DNA of 64,000 nucleotides from Zygnema cylindricum (lineage: Eukaryota; Streptophyta; Zygnematophyceae; Zygnematales; Zygnemataceae), in assembly GCA_037447655.1 (NCBI GenBank), contig JBBHKE010000402.1, positions 93,126-157,125 of the forward strand, written 5' to 3'. The translations under genes and the position numbers were made by a program. Of the stretch, positions 1 to 64,000 are shown in pieces. The notes beneath the pieces are model-generated. The model was not told where the DNA came from. It saw only the letters and a list, made by a program, of their open reading frames with translations, and did not search any database. How positions within the stretch are numbered: position 1 is the first letter of the stretch; each line of letters opens with the position of its first letter.

Positions 1-120
1 CTCGCTCCCCCTCCCTCTCTCCCTCTCCCCCTCTCCCTCTCCCCCCCTCCCTTTCCCTTCCTGTCTCCCTCTTCCTCCCTCCCTCTCCCTCCCTCCCTCT
101 CCCTCTCTCCCTCTCTCCCT
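1..120. repeat. CT-rich low-complexity tract
   Basis: Almost pure pyrimidine sequence on the plus strand, made of C runs separated by CT or CTCC units. It has no fixed period and no coding content. It lies downstream of the 3' end of the glycosyltransferase gene and continues off the left edge of the window. Confidence 0.9.
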
Positions 121-653
121 TGAAAGGAACAAGGCACACAGATGTGCAACACATACACCGCACATAGTATTCCTTCAAAACTCAATTTATTGATATAGGT
201 CCAAGCGTTGTCATTTAGAGGCGCAGAAGTAGTGTTATTAACAGTAATAGCGATCCACAGTACGGTGTAGTATAGTAAGTCAACGCACATGGGCAAAAGT
301 GACGGATAACTAGAAAATGTAATCAAGATTAGATCTACGGCTCTGAAGTGATGTAGGGCAAGACATTCACAATTGAACTGTTGACACGTGGTTACAAAAA
401 TGCTTTCCAATAAAACCATGACATAATTGATGTCTTTCCTAACTAAAGTTGCTTCAATTGTTTTTACTAACAAAAAATAGCATCTGTCACAATTTCAACA
501 GTTTCGCAGAGAAAAAAAAAAGGCAATGCCTCACATTATGAAAAAAATTGGGTATTCTTTATGGGTTTTGTTAGGGTTATTAAGAATAATCTCATCCAGA
601 ATAAACTAACTTACCAATATCTAAATTTCCATAAAAAAAAGCAAAAGAAAATA
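121..653. other. non-coding, 3' side of the glycosyltransferase gene
   Basis: AT-rich DNA with no convincing gene. Around 200-270 there is a degenerate end resembling the TA-flanked MITE family (a CGGTGTA terminus near 260 with a TTATTAACAGTAATAGCG-like stretch before it). The 3' UTR of the minus-strand gene should lie here, but I cannot place a poly(A) site. Confidence 0.5.
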
Positions 654-3600
654 TTAATATTCATCAAAGTTAAGTGCCAAATAGCCTGCATTCAATTTTC
701 CTCCTGTCATGCGTAGTTCATTAATAAGGCGATTCCAATTGGATCCCAAAACTCCGACAAAATAGTCGCATTCCGCGGATATTATCAGATTCGCAAAGCT
801 CAACGAAGTAAGCCTCCCCTCGCCAATAACTTTTTCATATTGACGCATTCCGATTTTTCCACTCTGGCGCTCAACTTTCGAGAATAAAAAGTTCCACGTG
901 GGGAATTTTGCGGTTTCATCAACCACGCTCTAAAACCAAAAACAAAACCAAGTATTAAAAGTCACAGCATGCCCATCTTTTAGTCTATTGCATACGAATG
1001 TTTTGTCAAAAAAACAAAGACAAATAATACAAAAACCACCAAATGGCGAAATCATTCTTGAACTTTTTTTTTAATTCCATCTTAGTACCTGCATCTCTGT
1101 ACTTAGCCAGACTGTCTTAATGTCTGGGACATGCCGTCGCAATCTCTCCGCCAAATACATATAAGCCGAGAAAGAAAAAACTCGCATTTCTTTCCATTTA
1201 TCCCCCTGGCGTACATGTACACTCAAAATGGGTCGTGGAATAAATGGTTTTTCCAGTGTCCAGCTGTACATTTCCAAAGACACATTAGAAATCCGAATAT
1301 CATCAAGGATTGCCGCCTCTTTGGGTTTCGTTTTTTGTTCGACCTCTTGTATTTTTCTTTGTTCATACAACGATTCCACAATCTTTTTTGCAACTAGTTT
1401 TCCGTATGCCTTTTGGCGCACAATATTGGTGACGTGACACATTTTCTTCGATGGCCATCGCAACATGTAGCGAATCACTTGGGCGCGCCACCAACTTGCC
1501 TAGAAAAAGACTAAAACAAGATAAGACAAAGTAACAAGTGGATAGGACATGAAGCAAGAGAATAAGCACAACTGTCAACTTACTTGACAAGGCAGAAACG
1601 CTCTTTCACCGTCTACAATTTTTGAATTAGTCACTGTGGCATCAATTACAGTTAAAAAAGCACATATCATATCACATAACCCGACAATACTTATTCTTAA
1701 ACCCATACTGCCTAGTTCCCGGTTTCTCAACGGATATTAGCTAGTCACACTTACACTGAAGTAATGCTAATTTATATATATTGGCTTTTACACGTTTCCA
1801 ACCAAGACGGATGTGCTTTAAGAAATCCTTAATACTACACTAAAGAATGTGATGCATTTTGATCCAGGGTAATGTTGCACGGCATGATTGGTCTGACACC
1901 ATGTGACGTGACATCATGTGATGTGACATAACCCACAAAAAAAGAGTTCATTGGGACTTTTTAGGTAAGGGTGAGAGTTTGTGTTGCTTAAACTTTAGCC
2001 CAAGATGATATATCAAAACTAATTGCGGCCAACTCTCGGGGAAAGACATCCCGGTATAACAATTAATACCAATTTATTGACTTTGTTGCCTATACTTTAG
2101 CCTCGAGTGAAGAATAAATGTACAACACAAAATGAAACTGACTAAACAACTACCACCCAATAACTTCTCCAAACTAAACCTGATTACAAAAATTCTTACA
2201 CAATAATTAGTGCATTATCGGTATTAGTCAGCCCGATAAAGAATGCCAAGCCTTGTGACATAAACAAATCCGACAAAGAGATCTTTGCGCACAAAATAGA
2301 AGCAAATAAAATTATTGCAAGGCTTTATTTTTCACTGTAATAACACATGGAAGAAACACATGTCTATCCATAACAAGGGATAGTACAAACACATCCAAGC
2401 TTACATAAGGAAACAAAGGGCCACCACTATTTGTTGTTTGCTTCTTTCCCGTCTCATGTTAGACTCTCTCTATAAATTCCTTTCTTTATATTTCTCACAC
2501 TCCCTCTTCCACCCCTACTTTTTAAAATCCAAACGCAGGATCAATGAGCTTAGAAGCACAGACAATATTTTTCGTTTTTACAAGATATACATCCTAAAAA
2601 GAAACAAAGACAAAAGCCTAATATCGGTACAAAATTTACTAGCACCTCTGAAGTTATGACACTTACTTTTAAAGTTTTTGGTTGATCAAAGTGGTGCTCA
2701 TGTCTATTCCCTGTCGAAAAAACTGACCCCAAAAGCTCCACGCTTTTAAGGTCACTTTCCCATGGACTCCCAAATGGGCTGTTTGCAGAAAGAGAAACGC
2801 CATCAATTCAGAAAATGGACATGTAACATGCCTGAGCATAAGTTACGAATAAACGAATAAGAACTATAGTACACTGTTTATCGCTATTAATGTTAACACT
2901 CATAGCGATTCACGGTGTAGCATAGAAAGGTAGCGTAAGAGTGTCAGTGTTGGAAATCTCATAAAATGCAGTGGTACAAAGACCACAAAAGAGGCAAACG
3001 GAAAAATTTAAAAAAACTTTGGACTAACCTTGAAAACAGTCAAGGCCTTTAAGAGATGAGAGGTTTATAATAATATCTTGCAATTGTTTTCTTTTATTGG
3101 GTAAAATGAATGAATTTTATACAAATCATAAGTTAATATAGACCATGACGGCGTTTAGTCTAGATTCACTATTCCTACCAGTATAAAAGAAAAACTTGCT
3201 TGCAAAATCCACAAGAACTACGATAATGGGTACAAAACTTAAACTAGCTATCTCGAAGATTTATGGAGTATTACTTTGAATGCCAGTAAATATTTCTCTT
3301 CCAACCATCGGCTTCGCGACCTTGAATCTCAACAACATTTGCTGTTGACTGAAGCCTTTCCAACTTGGAAGCATTGGAATTCTCATTTTTCCCTTGTTGT
3401 TGACTCAAAAGGTACAAAGCACGTTTCTCACATGCGTAGGACACAAATGGGAAAAAGTAACAAGTAAGTGATCCATGATAACTTCCTATAACGTAGCAAA
3501 AAAGGGAAATGGACAACACACAGAAAATAATAAGTAGCGCCCTATCCGAAACGGCCGATGAAATATCAAAAAGTTTAACAATTGGTACATGAAAATATGT

Positions 3601-6600
3601 CTGGATGTATCGCAAGATGTTGATTTTCACCTGTAACTCCCAATATGATGGTGATCATGCAGGCAAACGATCACTAGGTAGTGCACATTTTTTTGGAGGT
3701 TACTATCCAAAAATGAAAAAATGTGAACCTCAGTGCATAATTTCTTTTATTTTCAAAAGTACAAATATACATATATATATATTGAACCTCTATGCGACTT
3801 TGGAGAAAAGTGTACGTGTTTTGTTTAAAGGCATAAAAAATAACGCGCCAACCGTTTTCACCATTTTACGATTGCATGCTAGGACTAGCAAATCGTTGAC
3901 GATAAATTTGTAGTCATCTAGTCATAAAGACAACTAAAGAAGAAGAATGTTATCCTTACATGTAATAAATGGCTTAAGTTTTGCATGGATTATGCCAAAC
4001 ACTTTATCAACTGATTCACCGGCGCAAGCATTTTCAGCGTCTAAGAAAAGGTTTTTAGAAATTTAAAACGCAATGACCAACTGAGGATATAATTACAAGT
4101 TCACATTTGCCAGGCTTTTTTTCCTAAAGGAAAACAAGACGTATAACTGAGAAGGTCGTAAAATCTTGACGGTAGATACTGAGGCTTATGTAAATCCACC
4201 ATGTACATTTGCTACGTAAATTCGCTACGAAAATTCGCTACGAAAATTCGCTACGAAAATTCGCTACGAAAATTCGCTACGAAAATTCGCTACGTAAATT
4301 CGCTAGTCTCAAGGGTAACCTCAAAAGTTTCTTCGAATACACATGCACTCAAATCATCCTTCAACAGTACACCGTCCATCGTTATTAGTGTTAAAGAAAA
4401 ATTAGTGTAAATGCGATATTAGAATTAATAATACCAAATTAGTGCAAGGTGACGTGGCATATTTTGGTCCACTTCCTTAAATAATGTTGTTAACTCTATT
4501 TTGTGATTTTTGGCCAAAAAAAGTCGCGACAGAATTAGTGTTATTAACACTAACAACAATGGGCGGTGTAGGGTGCACCCAACCCACCCGTGCAATTCTT
4601 GTGAAGGGCTCGTCCAAACGTTCCTGGTTTGGGCACCAATATCCGGTCGGAATCCATAACCTGTGCGAACAAGGCGGCAAATACATGCAAAATGGAACCA
4701 AGGCCATGTAATTTTTTACGACCCCAATCGACAACGGCAAACTTTAGGTTTGGATCTTCGCAGTCCGGCGGGTTTTGGTGCTCCCATAGAAAAGCTTGCA
4801 TACGTCGTGTCAAAGCAAGATTGTCCTCATCGGAACCTTGGACCTGCATACTTAAAAAAAAACAGTCAAGTTTTGACTATTCAGATGCATGTTTTTGCGT
4901 GCGTTTTAGTTAAAAAGCACCAGTTTTGGAGTTTTTCTCGGTCTTTTTATGTATTATTCAGGATTTGTAGGAGTTGAAGGAATGAAAGAAGCGAGTTTTT
5001 ACAACATTTTTTCTTGCCAAAATGGAACCTGTACTTGAGGATTGTGTTTTCCTTTTGCTTCTCTTACGGACAATGATGTAAAGGTAGTAGAAGATAAGGG
5101 AAGCTAAGAATTGCAGTTAAGAATGTAGCTAGATGTAATGAATCCTCAATATCTCTCACACTCTCTCCATTTTTTTTCTTTTCCTCCCTCCAGTCTCCTC
5201 AGTTCTCTTGCCCCTTGAAATGGTTGCTATTACTTAGCCTCCATGGTTAGAATAGCTCCAACATATGCCATGGCCATTTCACAAAAAGAAGAAATGACGA
5301 CGGGGAAATAAAGTTTAAAACTCAATTTTCCGAACAGATGATAACTCACCCATGGCGGATGCACTCCTTTTAGAGAATTATTGTCATGAGAAAGCCAATC
5401 GGGAAGCTCGCCATTCTTTCCTCTCTCTTCAAAAGATTTTCTTTTTTTTGTGAGACTCTCACAGTCTTCCATGTGGGGAGCCAACGGATAGTTTTGCCCA
5501 TCTATCCAACCTTTTTTTAATGGGATGGTTTTCGGTGGCTTAGTCTCATCTAAGCCGTACATAAGGCTCCACATCTGCATAATGCAGCTCCCTCAGCCCC
5601 TTCATCACAGTCAAAATATTTTGTTGTTTTGTGTCTTAAAAAAATATTGTGTATTAAACCGATAGCCCATGTTGATGTTAAATGATACCTCTTTTATCGC
5701 ATAAAATATTGTTCATAAGCTTTTAAAATCTATCAATTAAATATTCGAACAATTTTTACTCTCAAAAACTTCTGCAAAATTAACAAAATGACTTGCACAT
5801 AACAAAAGGTTTGTCTTTGTGAACTTATTACTGATTGTTTTTCCTTTAACCTTTAGAGGGTTATTTTTTCCTTTTAGGGTTTTTTTTTCCTTTATAGGGT
5901 TTCAAGCAGAGTGTGCGACTCTAAAAACTCATTTAACCTAAATAGTTGTGCTAGTTCAAATTATTTACGATCCGTACCATAACAGACAACCTGTTTATTG
6001 CGAATAAACATAAAAAAAACATGTTTCGGCAGTTTTGGGCCGTTGATCGTAGCGGGTCCATGTGTCAAAATGTGATGGCAACATTTTTCTTGGTATAATT
6101 CTTACCAAAAATTAAAAAAAAGGACATTTGACAAAAAAATATAGCTATCTCAGTATGACCTCCGATTCGTTCAACATGCTAATCTATATTATTTGACAAC
6201 TCTAATACTAGTAAGGAATATAAAGTCATGTCCAGAGGACAACACCATGTTCCGGCCATGCTTTTGATGACGTCATATGGCGTCAATAACTACACCGCTG
6301 ATCGTTATTAGTGTTAATAACAGTAATTCGGTCGCGACTTTTTTTGACCAAAAATAACAAAATAGTGTTAACAACATCATTTAAGGACGTGGACTACAAT
6401 CTGCCACGTATCCTTGCACTAAATTAGTATTGTTAATTATAATTTCGCATTAACACTAATAAATCTTTAACACTAATAACAAGTAGCAGTGTAGTTGACG
6501 TGGAAAAGAAAGTACTGTAAACTTATTCGTTGACGTTTTTCTGTAAAATTCTAGCGTGAAATGTCCTAACAATGTCTCTTCGACATGGAATTCAAGCGAC

Positions 6601-7681
6601 AATTTTGTTGGCATTATTATTGTTTTGTAACATTTACAAATAATATTTCATTGTTATATTGATATTGTATTATTTATTGGCATTATAAGTATTCATGAAT
6701 TTTTTCCATTGAAATTCCATTGTTGGCCTTGAGAAATTAGTGGATCCAATTTCAACACTCGCAATGGGTGTTTAATTTGAACATTAATTATTGGACATTA
6801 CAAATTTCATGTTTGCTAATGTCAATATTTGATTTGTTAAAAAATAAAAATTCGATTTGTTAAAAAACCAATCTCGAATGTAATCCGGTTTAAAATAATT
6901 GGGCGAACAATCGAAATTCTATGATATTTGTCAAGTAAAAAGAGAAAAAAAAAAAACATTCGGCTTGGAATTTTAGAGCCCGATTTCACACTAATTTTAT
7001 GCTTCGTCAAATCCTACAACTCTACAACACATCAAACCTCCATCAACATGTTACCGATTTACATATTACAAATAGCTCTCCCTTATCCCCCCTCTCTTTC
7101 TCCCCACCTATCTCTCTCTCCCCGTCTCTCCCCCCCTCCCCCTCTTTCTCTCCTTCTCTCTCCCTCCCATCGGCGCACATTTCGGGCGGAACAAAGGAGA
7201 CGCTACAAAATCTAAGCCGTCCGATTCACAATCGGGCTCCAACCTTTTTTTAACTTTTTTTATTTATTTTTTTTTTAAGACAAACAAATGACGGTAAGCG
7301 TCGTTTCAAAAAACGCCTCCGTACACGATCCGTACAGGTAATCCCCAGCCGGATCTTCCTTTTCCGTACGAACAGATTCTGGGGGCGACAATGTCACGTC
7401 ATTGGCCATTTCAAAAACGCCTTCGTACTCACCTCGTACAGGTCGCCCGCCGTCGGATCGTCTTCATCCGTACGGAAAGACTCCGGGATCGGCGGTGCCA
7501 CGTCATCAGCCAACAGACTCCTCCGATCGGTGGACGCTTCCAGACCGTACGTTTCAAGGTACGGCTTTACCAAAAGGTTCGGAAAAGAATACTGACGTAT
7601 GGCAAACAGACACAACGCGGAGAGTACACCGAGAAAGTACGTCACTATGTACTTTAGGTGGACAAATGTCACGCGAGCCAT
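654..7681 (-). CDS. GT23 / FUT8-like fucosyltransferase, 7 exons, type II membrane protein
   Basis: Predicted exons on the minus strand: 7681-7433, 5574-5350, 4843-4588, 3485-3275, 2778-2667, 1499-1089 and 929-654. All introns are GT-AG and phases match throughout (0, 0, 1, 2, 0, 0). The total is 1740 nt, giving 579 residues, close to the roughly 575 of animal FUT8. Residues about 11-28 form a hydrophobic signal anchor after a short cytosolic tail, which implies a Golgi type II topology. A stem follows, then a region with HGLGSILHVFAALFAQV and a CYFFPF motif. The motif VHVRQGDKW lies at about 445-453, the position of the HxRR-type donor-binding motif of GT23. The C-terminal stretch CDYFVGVLGSNWNRL (about 544-558) corresponds to the FUT8 'DFLVCTFSSQVCR' region. 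The start codon is in a good plant context (GCCATGGC). Exact substrate is not inferable; GDP-fucose use is inferred from family. The 2667-1499 junction is the least certain, because an additional small exon near 1610-1582 is conceivable but does not keep the frame. Confidence 0.82.
2870..2919. mobile_element. terminal-repeat-only MITE remnant (intron 4)
   Basis: About 50 bases reading TACACTGTTTATCGCTATTA and then the inverted ATAGCGATTCACGGTGTA. It is essentially the two terminal repeats of the TA-flanked family with almost nothing between, and forms a potential hairpin. Confidence 0.6.
4211..4305. repeat. 13-bp minisatellite in intron 3
   Basis: Seven tandem units of GCTACGAAAATTC, with the first and last reading GCTACGTAAATTC, run from 4211 to 4301 and are followed by a partial unit. 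It lies in intron 3 of the glycosyltransferase gene and is almost without internal divergence, so it is likely length-variable. Confidence 0.9.
4368..4570. mobile_element. TA-flanked MITE (intron 3)
   Basis: Starts TACACCGTCCATCGTTATTA and ends ACAATGGGCGGTGTA, near-perfect terminal inverted repeats bounded by TA. It sits in intron 3, only 17 bases beyond the exon 3 donor at 4588, so the insertion tolerated very little space next to the splice site. Confidence 0.8.
6291..6493. mobile_element. TA-flanked MITE (intron 1)
   Basis: Begins TACACCGCTGATCGTTATTA and ends with the inverted GCAGTGTA. The element is bounded by TA on both sides, as expected for Tc1/mariner-type target duplication. Inside are several TTAGTGTTAATAAC-like subterminal repeats. 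It has no coding capacity. It belongs to the same family as the copies at 2870, 4368, 11091, 57080 and 58262. Confidence 0.75.
7084..7172. repeat. pyrimidine-rich tract in intron 1
   Basis: CT/CCT low-complexity sequence on the plus strand, which is GA-rich in the sense of the host gene. It lies within intron 1 (7432-5575). Confidence 0.8.
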
Positions 7682-8048
7682 GGCAAAAAGAGAGAGTGAA
7701 GGGATTGGAAGAATTAGGGTTAAGGAACCAAAATCGTCAAAGGAATCACATAAAATCGAACTTTTTAGTTTTTACTTTTTTAGGGTTGATATTCATATAC
7801 GCTGCAGCTAGGGTATTCGTTCAGACGTATGATAAAAAGATACGATATGTGAGACGATTTTGCGTTCGTATTATTTACGTTCGTACGATTGACTAGTAAG
7901 AATGAAAAACGAAACGTAGATGAAAAAGGTACAGTACACTACAAGTACAGTATTGTACTGTACTGCTGTGTCTAGGTAATGTACTGTAGTCTTTTATCGA
8001 TAACCGATATGTACCTTTTTCTTGACATATAATATTATCGTTTTGTTT
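7682..8048 (-). promoter_or_regulatory. 5' flank of the glycosyltransferase gene
   Basis: Read on the minus strand, the 60 bases before the start codon are CT-rich with the motif AACCCTAA (complement of 7714-7721), typical of plant 5' leaders and telobox-containing promoters. A second CAACCCTA sits near 7783-7790. I see no clear TATA box. The transcription start is unknown. Confidence 0.35.
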
Positions 8049-8505
8049 CATAGTTCAAAAGTAGGTGACCGTACGCCCATACAATATGCCTATTGTATGC
8101 AAAACATACAATATGGCCTTAAGACCCATATTGTATTGGCCGCAAAATGAAATAAAATAGTAACAGGGTTGAGTTGCACATGGATCGATAGAGAATTAAA
8201 CGTCATGTCTAAATTTGAAAAAAAAATCGGACAAAAAAATCTTTTTCTGTGAGTTTTGAGCAACTTTTTATTTATACAGTCAAATTCGGACGATCTGACG
8301 GTCGTTGATGAAAGTAACGATCTAAGAAGATCTCATGAAAAGCCCATAACACAACTTACGATATGACTATCGTCAAATTCGAACGATCGGACGGTTGCTG
8401 ATGAAAGTAGCGATCTAAGAAGATCACATAGAAAGCCCGTAACACAACTTACGCTAAAGGCGGCCTACAAAAGGCCTACCAAAAAACGCCTACTTTTGAA
8501 CTATG
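8049..8505. mobile_element. hAT-like MITE with 8-bp target duplication
   Basis: A 457-bp element with terminal inverted repeats CATAGTTCAAAAGTAGGTG and CGCCTACTTTTGAACTATG. It is flanked on both sides by TTTTGTTT (8041-8048 and 8506-8513). An 8-bp duplication and a CA-starting terminus fit the hAT superfamily. It holds a direct duplication with a period of about 93 bp (units starting at 8280 and 8373) and has no open frame for a transposase, so it must be mobilised in trans. A second copy is at 58799-59247. Confidence 0.85.
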
Positions 8506-8513
8506 TTTTGTTT

Positions 8514-10085
8514 CAATATATTGGGGAGCAAATTATATCCAATACAACGTCCGATATGCCGCCTAAAAAATATAAGGATAGCTCCGTTCTGTGTTCGTAT
8601 TGAATTTTTGTACTTGTGTTCAAACTTTTGCAAAATATAAGGGTGGGCTTCCATTAGCGAAAAAGTGGGATTGTTTACCGTTTCGTACATGTTCGTACCA
8701 TTTTTTTTTCCAAGGAAAACATCTTTACCGAAGAATCTCCGAGGTTCTAAGCGTAAAGGCAGACCGTCGGATGCATTACACTTTTTATCCGAAACGCCAC
8801 GTTGCCAACCGTAAGTCTGTGGCGACCGTGCACAGTGAGGACAGTTGCACAGACTGAACGTGTAAAAATGGGCCGCGTGGACAAGGAAAAAAAATCCACG
8901 ATGAGCGCGCGCTTATGTGAGTACACGTGGCATGGGCCATGTGCCTTACGGTGTGTGCCCATGTGTTCGAGTAAGGGTTTTTTCCCGTCGTTTTCACAAA
9001 AAATGAGACTTGCAACGAGAATATCTTACGCCGTACGAAAAATGGGCAAGAACCAAAGTACATTTTGCGTCATCTTGGAACTTGAATGGTACGTCAATTC
9101 GACGATATTCTCTTCGCGACCCACTTCCACGTCATGCTAGCTCATCTTCACACTTGTACTGGAATCAAATCACGACCTAATTTTAATTAAAATAATACCC
9201 TATTGACGAATAGCAAAACGGTATTGCACGTGTGAAACGTCTTTGAAAAGTTTTGAACGAAGGAGAATACACACTATTTTTTTCATTGCTCGTCACGCAC
9301 AAGTACGTACGAAAATGACAAGCATGTACGGAAAAAAATTTGTTGGGGTCTCGAACCTCCACTTTCATTCATCGGTCCTTTGCAAAAGTTTACGTCGTCC
9401 TCGTATCTCTCCCTCTTTCTCATTCGATCGCTCCTCTTCTTTCTTCTTTAAATGAAATGCAGCAATAATAATATCAAATGAAAGATATATATTTTTTCTT
9501 TTTTTTTAATGTTTTTGGTCTTAGTTTGATGGCATATTGAATAACATAAGATAAAAAAAAGCCGAAAGTTTTCCGGAAACGATGAGAATGGGAACGGAAA
9601 CTTATCATCATCTTAAGGTTTTTTTTTTTCATTATTTTTTTGCATTTCTTTTCAATATTTTCTTGCATTTCTTTTCATTAACATTGTTGTTATCTTTATT
9701 GCTATCATTTTCGTTTTTTTTCTTGTCCGAAAGTACGTCTTTATCTTTTTTATCCTTTTTTATCTCTTTTTTTTTGCTTCTTTTGAATTATTTTTTTTAA
9801 CTTTTGTTTTTTTCTGTGCATGTTTGTCCTTTTCTGTACCGTGTTTTTCTTTAAGCCTTGATATTTAAGTCTTCTTGTGAGGATTTTTTTTTTATTTCTG
9901 TACCTGTCATAAATTGTATGTTTTTTTTTTTTTTTTAAACGAAATTCGTTGTATTTTTTTTTTTTTTTTTTTTCCAAGTCGTTGTATAGTGAATGTATTC
10001 AAGTCAGTATATCGTAATTTCGTTATTTTAGAATCGGCGATATTCAAATAATCGCTAGGGCGCAAAAGTGTTAACCTTGGAAAAT
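8514..10085. other. non-coding AT-rich DNA with T-rich tracts
   Basis: No gene is supported. From about 9480 to 9975 the plus strand is dominated by T and TTC runs, including uninterrupted T stretches at 9921-9936 and 9955-9973. Overlapping frames around 8750-9140 on both strands show no recognisable protein. Confidence 0.6.
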
Positions 10086-10157
10086 GGCCAAACCGGGGTT
10101 CGAACCCGGGACCTGTTGTGAACCGTACACTAGCTCTACCAACTGAGCTACCCGGCC
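10086..10157 (-). tRNA. tRNA-like sequence, probably a tRNA pseudogene
   Basis: A 72-base stretch with a paired 7-bp acceptor stem (including G-U pairs), a perfect D arm (GCTC / GAGC around AGTTGGTA) and a perfect T arm (CCGGG TTCGAAC CCCGG), so both Pol III promoter boxes are intact. The anticodon arm is poor: only three of five stem pairs form and position 33 is not T. A nearby TTCACAA could be a displaced Val(CAC) loop. No intron is visible. It is either a decayed tRNA or the head of a SINE. The isotype is not assigned. Confidence 0.55.
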
Positions 10158-10646
10158 GATGTGTACGCAAGCGCCTAATACCAAATTCATACGGCGATTT
10201 AGCAGAGCACTGGCAAACCAGCTTACAGCACGATACACACGTGTGGAGTCCAAAGTGGATAGTTCTCCAACACGTTATTTTATTATACTATTATTAGGTT
10301 TTCGATTATTGCCAGTAATTCAATTATAATTCAATTTATTCCAATAATTTGATTATTGTCGATAATTCGATTATTGTTGATAATTCGATTTTTGTCGATA
10401 ACTGTAATGCGTGTGTAAATCTTTACCAGATAAAATATATCTCGTTATATCTTTATCAAACACTTGATCGGCCCAAAATTTTCCGTAAAAAAATTGAAAC
10501 TCATTTCTAATAAAGGTACGAAGTCAACCATTTGGTACATATTAATTACAATAGTTTTTTAGCCTCAAACCTTAGATGAAAAAAACTGGCGAAGAGTACA
10601 AAATAAATAGTATGGATATTGATGATATCAAGATATAGATATTGAT

Positions 10647-10677
<31 letters not shown>

Positions 10678-11090
10678 GGTAGTCACAAGATATATCAACT
10701 CCAAATATCGATAATTGAGTCCCGCGAGAAAAGAACTACAATATCGCAAAAACCTCAAAGTCTACAACCATTGCCGTTTTTGTAGTCGTCACCAATTTTA
10801 GAAAGTTTTGTCGTCATGTACATTTCATTTTGTACTCTGTCGCACATTTTGTAGATGTCTACAACTGTCACGTATTTAAAGTGATCAAGGCGCAAGTAAC
10901 GATTGACATAGGAACACTTACACCATAAAATCTGCGCTAAAGTCCAAAGTAACCCTTCAAAGTTTCAGTTACATGGGCACACACCCTTACGCAAGGTTGG
11001 ATGCTTATCCGCCAAAATCACCCTGTCACGCTTCCACCGTCAATGTTTGTCGCCCGCCATTTTGTCGTTCCATTTTGAAATTTTAGATAG
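10158..11090. other. non-coding, AT-rich, with a (TA)n tract
   Basis: No gene is supported. There is a pure TA dinucleotide run at about 10650-10676. Between 10310 and 10400, ATTCGATTATTG-like units recur imperfectly. Confidence 0.6.
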
Positions 11091-11261
11091 TACACCGCCA
11101 ATTGTTATTAGCGTTATAAACACTATATCTGCACCCACAAATTTTGACCCCGAAACTTGAAATAGAAGTAATAACACTAATTATTTTTTTACGTTAATTA
11201 AGGTTCTAGTGAATTAGCGTTAATAATTTTAATTTATGATCTTTTTGAATGGTGTGGTGTA
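11091..11261. mobile_element. TA-flanked MITE, degraded
   Basis: Starts TACACCGCCAATTGTTATTA and ends TGGTGTGGTGTA. The right terminus is mutated relative to the family consensus. TA borders are present. Confidence 0.6.
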
Positions 11262-13510
11262 GGGACGTGTCAAGGCGAACAAAATAGTACTTTATTAACT
11301 AAAAAAAAACGAAACATGGATTAAAATAATCGCGATCGGTCGTAAAATTGTTCTTAGAATAAGACACGGAATGAGATTGTACCTATTTTTGTGTAAAGAT
11401 ATTGATCGCGTATTAAATATACGACATCAAACCCAAATTAGAATTATGAATAAATTAGAGTAAAAGACGTCATTTTGTTGTTTTTATTGAGGAGTTGGTC
11501 TATACAAATAGTATGGAATTTGTGGTACGGAAATAAAGTACAAAATGAGTTCAAAGATGTCACAACGAGGGTGGGGGGGGGAGTGGGGCTTTGATTTTTT
11601 TTTTCATAATCCATTCAGTACAAAAGTACAACGTTATCGTCGTTGGTTATTGCCCCTATAATCATCGATAATTTTTCACGATAAATTAGAAATTTATCAC
11701 GATAAAACGAGTACCGACATACCGAGCTAATACATCGATTATCGATAGGTAATAAAAAAAACATGTCGTTTATTGACAAATGGCTACTAATATGCAACAC
11801 TAGAAATTATAATGTTTAGTAGTAGTTAAAGGCAAAGAGGCATGCATATTTTATATCGTTTCCCAGTGTCGTTAACATTAGTTGAGGATTTTCAACATAA
11901 ACAGACACAACCTAATTAGGGTGAAGTGACATTAAACGAAAAGTGAGGGTGTTTACAAGAGTCGTACCTATCTGTACCACATCGTAACGCTTGTTTTGTT
12001 TTTATTCTCAAAACAACATTATAAAAAATTTCACCAATATTTTGCAAAGGTTCACGAGGTAACGATAATCGTTAGATATTCATCCACGAGGCAATCGCTC
12101 CAATCCGTTTTGTAATTGATTACCCACCTCTTTTAGGTGGCTAATCAATTAGTGAAATCATAGAGCTAAGAGACGCGGATGGTTCTTATCACGTTGGACT
12201 ACCACCGGAAAAAAATACGTGGTACGTAAAAGAACATTTTAGATTAAAATTGGTCGATGTGAATAATCTTTGACTTTTTTAAAATATTCGAGCTTAACTC
12301 ACATGGTACCTCTCAAATCAAAACACGTGGTTTACAAACTCTACACGACGTTCCCTCGTCAAAATTTTACAGCTATTAATATTGACTGTACCATCATTTA
12401 GTTTTACTTGGTTTCCACGCACCCATACCCATTCAAAATGTCCTTTTGACTGCTAATTTTTTTTGCAAGGTTAGTTATGCCCTCATATCACTTCCATGGT
12501 GGTAGTAAATGGCGACAGTCTGATAGATGTGTTCACTTGCTTTGTTTTTTTGTTCGTCTGTTTTTCGAAAAAAGTTTGATTTACAAATTTACAATGTAAT
12601 TTAATATTTTTTTTATGGTACTATAGATTTAGAACTATAAAGTATTGTTTTAAAATTGTCAACGTTTATGTGTTGCGCTGTCCGTAATAAATTTCAGTTT
12701 AACAAATACGGGACAGATTCTTATACGTGGCAGGCTACCCTATATAAAGTCAATAATATAATGCAATATGTTATAAAGTACTATTGTATGCGTACTATAT
12801 TCTTTAAAAGTTAACGTCGATGTGAAAGTTGTTGGTCTCCGACCGATATACAGGACCTCTACTGATTGATAAGCGATAACTATGAGTATCGGTGTTATCG
12901 CGATAAAGTTTTTACCAATACACAACCCTACTATTTTGTAAACGTCATCAATTGTGGCGAGTTTTGTAGTTGTCTACAACCGTCATAAACTACACTCGCG
13001 TATTTATCAGTCACTTTTTAAAGTAACAAGTTAATTGCGTTACATTGGAATGCTAGTACTGAGAATCTTCTCTAAAAACCAAAGTCACAAGACTAAGTTT
13101 CGGTTACATGGGAAAGTGCCTTTAGTGTTACTAATTTCTTCGTCGCTTCAAACACCTTCTCTCAGTACATAATTGGCCGGGTTTTCACATGGAGGCAACC
13201 AATCGAAGGTAATAATATTGGCTATCAATCTCAACGGTTAGATCCATAAGAAGAAAAATATGTATGGAGAAAATATGTTTATAACGATACACGGTGTAAT
13301 GTACCGTACTTCTTATGTACTTCCCCATCATGTCTTGTGGCGGAGTATTGAGTCCTGAACCAAGTATTAATTCCTGAACCAAATTCAAACTTCGTCAGTG
13401 AACTTGAAGATTATGATTGAAATTCCATGGGTTCAATTTCCCCACATAAATCGCAGACCTAAAGAAGCTTATCTAGATAGTGCCGACTCCAAGTTGATAC
13501 AAACCTAAAT
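11262..13510. other. non-coding AT-rich DNA
   Basis: No gene and no complete repeat is recognised. There is a G-rich run near 11570-11581. Around 13275-13285 an isolated ACACGGTGTA resembles one end of the TA-flanked MITE family. Confidence 0.5.
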
Positions 13511-13515
13511 GACTG

Positions 13516-14495
13516 ACACCTTGATAATCACAACTTGTATACAGCTTCACCCCTGTGAAAGAAGACTTTCTGTGTACTCTTTCACCACAGAATGCAAAGC
13601 TTCAACATGTGTTTTCGACAACATTCCCCACTTTGACTTTCCCTTAGAAATGTCGCCACCCTGGCAAGCAAAGACTCTGACCGACTACACCCCTGTGTAG
13701 CGTGGACTCCTTTGAGTCCGCAGAAAAAAGAATCACTCAATTTGCTCCCGTGAGCAATTAGTTATGGGTGGCCAAAGATGGCCTATAAATACAAAAGGTC
13801 ACCTAGAGAGAGGCGCCTCAAACACGCTAAGTCCCTTAACTCCTACTCACAACTACCTACTACTCTACCCTAGGCCAGTAAAAAGAGTTTATAGTGCAAG
13901 AAGGTATAGTGGCCGATTGTACTTCTTGTATGGGCATTGTACAACATGGCTTTCTGGTTACACTTCTCAACTTGGGAGCCATCATTCCTCCTCTCATATT
14001 TTCCGGCGTCCAATGATGTGGCGCCACGTGGCACAGCGCGCCGCTATGTCCGAAAGCCTCCAAATATTCATTCGGGTTTGGCGGTGGCGACGTCGTCCGT
14101 CCGATCATGTATTTTACACGGTAAGATTCGCGTCCGCGAGCGCCGTTTGACTATAAATGTCGTTTCGTTTATTTTGGTGTTTAAGTGAAAGTGACGTTTG
14201 CGTGACACTTTAATTAATCACCGCACCACAAACGTGTATTGTTTTGTTAATTCTTTGATGGTTAAGGCATAAGTCTATAAAGTACTGCGTAGGCCTAGGT
14301 TTAAATCCTGTTTAGAGCAACATTTTGGTAATCTATCAATTTGTTAGTCTGTCTGCCTGTGTCTTTCTCACTATGGCGGCAGCCATGGTGACTCTCTCTC
14401 TATATTCACTCTAGATTCTAAATTAAGAAGTGAATATTAATTACTTCTTTTCAACATAGACAAATACAGACCTTGAAAATACTCACATTTTAACA
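13516..14495 (-). mobile_element. family-A copia LTR (3' LTR of the non-autonomous element)
   Basis: Read on the minus strand, the LTR starts TGTTAAAATGTGAGTATTTT at 14495, directly after a purine-rich tract (GAAAATAAGAGGAG). It shares blocks with the other family-A LTRs: an AGAGAGAGT / GCCATGGCT block and, further on, the TTTTTTCTGCGGACTCAAAG and GCCACGT blocks. The distal end, placed near 13516, is uncertain. A TATA-like stretch lies near 13782-13788 (complement of CTATAAATA). Confidence 0.6.
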
Positions 14496-15908
14496 CTCCT
14501 CTTATTTTCTAGTCTATTTTTCTTTCAACTCACACTTAATAACAAAACACAATTTTTTCTTTTTCTTTTTCGTTTTTCTTTTTCCCTCATAATACTTTAA
14601 GTGAATACCCCTGTATTTGAAACACTTTATTAGATGAAATGAAATAATAATTGTAATACCCATTTTATTTTGCATGCCATTTTTCATAAATCCAAGTTTT
14701 TGGAGCAAGGATTTTATCCACCTCATTCCTTTTTTATCCGAGCAAAATCCATATTCCCACTTGCATTTCAAACAGCCAGCCCCATCCCCAACCTGGAAGA
14801 CATACCCTGATGCTAACCCTTTTACAAGCACACCTTCATTAATGGCATCACTCTCATTAGTGATGTCAAATCTATTTCCCCCCAAATTTATCTTTAAATC
14901 GTGAGTCCCCACTAAGTTCCTCATAAAATCTACATCTTCTGTACTCATATATTTGTACATGAAATTTATCCCATTTTCAGAACTTCCCTCACTCTCTCCC
15001 ATGGAATTCTTTCCACTATCACTTTCTATTTTGATTCCCAAAAAATATTTCTCCTCCCCTTAACCTTTCATTAAATATTCCTCTTCTCCCATATCCTTTG
15101 GAGACCCCTCTAGATTTACTTCTCTCCTTTCCATGGAATCCGTTGAAGTCTCCTCTTTCGACAAATTTTCTGTCACCAAAATATCTATGAAAATATATTC
15201 AATATTTTTACCTTTTTCAAGTACCTCCTTTCTTATTACCTCCCTTATACCTCCAAAAGCACAGTGTTGCTTTCGTGGAATTTTGGTGTGCTTTCCTCTC
15301 TTCCCTATACTACCAGTGTGGAGAAGCTCCGAAATCTCTTCATCCTGTTTTTCCTCTTCCCCTTCTTCCTCCTCATTGACATTCCACCTTCTAATTTCTT
15401 CCAAACAAGGACAGACATTCCCCCATATAGTGACCTGGTTCCCTTCAAAAGAAGCAAACCCTTTCTTTCGAAACTCCCCTTTCTTTTCCTCTTCCTCTCT
15501 TTCCACCAAAATTCCGATAAGGCTTATCGTTTTCTTTCTTCCTCTCATCACTCTTTTGCTAGTCACCATCATTCCTCTCTTGATGCTTCCGCCAGTCACC
15601 ACCAGATGTCAATGCATTCACCCTAAACTTCTCATTCGAAGCTCTAAAGTGTTTTCCCTCACAAGAATCATCCCCATGGTAATGCCCCAGTTCCATGAGG
15701 ACCAATTCATTTTTTGCATACGGTTAATGATGTTTTCATACTCATCTGGAAGTTTTATGATTAGTGCGTCAATTTTTCTCTCTCGGATTTTACATATCCC
15801 GCACTACCAAGCTCAATATGCAACGCAACAATATCATTACAAAACTCTATCATTTTACCGCCTTTATAAACATAGACCTCTATTTCCTGTTTTACTTATT
15901 GCTATTGC
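14496..15908 (-). pseudogene. non-autonomous copia derivative (gag joined to RT tail and RNase H remnants)
   Basis: The minus-strand product runs from a Gag C-terminal part (about 15905-15350, lysine- and glutamate-rich, with a damaged CCHC knuckle whose second Cys is a stop in that frame) through an acidic linker (15350-15060). It then goes directly into a reverse-transcriptase tail fragment (motif EKYFLGIKIESD, near 15050) and an RNase H fragment (near 14880-14700). Protease, integrase and most of RT are absent. The same gag-to-RT-tail junction occurs in the plus-strand copy at 49371-51171, so the deletion predates both insertions. The 5' end is truncated at about 15908, where the sequence switches to family-B RNase H. 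Confidence 0.7.
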
Positions 15909-18900
15909 TGCCTCTGTATTGCTCCTTCTCAATTTGCCTTTTTTAGGATTCTGCAGACTTCTACTCAGGTGTCCCACAACTGCTGCAATGTCGGGTCTTG
16001 TAAAGTTCATAAAATATATAAGACTTCGAACTAGATGTCTATATGGCTTTGAAGCCATAAACTCTTCCTCCCCTGTTAGTAGATTCTCACAAACCATTAT
16101 GCTTGAGTTTGACACAATTCCTTCCAATTTCTGCGTGAATTCCATAGGAGATATATATCCTTTCACATCTTTCATTTCAAATATTTCCAGGATGTTATCT
16201 ATTGCTTTATTCTAAGTCAACATAATCAACCTTTTGTTTCTATCTCTTTCTATCTGTAAACCTAAGATATACTTGGCCTCTCCGAGGTCCTTCAACTCAA
16301 ACCTAGACCTTAAAGCCGCTTTAATGCGGTTTCTTTCATCCATTGACTTACTTATTAATAATAGATCATCCGTATATACAGCAATGTAAATTATCCTATC
16401 CTCCCTTTGTAGAACATATACAGAATGATCTGAGCTAGTTTTCTTAAAACTTAGCCCAGTCAAAAACTCATCTAACTTCAAATTCCAATGTCCAAGGGCT
16501 TGTTTCAGCCCATACAAAGATTTCATCAGTTTGCACACCAATTCCTCCTTTCCTTTTTCTACATACATATTAGGTTGTTTCATGTAGATGGTCTCTTCTA
16601 ATTCTCCATGCAAAAAAGCCGTTTTAACATCTATTTGTTGTATTTCCATATTTTCTATAGCCGCTAGACTTAGCTAGATTATGACAGTTGGAAATCTAAC
16701 AACTGGAGAGAAGGTTTCTTCAAAATCAATACCTTCTTTTTGATTATACCCCTTGGCCACTAGTGTGGCCTTATACCTTTCAATGGTGTTGTCCGGGTTC
16801 AACTTTACCTTGAATACCCATTTGGTGCCGATGGCTTTTCTGCCTGGGGGAAGATCCACTAGCTCCCACGTCACTGCCTCCATAATAGATTTCATTTCAT
16901 CTTTCGCCACCTCGATCCAATGATTTCTCTCAGGTGATGTAAAGGCCTCTTGAATTGTTAGAGGCTCCTCTGTGCTGCAAAAAAAACAAAGTGAGAGATT
17001 GCTTGCAGACGCTTGCTAGATCTCTTTCCCCCCGGAAATTCTAAGGCTAAAATTGTCAGAAGTCTCCCATTTGACTACCTTTAATGATCCGCGACCTTTG
17101 GTGTAACAGTTTGTTCCGCCTGAGCTGGAACTTGTTATCAAGCCTCTTTTGAAGTCATTAAGGGAACTGAAGGAAGAGGATTCCCATTTGGCTGTGGAAA
17201 GTAAACCCGCAGCGTGTGGTGAAAAATGACATATTTCTGGTTTTCCTTTGTCGGTTTGTCTGGAACTTGAAAAGAGTCAACCGAATCCATCTCATCTTTA
17301 ATCTGGATTTTTCTAGAGAAAACAACTTTTTGTTTCTCAAATACAAAATCTCTATAACCTTTTTTACTATCATCATACCCCATGAAAAATCCTGGTAAGC
17401 CCTTACCATCCATTTTCCATCTACCCTGTGAAGTATCTATAATAAAACATTTGCTGCCAAAGATCTTAAAGTGACTAACATCAGGTTTTTCTCTTGTCCA
17501 AAGCTCAAAAGGTGTAGTGCTAATAGATCTAGAAGCAATTCTATTTTTAATATAAACAGCGCAGTTGAGTGTTTCAGCCCAAAATTTCAAATCTAGCTGT
17601 TTATCTATAAGCATGGACTGAGCACTTTCGGTCACTATCCTATTTAATCTCTCAGAAACACCATTCTGCTTCGCTGAATATGGAACTGTAAGATTGTGAC
17701 CGATACCTTCTTGAAGGAGAAACTCTTTGAATTCCTTTGATGTATATTCTCCCCCATTGTCCGATCTCAACACCAAGATTGGAACTCCATGAAGCTTTTC
17801 CACCCACGCTTTGTAGTGTTTGAAGTGAGTAAACACTTCACTTTTATGTTCTATGAAGTAAACTTTGGTATATCTCGAGTTGTTGTCTGTAAATGTAACC
17901 ATATAGTGGACGCCTCTAGCGGAAGCCACTTGTGAAGGACCGAGAACATCAAAATGTATTAGCTGCAAAACTTTCTAAGATCTGTGGTCTATTTTTTGTG
18001 GAAATGGCAATTTGTGGATCTTGCCAAGTGAACAACCATCACATGATTTTATAGGATGGGAACTGAGAGAAACTCCCTCGACTTTTACCGAATTCACCAT
18101 TTTTTTAAGGCTATCATAATTCATATGTCCTAATCTTTTATGCCACAACTCATTATCCGATCGGACACTAGAGTAGAGAACATCATTTTCTTTATATTCA
18201 ACCATGTCTATCAGGTCCATTTTGCTAACATATCTAGTTCTTGTTACTGCTACTTTCCCTTTCTTGCTAACAACCTATCTTCCTCTTTTGAGAATGACTT
18301 CAAAGCCTTTGATCTCCACTAATGATGTAGAAAAAAGATGATTTTTCTTAAAGTCTAGAAGAAACAAAACATTGTGAAGGGTTCTTTCTACCGACTTTCC
18401 CCCCACATCTACTATCAAAGATACATCACCTTGAGTTGAGGTTTGAACACTCATGCCACAAGCATAGTAGATACTTTTTGGAGATGTTTGCTGCAGATTC
18501 GTAAAAGCCGCTTTGTTCCAACACATGTGGGTAGACGCTCCAGTGTCCATGATCCATCCTGCATCTTTAGGACCCTCCATGGCTGCCGCCATAGCAAATA
18601 ACTCCGCATCCTTTTCATCTTTGAAGCTTAAAGACTTATCTACATCAGTTCCATAAGCTGAAAAAAGAGCATTTCCACGTGTAGGATTCCTAGAGAAGCC
18701 TTTGTGGTATTGGCTTTGCTGCCAACCTGGCCTGTATAAACCTGTCTCATTAGCTTTTTTCTGCTCAGGACAGTACCTGTATCCATAACCCTTCTCGGAA
18801 AAATAAAAACAAGTAGTAGAAGACGGCCTATTTTGCCTCTGATTGTACTGACTAAACTGATTCTGATTCTGGTTAAACTGAATCCTGCTCTGATTAATAT

Positions 18901-19504
18901 GATTTTTTTTGTCAAAGTTTGTTGCAAATGCTTCAACCTTTCCCTCTCTTTCAAGGAGTTTAGTATTAGTTTCTTCTTCCAATATAACATTATATGCTAA
19001 CTGAAATGACCAGCGAGCTTTTTCATGACTTTTCAACTGAACAGACACTCTCTTCATGCTACTAGGGAGACCTCTTATAAGCAAAGCTGCTTGTTGAAAA
19101 TTAGGAAATGACCCCCAGCAGTAGAGTGAGCATCAATGAGTACACGAAAATTGTCACAATACTCAACCATAGTACCCCCCGAGTATTTGTATCCCCAAAT
19201 TTTTCCTGCCACCAAAAGCTCCTCTTGAACATTCGCTTTCTCAAAAGCGGATTTCAGTGATGTCCAAATCTCGCTCGCCTTCCTCATTTTCAGTCGAGAC
19301 ATGACCAAATTTTCTGAAATACAAAGAATTAGATTGTTCCTTGCCATTGAATTCTTCTTTGCCCAACTTGGATCTGTTTCATCCAGAGAGCCATCGAAGA
19401 CCCCCAATAAGTCAGCGGTTTTAAACGATGATTCAACCATCGCCGCCTAGTAAGCATACTTTTGGCGATTAAAGATAGGAATTCTTGACGAAAGGCCCAT
19501 AACC
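15909..19504 (-). pseudogene. family-B copia gag-pol, degraded
   Basis: The order on the minus strand is Gag (19503-19080), a linker with a damaged CCHC knuckle (near 18810), protease with WIMDTGAST (catalytic GAC at 18546-18544), GAG-pre-integrase with WHKRLGHMNY and CDGC (18160-18010), integrase core with SDNGGEY (near 17760) and ERLNR (near 17645), and RT (16910-16210). RT has YTDD in place of the usual YVDD (near 16370). Part of RNase H follows (16175-15909), ending at a junction with another element. Several in-frame stops and frameshifts make it non-functional. The missing RNase H end and 3' LTR were lost at that junction. Confidence 0.85.
19494..19504 (-). other. primer-binding site, half-tRNA type
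   Basis: On the minus strand GGTTATGGGCC follows the LTR terminus. It is complementary to the anticodon arm (GGCCCATAACC) of initiator tRNA-Met, the mode known for Drosophila copia. It overlaps the gag reading frame. Confidence 0.55.
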
Positions 19505-20451
19505 TGTTGTTCTACAACCACAGTTGCAGAGGGAGAACCAACAGTAGTAGTGGAGGTAGACATCTAAAAACAGCAGAAACTATCAAAACACCTACTCAAC
19601 AACCAGCTTTGAACTAACACAAAATATGACTCACAAATCCAATATTACTCAAACTTTCCACAGTGATACAAAATACAGTAAACTGCTAATTCCCAAAATT
19701 GCAGCTCAAATGACTTATTATACCTTAAGATATGATGTTTAGACGTTTCCCAAAAATTGCCCTTAGATAATCATATTCTCAAAGTTGGATGCTACAAAAT
19801 TGGCTAAGTCCTAAGTTATATACTAACACTGTGTATCTACTGATCAACACTTATTTAGGAAACCGTTACTACGGTTATCATCCTAACTAAAGACAAAGCA
19901 TTTTACCTGTACGTCACTGTACCTCAAAACCGTGATTATTACTTTCTAAAAACCTGATTAATGGAACAATATTTTTTATTCCAATAAACTACAAAACAAT
20001 GTTGTTCATATAATTCAGGATATAAAACCGTACACGCAAACCTTCCAACCGTACAAACAACGTTCCAACTGCTTAGTCAACAGTACTCGCTAAAGTTCAG
20101 TCAAATGTGGTTCTGTAGTACGAAGCACCTGAGTGCTTCGTCACTTGTGGTCCCACGCGAATCACGCTTGTGGTCCCTGGTGAATCGAGTCCGTTAAAAC
20201 AAATTCAATCGACGATGGTACTTGCAAACTTTACCATATATTTCCGGAATGCCCGGTTCAGATCCCGTACGTCCGATCCAGAGAATCGAATCGTCAACTG
20301 CGTGACACGTATGGCTGACAGTCAACGCTACTCCGAAAAACCTGAATACGTTCTTTTGCCGACCCGTGTCCCTGCAAAAGTACTATACACTCTACTGTAC
20401 TTTTTGCTACTGTAACGCTAATAATGGTAAGTATTACAGTGGACTACTTGT
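19505..20451 (-). mobile_element. family-B copia 5' LTR
   Basis: Lies directly upstream of the minus-strand family-B gag. The inner end reads GTAGAACAACA and is followed by a GGTTATGGGCC primer-binding site (complement of 19504-19494). The Gag ATG (complement of 19561-19563) is inside the LTR. The outer end is taken as the point where homology with the second copy ends (GACTACTTG). No TG terminus is obvious there. Confidence 0.6.
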
Positions 20452-22078
20452 CTGTAAATGTAACCATATAGTGGACGCCTCTAGCGGAAGCCACTTGTGA
20501 AGGACCGAGAACATCAAAATGTATTAGCTGCAAAACTTTCTAAGATCTGTGGTCTATTTTTTGTGGAAATGGCAATTTGTGGATCTTGCCAAGTGAACAA
20601 CCATCACATGATTTTATAGGATGGGAACTGAGAGAAACCCCCTCAACTTTTCCCGAATTCACCATTTTTTTAGGGCTATCATAATTCATATGTCCTAATC
20701 TTTTATACCACAACTCATTATCCGATTCGACACTAGAGTAGAGAACTTCATTTTCTTTATATTCAGCCATGTCCATCCGGTACATTTTGCTAGCATCTCT
20801 AGTTCCTGTTACTGCTACTTTCCCTTTCTTGCTAACAACCTGTCTACCTCCTCTCATAATGACTTCAAAGCCTTTGCTCTCCACTAATGATGTAGAAAAA
20901 ATATTTTTCTTAAAGACTGAAACAAACAAAACTTTTTGAAGGGTTCTTTCTACCAACTTTCCCCCCACATCTGCCATCAAAGATACATCACCCTGAGCTG
21001 AGGTTTGAACACTCATGCCACAAGCATAGTAAATACTCTTTGGAGATGTTTGTTGCAAATTTGTAAAAGCCGCCTTGTTCTAACTCAAATGGGCAAACGC
21101 TTCGTGTCCATGATCCATCCTGCATCCTTAGGACCCTTTATGGCTGCCCCCTTAGCAAATTATTCCGCATCCTTTGTCTTATTGAAGCTTAAAGACACAT
21201 TTGCATCAGTTGTAGAAGCTAAAAAAAAAGTATTTCCACGGGTAGGATTCCTATAGAAGCCTCTGTGATATTGGCTTTGCTTCCAACCTAGCATGTATAA
21301 ACCTGTCTTATTAGCCTTTTTCAACTTAGGACAGTACCTGTATCCATGACCCTTCTCAAAACAATAAAAGCAAGTAGTAGAAGATGGCCTATTTTGCCTC
21401 TAATTATACTGAGTAAACCTGATTCTGATTTGGTTAAACTGGCTCTTATTTTGATTAATGTGGTTTCTTTTGTCAAAGTTTGTGGAAGAAGCTTCAACCT
21501 TTTCTTCTCCTTCAAGGAGTTTAGTATTAGTCTCTTCTTCCAATATAAGATTATATGCTAACTGAAATGACCAGCTAGCTTTATCATGACTTTTTAACAG
21601 AACAAACACACCCTTCCTGCTACTAGGGAGACCTCTAATAACCAAAGCTGCCTGTTGAAACTCAAGAAATGACCCCACACCAAAAGAGTGAGCATCAATG
21701 AGTGCACGAAAATTGTCACAATACTCAACCATAGTACCCCCCGAGTATTTGTATCCCCAAATTTTTCCAGCCACCAAAAGCTCCTCTTGAATATTTGCTT
21801 TCTCAAAATCGGATTTCAATGATGTCCAAATCTCGCTTGCCTTCTTCATTTTGAGTCAAGACATGACCAAATTTTCTGAAAAACAATGAATTAGATTGTT
21901 CCTTGCCATTGAATTCTTTTTCGCCCAAGTTCGATCTGTTTCATCTAGGGAGCCATCCAAGACCCCCAATAAGTCAGCAGTTTCTAACGACGATTCAACC
22001 ATCGCCGCCTAGTAAGCATACTTTTGGCAATTGAAGATAGGAATTCTTGACGAAAGGCCCTTCACCTAATGTTCTACA
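20452..22078 (-). pseudogene. second copy of family-B copia 5' half (gag, protease, start of integrase)
   Basis: Homologous to 17884-19504 along its whole length, in the same orientation: Gag (21850-21400), damaged knuckle, protease region (its DTG segment altered near 21100) and GAG-pre-integrase (20760-20580). It ends at exactly the TCTGTAAATG sequence that is internal to integrase in the first copy. Near the join the two copies are almost identical, while elsewhere substitutions and small indels are common. Confidence 0.8.
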
Positions 22079-23034
22079 ACCAGCGTTGCAGGAGGAGAAC
22101 CAGCAGTAGTAGTGGAAGTAGACATGAAAAACAACAAAAACTATCAATGTACATACTCAACAGCCAACTTTGAACTGACACAAATTATGACTCAAAATGC
22201 TAATATGCTTTAACTTTTCCACAATGATACACAATACAATAAACTTACAATTACCAAAATTTAATTCCATATGAAGAAGTAAACCATAAGATATGATGTT
22301 TTGAAGTTTCCCAAAAACTGCCCTCATAAAATCATATTCCCAAAACTGGATACTACAAAATTGGCTAAGTCCTAAGTTATATACTCACACTGTGCATCTA
22401 CTGATCTACACTTATATGGGTAACCGTTACTATGGTTATTATCCTGACTTACGAGAAAGCATCCTACTTGTACATCAGTATATCTTAAAACCCTAATTAT
22501 TATGTTCTAAAATCTTAATTAATGGAACTCTATTTTTTTTTATAACACTAAACTACAAACCAATGTTATTCGGATATTAACAGATATTGAACCGTACACA
22601 AAACGTTCCAACCGTACAGAAAACGTTCTAAATGCTTAGTCAGTGGTAATGACTAAAGTCCAGCCGAATGTTATCGTGTAGTACGAAACACCTGAGTGCT
22701 TCATCACTTGTGGTCCCACGCGAATCACGCTTGTGGTCCCTCGTGAATCACGCTTGTGGTCTCGGGCGAATCGCGTCCGTTGGAGCAAATTCGATCGATA
22801 ATGGTACCGTCGAACTATACCATATGTTTCCTGAATACCCGGGTCAGATCATGTACGTCCGATCATGTTAATCGAATCGTCAACTGTTTGACACGTATGG
22901 CTGACAGTCGGCGCCACTCCCAAAAACCTGTATACGTTCTTTCGCCGACACGTGTCCCTACAAAAGTACGATACACTCTACTGTACAATTTGCTACAGTA
23001 ACGCTAATAAATGTAAGTATTATAGTAGACTACT
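22079..23034 (-). mobile_element. family-B copia 5' LTR, second copy
   Basis: Aligned with 19505-20451. The inner primer-site region is mutated (the complement reads GGTGAAGGGCC instead of GGTTATGGGCC). It contains repeated TTGTGGTC-CACGCGAATCACGC blocks near 22710-22760. It ends with the same GACTACTTG boundary. Confidence 0.6.
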
Positions 23035-23109
23035 TGGAAAATATCCTAAGTTGTTTTTAGCCCTATTTCCTGAAATATAGATTTATAAATTACAACAGAA
23101 GCAGCACAA

Positions 23110-23232
23110 CGGTGCACTTAGACTATCAGTTTACCTTTTTGGGCAGCAGTGGTCGTGGCTTGAAGTGGGTTAGTTAAGAACTATCTAGAGGCTTCTTGAA
23201 TTTTGTAGTCCAATAAAGGACACAGAATTACA
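23110..23232 (+). mobile_element. family-A LTR, 3' end only
   Basis: Last part of a family-A LTR (CAGTGGTCGTGGCTTGAAGT block, then the GACACAGAATTACA terminus). Its 5' portion is missing at the junction with the minus-strand family-B LTR. The Gag start codon, ATG in other copies, reads ATA here. Confidence 0.65.
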
Positions 23233-23247
23233 GGTTATAGGCCCACC
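23233..23247 (+). other. primer-binding site, half-tRNA type
   Basis: GGTTATAGGCCCACC, complementary with one mismatch to the anticodon arm of plant initiator tRNA-Met. It follows the LTR terminus and encodes part of the conserved Gag motif VIGPPSR. Confidence 0.6.
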
Positions 23248-26200
23248 CTTTAGGGTGCCCACCTACAATGGATCTGGGTTCAACTATTGGGAAGCCTTAA
23301 TGATGGGGGCTTTGTGCAAAAAATAATACAGGGGTATCGTCAGTGGACAAGTGAAACGTCCACCTTCGGGAACTCCACTAGGATTTGGAGGAGTAAGGTT
23401 TCCTACAGCAAGGACTGCTTTAGCGGAGGAGGCAGATGATGGGGACACTAGTGTGTTTGAAAAGGGGAAAGGGAAGGAGACACCCTCACCCCTATTGCCA
23501 TGGCATAGGGAGCGGCGGCCGTGAAGACTGCGGAGAACGATACTTAAATGTAGGAAGACATAAACATGGCTGCTAAGAACATTCTAAGACACCTCACTCA
23601 AGCTTTGGCCACCCCTCACCTTCACATTTACCAGGCCGAGGAGTTCTGGGTGAGTTTGGTGGAGATCTATAGAGCTATTACTATTCAAGAGCTCCAGTTG
23701 GCTGAGCAAAAGCTAAATAGTTACACTTATAAAGGAGGAAAGATGTTGGATTATTATAATGATCTCTCTTGTTTGTATATGGAGATGTAAAGTGCCAAGT
23801 GGATAGGTACAATGAAGATGAAATTTAACACTCTCATAATGAAGTTACCAGACGAGTACGAGAACATAGTGTATTGAGTACAAAAAATGACTGATAGTTC
23901 ATGGAAGAGGAATACAGTGGTCTAGATGATACTTGTGCATGAAAACACAATAGAGATAGGAGAGGAGGAAAGAGCATTCAAGCTCTAGCTGAAAGAAGGG
24001 ACCGAAGGGGGAAGGACTCAAAGAAACCGTACAAAAGGGAAAGAGATTAGTCTTGACGACCGAGGCCTCCTAAGGGTATTTGTCATTTTTGCATGAAGTA
24101 AGGACACTTCATAGCAAATTCTGTCAAGCTGTCAGAGCTAAGGCTCCAAGACAACTGTGGAGGGGGTTTTTCTGGAGGGAAGAAGAAGGAACTTATGGTT
24201 ACAAAAGTGAAAGGAGAAACCGAGGACGAGTCATTTGAGGAGGAGGATGGGGAGCTTCTTCTTGACAACAATCTAAAGGAGAAAGAGATCCCTTGGAAAA
24301 AGAAATGTGCTCACGGAGCAATCCGCGAAGCTCAACAGGAAGGATGGATTATCCACTAAGGTGCATCCATGCATATGGGGTATGATAAGCATCTTTTTAC
24401 TAAGCTAAGAAAAATTCCTACTTAGAGATAGAGTATAGGGATGAAGAGTGGTTACAACATATCTAGTGGGATTGGTAGATCTGAAAGTCTTAGTGGAGGG
24501 AAATTCTTCTATATTCACCTTCTCACATATACTCTACACTCCTTAGCTGAGTAAAACTCTTGTCTCTAAGACTGTGTTAGATGATAAAGAGTTTAATACC
24601 TTCACTAGAAAGGGAGACTTTACAGCTAAGTATGGGGATGAAGTTTACTTCACTGCAGATAAGGGTAGCAATGAAATGTTTATGCTTAACCTGAGTAATG
24701 AAAAGAATAATGCTAACTATGTTGGGGTTCCAAAGTTGATGATTTGGCATAAGCGATTAAGGCATGTGCATTATGATAGGTTGAGGGAAATGAAAAACCT
24801 TGGGGTAGTAAAAGGCATTTAGTTTGGGGATAATGAAATGATAGATGATTGTAGTGGCTGTGCTCAAGGTAAGGCTCACAGACATCCCTTTCCCAAACCT
24901 TACTTTAAAGAATATAAAGCTTGGAGTGAGAAGTTGCATGGAACCCCCATTAAGAGAATATGGAGTGGAAATGGGGGGGAATATACCTCAAACTAGTTTG
25001 AGGAAAACTTAAGAGATGAGGGAGTTGAGCATTAGAAAACAGTACAATAAAACTCAGAACAAAATGGGGTAGCTGAGAGGTTGAACCCAACACTAGGAGA
25101 TAGTGGATGCAGTATGTTGGCAGACAAGAAAATATCAAAGAGATTTTGGGAAGAAGCCATAAACTATGCCAACTACATTAAGAATAGAGTCCTTACCTCA
25201 GCTGTAAAGGAAGTGACACCTTATGAGAGATGGGTTGGAAGGAAACCAAATATCTCTCACCTTTAAGTATTCGGTAGCCAAGTTTAGAGTCTAGACACAG
25301 ATAGGAAAAATTGGAAATTAGATGCTAAGGGAAAACCTAGATACTTTGTAGGATATGATGAGGATGTCAAGGGATATAGAATCTATGACTTAGGAAAGGG
25401 AGATAATATCCTGGTCAAACTCCTAGTTTTCATGGATGAAAGGAAGTCATTTGACCTCTTCAAATAAACCAAGAAGATACAAATCAGATTTGAGTCTAAA
25501 GGTGAGGAGGACTCCATCCTTCTCGAAGATGACATGAGTGAAAAAGGGATTGCCGATTCAAAGGAGATCTAAGACGCAATAGATCCACTGGAAACCTCAT
25601 ATATTCCTATGGACTTCGAGGAGACAGAAGAGGAGGAACCGGAACCGGCTTCCATGGATAGAGGAGCCGATGAGACAGTAAGAAGAAATCGAAGACTTCC
25701 CTCCATCCCAACTTCGAAGTTTGAGGGGGGGAGAAGGAGTAGCAAAAATATTCATGAAAACAGGCCGCTCACAAGGTAACTAAGTTATCTCACCCGGATG
25801 AGCCTCAGTCATACTCGTAGGTAGTAAATAGTTCGAAGAAGAAAGATGGATTAGATCCATAAATGATGAGATGGCCACCATCATGGAAGCAAATACTTGG
25901 GAACTAGCGGACTGTCGTATGGACAAAAAAACCTACTGGTTGTAAATGGGTGTTTAAACTAAAACTAAACCCAGATAATACCATTGAAAGATATAAAGCT
26001 CGATTGGTAGCAAACGGGTTCACCCAAAAGGAGGGGATTGACTATGAGGAGACTTTTTCTCTAGTTGTTCACTTCCCATCAGTAAAGATTCTCCTCAGTT
26101 TGGCAGCAATAGAAGATATGGAAATAAACCAGATGGATATTAAGACTGTCTTTCTTAATGGTGAGTTAGAGGAAGAAATGTTCATGAGGCAACCAGAGGG

Positions 26201-27391
26201 ATTTGTGGAGGAAAAAAAGAGAGCAAAGTCTGCAAGCTAATAAAGTCTTATTATGGACTGAAGTAGGCTCCACAACAATAGAATAAAAAACTAGATGAGT
26301 TTCTCACCCGTTTGGGATATATCCATATCAGCTCTAACCATTTTATCTATATGTTTGAAGATGAGAATTGTGTCATTTTATTACAATTTATGTGGATGAT
26401 CTGCTTATGTTAAGTAAATATTTGGAAAAGATCAATAAGTTAAAGACAGAACTTAGAAGCACATTTTGGTATGAAGGATTTAGGTGAGGCAAGATATATT
26501 TTGGGGATCCAAATAGAGAGAGATAGGGGGAAAAGGATTATCAGACTTACTCAGAAAGAAGCAATAGGTAATATGCTTGAGAAATTCCAGATGGAAAAGG
26601 CAAACAGTTGTACCACTCCTTAAGACTTGAAGAAAGTAAGTGATGGGAGTGTAGAAGGAGGAGTGATAATCTTAGATGGTCAGATGAATCTAGAGGAGAG
26701 AGAGTTAATAAAGTCTATTTCTAATAGACAAGTTGTAGAAAGTTTGATCTACTTTATGAACTGTACAAGGCCGAACATAGAGGCAACAATAGGAGACCTC
26801 AGTAGGAGTCTTAACGATCGTAGGAAGAAAGATTATGAGGCAGCCAAGAGAGTCATGAGATATCTAGTAGGAAGCAGAGAGTTATGGTGGCATTTGAGGG
26901 GGGAGCACACTGATATCACTAGTTGGAGTGATGCCTGTTATGAGGATGCACCTATGATAAGATGTACTTTTAGGTATGTGTTGTATGTGGAGGATGGTGC
27001 TTGTTGTTGGAGCAAGAAGCAACAAAAGGTGGTTGCTCAATCTACTATGGAGGGTGATTACATGGCCTCTTGTTTTGCAATGAAGTAATTCATATGGGTT
27101 AAATCCTTGTTGCAATAACTGGGGTATACGAAGGAGGGAGTGCATGAAGTGTTTAGTGATAATCAAGCTGCCATTGCAATTGCAGGTCATCCAAAACTTC
27201 ATTTTAAGGCTAAGCATATGGACACACGATTGAGTTTTGTGAGAGAAAAAGTTGAGAATAGGATAGTGAATCTTGTATATAGATCTGATGAGGAAATAGT
27301 GGCTGATATGATGACAAAACCAGTGCCTTCTCCCATAATAAAATATTGCAAAGAAAAATGTGGACTAAAACTAAAGTTAAAGTTAGACTAG
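23233..27391 (+). pseudogene. family-A copia gag-pol, heavily decayed
   Basis: Domains in order: Gag (23233-24060); a CCHC knuckle near 24080 with a stop inside and the last Cys changed to Ser; the protease site near 24350, where the Asp-Ser-Gly is replaced by His-stop-Gly; GAG-pre-integrase (24574-24860, IWHKRLRHVHY); integrase core with a deletion between its zinc-finger part and catalytic core (24895-25270); a linker; RT (25950-26560, with YVDD at 26389-26400); and RNase H (26740-27391), ending in the usual KHMDTR, FVREK and ADMMTKP motifs. There are more than a dozen stops or frameshifts. The stop at 27389 is followed by a purine tract and the 3' LTR. Confidence 0.85.
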
Positions 27392-27519
27392 AAAAATAAG
27401 AGGTGTGTTGAATTATACAAGATTTATAGAGTATTTTCTAGGTCTAAATATATCGGTATAAAAAGAAAAAAAAAGGCAGACAGCATGCCTCCACCTCCTC
27501 TCTTTAGCCACCATACTTG

Positions 27520-28619
27520 TGTTGTTTTGAAAAGTTTGTTTTGTGCGTACGCGATAATTCGTGCACTATGGAATTTAATGTGGAGATTGGAATGGATTCA
27601 TGGAGTGGGGGAGCGAACGAACGAATATAATTTAAATGATGTAAAAGACTCACTGAGTGGCGAATACAAGCATTGACAAATGGACAGCGGATCGCGAAGC
27701 TATCCGATGTGGAATAAACAAAATGTTGAAACATGCACCGCCGGTACGGTGTAGTTGCGACGCAAACAGGACAACGCAAATGCGGTTATTTTGGGATGAA
27801 TATGCGCCATCGGTACGGAGCAGTTGCGACGCAGACGAGTCAACGCAGGTGCGGTTACCTTGATACGATCCGCACGGACAAAGCAGCTAACGCAACTGAG
27901 AATAATATGACTAGCATAGATTGTAAGTAATGATATTTACTTAGTGGTAGCTTGGTTTTTGACGTACGAAGATTGTGGAGATGTCGGTGTAAATATTATG
28001 TACAACATAGGTTTGTCTTTTTGCTAATTTATTATTAGTGTAGATTTGTTCGGTCTGACATACCTCGAACTATTCGGGTATACTTACAATAGTTTAAGTA
28101 GATGGTAGATACCGTACGGCTGGTATGCCTCCGAAGATTTAGTAGTGAAGTCTCTGGGTATAACTTGTAGGATTTAGAATATTTTGAGTATCGCAGTCAA
28201 GTTTATCAAAGCAATGGCAAACTGTTTTCTCCATCTTTGACCTGTTGGTGCGATCACTCTCTTTGGTGCTTTCATGTGAAACTTGGTGGAGTTATTCTAT
28301 GATATAGAAACTATATGTGTGTGAAGTTTCATTGTATTCCAGTATCTCTGTAAGATTCAGCGAGCAGTCTAAGTGGTTAGATTGTTAAGTTGTCAGTTGT
28401 TTGTGTGAAACTCTGGAGCTTATATCTTCTAGATGCCTTGGTGGATTTGGCTGTAACTTTGGGATTATACAGTGTATATGGTATACTGCACATTGGTATA
28501 TTTTGAGGTGATTTTGTTTAGTGTGGAGTAAACTGTGCTGTCTGTAGCGCAACTGTTTTTGAGGTAGTCTGTGGGTGTTTCCGTGTGTAATCCATGGCTG
28601 AAATAGGCTATGGACAACA
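27520..28619 (+). mobile_element. family-E copia solo LTR (ACTTG target duplication)
   Basis: A 1100-bp LTR beginning TGTTGTTTTGAAAAG and ending GGACAACA, flanked by ACTTG at 27515-27519 and 28620-28624. No internal region is present, so it arose by LTR-LTR recombination. Near its 3' end it contains an ATG (28593-28595) opening a short frame MAEIGYGQQ, the expected Gag N-terminus. A relative is at 60522-61483 on the other strand. Confidence 0.9.
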
Positions 28620-28679
28620 ACTTGTTGTAGTCACTAAAGGATAGAGAGGGTGGTTGAGCCATGGCTTTCTTATTTCAAC

Positions 28680-28800
28680 AGCCATGACTAAAGAGTGACT
28701 TATGTCACTCTCAACAAAAGGTTGAGTCTGGCAAGACTCGAACCTTTGACCGGTAGCGCACAGTGTAGCCGTTAGCTCAAACCAGTCTGACATACAAGTC
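28680..28800 (-). repeat. tRNA-like module on the antisense strand of LTR-A
   Basis: The complement contains GGTTCGAGTC (28744-28735), a Pol III B-box match, and TGAGCTAACGG about 40 bases upstream, resembling an A box. A small palindrome GAGTGAC/GTCACTC lies just beyond. The same module is at 52085-52215 in another LTR-A. It may be a SINE or tRNA fragment captured by the LTR. Confidence 0.4.
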
Positions 28801-29483
28801 CGTTAAAGTACATAGGGTTTGATACGTATTTAGTTTAATACATGGTCTTGAAACCGATTAACTAAGATGTGAACAAAAGAACATAGAACTAGTTAAAGTT
28901 TTGGTGCGGAGGTCATTTCGCACAAAACAAATGATTCGGACATTTGCTTCCACGACAGACATTCAATGTCGGATTTAATCTTACAGCATATATCACTGCC
29001 GAGATCGCGGAATGGTCACTTTGGCGTTAATGGACGTGGCATGACCTAGCGCCACGTGGAGGGATAACATTTGGTCGCGGGAATTCTGGGGAACATACAA
29101 ACAAGTGGAAGGGTGACACACATCCACTCAATGGCCTTGTCGTACACAGGCCGTACAGAAAAGACATTGGCCGTAGTACCTTTCCGTACTTTATAGTTAT
29201 TTGATTGGTTGGTAATGTAGTGGATAGAGATTGTGAGAGGGGTTAGGACTTAGTTTTTTTTGGATAGACAGGCACCTCACTCTTTGAGAGTTTGTATAAA
29301 TTGACATTTTTGCCACCTCATAACTTATCGGATGGTTGGTCGTTTTCAGTTATTCTTTTTGCTACGGACTCATGGCAGTCCAGGCTGCACAGGGGTGCTG
29401 GGAGACTGTTAGTTCACCTTCTTGGGAAGCAGTGGTTGTGGCTTGAAGTGGGTAAATTAAATACTATCTAGAGGCATCCTAAA

Positions 29484-30641
29484 TGTCAAGCTCTTGTGCT
29501 TTTCAGGCATACTTTTATATCACCAAGGATTTTCAGGCCCTTTTTACCCTATACGGTCTTCAGAGTACGCGAGAGAGAGTGCACCAAGCCAAACGATATT
29601 CTTGTTTTTCCTAAAGTGAGCGGAACGCACTTTATTTCGCGCCTAACGGAGGCCAAACCACGAAGTTCCACCGTCTTAAAGATTGCAATTTTGCTACATG
29701 TGACTAGTTTCTGATAGCCCTCGTGGAGGGTACATTGTGGATTGCCACGTAACTTTCCGGATTTGCATCTAGATTATGCTATAAGCCGTCAATAAGAATT
29801 TAGTTCAGGCTCAGCTGACTTGTGGTCCATTAATTACACCAGGTCAAAGTCTGGCAAGTTAGTGTCCTTCTCATGACATTGTCTTATAATAGTGTAACAA
29901 ATAATTCTTCCGGCCGCGGATCTAGCCGCAATCTGGAGCATAAATTTTTGCCCATAGTGTAGTAAAGATTAATTTGTCTCATGTTAGTTCCATTACACTT
30001 GCTTGCCGCTCATTGGTTAATAGTGTAGCTTTGACTTTGGGACCGGCAATTTGACAAACTTTGATGTATAAGGCACTTGGGGTCGAAGGAGACAGTCTCC
30101 TGTGAAAACCCTCATAAACTCCAACAAACCTTTTTTTGGAGAATCTTTGTGTTGTTTCAACTCTATTGTCATCTTGGTTTTGGATCTCTCTTTTGTGGAA
30201 ATCACAGGCTAGATGGGTAGTTGACAATATGTTCTTTTTGGGTGATTAAGGACTTTTTGCTGTTTGGAACCAAGAAGAGTTTGGTTGGTTCCGAGCTGAG
30301 GACACCGAAGGTTGCAGGAGTACCATACCCTTTTAACGATACTATCGGGAGAGGGGTCGCCTTTTTCTAATTGTCATTGTTGATTGGTAGGGTATATTAA
30401 GCTTACTTTGCTACATTTCACATTTTCAATCTTTTATTCTCTTTAATGGGGCAAGGAGATATTGTTAAATCTGGAAAGACAATCATATTTATTTATATAT
30501 ATCTACGTGGTAGTGCATTTGTGTCTTTGTCTAGAGTTCTCTTTACTTTTGAGAGACCGTTCCGGAGTAAACTGAAACCTTCTGGATCAAATCAACGGGT
30601 TTTGAGGGAACATGTGCGATAGACTTTCCGTAGACAAACCA
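29484..30641 (+). mobile_element. Ty3/gypsy 5' LTR, 5'-truncated
   Basis: Homologous to about 48068-49243 of the 3' LTR. Shared blocks include TTTTCAGGCATAC, TATATCACCAAGGAT and CGATACTAT. Homology ends at GTAGACAAACCA (30641), matching GTAGACAAAGCA at the 3' LTR end. The first 280 or so bases of the LTR are missing at the junction with the family-A copia LTR. Confidence 0.8.
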
Positions 30642-32493
30642 TAGAACTCAAAAGCCACCTCTAGGCTCAGATTAGAGGGGATAGGAGCTTTGACTTTGGA
30701 AGCTCTCAATTTTTGGAAGGGAGCTCTAGTTACATTCATTTCTCTTTCTCTCGTTACCTCTGTCATCATGGGGGGAGGAGAGACTCCGGATAATGGATCT
30801 GGAGAGCAAGGTCGGTAGGAGAGGCCCGTCTAAGAGGGAAAGTCTCATATGTCAGAGGATTATGTACCCTTGGAGTCTGTATTTGAATCTCCGATCAAGG
30901 AACTACCTGTTGCTTCTTCTCCTGTTGTTCCTCCCGGCCTGACTCCCGAACATTACCCTACCTTGGTGGAGGCCGCTAGGGCCTATGCTGAGGAAAGGAG
31001 GGAAGTCCGGCTTATGCTCAAGAAAGGAACCGAGTGTCTCCCCGGGCCTGGCCAAAGCGGCAGGCGCAGAGGGAGCCCCATATGGTCCTTTTCCGGAGGC
31101 CGAGCTTCATACCAAATCTAAGATTCCCCGGGCTGAGATTCAGATTGACCCCGTGGTTTGGACGTATCTAGGCCGCCCAGGTCGTAAGGAACTCTTTGCC
31201 CTTCATGACCTCCATGAGCTGAAGGTGAATAAGGAGTTGGAACAAAGAGTGAGTCGGAGAGATCGAGTCAGGGTGGTTAGACCCGTGGGAGGGGTGGTGG
31301 AGATTTGGAGCAGCTCTTCGAAGAGCAATTCTTCATAGTCAGTGCAAGATGGGTCCGAAAGAGCTCCCTATTCTCACCTTCCTCCATCTTCCTTTCAAAA
31401 TACCGCAGCAATCAATCCTTCTCAGGGGCGCACCTCTTTGCTGCCTCGTCGATGAGAAGGGGGTAGCGAGAGGGAGGCTCGAGATCCATTTAGAAGAAAG
31501 CACTTTGACCACCGAGACAGCAAGGGGAGATTTGCACCTCTTCCCAAGAAGAGACATCCCCAACTCCAGTGTCTGCCTCAACTAAGAGAACTTCTCCTAC
31601 CCCACCACGTGACCACCTTGTCGAAGGACTCAGGCGATCTGAACAAACTAATCTAGAGGTTCCAGGTACGGGACCTGAAGATTTATCTAAAGGATGGTGA
31701 CGGACTAGACCGAATGATCTCGAAATTCTGGGGATGGGGATAGCGGATTTCACCAAAGTTGTTGAAAAGGCCAAGGAACAAGAGACCTCCCAAAGGCGAC
31801 CAAGGAAACAGACACCTTTTCCTTATAGCCTCCAGCCTTCCCCTTCTCCGCCACCAACCCTTCCGCAAGGATCGTGACCTCGCCTCCACATCTCTCATCG
31901 GTGGATCAGGTTCTCTGGGTAGAAAAACTAATCTCCTTGATATAGAGGAGTAGTGGGTAATATCCTTCCTCCAACAATTCTTTCCGGTGTCAGTACTTCC
32001 TGTGAAGGAGGAGGATCCACACCTATCAAAGAAGCACCTGCTTTCGGAGGAGGACACGGTTCCACTCCCGAGAAAGAGGATACAAAAGTCATCTCCCGGC
32101 TTAGTTTGTAAATCCAACCAGGCCTTTCTCTTCACATTTCACCAATTTTGTAGAAGAAGAAAAGAAGATGGGGGACATCCGGATCTTTACAGGAGATAGC
32201 TCCAGGAACGCATTTTCGGACTTTGAGTTGTTGTGGAAATCTTTCACACAATCCGAAATCAATAAGTACAGGGAAGGAGCCATTTCGGATGACTTCGAGA
32301 CAACCCTCTTCCCCATGATGGTCAACAACCTTTTTGGAGGGGCGTTGGCAGATTACAAGGAGCGTCAACCTCTTTTAATGGCTCCTAGCATCAAGATCTC
32401 GGATCCAGCCCTTGATGCGGCAATCCTACAAGCGCAGGTTGACTTAGCGGCAGCTGCTGCAACCACTGTATTCGCTACCTTCACACAGGACAT
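30642..32493 (+). pseudogene. gypsy leader and gag, first part
   Basis: A short leader is followed by an ATG at 30768 and a Gag-like coding region broken by at least five stops or frameshifts. Recognisable stretches are TPEHYPTLVEAARAYAEERR (about 30925-31000), a charged region near 31190-31260, and a helical Gag core at 32168-32490 (FTQSEINKYREGA, then alanine-rich). It is interrupted at 32498 by the family-C copia. The reading resumes at 39787 after removal of that insertion. Confidence 0.7.
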
Positions 32494-32498
32494 AAAAC

Positions 32499-33464
32499 TA
32501 TTGTTTTTTGGAAAGCTTTAAGTCCCAACAAATTTATAGGACGGGGGAAAAAAAAATCTATAAGGACACGCTTCGTCACGTGAAGCACAGTGTAGGCTTT
32601 TGAATGGTACCGACAACGGAGCAGCAACGCAGATGGAACAAGCGCAGCTGCAGTTATTTTTTATATTGTCCGTACGAACGAACGCAGCCTGCGATGCAAC
32701 GCGACAAACGCAACTGGTGATATTTTGGTACATGACAACGCAGTTGCTACACAACAACATAAACGCAGCTGCGGCTGTTTTTGGTATGGGAGAGCTTAGC
32801 TGCTACAAAGCTAGAGATATTTGAATGTGATTAGGAATTGGACTGCGTTGATATGGTTGATATACAGACGCGATTAATAAGAGAATAATTAAGTGACTCG
32901 CTAACAAATGTTATACAACAGCCGGATGGACGTACCCAGACAATTGTCACTAAGCCAGGCGACAAGAATTTGAACAAATCACCTGTATAGGATTCTTAAT
33001 AATATTGATTGTACATCGACATGTTAGTTTTAGTGTGATTAGGAGCACTTAGACCTTAGTGGCGGTTAAGTTGTTTTGGACGTATCTTTTAGAAACACTT
33101 ATATCTGCGATACAACATTATGTAGTAGGACAACTGAGTGAAGAGTATAAGACTTATGACGTAGACCATTTTATGTATCCAAACTTCCATACTGTGTAAT
33201 TTGCAGACTGTTTTTGGGAAACTTTTGAGTTACACATCTTTGTGTATGTTCAATCAAATGAGCATAAACTTTGGGAGTTGTTAGTCTTTGTGATATTCTA
33301 TACTGTATTATAGTTTGAAGCAGTTTGTTTCACTGTGTCAGATTTGGTGAGTTGTAGAAAACTGCTGTTTGATAGGATTCTTGATAAACTTTTATGAGTG
33401 AGATAATGTCTACTTCCACTACTAGTGCTAACGCTCCACCTGCTCCACTGGTCGTAGAACAACA
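32499..33464 (+). mobile_element. family-C copia 5' LTR
   Basis: Begins TATTGTTTTTTGG (TGTTGTTTTTGG in the inverted copy, so the second base is mutated) and ends GTAGAACAACA. It is preceded by the target duplication AAAAC (32494-32498). It includes repeated CGCAGCTGCGG / GCAACTGG-type palindromic motifs near 32610-32775. The Gag ATG at 33406 lies 59 bases inside the LTR end. Confidence 0.85.
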
Positions 33465-36400
33465 GGTTATAAACCTTTCATCAAGAATTCCTATTTTCCA
33501 GGGAGAAAAATACGCGCATTGGGCGGATATGGTGGAAACACACTTTGAAAATGTTAATCTTTTGGATATTGTGGATGGTTCACTAGCGGAATCGAATTTG
33601 TCTTGGTCAAAGAAAAATTCGCAAGCTTTGTCAATTTTGAAATTTTGTAATTCACAAGAATTGGCTATGTCACGGATAAAAATGAAAAAGGCGATCGATA
33701 TCTGGAAATCTCTTAAGGATGATTTTGAAAAGGTTAATGTTCAAGAATAACTATTTTTGGCTGGACGGATTTAGGACTACAAATACACGAGTGGCAAAAT
33801 GGAAAATATTGTAACAAATTTCAATTACTAATAGATTCTCATGCTTGTGCAGGTGGATCTTTTCCTTTGTTTCAGCAGGCTGCTTTGCTAATGAGAGGTT
33901 TTCTTAATATTATGAGAGCAGCGTGTGATAGGCTGAAACAAAAAGATAAAGCTAGCTGGACACTACAATTAGCTATCAATTTGATATTAGAAGAGGAGGA
34001 AGATTCTAATATTCTTAATGGTGAAAAACAAGTAGAGGCATTTAGCACAAAATTTGACAAAAAAGGTCAGATTAATTAGCAGAGAAATCAGTTCACTCAA
34101 AATCAGAATCAGTTTAGACTGTTGAATCAAAGAGGAAATAGACAATCTTTCAATGCTTGTTTTTATTGTAATGAAAAATGCCATGGATATAAGTTCGGTC
34201 CTAAGCTTAAAAAAGCCAATGATACAGGTCTGTATAGGCTTGGATGGCAGCAGAGCCAATTTCATCAAGGCTTCACAAGATCTTCACAACTAGGAAATAC
34301 GCTCTTCTCTGTGTCTTCATCTCATCAGGACGAGTCTCTTTCACTCTCTGACAAGGAGGATGATGATCTATTTGCTATGGCGGCAGCGATAGAGGGCGCG
34401 AAAGACAATAGATGGATAATGGACACGGGAGCGTCGGCCCACATGTGCTAGAACAAGGCAGTTTTCAAAAATCTGAAATCAACACCGGAGAAAAATATCT
34501 ACTATGCATGTGAAATGAGTGTGCAAACGCGGGTTGTAGGTGATCTCTCCTTGCTAGTTGATGTAGGGGGCAAGGCAGTTGAGATGACTCTTCATAATGT
34601 TCTCTATGTCTAGGATTTTAAGAAAAAAATGTTTTCAACGTCTTTGGTAGAAAGTAAAGGGTTTGGGGTCAATCTGAAACATGGCAGGCAGGTCGTTAGC
34701 AAAAATGGGAAAAATGATGTTACAGGAACAAGAGATGCCAGCAGAATGTAACGAATGGATATGCCCGATAATAAAGAAAATGATGTTTTGTATTCCGGTG
34801 CATTATCCTCAGATGAGCTGTGGCATAAAAGGTTAGGCCATGCGAATTATGATAGTATGAAAAAGATGGTCAATGCTGGTAAAATAGAAGGAGTCACTTT
34901 GTCAAATCAGTCACCTAAGACGTGTGATGGATGTGCACTAGGAAAAATACACAAATTACCGTTTCCTTAGGAGTTTGAACATAGGTCTACTAAACTTTTG
35001 CAACTCAATCATTTTGATGTTTTCGACCTTGCAAAGGTACCATCAGCCGGGGGATGAAATATATGGTTACGTTTACAGATGATTTTTCGAGGTTACTAAG
35101 GTCTACTTCATGAAGGAAAAAAGTGAAGTCTTCACTCATTTTCAACACTACAAAGCGTGGGCATAGAAACTACACGGTCTGCCATTTTTGGAGCTCAGAT
35201 TGGACAATGGCGGAGAATATACGTCAAAAGAGTTTGAAAACTTCTTACTCAAGGAAGGTATCAGTCACAAACTGACTGTCCCATACTCTCTGGAACAAAA
35301 TGGCGTCTCAGAACGACTAAATAAAACTATTATAGAAAGCTCTAGGTCCATGCTTGCAGATAAGGACGTAGATCCGAAATTCTGGGCTGAAGCATTAAAT
35401 TGTGAAGTTAATATCAAAAATAAGATAGGTTTAAGATCGGTAGAATCCACTCTTTATGAGATCTGGAAGGGTGGAAAACCTGATGTCAGTCATTTCAAAG
35501 TCTTTGGAAGTAAATGCTTTATTTTGGATACGTCTAATGATAGATGGAAAATAGAACCCAAGGGATTGCCGTGCATTTTGTTAAGATACAATGATCACTC
35601 TAAAGGTTATACAGTCTTTGTTTTTGAGAACAAGAAATCATTATAGCAAGAAACATCGTTGTCAAAGATGAACTAGACTCGATAGACTTATTTAAAATGA
35701 CATAGCAGCAGAAGCAGCCAAAAGGAGAGGAATATGTCATTTTAGATAGCATCCATAATATTGTCCCACATATGCAAAATTCACCAGTATTAACAACGGA
35801 GTCGAAACATTATCGGGTTCCACAACAAATTCGTTTTGAAGCGAACCAAGAGCAGTCAGTGCCTACGGATCGCAACCAGCGCAACAAGCGCAATGCACGT
35901 GACCTGACAATTTCAGCCAAAGAATTTCCAGGAGGAAGAAGATCCAGTAGCCGTCTGCAAGCAAGTTCTCACTTCGCCTACTCGGCAGCATCACGCGAGC
36001 CTCTAATCATCCAGGAAGCCTTCTCATCAGTGCAGCAGAATCATTGGATCGAGGCGGCAAATAATGAAATGAAGTCAAACATAGAGGCTCAGACATGGGA
36101 GATTGTGGACCTTCCTCCGGATCAAAAAGCGATCGGCAGCAAATGGGTATTCAAGGTGAAGTTAAATCCAGATAATACCATTGAACGACACATGGGTTAA
36201 CTTGTGGCAAAGGGGTATAATCAAAAGGAAGGAATTGACTTTGAAGAAACATTTTTTCCTGTTGTAAGATTTCCGACAGTTATGATTTTCCTATCTCTAG
36301 CTGCTATAGAAAATATGGAAATACATCAGATGGATGTAAAAACGGCCATTTTGCATGGACAACTAGAGGAGACCATTTACATGCAGCAGCCTGAAATGTA

Positions 36401-37604
36401 TGCAGATTTAGGAAAAGAGCACTTAGCATGCAAACTGCTAAAATCTTTGTACGGCCTAAAACAGGCCCGTAGGCAATTGATTCTAAAACATGATGAAGTC
36501 TTAACCGGCATAGGATTTAAAAGGATAAGCTCTTATCACTCTGTCTATGTTTTAAAGGGTGAGGATGGAAAAGTGTATATAGCGGTATACGTAGATGATT
36601 TACTATAAGTTAGCAAATCAATGGCATAAATTAACAAAATTAAAAATACTTTAAAATCACGGTTCGAGATGAAAGACCTCGATGAGGCAAAATATATCTT
36701 GGGTATTCAGGTAGAGAGGGACAGGAAAAATAGATTAATTAAATTGACTCAAAAGGAGGCTATTGGAAACATGTTAGATGAATATGGAATGCGGGGGGCA
36801 AAAGGATGTGTAACACCAATGGAGTTTCGGCATAGGTTAGAGGGGGAAGAAACAGAACCGGGTGTTATTGTCAGTGAAATTTGTGAGTCAGGGGAGGATG
36901 ATCTTATGACACTGAAACCTTACAGTCAGATAGTGGGAAATTTAATTTATTTCATGAACTGTACCCGTCCGGATATTGCTGCAGCAGTTTGGGTACTGAG
37001 CACAAGTCTAGAAAATCCGAGGAAATCTGACCGTGATGCAGCAAGAAGAGTTTTAAGATACTTGGTAGGAACCAAAGACCTCAAACTCACACTAGGCGGA
37101 GGAGAAGTGAAGCTGCAAACATGGAGTGATGCAAGTTATGCCGACATGCCAAGTCGAAAATCCACCACGGGATTCGTTCTGCAAATTGGGAACCGGACTT
37201 GCCGTTGGAGCAACAAACTTCAAAAGGTTACGACACAATCGACGATGGAGTCAGATTATATGGCAGCGAGCTCGGTCCTCAAAGAACTTCTAAGGGTGAA
37301 ATCCATGTTGCAAGAATTGGGATACATGCAGGTTGGTCCACAGGTGATCTAGTGTGATAACCAGGCTGCCATTGCCATTGCTTCTAACGCAAGTCACCAC
37401 TTCAAAAGCAAGCACATAGATGTAAGATTACACTTTGTAAGGGAAAAATTGTTCTCTAGAGTGATTAAATTATGCTATTTGCCAGATGCAAAAATTGATG
37501 TTGATATGCTTATTAAAGCTCTTCCTACTCATAAGCTGAAGTATTGTAGGGACGCAGTGGGATTAAGTGAAAAGCTGAGTTGCTGCACAGTTATATTGCC
37601 ATGA
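33406..37604 (+). pseudogene. family-C copia gag-pol
   Basis: Gag (33406-34080, LSSRIPIFQGEKYAHW and a W-x-SLKDDFEK block); CCHC knuckle near 34140-34185 with the last Cys replaced by Gly; protease WIMDTGASAHMC near 34413-34450; GAG-pre-integrase WHKRLGHANY and CDGC (34822-34960); integrase with LDNGGEY and NGVSERLNK (35190-35640); RT (36040-36740, with YVDD at 36588-36599, then a stop); RNase H (36940-37560, with SDASYADMPSRKSTTG). It is more complete than the neighbouring elements, with all domains in order, but roughly ten stops and several frameshifts disable it. The inner PBS GGTTATAAACC (33465) is weaker than in other families. Confidence 0.88.
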
Positions 37605-37735
37605 TGCGCTAGTCCAATAACGGGGATGTAGTGGGACTAGGTGACTTGCTAAATTGCTAAGTTGTTATACTGCGATGCTGCGCTAGTTCGACATCGAAGC
37701 TACGATGGAATATTAAGTCTAAAGCTTTAGAGGAG

Positions 37736-39786
37736 TGTTTTTTTTGGAAAGCTTTAAGTCTCAACAAATTTATAGGATGGCGGAAAAATAGATCTGTAGG
37801 GACACGCGTCGTCACTTGAAGCACAGTGCAGGTTTTTGAATGGTACCGACAACGCAGCTGCGATGTAGATGGAACAAGCGCAGTTGCGGTTATTTTTGAT
37901 ATGTTCTGTACGGACGAACGCATCCTGCGACGCAACGGGACAAAAGCAACTGCTGATATTTTGGTATAGGACAACGCAGTTGCTACAAAAAAAGACAAAC
38001 GCAGTTGCGGTTGTTTTTGGTATGGGAGAGCGTAGCTGCTACGAAGCTGCAGATATTTGTATGTGATCAGGAACTAAACTGCGCTACTACGGTTGATTCA
38101 ATCAAGTCAACGGACGAGATTAATAAGAGAATAACTAAGTGACTCGCTAACAAATGTTCTACAATAGCTGGATGAACGTACCTTGACAATTGTCACTAAG
38201 CCACGCAACAAGTATTTGAACAAATCACTTGTATATGATTCTCAGCAATATTGATTGTACAGTGATAGATTAGTTTTAGCGTGATTAGGAGCACTTAGAC
38301 CTTAGTGGCAGTTTAGTTATTTTGGACGTATCTTTTTGAAACACTTGTATCGGCAGTACAACACTATGTAGTAGGACAAGTGAGTGAAGAGTATAGACTT
38401 AGGACGTGGAACATTTTATGTATCTAGATTTCCAGAGTGTGTAATCTGCAAACTGTTTTTGGGAAACTTTGAGTTGCATATCTAGGTAAGTGTTTGATCA
38501 ATTGAGCTAAAACTTTATGAGTTGTTAGTCTTTGTGATATTCTATACTATAGTATAGTTTGAAGCTGTTTTTTTCACTGTGTCAGATTTGGTGAGCTGTA
38601 GAATACAATTGTTTGATAGGATTCTTGATATGTTTTCTGTCACTAAGATTATGTCTACTTCCACTATTATAAGATAACCTCCACCTGCTCCAGTGGTCGT
38701 AGTGAAACTCTGAGACCTCCATAAGTCCTCAGAGTGGACAACTTCTAAGAAACCTCGAGGATAACCCTGACCCCTTTGTGTTTAAGCAAGAACAACTGCC
38801 ACCTTGGCAGAAAAAAACACTGACCAACTTCACCTTTGTGAAGGCAAGACTTCCTTGAGTCGATAGCAAAAAGAATCTCTGAATTTGCTCCCCTGAGCAG
38901 TAAGTTATGGAGGGTCAAAGTTGACCTTTTGTTCACAAGCTCTCTAGGAGAGAGGGTCCTATCTCCTAATTTTTCTAAGTCCTATCACTCTCACAAACTC
39001 TAACTACTGATATACGGAGCCAATTAGATTACACTTCCGTACACAAAACTACAGCTGCCGGTGTACTTTCTGTACGAACACTGTACGACATGGCCTAAAT
39101 GTCGACACGTGGTATATCCAGATTCGCAGCCCTTAATCCTTCGAGATGCCGCAATTCAATGTCATTCCGCCACGTGTCATCTGTTGTGGCGATGACCAAA
39201 AACCGCCGAAATCCTTTTCCTTGATCTCGACGTTTAATTTCGGCCGTCCGATTCAATTCACATTTAATCGTAGCCGTAATAAATACATGCGCGGTATTTA
39301 TTTCGCTAAAAAAATAAATGCGCGGTATTCGTTTCTTATCCGTACCATAATCCTTACTTTAACATTACTGGATCTATGTCTCCCGTAAAACAGTTTCCGT
39401 TAAATGAACTATCCTACGTATTAATGTTTAATTAATTATCAAACCTTAGAGTACGTAACACTATGTCTAGACTTAACGATTAAGGCTACCGGCTACCAGC
39501 TGATTACCGTCCGGCACGTACCAGGATGAAATGCTGCAGTAGTCACATATCCTTTTCGTAAATAAACCCCTAACGCTAAATAAACTTATATATATAATTC
39601 CCGTAAACCTCTGGATAGCCTAGGTAGCCATGGCACTAGCTTCCTCTCCAACTTTTCAGTGACTGCGACAAGTTTGAGAGTAGGAGAGAGAAGTTAGAGG
39701 TAGACTGCCTCGGCTTCTTTCTATATTTCTACTTAGATCTAGAAAATACTTTAAACTGACCATTAATTTCTACACGTAGAACAACA
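37736..39786 (+). mobile_element. family-C copia 3' LTR, split by a solo LTR
   Basis: Starts TGTTTTTTTTGGAAAGC after the purine tract TTAGAGGAG. It runs to GGTCGTAG (38702) and is completed by AACAACA at 39780-39786. AAAAC (39787-39791) follows, duplicating the sequence before the 5' LTR. The LTR without its insertion is about 974 bp, close to the 966 of the 5' LTR. Confidence 0.85.
38703..39774 (-). mobile_element. family-A-related solo LTR (CGTAG target duplication)
   Basis: A 1072-bp element with TG/CA ends (plus-strand TGAAACTCTG and AATTTCTACA), flanked by CGTAG at 38698-38702 and 39775-39779. In minus orientation it starts TGTAGAAATTAATGG, then a GTATTTTCTAG block as in other family-A LTRs. 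It inserted into the last few bases of the family-C 3' LTR. Confidence 0.85.
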
Positions 39787-41795
39787 AAAACTGCAAGCAT
39801 TAGGAAGTGCCTATGTTAACCAGGTGGAAGCCATTCAGGTAGCCCAGGCAGCAACTCGCATGGTTGCTAACCGAACCCTTGTACCACTTTGCTTAACATC
39901 TGGAGACTCCTCTACACAGAGAGGAATAAGTCAGCAATCAAGGAATTCACGGAATTTTGATGCTTGAAGAACGAGACTCCCCAAACTCTCGTCAACCGAA
40001 ATTAAAGCATTTGTCAGAAAACGAAACTGTCCATGATTGACATTGTGGCAATGGCAACTAAATACTTTATCGCTGTCTATAATTCATTTGGATCAACAAG
40101 GAAGACTGCTCTAGATAACAGGATTGCCCGAAAGGTAATTTAAGACATTAATCCCTCCGCCAAGGACATTTCGTTGGTAATGAAATTGTACGATCACTTC
40201 GTCCACAGTAAGGGAAGGGAGAAGGCTGTGACCGGCAAGGCCTGCGCAAATTTTGCACGATTCGTCGGGGAGACCTCCTTGAGCGAGGAGGAAAAAGCTG
40301 AACTTCAAGCTTTGCGGAAGCTCAAAGGGAAGCAAGTGGCTGACAGCGGGCCAGAACTAGCCATGGGAGCAGACGACAGAGTTTTCCTTTACAATTGCCT
40401 AAATTGTCTGCAAACCGATCATTGGTGGAAGCAGTGCACACGAAAACTTAAACCGGAGCTGGCCTTCAAGTTAAAGAAATAGGAAAATGAACGTGCAGAA
40501 ACGAACTTGAAAGAGTAAAAAAAGCAAAAGGGAGGGAGGGGAGAAGACAAGACCTTAGTAACCAAGGATACTTACCGTCCCACTCCTTGGAGCGAAACCT
40601 CTAAGATGTCCTAATCTCATTTGCGGCAAATCAAACTTCCAAAGTTTGATGACGCTCAAATCTCCTAAGAGATCCGTAGTAAATATACCATCGAGGGCGC
40701 CAAGTGCAAAGCTTGTAGATTTATGGGGCACAAGGAAGGGCAATGTTTCCGGAAAAATGGAGAACTCAAGGAAATGATGCAATTTGCTTTCTTTACTGGA
40801 GAAGGAGAAACAGCCGTTAACCCTCTCCCACTCCAACTTCTGTACTCTTGGAGGCGCCAACTTATGTCCACGCTGGAGAGACCGGAGCGAGCCCCAGCAG
40901 CTCCGGCCAAGCTTACGCCAAAGATCATCCTACAACAGCAGAGTCAGCAGCTGGCCGCAATGGCTGCAGAGTGGGGTGCGCTCCGCTTGGGATCTTCTTC
41001 TCGACCTGCTCCTCTCACAGCAGCACAACGACTCCAAAGCAAAAACACGAGTTGTTACAGAAGCTCGCGGAGCTTGAGCTTCAAGGCAAAGTAGGTGCCA
41101 ACGATGACGACATATTAAGCTGGGATTTGGAACCCCTAAATGCCCACAATGCCCAAACCTTCCTCTATAGAGCTTGGAATGTTAGGGTGGGAGACAGTCG
41201 CCGCCAACTCCGCAATTCCACCTCGATAGAATGACTAGACAGGCAGAAAATGGGTCAGAGAGATCACAACCGGAAAGCTACAAGGCATTTGTCATTTACT
41301 CCCAAGGCACTTATGCTAAACAGCGACATCGGTTGAGGAATCAAACCCTATCACCCACCATCTCTTGCTCCCAAACCTAAATTGCCTCCCACTTTCGAAA
41401 ATTACCAAAAGGAGAAACAACAGCGAGAGGAGTCAATGGAACGAGAGAAAAAGGACTATCAAGACTAGTTTGAGAAATATATGGCAGAACGCCTCGAGAA
41501 TGACACTCCCCAAACACCTCCTATCCCAGATTCCGGCTCCGAGAGTGAGAAAGAAGAACAAGATTTCGATCTACAGGAACCGAACTCATCCCCATCTTCA
41601 CCGAAAGCAACACTTCCTTCCTCCAAACCGGCGGTCATGCTAGTCCCACAACTCATGCCATATGCCCTCACACACGTGAAGACTCTATCACCCTCCCACA
41701 ACCTACCCGAATAAATCCTCATTCAGGCTTTGGGAGAGGAGATCCACTTCTGAAAAGGAGGAGTCTACAAGACCACTCCGCCAACCACAGTCTTT
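39787..41795 (+). pseudogene. gypsy gag, second part, with two CCHC knuckles
   Basis: Continuation of the Gag interrupted at 32498. The first knuckle CLNCLQTDHWWKQC is at 40396-40437 and the second CKACRFMGHKEGQC at 40705-40746. Both keep perfect C-x2-C-x4-H-x4-C spacing, so nucleic-acid binding was a late-maintained function. Basic and glutamine-rich stretches follow, including a predicted coiled coil (KEKQQREESMEREKKDY, about 41402-41460) and an acidic proline/serine-rich linker (41500-41720). Stops and frameshifts occur near 39965, 40035, 40480, 40650 and 41235. Confidence 0.78.
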
Positions 41796-42430
41796 TTGTC
41801 CAACGATCCGAAAACCCATATAGTGGATAGGGACTACAAGGCCTTATCAGTGGCTCTTATACAGCTCCGAACCGCGAACTTCAAGCTCAACGGGTACAGG
41901 GGATACCAAGACGCTGTGGTCGACACCAAAGCGCTCCCCAACCTCATCACCACCTCCGCTTTACAAAAAAATGCAAGAGGAACTCCGGCCTGAAATCTAC
42001 CTAAGCAATATGTGCTTAAGCACCGTAAGCAGCGACAATCAACCAGTCCATGGAATAATCAAGGCCATGAAAATCGAGTTTTTTGATGACGGAGGCCAAC
42101 AGGTGAAAATTGAGCTTCCCTTCTTGGTGGTGGAAGGGACTCAATTCGAAATTCTGTTGGGAATGGCCACTTGGACCCGGCTCAATATGAGTTTGAGCTT
42201 GTGGAACGAACAATGTACCGTTCGCGACCTTGGAAATCCGAAAGGAACCAAAGTGGTGGTTCCTTTGGATTTATGGAACCGGGGAAGACAAATGTCCATG
42301 TGTCTGATTGCTACCCAGTGTACACTACATTATCTCCGACGGAACTATTTGGCAGTTCTACAGATATCGCCAAAGAAATCTATTAATTCCCAATTTCCAA
42401 CCGGTGGGAAGAGGAATATAAGAATAGATT
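41796..42430 (+). pseudogene. gypsy retropepsin-like protease
   Basis: A beta-rich domain with VVDTKALPNLIT at about 41916-41950. The aspartate is GAC 41922-41924, but the usual Asp-Thr-Gly reads Asp-Thr-Lys. A frameshift near 41970 leads to MKIEFFDDGGQQV and then FEILLGMATWTRL (about 42147-42185), equivalent to the ILG-x-x-W/F C-terminal part of gypsy proteases. It would process the polyprotein, but the altered active-site triad suggests it is inactive in this copy. Confidence 0.7.
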
Positions 42431-43545
42431 ATTGCAGGTAGCAAAACTCCGGCGGGGAGTGGATAAGACATTTTCGGCCTTAACATTGAAGGAAGCCGTT
42501 TCTACACCACTGTCTAATGCTACCAAACCAAAGTCCAGTAACGAGGAGTTAAATCGACAAGTGGTGTCATTCGCAGTCCCCAATTTCGGATTGCGTATTT
42601 TATCTCTATTTTCGGGAATCAGTTCCGATTTGGAAGCGGTTTTGAAACAGGCTACCTGTTGGAGTCATACATAGCCGTGGAAATACCACACGAGGCACGT
42701 GTTGTCAGCGAACACCACCTCTATCAACTTCATCACCTATATCCTCAACAGCTTTCACTAACAGCCTTTTTTAAAGCTCACCGAAGTCTTCCCCAAAATG
42801 TACAAACATCATGGCGCACCATCTAGCTAGTTTGGGAAGAGTGGATTTTGTGTTGGCAGGTTGGCCTTGTCAAGGATACTCCCTAGTGGGACAAAGAAAA
42901 GAGCATCAAGACCGCAAAAGTGGAACATTTCACCGGATGATCGAATTAATCACAAGGCTTCAACAGCTCCAAAACACACAGTGGTGTACGTTTTAGAGAA
43001 TGTTAACCAGGGAGATGATAAAAAGAAACAAGTTACGGACAGCTATAATCATGTAACCCGGATTTTAGGAGCTTCTTGGGTTTTCAACGTCGCACACATG
43101 GGATTCCGTGCATACAGAGTAAGGGGATATTAGACCAAAATGATCTCGCTTCCAGTACTCGGACGACTGTTGGACAAGCGAATTCCCTACCCGCTGAATT
43201 CGGTGCAGCAAATACCGAGGAAGGCAGGATGGCCACACCTGTGACGCGACCAAACCGCTCTCCTTTCTTTCGTTGCAACAAATCGAGATTACCACGGAGA
43301 ACACTACCGGCTTTGTTTTCTTTCCCTTACAGTCACGTTTATCGGAAAGGAGCATCCTGAATGATTTTTGACAGTAAGGCGGGAATCTGGACAACACCGA
43401 TGATTGCAAAATGGGAAGAAGCTATAGGATTTCATAAACCATTAGAGGTGCAGCCTAATTGGGTAGAATATGGATTTGAATTCGATCACATGGGTACTCA
43501 AGCATGCACTCGCCTTTTCCAGTCTCAAGTCCCCCGAATCTAGGG
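42431..43545 (+). pseudogene. cytosine-C5 DNA methyltransferase embedded in gypsy pol
   Basis: Between protease and RT lie the ordered C5-methyltransferase motifs. Motif I is LSLFSGI (42601-42621, SAM binding). A motif II-like AVEIPHEARVV follows (about 42680-42710). Motif IV is VLAGWPCQGYS, with the catalytic Cys codon at 42868-42870. Motif VI is VLENV (Glu-Asn-Val at 42996-43004). A motif VIII-like RAYRVRGY lies at about 43107-43130, and a C-terminal IAKWEEAIGF (about 43405-43435) resembles motif IX/X. Frameshifts near 42665, 42800 and 42960 and stops near 43131 break it. The known reaction of the family is transfer of methyl from SAM to C5 of cytosine. Motif IV is the PCQ type rather than the DNMT3 PCN type. 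I do not recognise regulatory domains, so it is catalytic-domain-only. Confidence 0.83.
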
Positions 43546-43816
43546 TTGTTTACCTTCAAGCTCCTTAGTTGTTAGCGATGCAGGCAATTTTGCAGCTTGA
43601 GAGGGGGAGAGAAAGGAGAGGAAAAATTCACATTTCACCACCGCAGGTTTCCTAAGTGGGGGGGGCGCCGACTTAGATGGCGACAGCTAAGCGGAAGTTG
43701 TCAGCAGTAGGGTCCTAGTTATAAGAGTAGAGGCAGATCCACTGGTATAATTGGATTTCAACATTAACCTCTGGGGTAGACCGCCGGAGGCTTAAGCTTC
43801 TGTAGAGCTTGGGAAA
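43546..43816 (+). other. linker between methyltransferase and reverse transcriptase
   Basis: About 270 bases, G-rich in the middle (a run of eight G at 43659-43666), with stops in all frames. No domain is recognised. It is probably a decayed inter-domain linker of the polyprotein. Confidence 0.4.
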
Positions 43817-45539
43817 ATGATTTGGACACTAAGGGAGAAGTTGGATCCTCAGCAGAAGGCGCAGCTCTTCGAGCTATTAGCCAAAAACAAGCAGGTGTTC
43901 TCATGGTCAGAAACAGATGTCGGTATTTACAAAGGAACGCCTTTTCGAATCGATTTGATCGACGAGACGGCTATTGTTTCGCACAAACAGTATCCTCTTA
44001 TTTTCAAAGAAAATGAATTCCTCACGGCTAAAGTCCAAACTTTGGTGGAAGCCGGATTAGTTCAGGAAAGTACATGACTTCATGGGTTTGCTTCCCCGAC
44101 AGTCCTCCCTCCCAAAAAGGACTTGTCTGGGAAGACTATAATTTTTTGGATGTGTGGAGATTATCGCATGCTGAACACGGCCACCATCTTTGATCGATAT
44201 CTGATGCCGACCGCGGAAGAGATATTCGACTCTTTTGCTAGCGCCACTATCTACTCTACTCTGGACATGAAAAATGGTTTCCATGGAACCGAAGCACAGG
44301 GAGAGAACTCCATTTTGGGCTGATTTTGGACTTTCTGAATGGATTTACATGCCCTTCGGGCTTAACAATGCACTGGCCGAATTCCAACAGGCAATGGACA
44401 AAGCGCTTTGAGAAATCGAGTGTGCCCGGTGCTATATTGATGATGTTATCATCTTCTCAAAGACTTTTGAGGAACATCTTGAGCATGTACAGATCGTTCT
44501 CCGGGCACTCGAAGCCACGCGCATGAAATGTCACCCGGGCAAAGGTATTTTTGGGGTACAGAAAATCATTTACCTCAGACACGAGGTGACTCCCAGGACT
44601 GTGGGTCCCCACATGGTTAAAGTGGCAGCCCTTAACGCTCTTCCCTCACTGTAGGACATCTCGGCCCTTCGCACCTTTCTGGATCTGGCCAACTACTATC
44701 AGCGGTTTATCCCCGAGTTCAGTAGTCACGCTTAGCCCTTTCACCAGCTATTGCGTCAGGACCAAGTGTGGCATTGGGCCGAAGAACAACAGATATCCTT
44801 TCAGTTCTTCAAAGATGCTGTGAAGCAGCAACTCTTGCTCCGGATGCCTTATCACCAGAGGCCTTTCCTCCTTTATAGCGATTGGAGCATGTTTGGATTG
44901 GGAGTAGTTTTGGCTCAAGTCGATGATGCTGGAGCTGAATATGTGGTGGCCTACGCCACCCGGAGCAACAACGCAGCAGAGGGGAATTATAGCAGTTACC
45001 AGGGAGAGTTACTCGCATCAGTTTGGGCCATCCAACATTTCAGGCCTTATTTGTACAGAGGACATTTCACCTTGAAATCGGATCACCAACCCCTGAAATG
45101 GATCATGGAAAATAGTAAGTTAACCGGCAAACTTGCAGATGGGTTTTTATCCTGTAGGAATATGATTTCGACAATGTTCATAGGGCAAGGGAAATCCATG
45201 GGAATGCGGACGGACTTAGCCGGAATCGTCATCCCTCCACCATGGATTCTACAGGGGCTCGGCATGATGATGACCCTGAGATCAGTCTGGGGCTCATTTA
45301 AGCATCCTTTGCTTTCATTTGGGTTCACCAATCTGGGGGGGAAACTGTCAACTTTATCGTTCGACGTAGAGGGGCAAGCGCCCATAGGGGCCAGACAGAA
45401 GGACATCCGAAACGACGCCGATGCTCTCCAATCTATCCAGCAGGGGTCGCCTGTGAGTACAGACCCGCATGGCTGCGTATGATTGGGACAGAGGCGTTCT
45501 CTTTCAGAAATGGGCAGACGACACGAGGAAAGTGGTTTT
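43817..45539 (+). pseudogene. gypsy reverse transcriptase and RNase H
   Basis: N-terminal connection FELLAKNKQVFSWS (43868-43910). RT fingers and palm follow with FWMCGDYRMLN (about 44142-44175) and STLDMKNGFH (44260-44290). The catalytic YIDD is intact at 44433-44444. The thumb has DISALRTFLDLANYYQRFIP (about 44656-44715). RNase H has LLYSDWSMFGLG, with Asp at 44880-44882 and an SDHQPLKWI motif near 45080. After a one-base shift near 45125 the frame continues with LARWVFILQEYDFD and DGLSR, the classic end of gypsy RNase H. Stops and shifts occur near 44077, 44324, 44410 and 44653. It is interrupted at 45540 by an inverted solo LTR. Confidence 0.88.
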
Positions 45540-46441
45540 TGTTGTTCTACAACCACTGGAGCAGGTGGAACATTAGTCGTAGTAGTGGATGTAGACATAA
45601 TCTCACCCACAGAAGCTTATGAAGAATCCTATCAAACAGCTGTTTTCTACAGCTCACCAAATCTGATACAATGTATCAAACTGCTTCAGACTATACCACA
45701 TTATAGAATATCACAAAGTTTGACACCTCCCATAGTTTCAACTCAATTGATTCAAAATACAGGAAGATATGCAACTTAGAGGTTTCCCAAAAACAGTTTG
45801 CAGATTTCATAATTTGGAAGTCAGGATACATAAAATATTCTACGTCTTAAGTCTTATACTCTTCACTCAGTTGTCCTACTACATAGTGCTTTACCGCCGA
45901 TACAAGTGTTCCAAAACGATACATCCAAAATGACTAAACTGCCACTAAGGTCTAATTGCTCCTACTTATGCTAAGAACTAATCTATCACTGTACATTCAA
46001 TATGACTGAGAATCCTATACACGTGATTTGATCAAATACTTGTCGCCTGGCTAAGTGAATCTCGTATGTTGAATTGATTCAGATCAACCGCAGTAGCGCA
46101 GTTGAATTCCTGATTATATTCAAATATCTGAAGCTTCGTAGCAGCCTCGTTATCACATACAAAAGTTAGCCGCAGCTGCGTTTATCTTGTTGCGTAGCAA
46201 CTGCATTGTCATGTACCAAAACATATGCAGTTGCGTTTGACCTGTTGCGTCGCATGCTGCGTTCGTCCGTACATACCATAAAAATAACCACAGTTGCGCT
46301 TATTCCATCAAAGTCGCACCTACGTTGTCCGTACAATTCAAAAACCTGCACTGTGATTCAAGTGACGACACGTGTCTATATAGATCTATTTTTCCGCCGT
46401 CCTATAAATTTACTGAGACTTAAAGCTTTCCAAAAACAACA
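45540..46441 (-). mobile_element. family-C solo LTR, inverted, in gypsy pol
   Basis: On the minus strand it starts TGTTGTTTTTGGAAAGC (46441) and ends GTAGAACAACA (45540), 902 bp. Flanks are GTTTT (45535-45539) and GTTCC (46442-46446), a plausible but diverged 5-bp duplication. The Gag ATG (complement of 45596-45598) is inside the LTR, as in the full element. Confidence 0.8.
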
Positions 46442-47783
46442 GTTCCTCCCCCCTTTGACTAAGAAACTCTGATTTCCAATCTCCATCGGCAATGTGGACA
46501 ATTCGGGCAAAAGCGGACCAATTCCTTAGTTACGGGCTCTTATTGGTGGCATGGGTTGCGAACCCAAGTCAACCGAATTGTGTAGACTTGCTCCTCATGG
46601 GATCCAGTCAAGGATGCTTTTGACAAAAAGGGCGGGACTCAGCTTCATTCGCTTCCTATCCAGGGGATGTTTTATCGATGGCCGTTGGATCTTTTGGGAC
46701 CTCTTCCGACAAGCAGGCGTGGGAACCGCTTCGTGTTGGTAATGATAGAACATATTTCCAAGTGGATCAAGTTGGTGGTTTTGCCCCGAAAAGAGTCAAG
46801 GCAATTGCGGATGCCTTTATGCAGAGGGTTTTAGCCGAATTCAGGGCGCATGCGGAAGTTCTAACCAACCAAGGCTCAAATTTGCTGAAGAATTTTCCAA
46901 CCTCTTAGAAAAATACCTAGTCGTCTATCGGCTCACCATCCGTGACCACCCTCAAGACGACGGCTTGGCCGAAAGGTGCGTACAAACAGTAAAGTGGTCA
47001 CTAAGAAAATATGCAGTTGAAGAAGGTTTGGGGGAGTGGGACAGAAAAGTGCCTTGGATTGCTATGGGTTACAAATTCAGAAGGCATGCTTCTCTCCACT
47101 CCTATAACATTTATTTCATTCTATTTGTACGACATCCCATCTTGCCCAGAGCTGCATCGGCCCAAGCGGTGGTCCTCCCGGAGATGGATGCCAAAGGGAC
47201 AGTCAAAAAACAGATCGTCGATAGAGCCAAGATATTCCAGAGAGAGATGCCTATCGCCATGGGAAATTTGCAAGCAGCTCAACACCGAGATCAGTTGTAG
47301 TATTTTCAACGCTGGAGCGGGAATTATGTTCCACGCCAACGACGATTAAATGCCGGGGGACTTTGTATATCGGATGCAACAGAAGAAAGACACGCTCGAT
47401 ATTTCTGTTCGGAGAGTAATTTTGAAAGTGGTTGAAGTTTCCAAATAAGGGGTTCTTACATTGGAGGGAAAGGATGGTTGACGCATTAAAGAGAATCATG
47501 TCAATGTGGCCCCCTGCCATCTTCGAGGATTGGAAGAAGAACCCACTTTCTACTTAACTTACTTTGTCGATCCTCTTTCCTGTTCATCGGCTTGCATTAA
47601 GTCCTCCCAGCTACACGACATTTTGATATGCAATCAGTGTGGCGAGTGTTGGCATTTAGCGTGTCTCCCCTCCTCTAAGGAGCCACACCCTCTGCCCTCG
47701 AGCACTTGGTTTTGTGGGAAGTGCGAATGGAGCGGGTAATTGTTTTTATATCTTAGTCACGGTTGACTAAAAGGGGGGAAAGT
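46442..47783 (+). pseudogene. gypsy integrase with C-terminal PHD-like zinc finger
   Basis: After the solo LTR the frame DPVKDAFDKKGG leads into the integrase core, YRWPLDLLGPLPTSRRGN and VLVMIEHISKWIKLV (about 46673-46790). The latter part follows with DGLAERCVQTVKWSLRKY (about 46957-47012) and a C-terminal SH3-like region with KKDTLDISVRRVILKV (47380-47430) and APCHL (about 47506-47520). Then come Cys/His ligands DPLSCSSAC, LICNQCGECWHLACL and TWFCGKC (about 47570-47735), the C4-H-C3 layout of a PHD finger. A stop follows at 47737. Gypsy elements commonly carry a chromodomain here; a PHD finger could instead read histone tails for target choice (inference). Several frameshifts and stops are present. 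Confidence 0.8.
47769..47782 (+). other. gypsy polypurine tract
   Basis: AAAAGGGGGGAAAG, immediately before the 3' LTR, the expected plus-strand primer. Confidence 0.75.
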
Positions 47784-49243
47784 TGGGATATCACCCCGAT
47801 TACCGAGACCCCAATCCCTTTCCCGGGCCAAGGGGGGGAAAGGAAGGGGGAGGGGATAACTTTTACCTTCCCCCTGCGCTCATCCCTATTCCATGTCCAA
47901 GCATCTCTCTTATTTTGCATGCATATCTATGGGAGGGATATAGGCAACAGTGGGCATGATCATCATTTTGGGGAACATTCCCATTCGGGGTTTATTTGCA
48001 TGACTCCAATGCCGCCGACTCCGGGCTGTGGCCCCTTCCCTCACGATAATCAGACACGCTCGACAGCTGTCATGCTCGTGTGGTTTTCAGGCATACCTTT
48101 ATATCACCAAGGATTTCCGGGCCTTATTTACCGTGTACGGTCTTCAGAGTACGGGGGAGAGAGTGCACGAAGCCGGACAAGATTCTTTTATTTCCTAAAC
48201 TGAGCAGAATGCACTTTATTTCGCGCGTAACAGAGGCGGGACCACAAAGTTCCACCATCTCAAAGATTGCAATTCTGTTACATGGGACCTATTTTTTGAC
48301 AGCCCGCGTGGGGGGTACATTGTGGATAGCAACGTAAATTTCGGGATTTGCATCTAGATTATGTTGTTACCTGTCAATAGGAATTTAGTTCAGGCTCAGC
48401 TGACTTTTGGTCCATTAATTACATCAAGTCAAAGTCTGGCAAGTTAGTGTCCTTTTCAAGACTTTGTCTTATAATAGTGGAACAAATAATTACTTCCGGC
48501 CACTGATCTAGCCGCAGTCCGGAACAGAAATTTTTGCCCCAAGTGTATTACGGATTATTTTGTCTCGTGTTAGTTCCATTACACTTCCTTGTCGCTCATT
48601 AGTTAATAGCGTAGCTTTGACTTTGGGACCTGCAATTTGAAAAACTTTGATGTATAAGGCACTTGGGGTCGAAGAAGACTGGTTGTTTTTTAGTAATGTC
48701 ATATGTGAAAACCCTCAGAAATTCCAACAAACCTTCTTTCGGAGAATATTTGTGTTGTGTCGACTCTTTTGCCATCTTGGTTTTGGATCTCTCTTTTGTG
48801 GAAATCACAGTCTGGGCGGGTAGTTGGCATTATCTTCCTTATGGGTGATTTTGGACTTTTTGTTGTTTCGAACCGAGAAGAGTCTGGTCGGTTTCGAGCT
48901 ACGGACACCGAAGGTTGTAAGAGTACCATACCCTTTAACGATACTATCGAGAGAGGGGTCGCCTTTTTCTAATTGTCATCGGTGATTGTAGAGGTACGTT
49001 ACGCTTGCTTTGCTACATTTCACATTTTCTATCTTTTATTCTCTTTTCAGGGGCAAGGAGATATTGTTAGATCTGGAGTGCCAATCATATTTATTTATAT
49101 ATATCTACGAGGTAGTGCATTTGTGTTTTCGATTGGAGTTCTTTTTGCTTTAGAGTGACCGTTTCGGAGTAAACTAAAACCCCCTGGATCAGGGTAGTGG
49201 GTTTTGAGGGAACACGTGCGATAGACCTCTCGTAGACAAAGCA
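47784..49243 (+). mobile_element. Ty3/gypsy 3' LTR
   Basis: A 1460-bp LTR running from TGGGATATCACCCC after the polypurine tract to GTAGACAAAGCA. Its last 1.17 kb aligns with the 5' LTR at 29484-30641. It includes GC-rich runs (AAGGGGGGGAAAGG near 47830) and a TATTTATATATATC stretch near 49092-49105. Frames within it have no recognisable product. Confidence 0.8.
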
Positions 49244-49332
49244 CAATTCGCATTCAGGGTTTATTAGCAGGACTCCAATGTCGACAACTCCGGGCTGTGG
49301 GCCCTTCCCTCACGTTAATCAGGCACGCTCGA
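49244..49332 (+). mobile_element. gypsy LTR fragment
   Basis: Repeats the block found at about 47983-48065 inside the 3' LTR (GGGTTTATT, ACTCCAATG, CTCCGGGCTGTGG, CACGCTCGACA). It is a truncated second LTR copy directly abutting the first and cut off by a family-A fragment. Confidence 0.65.
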
Positions 49333-51171
49333 CATGAATTCTGAAGTACAATGGAGGACACAGAATTGCATTTACGATAGAGGGATTGCTTTTTGAAAGT
49401 ACTAATGGGGAATTGTTTCGGGACAATTCAGGTGTCCGCCACCGGCTTTGGTGGAACTCACTATAAAGATTCATGTGGGGCTTCCCAAAAAACCAACTGG
49501 ATTTCAGATGCAACGCAAGGTAAAGGGAAAATCATTGTTATAGAAAGGGGAAAAAGGGAGAAAGGAAAAGGAACACCTATTGTGAGGGTAGCTAGGCTCT
49601 TGGCTACGGTGTCAATTATAGGGGTTATAACTAAAATTGAACAAACTAAGAATAGAATTAGGGAGTATAAAAACAATATAGCAAAACATCTAACATTTAG
49701 AAATGTGTGTAAGTCCATAGCATTCATTCTTTTAAATGAAACAAAGTCTTCAAACATCTGGGAAACACTAAGACAGATTTATAGGAGTGAGATTATACAG
49801 TGGCAGCAATTAGTTAAACAGGAAATAGAGGCCTATGTTCATAAAGGCGGTAGCATGATAGGGTTTGGCAATGATGTTGTTGCGTTATGTGTTGAGCTTG
49901 CTAGTGCAGGATATGTAGAATCTGAGGAGAGAAAGATTAACACACTAATCATGAAACTCCCTGATGAGTATGAAAACATCATTAACTATATGAAGGATAT
50001 GATTTGCTCCTCGTGAACTTGAAGCATTACCATGGGGATAATACTTGTGAGGGAAAGCACTTAGGAGCTTCATAAGGGAAGTGACAGGGTGAATGCACTA
50101 ATAGCTGGTGGTGATGAGCGGAAGCGTGATGAGAGGAATGAAAGTGACGAGTGGAAGCGTGATGAGAGGAAAAAAGACAAAGGTAAACCCTACCAGAACT
50201 TTGGTGGAAAGAGAGGGAGAGGAAAAGAAAAGGGAGCTTCGAAAGGAGGGTTTTGCTTCTTTTGTAGGGAACTGGGTCACTATATGGAGGAATGCCCTTC
50301 TTTGGAAGACCTTAGAAGTTGGAATATGGATGAGGAGGAACAAGGGGAAGAGGGGAAATAGGATGAAGATATTTTGGAGCTTCTCCCCATTGGTAGTATA
50401 GGGAAGAGAGAAAAGCACACAGAAATTCCACGAAAGCAACAATGTGCTTTTGGAGGTATAAGGGAATTAAAGAGAGAGGAGAAACTTGAGGGAGTTCAAA
50501 ATATTGAGAATAGTTTCATAGATATTTTGGAAACAGAAAACTATTCAGAAAGGGGAACTTCAACGGATTTCAAGGATAGGGGAGAAGAGGAATATTTAAT
50601 GAAATGTTTAGGGGAGGAGAAATATTTTTTGGGTATAAAAATAGAAAGTGATAGTGGAAAGAATTCCATAGAAGAGAGTAAGGAAAGTTCCAAAAATGGG
50701 GTAATTATCATGGATAAAAATAAAAGTAAGGATGATGTACATCATATCAGGAACTTAGTGGGGACTAATGGCTTTTCGGAAAATTTGGGGGGGGGTGGAT
50801 TTGACATCACTCCTTGGTGTAATGTCGCTTATGAAGATGTGCCAGCAAAAGGGTTATAATCCGGGTATATGTTGCAGATTGGGGATGGGGTTGACTGTTG
50901 GAAATGCAAAAGGGATAGTGGATTTTGCTTGGATGAAAAAGGGAGGAGGTGGATAAAATTGTTGCTCGGATTTACGAAAAGTGACATGCAAAATAAAATG
51001 TATGATCAACAAGATGAAATTATTTCGGATCATCTAATACACTTTCTTAAATATGAAGGTATTCGCTTAAAGCTTCATGAAGGAAAAAAAGAAAAGAAAA
51101 GAATAAAAAATATATATATTTCTTGTTTTCGATGGGAGTTGAAAGAAAAGTAGACTAGAAAATAAGGGGAG
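49333..51171 (+). pseudogene. non-autonomous family-A copia derivative
   Basis: A short family-A LTR end with ATG at 49351 and terminus GAATTGCA (49370) is followed by Gag. The Gag core 49393-50015 contains NIWETLRQIYRSEI and IMKLPDEYENIINYM. A basic stretch leads to an intact CCHC knuckle CFFCRELGHYMEEC (about 50254-50295). An acidic linker then passes directly into an RT-tail fragment EKYFLGIKIESD (about 50620-50655), a short charged spacer and an RNase H remnant (LVGTNGF to about 50900). Protease, integrase and catalytic RT are missing, exactly as in the minus-strand copy at 14496-15908. The reading frame is relatively long between stops, so this copy may be younger. A purine tract GAAAATAAGGGGAG precedes the LTR. 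Confidence 0.75.
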
Positions 51172-51455
51172 TGTTGCTATTCAAGTATCTTCTAGGCCAA
51201 GAGATTGTTAAATAAAAGGCAAAAAGGAGACAGTGGCAGCTTGCCTCTAACTCTTCTCTCAAGTCCCCACACTTGTCGCAGTCACTGAAGACTGGAGGAA
51301 GAGTTAGAGCCATGGCTGCATAGGCTGTCCAAAGAGGACAGGAAGGCCAATCTTGATAGAGTTACAAAAGGTTTGACGGAAGAGTTAGAGCCATGGCTGC
51401 CTAGGCTATCCAAAGAGGACGAAAGGCCAATTTTGATAGAGTTACAAAAGGTTTG
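51172..51455 (+). mobile_element. family-A 3' LTR, truncated
   Basis: Starts TGTTGCTATTCAAG, with the TATCTTCTAGG block and a TTGCCTCTAACTCTTCTCTC block. It runs into a two-copy tandem duplication and then into inverted family-A LTR sequence. Confidence 0.65.
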
Positions 51456-51457
51456 AC
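51297..51457. repeat. 81-bp tandem duplication inside an LTR
   Basis: Two adjacent units beginning GGAAGAGTTAGAGCCATGGC (51297 and 51378) and ending GGTTTGAC. They differ by a few substitutions and a three-base indel. Confidence 0.85.
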
Positions 51458-51529
51458 AGACCCTGGATTAGAGCCTGATACCTGCCGTCCGTCAAAGTAG
51501 CAGTTAGCTGTATCCTATAAGTCTAAGAC

Positions 51530-51934
51530 TGCAATTCTGTGTCCCCCATTGGACTACAGAATACAGGAAGCCTCTAGATAGTATTTAACTAACCCACTTT
51601 AAGCCACGACCACTTCTGTCCAAGAAGGCAAACTGACAATTTGACTGCACCCCTGTGCAGCCTGGACTCCCCTGAGTCCGTAGCAAAAAGAATCACTGAA
51701 AACGGCCAACCAACCGATAAGTTATGAGGCAGTAAAAATGCCAATTTGGCATTTTACGGTCATCGCCACGTCAAGGGACATGTGGCCCGTCAACATTGGA
51801 TTGCGGCAACTTCGGAGATTACCAAAAAAAATCCAGATATGACATGTGTCAACATTTCGGCCATGTTGTACGATGGCCATATAGAAAGTACATCGGCACC
51901 TGTACTTTTCTGTACGTCAGGGTAATGTGATTGG
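51530..51934 (-). mobile_element. family-A LTR fragment, inverted
   Basis: On the plus strand it starts TGCAATTCTGTGTCCCCC, the complement of the LTR 3' terminus including the Gag ATG. It continues through the AAGCCACGACCACTTCTG and GGACTCCCCTGAGTCC blocks, and is cut off at the next plus-strand LTR. GTCTAAGAC precedes it. Confidence 0.65.
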
Positions 51935-52939
51935 TGTTGAAATTATTAGATTTATATGGTATTTTCTATGTCTAAATAGTTTAATACAAAAAAGAAAAGA
52001 AAAGGCGAACAACGTGCCTCCACCTCCTCTCTCTACCCAACATACTTATTGTAGTCACTAAGGGATAGAGAGGGTGGTTGAGCAATGGCTGTCCTAGCTC
52101 AACAGGCAAGAGTTAAGGGTGACTTAAGTCACTCTCAACAAAAGGTTGAATCCGGCAGGACTCGAACCTCCAACCGGCAGAGCGCGGCATAGCCATTAGC
52201 TCAAACCAGTATGTCGTAGAAGTCCGTTAGGAGATATACGGTTCGATATTTATTTAAACAATTGTATGGTACTGAAATCAATTAACTTGAATTTGAACGA
52301 AGGAACATAAAACTTGTAAAAGTTAGTGTGGATGTCATTTCGCACGAAACAAATGAATCGGACATTTGTTTCGATGGTCAACATTTAAGGTCACATTTAA
52401 TCAGATGGCACATATCATCGCCGAGATCACGGAATGGTCACTTTGGCTTTTATCAACTTGGCATGACTTGGCGCCGCGTGGAAGGATGAATTTCGATCGC
52501 GGGAGTTCCAAGGAACGTACGGACAAGTTGAAAAATGACACGCGTCCACTTAGTGGCCTTTTCGTACACAGGCCGTACATAAAGGACATCGGCCATAGTA
52601 CCTTTTTGTAACTTAAAGTCATATGATTCGTTTGTACTTCAGTAGATAGGGGCTGTGAGAGGGGTTTAGGAATTAGGAAATTTGGTAGGCAGTTACCTAT
52701 CTCTAAGAGAGCTTTGTATAAAATTGGCGTTTTTGCTGGCTCATAACTTATCGACTAGTTGGCAGTTTTCAGTGATTTTTTTTGCTACGAACTCTGGAGA
52801 GTCCAGGCTGCACAAGGTAACTATCAAACTGTCAGTTTGCCTTCCTAGACAGCAAAAAAATGTGGCTTGAAGTAGGTTAGTTAAATACTATGTAGAGGCT
52901 TCCTATATTCTGTAGTCGAATGGAGGACACACAATTGCA
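51935..52939 (+). mobile_element. family-A copia 5' LTR
   Basis: A 1005-bp LTR from TGTTGAAATTATTAG to ACACAATTGCA. It contains the antisense tRNA-like module near 52085-52215, a TATA-like TTGTATAAAATTGG near 52710 and the Gag ATG at 52920 inside the LTR end. It is the most complete family-A LTR in the window. Confidence 0.8.
52085..52215 (-). repeat. tRNA-like module on the antisense strand of LTR-A
   Basis: The complement holds GAGGTTCGAGTCC (52170-52158), an exact B-box consensus match, and TGAGCTAATGG upstream, A-box-like. It is the second copy of the module at 28680-28800. Confidence 0.4.
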
Positions 52940-55668
52940 AGTTATAGGCCCACCCTCTAGGGTGCCCACCTTCAATGGATATGGGTTCATCTATTGGGAA
53001 GCCATGTTGATGAGAGTTTTGTGCAAGAAACGATACTAGGGTATCATCACTGGATAGGTGAAACGTCCACCTTCGGGAACTCCACCAAGATTTGGAGGAG
53101 TAAGGTTCCCTGCAACAACGGCTGCCTTAGCGGAGGAGGCAAATGATAGGGATAGCAGTGTGTTCGAAAAGGGGAAAGGGAAAGAGACACCCCTCACTCT
53201 TATTGCGACAGTACTTGGAGCGGCGACCGTGGAGTGTGCCTTTGGAGCAATTCGGGAAGCGCCACAAAAACGGTGGATCATTAACTCAGGTGCATCGATG
53301 CATATGTGGCGTGATAACGAACTCTTCACTAAGCTAAGAAAAATCTCTACTTAGAGATAAAGTATGGGGATGGGAGAGTGGTAACTACAGATCTAGTGGA
53401 GTCAGTAGATCTGAAAGTCTTAGTGGAGGGTAAGACTTCTATACTTACATTCTCAGATGTACTTTACATTCTTCAATTGAGTAAAAATCTTGTCTCTATG
53501 TCTGTGTTAGATGACAAGGAGTTTGATACCTTGACTAGAATGGGAGTCTTTACAGCTAAGTATGGGGATGAATTTTACTTCACGGCAGATAAGGGTAGCC
53601 AAGGAATGTTTAGGCTTAACCTGAGTAATGAAAAGAAAAATGCTTACTATGTTGGTGTTCCTAAGTTGATGATTTGGCATAAGCGGTTGGGACATGTGCA
53701 TTTTGATAGGTTGAGTGAAATGAAAAAGCTTGGGGTAGTAAAAGGCATTCAGAATGGAAATAATAAAATGATGGATGACTATAGAGGCTGTGTTCGAGTA
53801 AGGCTCATAGACTTCCCTTTCCAAAAGCCGCCACATATAGAGGTGAGAAAATATTAGATTTGGTCCACACAGATATTTGGGGACCTGTAAAAGTACCTTC
53901 AGTTGGAGGAAAGAGGTTTATGATGACAATAACCGATGACTGGTCTAGATACTCTAGAGTCTATTTTTTAAAAACAAAGTCTGAAGCATCAACTTACTTC
54001 AAAGAATATAAGGCTTGGAGTGAGAAGTTGCATGAAACCCCCATTAAGAGGATAAGGAGTGATAAAGGGGGGGAATATACCCTCTAACTAGTTTGACGAA
54101 TATCTGAGAGATGAGGGAGTGCAGAACCAGAAAACTGTACCCTAAAACCCGGAACAAAATGGGGTAGCTAAGAGGTTGAATCAAACACTAGGAGATAGTG
54201 AATGCAGTATGTTAGCCGAAATAAATATAGGAAAGAGATTTTGGGCAGAGGCAATGAACTGTGCCAACTACATTAAGAATAAAGTCCTTACCTCAGCTAT
54301 AAAGGGAGTGACACCTTATGAGAGAGGGGTTGGAAGGAAACGAGATATCTTACACCTTAAAGTGTTCGGTAGCCAAGTTTACAGTCTTGACACGGATAGA
54401 AAAAATTGGAAAGTAGATGCTAAGGGAAATTTTAGATACTTTGTGGGATAGGATGAGGATGGGGGTATAGAGTCTATGACTTAACAAAGAAGGATATCAT
54501 TCTGGTCAAACACCTAGTTGTCATAGATGAAGGGAAGTCATTTGACCCCTTCAAATATATAAAGAAGATAAGAATCAGTTTAGAGTCCGAAAGTGAGGAG
54601 AACTCGGTCGTTCCCGAAAAAGACATGAGTGAAACCGTGATTACAAACTCAAGGGCGATCCGAGATATAGGAGACTCACGAGAAACCTCACAAACTCCTA
54701 TGGACTTCGAGGAGATCGAAGAAGTGGGACTAAAACCAGCTCTCTTGGACAGGAGAGTTAATGAGACAGTGAAGAGAAATCCTAGACTTCCATCCATTCC
54801 TGCTTCGGAGTTTGAGGGCGTGAGAAGGAGCAGCAAAAGGATATAGGAAAAACAGGCCGCTCATAAGGTAACTATGCTATCTCACCCATATGAGCTTCAA
54901 TCATACTCGGAGGCAGTGAATAGTCCAAAGAAAGAAAGATGGATTCAAGCCATAAATGATGAGATGGCCTTCATCATGGAAGCAAATACTTGGGAACTAG
55001 CACATTCTCCTCAGGACAAAAAACCTATAGGGTGTAAATGGGAATTTAAATTAGAACTGAACCCAGATAATACCATTGAGAGATATAAGGCTCGATTGGT
55101 AGCGAATGGGTTCACCCAAAAAGAGGGGATTGACTATGAGGAGACCTTTGCTCCAGTTTATCGGTTCCTTTCAATAAGGATTCTCCTAAGTCTAGCAACA
55201 ACAGAAGACAAGGAAATACACCAGATAGACATTAAGACTACTTTTCTTAATGGTGAGTTAGAGGAAGAAATTTTCATGAGGCAACCCGAGGGGTTCATGG
55301 AGTAAAGTCTGCAGGCTTTTAAAGTCATTGTATCGACTGAAGCATGCTCCCCGACAATGGAATAAGAAACTAGATGAGTTTGTCACCGGTTTGGGATATA
55401 TTTAGATCAGCTCTGACCATTTTATCTATATGTTTGAAGATGAGAATTGTGTTATTTTTATTGCAATTTATGTGGATGATGTGCTTGTGTTGAATAAATT
55501 TTTGGAAAAGATCAATAAGTTAAAGAAAGATCTTAAAAGCAGATTTGATATGAAGGATTTAGGGGAAGCAAGATATATTTTGGGGATTCAAATAGAGAGA
55601 GATAAGGGGAAGAAGATTATCACACTTACTCAAAAAGAAGCAAAAGGTAATATGCATGAGAAATTCTA
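52920..55668 (+). pseudogene. family-A copia gag-pol, 3'-truncated
   Basis: Gag N-terminus VIGPPSRVPTFNG from 52920 (the first seven codons are in the LTR) is followed by a large deletion of central Gag and the zinc knuckle. The protease region WIINSGASMHM (about 53275) has Asp replaced by Asn. Then come GAG-pre-integrase (53500-53800, IWHKRLGHVHF), integrase (53858-54450, with SDKGGEY in place of SDNGGEY), a linker, and RT from 54880 with YVDD intact at 55469-55480 and DLGEARYILGIQIERD. It ends at about 55694, where a family-D LTR begins, so RNase H and the 3' LTR are absent. Stops are present near 53038, 53353, 54085, 54450 and 55303. Confidence 0.85.
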
Positions 55669-55694
55669 GATGGAAAATGCTAACAATTGTACCA

Positions 55695-56658
55695 TGTTGT
55701 TTTGGAAACCTTAAGTTCTCTCTATATCTTGCTGCTATGTTGCCATGCTGCGCTAAGTCTGACATCGCAGCTAGAAACCTTGAGCACTCTACACTTGTTG
55801 CTGTGCTGCTATGGTGCTCTGATCTGACATCGCAGCTGCGCAACTCCAATATCACAGCTCCGCTGACAGATCATAGCAGTCATAGCAGTCATAGCAGTCT
55901 GCGCAAGAAAGGTGTTTTGAATATGAGTCAGTTTGTGTGAAGATAAATTGACGGGGACATGATTTAGTGAGTATGTAACTCGAAAGGGAGTACACAGATT
56001 CGGTGCACTTTAGGCACACGTGTCGGTCCGTGAGAAAGTCAAGTTTGGTTGTTCTAGAAGAAAAGGTACAGTTACATTTGAGGACCAAATTTATACGTGG
56101 AGGTTCATCTTCGGTGATGAAAGAATACGTGGAAAGCGGACGAAGTCCGCCGTCATTTTTGGAAGAGAAGTATTGACTGTACCGTCATTTCAGCGGACGA
56201 ACTTTAACCGCGTACTATTTCATTTCTAGCTGCTGTCTGATTGGTGGAAATAATTATGTATATTCGACGGTGGGATTTTTGTTAATGAAGAGTAGTGTAC
56301 CATTTGACCACGCTAGTTGTAGTACGGTGTGATCAACCGTAGGCTCACTTGTATATATAGGACTTAGATGACTTTAGGAAAAGTAGGATTGTTGTGTAGG
56401 AAAAACTGCGAAGCAGTTTTTGGGTGTGTTTGAATTATAAGATCATTGTGATCTTTTGGCAGAACTTTGTGAAATTTTGCATTTGGGTTCTTTGGTGTAT
56501 ATTTTATATTGTGGCAAATTTGCAGACTTAGCGTAAGTCTGGTTTGTTTGGGGCTTCATTGTGAAGTTGGTTGTTTGTGGGATTTCGTGAGAGTTTCCTC
56601 TTTGCACAATTGATTATCATGGCAACTGCCGGTGCTTCTTCATCTTCTTCAGTGGCAC
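55695..56658 (+). mobile_element. family-D copia LTR, left copy, ending at an assembly gap
   Basis: Starts TGTTGTTTTGGAAACC inside the family-A RNase H region. It is homologous to 59291-60317 throughout: the ATAGCAGTC repeat (only about three units here), CTTGTATATATAGGACTTAG (TATA near 56350) and the Gag ATG at 56620. Sequence stops at the N run, just before the expected LTR end. Confidence 0.8.
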
Positions 56659-56668
56659 NNNNNNNNNN
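56659..56668. other. assembly gap (10 N)
   Basis: Ten N bases of placeholder length. The left side is family-D LTR/gag start and the right side is an inverted family-A LTR fragment, so the internal region of the left D element is probably missing. Confidence 0.95.
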
Positions 56669-57055
56669 GTCTATAAAAATTCCGATGATTTTTATATAGA
56701 CTGCCTGGGCCCTAAATAAGCGCCATGGATGCCAAGCAGTTCAACCGGTTGTTACCAGTCGAAATAGGATGATCTGATGCTGAGGATAAAGCTGACCATT
56801 GTTGTCCAACTTGACGAACCGTAGGTACCGCGAATAAATCCCGGGTCCGTTAGATATATTTTTAGTAGCCTTAAAAATATCTGCCTGTTGAACTAAGGCA
56901 GCCATGGATTAACCACTCTCTCTATCCTTTAGTGACTACAACAAGTATGGGGGCTAGAGAGAGGAGGTGTAGGCAGGCTGTCTGCCCTTTTTCTTTTCCT
57001 TTTATACTAACATTTTAAACCTAGAAAATACTCAAGAAATCTATTAATTTCAACA
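56669..57055 (-). mobile_element. family-A LTR fragment, inverted
   Basis: On the minus strand it starts TGTTGAAATTAATAG (57055), with the GTATTTTCTAGG and CTAAAGGATAGAGAG blocks of family A. At its far end 56669-56701 is an imperfect inverted repeat (GTCTATAAAAAT / ATTTTTATATAGAC) next to the assembly gap. Confidence 0.65.
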
Positions 57056-57079
57056 CAAAGTGACGGCAAAAATATCCAC

Positions 57080-57643
57080 TACACCGCCAATCGCTATTTG
57101 CGTAGTGTACGCTAATTTTGTCCCGCTTTTTTTTTTTTTTATTCTCCTATAGCGTAGCTTATTCTATTTTTTTCTGTACGCCATTTAGGGTTATTTTCCA
57201 AGTACCATACAAAACAAAAGTTCGTTGTCGTTTAAACAATGTTGTGTACGGTACGTGTCATACCGTACAAAAGTGTACCTTTTTAAGTGAAAAAGTATGA
57301 TTAATTAGTTTTAGTAACCGCGGACGCATGAGAATATGCGCTCTAAAAAGGGGATAAAATCGGGTTGTCAAATATCACGTTCGCACATCTTCGTCCGGCA
57401 ACCACGTTTCGAATGTGTGAATGTACGATTTGTGTACGATTTGTCAGATTTTGTACAAGTACCTACATTAGTGTAAGCATGTTTGCGACCGACATTTATT
57501 TTTTTCAAAGACCCAAATTATAATTATTTAACAATTAGAATGTATGTTTTTTTTCAAAATTTTCAAATTCTAATTTGCGTAAACCACGGTAATTGTTAAT
57601 ATACGCTAAAGTAACTTCTACGCTAATAGCGATTGGCGGTGTA
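57080..57643. mobile_element. TA-flanked MITE, long form
   Basis: A 564-bp element with termini TACACCGCCAATCGCTATT and AATAGCGATTGGCGGTGTA. The inverted repeat is near-perfect over about 20 bases and bounded by TA. AT-rich interior without coding capacity. Confidence 0.8.
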
Positions 57644-58798
57644 TTGTACTTTTTACTTTTGAAAAGTGAAAACCGACTTCACGACCGGCTAAAAACAAAT
57701 AATTAAACTCAATATTTCAACAATCCGAATCTGACATTTTTTTTTTCAAAACCTGAACACCCGAAATCCGGCCGCGTTATCGCACGCTTCCAAGGGTATG
57801 TCCCGTGTAATTGTAACTTAGCGAACTTAGTTTGTATTTTAGCGCAGATCCGGCGGATCCGGATTTCAGGTGTATCTATGTGTACCAAACGAAGTTGTCA
57901 CTTAAGGGTGTGACGATTGTAGACGTGGACAATGCGCGTGACGGCTGTCAACCGTTCGTTCGACGATGACGCAAAATGTACTTCTCCTTTTTTCGTTTTT
58001 TTTGTACGGTTAAAACTTATGCGGTACGGCGCTAAGTTTTACAGGAAAACGACAGAGAAAACCTTTTATTATGCACATGGGGACATACCCTAATTGTTAC
58101 CAAGTACCCGACACCCATTTCCGAAAAAAGAAAGCTAACCGAAACTCGATTTCTAGCGACTACCCACACCCGAATAAGTATAGAACAAGTGGTATAAATT
58201 ACAATAATGTTGGATAGTATGAATGTTACAGTACTATATTGTACTTTACTTAACAATACTGTACACCGCCAATCGTTATTAGCGTGTAAGTTTTTTTAGC
58301 GTATACGAATAATTAGCGTGGTTTACGCTAATTGGGAATTTGGAAATTTTCGAAAAAATCGTCTATTCTAATTAGGAATTAGGGTTTTTTTAAAATAGTG
58401 TGGATAACTCTATTTGAGAGTAAAAATAAAAAAAAGCAGGCCGGAATAAGCGTACACAACGCTAATAACGATTGGCGGTGTAATGTATTGTAGGGTAGTG
58501 GTAAGTACTGTACCACCGGAACCATCAATTTTTTTTTTAAGTATTTTATTTACGTGGCCATACCTTAATTGTTTTTTTTTAATCACCCAGCCGAATTCGG
58601 CCGCCCCACATAATTTGGCACCCCAATCCGTTCCGGATCAGACGCGGCCGTCTGGGTAATAATCACGTACGGATTCGGGAACCCGGTTGTGACCTCTGAC
58701 GTGAGACCTAGAAACATGAGTATCAAGGCGCGCCACGCACTATCGGTCTCACCGCGTAATTTAGAAGTAGACGGGGACAAAAAACAAAAGGTTTCGAA
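57644..58798. other. non-coding DNA between MITEs
   Basis: Apart from the MITE at 58262-58482, I see no gene or repeat. Short frames on both strands show no recognisable family. Confidence 0.5.
58262..58482. mobile_element. TA-flanked MITE, short form
   Basis: A 221-bp relative with termini TACACCGCCAATCGTTATT and AATAACGATTGGCGGTGTA, a perfect 19-bp inverted repeat, so this copy is probably recent. Part of the interior resembles the 57080 copy. Confidence 0.85.
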
Positions 58799-59247
58799 CA
58801 TAGTTCAAAAGTAGGTGAAAGTACGCCCATACAATATGCATATCGTACGCAAAACATACAATATGACCTTAAGACCCATATTGTATTGATCGCAAAATAA
58901 AAAAAAATAGTAACAAGGTCGAGTTTCACATCGATCGATAATTAAATGTCATGTCTAAATTTTGAAAAACATTCGGACAATTTTTTTTTTCTCTAAGTTT
59001 TGAGGTATTTTTTATTTAATTGTTAAATTTGGACGATCAGACGGTCGTTGATAAAATTAGCGATCTAAGAAAATCACAGAAAATCCCATAACATAACTTA
59101 CGATATGACTATCGTCAAATTTGGGCGATCGAACGGTCGCTGATCAATGTAGCGCTTTAAGAAGATCACATGAAAAGCCCATAACAAAACTTACGATAAA
59201 GGCGCTTACAAAAGACATACGATAAAAACGCCTTCTTTTGAACTATG
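58799..59247. mobile_element. hAT-like MITE, second copy
   Basis: A 449-bp copy of the 8049-8505 element with termini CATAGTTCAAAAGTAGGTG and CGCCTTCTTTTGAACTATG. It is flanked by GTTTCGAA (58791-58798) and GTTTAGAA (59248-59255), an 8-bp target duplication with one mismatch. The interior is about 85-90% similar by eye. Confidence 0.85.
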
Positions 59248-59290
59248 GTTTAGAAAAGAAACTGGAATATTGGAATGTACAAACAAAAGT

Positions 59291-60317
59291 TGTTGTTTTG
59301 GAAACCTTGAGTTCTCTCTATATCTTGCTGCTATGCTGCCATGCTGCGTTAAGTCTGACATCGCAGCTAGAAACCTTGAGCACTCTACACTTGTTGCTGT
59401 GCTGCTATGCTGCTCTGATCTGACATCGCAGTTGCGCTGCTCAAATATCACAGCGGCGCTGACAAATCATAGCAGTCATAGCAATCATAGCAAATCATAG
59501 CAGTCATAGCAGTCATAGCAGTCGTAGCAGAGTCATAGCTGCTATAGCAGTCTGCGCAAGAAAGGTGTTCTGAATATGAGTCAGTTTGTGTGAAGATAAA
59601 TTGACGGGGACATGATTTAGTGAGTATGTAACTCGAAAGGGAGTACACAGATTCGGTGCACTTCAGGCACACGTGTCGGTCCGTGAGAAAGTCAAGTTTG
59701 GTTTTCTAAAAGGAAAGGTACAATTACATTTGAGGACCAAAGTTACACGTGGAGGTTCATCTTCGGTGATGAAAAAGCGGACGAAGTCCGCCGTCATTTT
59801 TGAAGAGAAGTATTGACTGTAGCGTCATTTCAGCGGACGAACTTTAACCGCGTACTATTTCATTTCTAGCGGCTGTCTGATTGGTGTAAATAATTATGTG
59901 TATTCGACGGTGGGATTTTGTTAATGAAAATGTAGTGTACCAATTGACCACGCTAGTTGTAGTACGGTGTGATCAACTGTAGGCTCACTTGTATATATAG
60001 GACTTAGATTACTTTAGGAAAAGTAGGATTGTTGTGTAGGAAAAACAGCGAAGCAGTTTGTGGGTGTGTTTGAATTATAATATCATTGTGATCTTTTGGC
60101 AGAACTTTGTGAAATTATGCTTGTGGTTTTTTTGGTGTATATTTTATATTGTGGCAAATTTTCAGACCTAGGGTGTGTCTGGTTTGCTTGGGGCTTCATT
60201 GTGAAGTTGGTTGTTTGTGGGGTTTTGTGTGAGTTTCCTCTTTGCACAATTGATTATCATGGCAACTGCCGGTGCTTCTTCATCTTCTTCAGTGGCACCA
60301 GCTGCCTCAAATCAATA
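59291..60317 (+). mobile_element. family-D copia 5' LTR
   Basis: Begins TGTTGTTTTGGAAACC, followed by a 9-bp ATAGCAGTC tandem array (59465-59550) and a TATATATA box near 59993-60000. The inferred end is at AATCAATA. The Gag ATG is at 60259, about 58 bases before the LTR end. Confidence 0.75.
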
Positions 60318-60318
60318 T

Positions 60319-60332
60319 GTTATGGGCCCACC
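60319..60332 (+). other. primer-binding site, half-tRNA type
   Basis: GTTATGGGCCCACC is a perfect 14-base complement of GGTGGGCCCATAAC, as I know the anticodon arm of plant initiator tRNA-Met. It lies inside the gag frame, where it encodes part of YVMGPPSR. Confidence 0.65.
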
Positions 60333-60521
60333 CTCACGGATCCCGGTGTTTAATGGGCAAAAGTATCTTTATTGGGCGATTTTGACTAAGTCTTATTTGA
60401 AACAAGTGAAATTATATGATGTGATTTCTGGTATTCTTCCGGATACGGATCCCGAGTTTGGAAAGAAAAATGAAGATGCATTGCATCTGTTGAAGTTACT
60501 TTTGTCAGAAGATCTTAACAT

Positions 60522-61483
60522 TGTTGTCCATAGCCTATTTCAGCCATAGATTACTCACGGAAACACCCACTGACTACCTCAAAAACAGCTGTGTTTCAGA
60601 CGACACAGATTACTCCACAATAAACACAATGATCTCAAACTGTACCAATATGCAGTATACCATATCTTATGTAAACTCCGAAAGTTACAACCAAATCCAC
60701 CAAGGCATCTAGAAGATATAAGCTCCTGAGTTTCCCAAATGTAGTTGACAGCTTCACAAACTAACCACTTAGACTGTTTACAGAATCTTACAGAGATACT
60801 GGAATACAATGAAACTTCACACATATATATGTTCTATATCATAGAATAACTCCACAAAGTTTCACATGAAAGCACTAATCAGAGTGATCACACCAACAGG
60901 TCAAAGATGCAGAAAACAGTCTGCCTTTACTTTGATTAACTTGACTGCGATACATAAAATAATCTAAGTCCTGCAAGTTATACTCAGAGTACGGAGGCAT
61001 ACCAGCCGTACTCTATCTACTCTAATAACCTAACTAGTCAAAAGAACAAACCTCTGTTGTACATAATATTTACACCGTACTCTTCGTATGTCAGAAACTA
61101 AGTTACCACTAAGCAACTACTAAGCTACCACTATCGTTTAATCATCATTACTTAAAATCTATCCTATTCATATTATCCGTAGCTACGCTAGTTGCGCTAG
61201 CTGCGCTTTCCGTACGGATCATAAAAATAGCCGCAACTGCGTTGACTTAACTGCGTCGCAGCTGCTCCGTACCGGCGGCGCCTATTTCAACATTCCGTTT
61301 ATTTTACATCGGATCGCTTCGCGATCCGCCGTCCATTTGTCATTGCTTGTTCCCACCACTCAATGAGTATTTTACGTAACTTTAATTATCAATCCGTTTG
61401 CTCCCCCAATCCGTGAATCTATTCAAACCTCCATATTAAATCTAATAAGCAGTTACGCACGAAACTGACTTTTCAAAAAATCA
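60522..61483 (-). mobile_element. family-E copia solo LTR (AACAT target duplication)
   Basis: A 962-bp LTR on the minus strand, TGATTTTTTGAAAAG at 61483 to GGACAACA at 60522. It is flanked by AACAT at 60517-60521 and 61484-61488. Removing it restores the Gag frame of the host element. Near its 3' end is ATGGCTGAAATAGGC, the LTR-encoded Gag start seen in the copy at 27520. Confidence 0.9.
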
Positions 61484-63705
61484 AACATGACATATATCAA
61501 TATCTCTACGGCATCTGAAATATGGAAAGCCTTGAGTGAATCTTATGTCTTAGCTAGTGAGCAGAATGAGGTTGTTACTGCTGGAAAAATTTGGGACTAT
61601 AAATATTCTGGGGGTGACATGAACTCATATTGTAATTGCTTGAAACTTATATTATCGGAGAATGCATGTTCTGGGGGGAGTTTTCCTCCTTATCATCAAG
61701 CTATGATTCTAATGAGAGGGCTTCCTACTGAATATAGAGGAGCAGCGAAGCAGCTAAGACGTTAGAGAAGAGTAAATGGAATATAGCAGTAGCTCAGTCT
61801 TATATCCGAGACGAAGAGGCAACTCAGATAGCATTAAATAGTGGTCAATCAGTGGTTGCTTACAATGCACAGACATATAAGCCGGCTGGTTTTTCTGGAA
61901 TTAGAAATTTCCCCCCCAATCCGAATTATAAGCAATATGATAGCTGTGTCTATTGCTTTGGTCAAGGACATGTTTTCAGGCTCTGTCCGCATTCAGGAAT
62001 TTATCGTGTGGGATCAAGGGTGCGATCGGAGGATTCATCACCAAAATTTTGCGACATTAAAACTGCCCAGAAAAAATGCGGCGTTCCTTGCATTTGATGA
62101 GACGACACAAGATGAACAACCGGAAGGAAAGGAAGATATGGTCAGATTTCCACAATCGGATGATGACGAGTTCTTTGCTCTTGCAAAAGATCTCATGGAG
62201 GGACCTCGAGAGAATGGATGGATTATGGACTCCGGATGCTCCTCCCACATGTGCGGCAACCGGGCTTACTTCAAAACGCTTACTTCAATTCCCACTCGTC
62301 GGATTTATTACGCGGATGACAGCGGTGTGGAGGCTACGGCAAAGGGAAGCGTGGAGTTAGCATGTGACATCAATGGTCAGATTGTAAAGAGAACCTTGCA
62401 TGATATTCTCTATATCCCAAAGTTTACAAAAAATTTGTTTTCCACTTCGGTAGCTGAAATGAAAGGTTTTGAAATTTTACAAAAGAATGGGAAAAAGGTA
62501 GTAAGCAAAGATGGGAAGGTAGCTTTGGTGGGAACTAGAGGCCCAAACTTGTTGTATCGGATGGACTTGGCTAATGAAATTAACTTTGCATACTCTAGTG
62601 TCCTTCCAAAAAATGTTTTGTGGCATAAGAGGCTCGGTCATGTTCATCATGAAAGGCTTGATAAAATGGTAAAGAAAAATATGATAGATGGTGTTAAATT
62701 AGGAGAAACATATTCTCATATATGTGATGGATGTGCTTGGGAAAACTTCATAAGCTGCCACTACCTCAGACAGCGGATAACCGGGCAACGGATTTGCTGC
62801 AAATTATTTATTCGGATGTGTGGGGGCCATCAAAAGTTCCTTCACTCAGTGGCAACCGGTTTTTGGTCACTTTTACGGATGACTTCTCAAGATATAGCAA
62901 AGTTTCCTTTATGAAAGAAAAGAGTGAAGTGCTCACTCACTTGAAGCATTTTCGGGTATGGGCCGAAAAACTTGATGGGAAACCGATCCTTTCCCTTCGG
63001 TCCGACAACGGAGGGGAATATATTTCTCATACATTTTCTGAATATTTAAAAGAACATGGCATTTCTCGGCAATTTACAGTTCCTTATACTTCGGAACATA
63101 ATGGAGTATCTGAAAGACTCAACCGAACTCTAACAGAAAGTACAAAATCTATGTTACTAGATAAGGGAATAGATTTCAAATTTTGGGGTGAAGCTTTCTC
63201 GTGTGCGTCGTATATTAGAAATAGAATAGAGACTAGAGCAGTAAAAGGAAAAACACCATATGAAGTGTGGACCGGAAAAACACTGAATGTTAGTCACTTC
63301 CGAGTTTTTGGGAGTAAATGTTTTATTTTGGATAATCTCCCTATTTCTAAGCTTAGTCCAAAATCGATTCCAGGAATTTTTATGGGTTATGATAATGAAT
63401 CCATGGGCTATAGAGTATTTAATAAGGATAAGAATACTCTTTAGAGTGCTAGAAATATTCATGTTAACGAAGAGAGCATATCGGTAGATGTTTTTGGTAT
63501 GACAGATTTTGAAAAAGATTAAAAAATCAAAGAATATGTTATTTTTGAAAGTGTTCCTCTCGCTTGTTCTAGTCCCACTTTGGACCCTCCGGCTGGTCCC
63601 CTTATGGAGAATCCTCCTCCTCCTCCACCACCTCCTCCTCAGCGGCAACCTACGGATCCAACAATTCCAGCCTTAGATTTTCCGGGGGGAAAAAGGCAAA
63701 GCAGC

Positions 63706-63896
63706 AGGCTGCGAAACTGCGAAGCTGCGCTATTTTCTGTCGGTTCAGTGGATCTGACTGAAAACTCCGACGCTGCGAAACTGCAAAGCTGCGACGCTGC
63801 GAAGCTGTAAAGCTGCGACGTTGCAAAATCGGGAAGCTGCGATGTTGCGAAGCTGCAAAGCTGCGACGCTGCGAAATTGCGAAGTTGCAAAACTGC
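63706..63896 (+). repeat. GC-rich minisatellite inside copia pol
   Basis: Imperfect tandem units of the type GCGAAGCTGCAAAGCTGC / GACGCTGCGAAACTGC, with 6-8 and 15-bp subperiods, between the integrase-linked proline run and the RT start. In frame it would give repeats such as SCDAAKL. Other families have only a short SSRLQ linker here. Confidence 0.75.
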
Positions 63897-64000
63897 TCTA
63901 TTATCTGCCAGCATGATGGAACCGGTCACAATACAGAAAGCTTTTTCAGCTCCGGAAAAAGATCAATGGATCACTGCGGTTAACGATGAAATGCGATCCA

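Follow-up and report, generated by a model that had tools for sequence, protein, structure and literature searches.

Can a retrotransposon carry, as a part of its own, an enzyme that writes the very mark that hosts use for its silencing? This question is raised by a Ty3/Gypsy element of the streptophyte Zygnema cylindricum (Zygnematophyceae), contained in a stretch of 64,000 nucleotides (assembly GCA_037447655.1, contig JBBHKE010000402.1, positions 93,126 to 157,125 of the forward strand) that we refer to as the window. A first-pass annotation of this DNA had placed a cytosine-C5 DNA methyltransferase (MTase) between the protease (PR) and the reverse transcriptase (RT) of the element, and had taken the enzyme to be part of its polyprotein.

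A decayed methyltransferase inside a Ty3/Gypsy element

The proposed MTase proved to be real. A stop-free piece of the window in a single frame (positions 42775-42993, 73 amino acids) gave a significant match to the C5-methyltransferase domain PF00145, which it reached at E = 7.4e-7 with 29.3 bits, above the cut-off of 22 bits. Moreover, a family profile built from five intact relatives was searched against the 2032 stop-to-stop segments of at least 20 amino acids on both strands of the window, and five segments—all on the plus strand, all inside 42387-43357 and collinear—matched at E≤1, with no other segment of the window doing so. These segments correspond to profile positions 3-25 (E = 0.014, weak alone), 24-78 (1.3e-8), 76-136 (1.6e-15), 125-186 (4.5e-11) and 214-260 (1e-8). 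In a tblastn search with the same five relatives, the MTase match reached position 43529; a single weak stray match appeared at 47862-48200 (E = 0.043). Motifs I, IV, VI and VIII, which the annotation had listed, were located in the order given, together with motif II (Table 1). The gene is broken, with frame shifts between the successive motifs I, II, IV and VI and with motif VIII ending at a TAG codon. Judged by these matches, the region is a decayed, nearly full-length MTase of the Dnmt3 class, and the window copy is, by the state of its reading frames, a dead fossil of its Gypsy family.

The element around the MTase could be traced by its nucleotide similarity to another copy from the same genome (L042, on contig C1920), to which the window aligns at 68-74% identity over 39788-45537 and 46481-47778. 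The first of these alignments is continuous, so PR, MTase and RT are not separated by any LTR, in agreement with what had been noted from the letters. The match to a further copy, L046, omits 41213-41584. The domain order PR-RT-RNase H-integrase of Gypsy elements is present in the window, in the copies L046 and L048 and in the database protein P0005; in the window, the protease had no Pfam match and was identified by motif alone. Copy L034, too, has two zinc knuckles of this kind in its Gag frame. The PHD-like finger mentioned in the annotation lies just above the PF00628 cut-off (Table 1), and a PHD finger was found by eye at the C-terminus of four copies as well; the suggestion that this finger is a Gag knuckle was rejected, the Gag knuckles being separate. 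Between RNase H and integrase, the element is split by a solo LTR of copia type. The copia-type element from which its matches come spans 32504-38702, with LTRs that are 85% alike.

The ends of the element are less well preserved. A probable 3' LTR was delimited, and no 5' LTR of the window copy was found. At 29484-30641, the window contains what is probably a solo LTR from this Gypsy family, 85% like the probable 3' LTR. The 89 bases preceding the probable 3' LTR (47977-48065) recur directly after it (49246-49334) and are 89% alike. A primer pattern for initiator methionine tRNA occurred at chance level only, both in the window and in the metagenomic contig L002 described below.

Table 1. Features of the Gypsy element and of its surroundings, in positions of the 64,000-nucleotide window.
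Feature	Position	Strand	Basis or remark
Ty3/Gypsy body, gag to PHD, one decayed copy	39788..47778	+	nucleotide alignment to copy L042 (contig C1920)
Gag zinc knuckle 1, CX2CX4HX4C	40396..40437	+	sequence
Gag zinc knuckle 2	40705..40746	+	sequence
Aspartic protease, decayed	41922..42162	+	motifs only: DTKALPNL ... EILLG (relatives VDTGALPNLI ... EILLG)
Conserved-stop site (TAG CAA TTC in copies)	42381..42389	+	TAT TAA TTC in window copy
Leader and Dnmt3-class MTase	42387..43700	+	core about 42585-43529; frameshifted, TAG at 43131
MTase motif I	42591-42620	+	LRILSLFSGI
MTase motif II	42668-42685	+	YIAVEI
MTase motif IV	42841-42882	+	contains GWPCQG
MTase motif VI	42981-43004	+	contains VLENV
MTase motif VIII	43098-43130	+	TAG directly after, 43131-43133
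RT and RNase H	43796..45298	+	PF00078 5.6e-11, PF17919 1.3e-26, PF17917 1.6e-25; outer bounds read by hand
Inverted solo LTR of neighbouring copia-type element	45540..46444	-	foreign to the Gypsy element; matches 32504-33457 and 37740-38702
Integrase: H2C2 zinc domain, core, C-terminal part	46445..47564	+	PF17921 7.6e-8; nucleotide match to copies; outer bounds read by hand
C-terminal PHD finger (cysteines within)	47581..47724	+	PF00628 E 3.2e-5, 24.3 bits vs cut-off 24
Probable 3' LTR	48068..49243	+	48530-49116 matches LTR of copy C1374 at 69.5%

The methyltransferase recurs across the family

Relatives in the protein database were found through the RT. Queries with the MTase alone returned nothing from the protein database at E≤0.01, either as one frame with X at the stops (1387 candidates) or as five joined pieces (489 candidates); the RT/RNase H region of the window retrieved 55 proteins. 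At 63% identity, P0001 is the nearest of these; PF00145 is present in it and in P0004 and P0005—and in all three the MTase lies ahead of RT in one open frame, with P0005 (2352 amino acids) showing the order zinc knuckle-protease-MTase-RT-RNase H-integrase. A fourth protein, P0011, stayed below the PF00145 threshold (18.7 bits) and scored 514 bits with the family profile, in which P0011 is itself included. Its MTase is located between RNase H and integrase, not ahead of RT, and would either have moved within the polyprotein or have been gained anew. The family profile matched no further proteins among the 55; P0003 and P0006-P0010 start at most 164 amino acids from RT and are hence uninformative on an upstream MTase, and the more distant, full-length P0013 and P0015 contain no PF00145. 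The PHD domain PF00628 is also present in P0003, P0006-P0009, P0011 and P0013, the last being a related Gypsy protein with its finger between RNase H and integrase. Finally, a 9.3-kb contig (L002, CADCWO010000201.1) reads Gag-PR-MTase, UAG, RT-RNase H-integrase-PHD, with PHD and protease recognised by eye, so that MTase relatives are carried by four database proteins (P0001, P0004, P0005 and P0011) and this one contig. L002 is filed under a cyanobacterial metagenome-assembled genome; by its content it reads as a whole retrotransposon, and its contig ends overlap by 39 bases.

Within the genome of Z. cylindricum (G000; 352,776,454 bases, or 353 Mb, in 2689 contigs), a search with the MTase of P0001 led from 1757 first-look candidates to 117 further matches, all at E≤9.7e-87 and 43-58% identical—a count that is a lower bound, with the window copy itself absent from the table, and in which equal-scoring pairs on different contigs (C1920/C1974, C507/C1662, C839/C2519 and C2179/C2675) may represent duplicate contigs, not separate insertions. 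An internal stop is lacking in 29 of the 117, as counted from the table. PF00145 gave 123 genomic matches over its cut-off, in part at the same places. The gene content of this genome, with 88 matches to chlorophyll a/b-binding proteins and 20 to expansins, is that of a streptophyte; the lack of a dirigent match and the single dynein-MT match would favour a streptophyte alga, perhaps of the Zygnematophyceae, over a land plant with swimming sperm, with the caveat that dirigent and dynein gave no signal in the control genomes either. Among 30 copies that were fetched, 28 align by nucleotide to the MTase stretch of the window; the best, L015, does so over the whole of 42387-43700 at 79% identity.

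The MTase is therefore no peculiarity of the window copy. That a piece of a host Dnmt3 gene landed by chance in a single Gypsy copy is refuted by the presence of the same MTase ahead of RT in other copies, in P0001, P0004 and P0005 and in L002, and nothing was found in favour of such an event.

The 117 matches fall into several subfamilies, and the copies differ in their state of preservation. One frame runs from MTase through RT, RNase H and integrase to PHD in two of the ten copies read (L046 and L048, with 1520 and 1525 amino acids). RT was matched in 16 of the copies with a stop-free MTase; in six of these (L004, L008, L021, L023, L028 and L031) it is in a different frame from the MTase, and others have stops within RT; many copies could thus not make the long protein. 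LTR pairs were found in three copies—on contigs C895 (99.36% alike over 1250 bp), C1374 (97.5-98.6%) and C1735 (92-96%)—indicating that some insertions are recent. No LTR pair appeared in the stretches examined around C398, C544 and C1920 or in the shorter ones around C1974, C1662 and C161, and C2462 yielded no more than 319 bases that match at 66%. Inspection of C895 by eye revealed no repeated flank of the kind that a target-site duplication would leave. Additionally, the MTase on contig C1344 (L064) shares 38-43% identity with each of 13 other MTases, shows GWECQ in motif IV and is part of an open frame that is 2395 amino acids long. By this divergence, it is a second deep MTase lineage, i.e., at least two such lineages exist in one genome.

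Class and origin of the enzyme

When a profile of four relatives was compared with the PDB, DNMT3A came first (2e-22), followed by 4onj (5.7e-11; listed as a DNA methyltransferase, of the DRM type), DRM2 (1.7e-8), the bacterial HaeIII (6.4e-8) and a DNMT2-type enzyme (6.2e-7); none of the 58 PDB chains listed bears the name DNMT1 or CMT. An AlphaFold model with a weak mean pLDDT of 62 was matched by Foldseek to DNMT3 entries in all of the best 50 listed, at a TM score of about 0.5. Furthermore, the motifs follow the unrearranged order I-IV-VI-VIII-X, unlike those of DRM. By profile search of the PDB and by match of the predicted structure, the class of the MTase is Dnmt3. A phage or bacterial origin, raised by matches to PHROG and dcm profiles, was set aside, as the PDB profile favours Dnmt3. 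The viral contigs scanned held no relative of the window MTase family; a phage-like enzyme from these contigs (L001, 36%) was judged to be outside the family after its neighbours had been inspected.

In the RT tree, all eight MTase-bearing rows fall inside one clade of 13 rows with a support of 100/100, and the same clade holds four PHD-bearing fragments and P0010. A label test on this tree did not set the MTase-bearing rows apart from the PHD-bearing fragments as one group; it scored these fragments as MTase-less although their sequence does not extend into the region ahead of RT. The main split of the MTase tree agrees with that of the RT tree, and P0001 groups with the main copies of the genome (100/100). 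One early capture of the MTase would be the simplest reading of both trees.

Selection and catalytic motifs

The MTase appears to have been kept under constraint. Of the 30 copies fetched, 18 have an MTase that is full-length and free of stops. They form 153 pairs, of which 33 fell within 0.05<dS<1.5 and gave a median dN/dS of 0.205 (quartiles 0.13-0.25); the copies were chosen as stop-free, and the pairs are not independent. In 11 pairs, formed by 9 copies, both domains were usable, and dN/dS was 0.23 for the MTase and 0.13 for RT. By these ratios, the MTase is constrained, somewhat less than RT.

Another explanation, which we regard as very unlikely, is that the MTase has been retained as a non-catalytic part binding nucleic acid or S-adenosylmethionine (SAM). 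The proline of the PC motif is replaced by glutamate in P0004, P0005 and L064 (GWEC) and by serine in P0011 (GWSC), and motif VI was not found in L011, nor motif VIII in L005 and L015, in the motif check of the genomic copies. Against a loss of catalysis, GWPC is present in 25 of the 26 loci checked (a set that excludes L030-L033), with none found in L016, and the cysteine is kept in the other lineages; the PC, ENV and RxR motifs occur in most of the 26 copies, out of 30, that were checked. Activity may differ in the lineages with GWEC or GWSC.

A conserved stop codon between protease and methyltransferase

The view that the MTase is part of the polyprotein needed an amendment. The enzyme does belong to the element; it is not simply in one frame with PR, since in this genome an in-frame stop, TAGCAATTC, stands between the two and leaves the MTase as the leading domain of the part that follows. 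This exact sequence occurs in 27 of 30 loci, and two others have changed forms that still contain a stop (TAGTAATTC in L018 and TAACAATTT in L020, the latter read by eye); among the 30, only L026 has no stop site. The annotation had suggested looking for copies with PR, MTase and RT in a single frame: the part from MTase to PHD is open in L046 and L048, as described above, and the stop sets Gag-PR apart in the 27 loci. Of 28 loci picked by a pattern for this site, 23 have the stop in the frame in which their MTase match begins, and the other five have small indels between the two.

In a codon table of the 28 loci that fit TAG[CT]AATTC—a pattern that by itself fixes TAG, AA and TTC, leaving only the 27 of 30 as an independent count—the codons on either side of the stop vary, and just after it third positions vary too (CCG/CCT/CCA, ATT/ATC). 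Two subfamilies share the identical nine bases even though the synonymous sites of their MTases are saturated, and shared recent descent is thus no easy explanation of the conservation.

The context of the stop resembles a known signal. In type I readthrough, as described for tobacco mosaic virus, UAG is followed by CAA UYA (PMC2754532). The genome copies, with UAG CAA UUC, agree in five of the six bases after UAG and differ in the last; L002, with UAG CAA UCA, agrees in all six, and its stop lies behind the MTase. This position implies that the enzyme of L002 would be made at the dose of Gag. Type I readthrough is a feature of plant viruses; here, the candidate signal is in a retrotransposon. 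For gypsy-type elements of rice (RIRE2), candidate readthrough is cited in the same source (PMC2754532). The RNA fold predicted after the stop had a z-score of about -4 in two of six copies and of -0.5 to -1.3 in the other four. In L004 and L006, members of one subfamily, a strong hairpin is predicted about 10 bases past the start of the UAG, which was not seen in the other copies tested.

Taken together, we consider programmed readthrough the probable function of this stop. The competing view, unlikely in our estimate, is that the stop ends a separate Gag-PR frame and that MTase-Pol depends for its translation on reinitiation or on a different RNA; in both cases the MTase would be the N-terminus of Pol. 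Long open frames on both sides of the stop (664 amino acids before it in L034 and 582 in L042), the weak RNA fold in four of six copies and a context one base away from type I are all compatible with separate frames. Against separate frames stand the retention of TAGCAATTC in 27 of 30 loci across synonymously saturated subfamilies and the exact type I UAG-CAA-UCA of L002 on the other side of its MTase.

A model for a methyltransferase-bearing retrotransposon

We put at roughly 70% the explanation as a whole, namely that a Gypsy clade captured a Dnmt3 MTase, doses it by readthrough, methylates its own new DNA with it and has its insertion guided by PHD. According to this model, a Ty3/Gypsy clade would have taken up a Dnmt3-class MTase, most simply once and early, and purifying selection would have kept it there; dN/dS and the trees speak for this part. 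Pieced together from several copies, the element reads LTR-Gag (two zinc knuckles)-protease-TAG CAA TTC-MTase-RT-RNase H-integrase-PHD-LTR. Most ribosomes would halt at UAG and yield Gag-PR, and a minority would read through to yield the long protein; as the conserved stop and its context suggest, the MTase would thus be made and packaged at the dose of an enzyme rather than at that of a capsid protein. It may then methylate the new DNA of the element at or soon after reverse transcription, in the particle or in the nucleus, and the PHD finger linked to the integrase may read histone tails and so pick the insertion site. The likeliest advantage is a matter of speculation: new copies might resemble host DNA, or might settle in methylated chromatin, which would limit damage to the host.

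An alternative target for the enzyme also has to be weighed. The MTase could act on DNA or RNA of the host or of rivals instead of the new DNA of the element, perturbing silencing or defending the cell against other elements and viruses. The high copy number would make much enzyme possible, and it has been suggested in print that accessory domains serve in defence (PMC6338049). The in-frame fusion of the MTase to RT and integrase in L046, L048, P0001, P0004 and P0005 nonetheless ties the enzyme to the particle and to the element's own DNA, and we hold action on foreign targets to be unlikely.

A broader picture can be drawn, which we offer as tentative and less likely than not. An ancient streptophyte Gypsy clade might carry a two-part epigenetic kit—a Dnmt3 writer behind a leaky stop, packaged at the dose of an enzyme, and a PHD reader linked to the integrase—and, with the mass amplification seen in this genome, the parasite might co-set where and when its DNA is methylated. 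The question of why a retrotransposon writes the mark that hosts use for its silencing becomes testable here: elements that have an intact MTase and elements that lack one stand side by side in one genome, can be dated by their LTRs and can be compared directly in their methylation, their age and the sites of their insertion. From the conserved stop one may gather how the dose of the MTase is set, and the PHD finger points to a coupling, within a single polyprotein, between the writing of chromatin marks and their reading.

Comparison with known systems

Gypsy elements with a chromodomain (chromoviruses) carry a chromatin-reading domain C-terminal to the integrase. In the elements described here, a PHD finger replaces the chromodomain and an MTase is added before RT.

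The closest published case is KnitGypsy-Dnmt3, an LTR Gypsy element of the charophyte Klebsormidium nitens with an intronless Dnmt3-class MTase in its Pol polyprotein (de Mendoza et al. 2018, PMC5890265); the published charophyte capture mentioned in the first-pass annotation is thus real. The capture of a DNMT by a Gypsy element is already on record for one charophyte, and our finding would extend that case. The published text gives a Ka/Ks below 0.2, i.e., purifying selection, and reports that the enzyme had no activity in yeast, a result judged inconclusive by its authors (PMC5890265). Both systems are Gypsy elements with a Dnmt3-class MTase, and the Ka/Ks below 0.2 in K. nitens stands beside a dN/dS of about 0.2 here. 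Compared by published description only, K. nitens has fewer copies than Symbiodinium, and 117 matches were found here; the term PHD has no occurrence in the main text of that article, and in its description of the element we noticed no mention of a join at a stop codon (PMC5890265).

In the dinoflagellate Symbiodinium, the same source describes SymbioDIRS-Dnmt3 and SymbioLINE-Dnmt, a DIRS and a LINE bearing DNMTs, whose captures it calls independent, and it reports de novo CG methylation in yeast for SymbioDIRS-Dnmt3 (PMC5890265). These, too, are retrotransposons with a DNMT of their own, yet they belong to other retrotransposon classes. An article of 2019 repeats the KnitGypsy case and describes methylase-bearing transposons as absent from land plants such as tracheophytes (PMC6338049). 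In the literature on DNMT-bearing Gypsy elements, judged mostly by title or abstract, we recognised no report beyond PMC5890265 and, citing it, PMC6338049. Set against these systems, four features of the Z. cylindricum elements look new: their mass amplification, the presence of several MTase lineages in one genome, the combination of MTase and PHD finger, and a probable control by readthrough.
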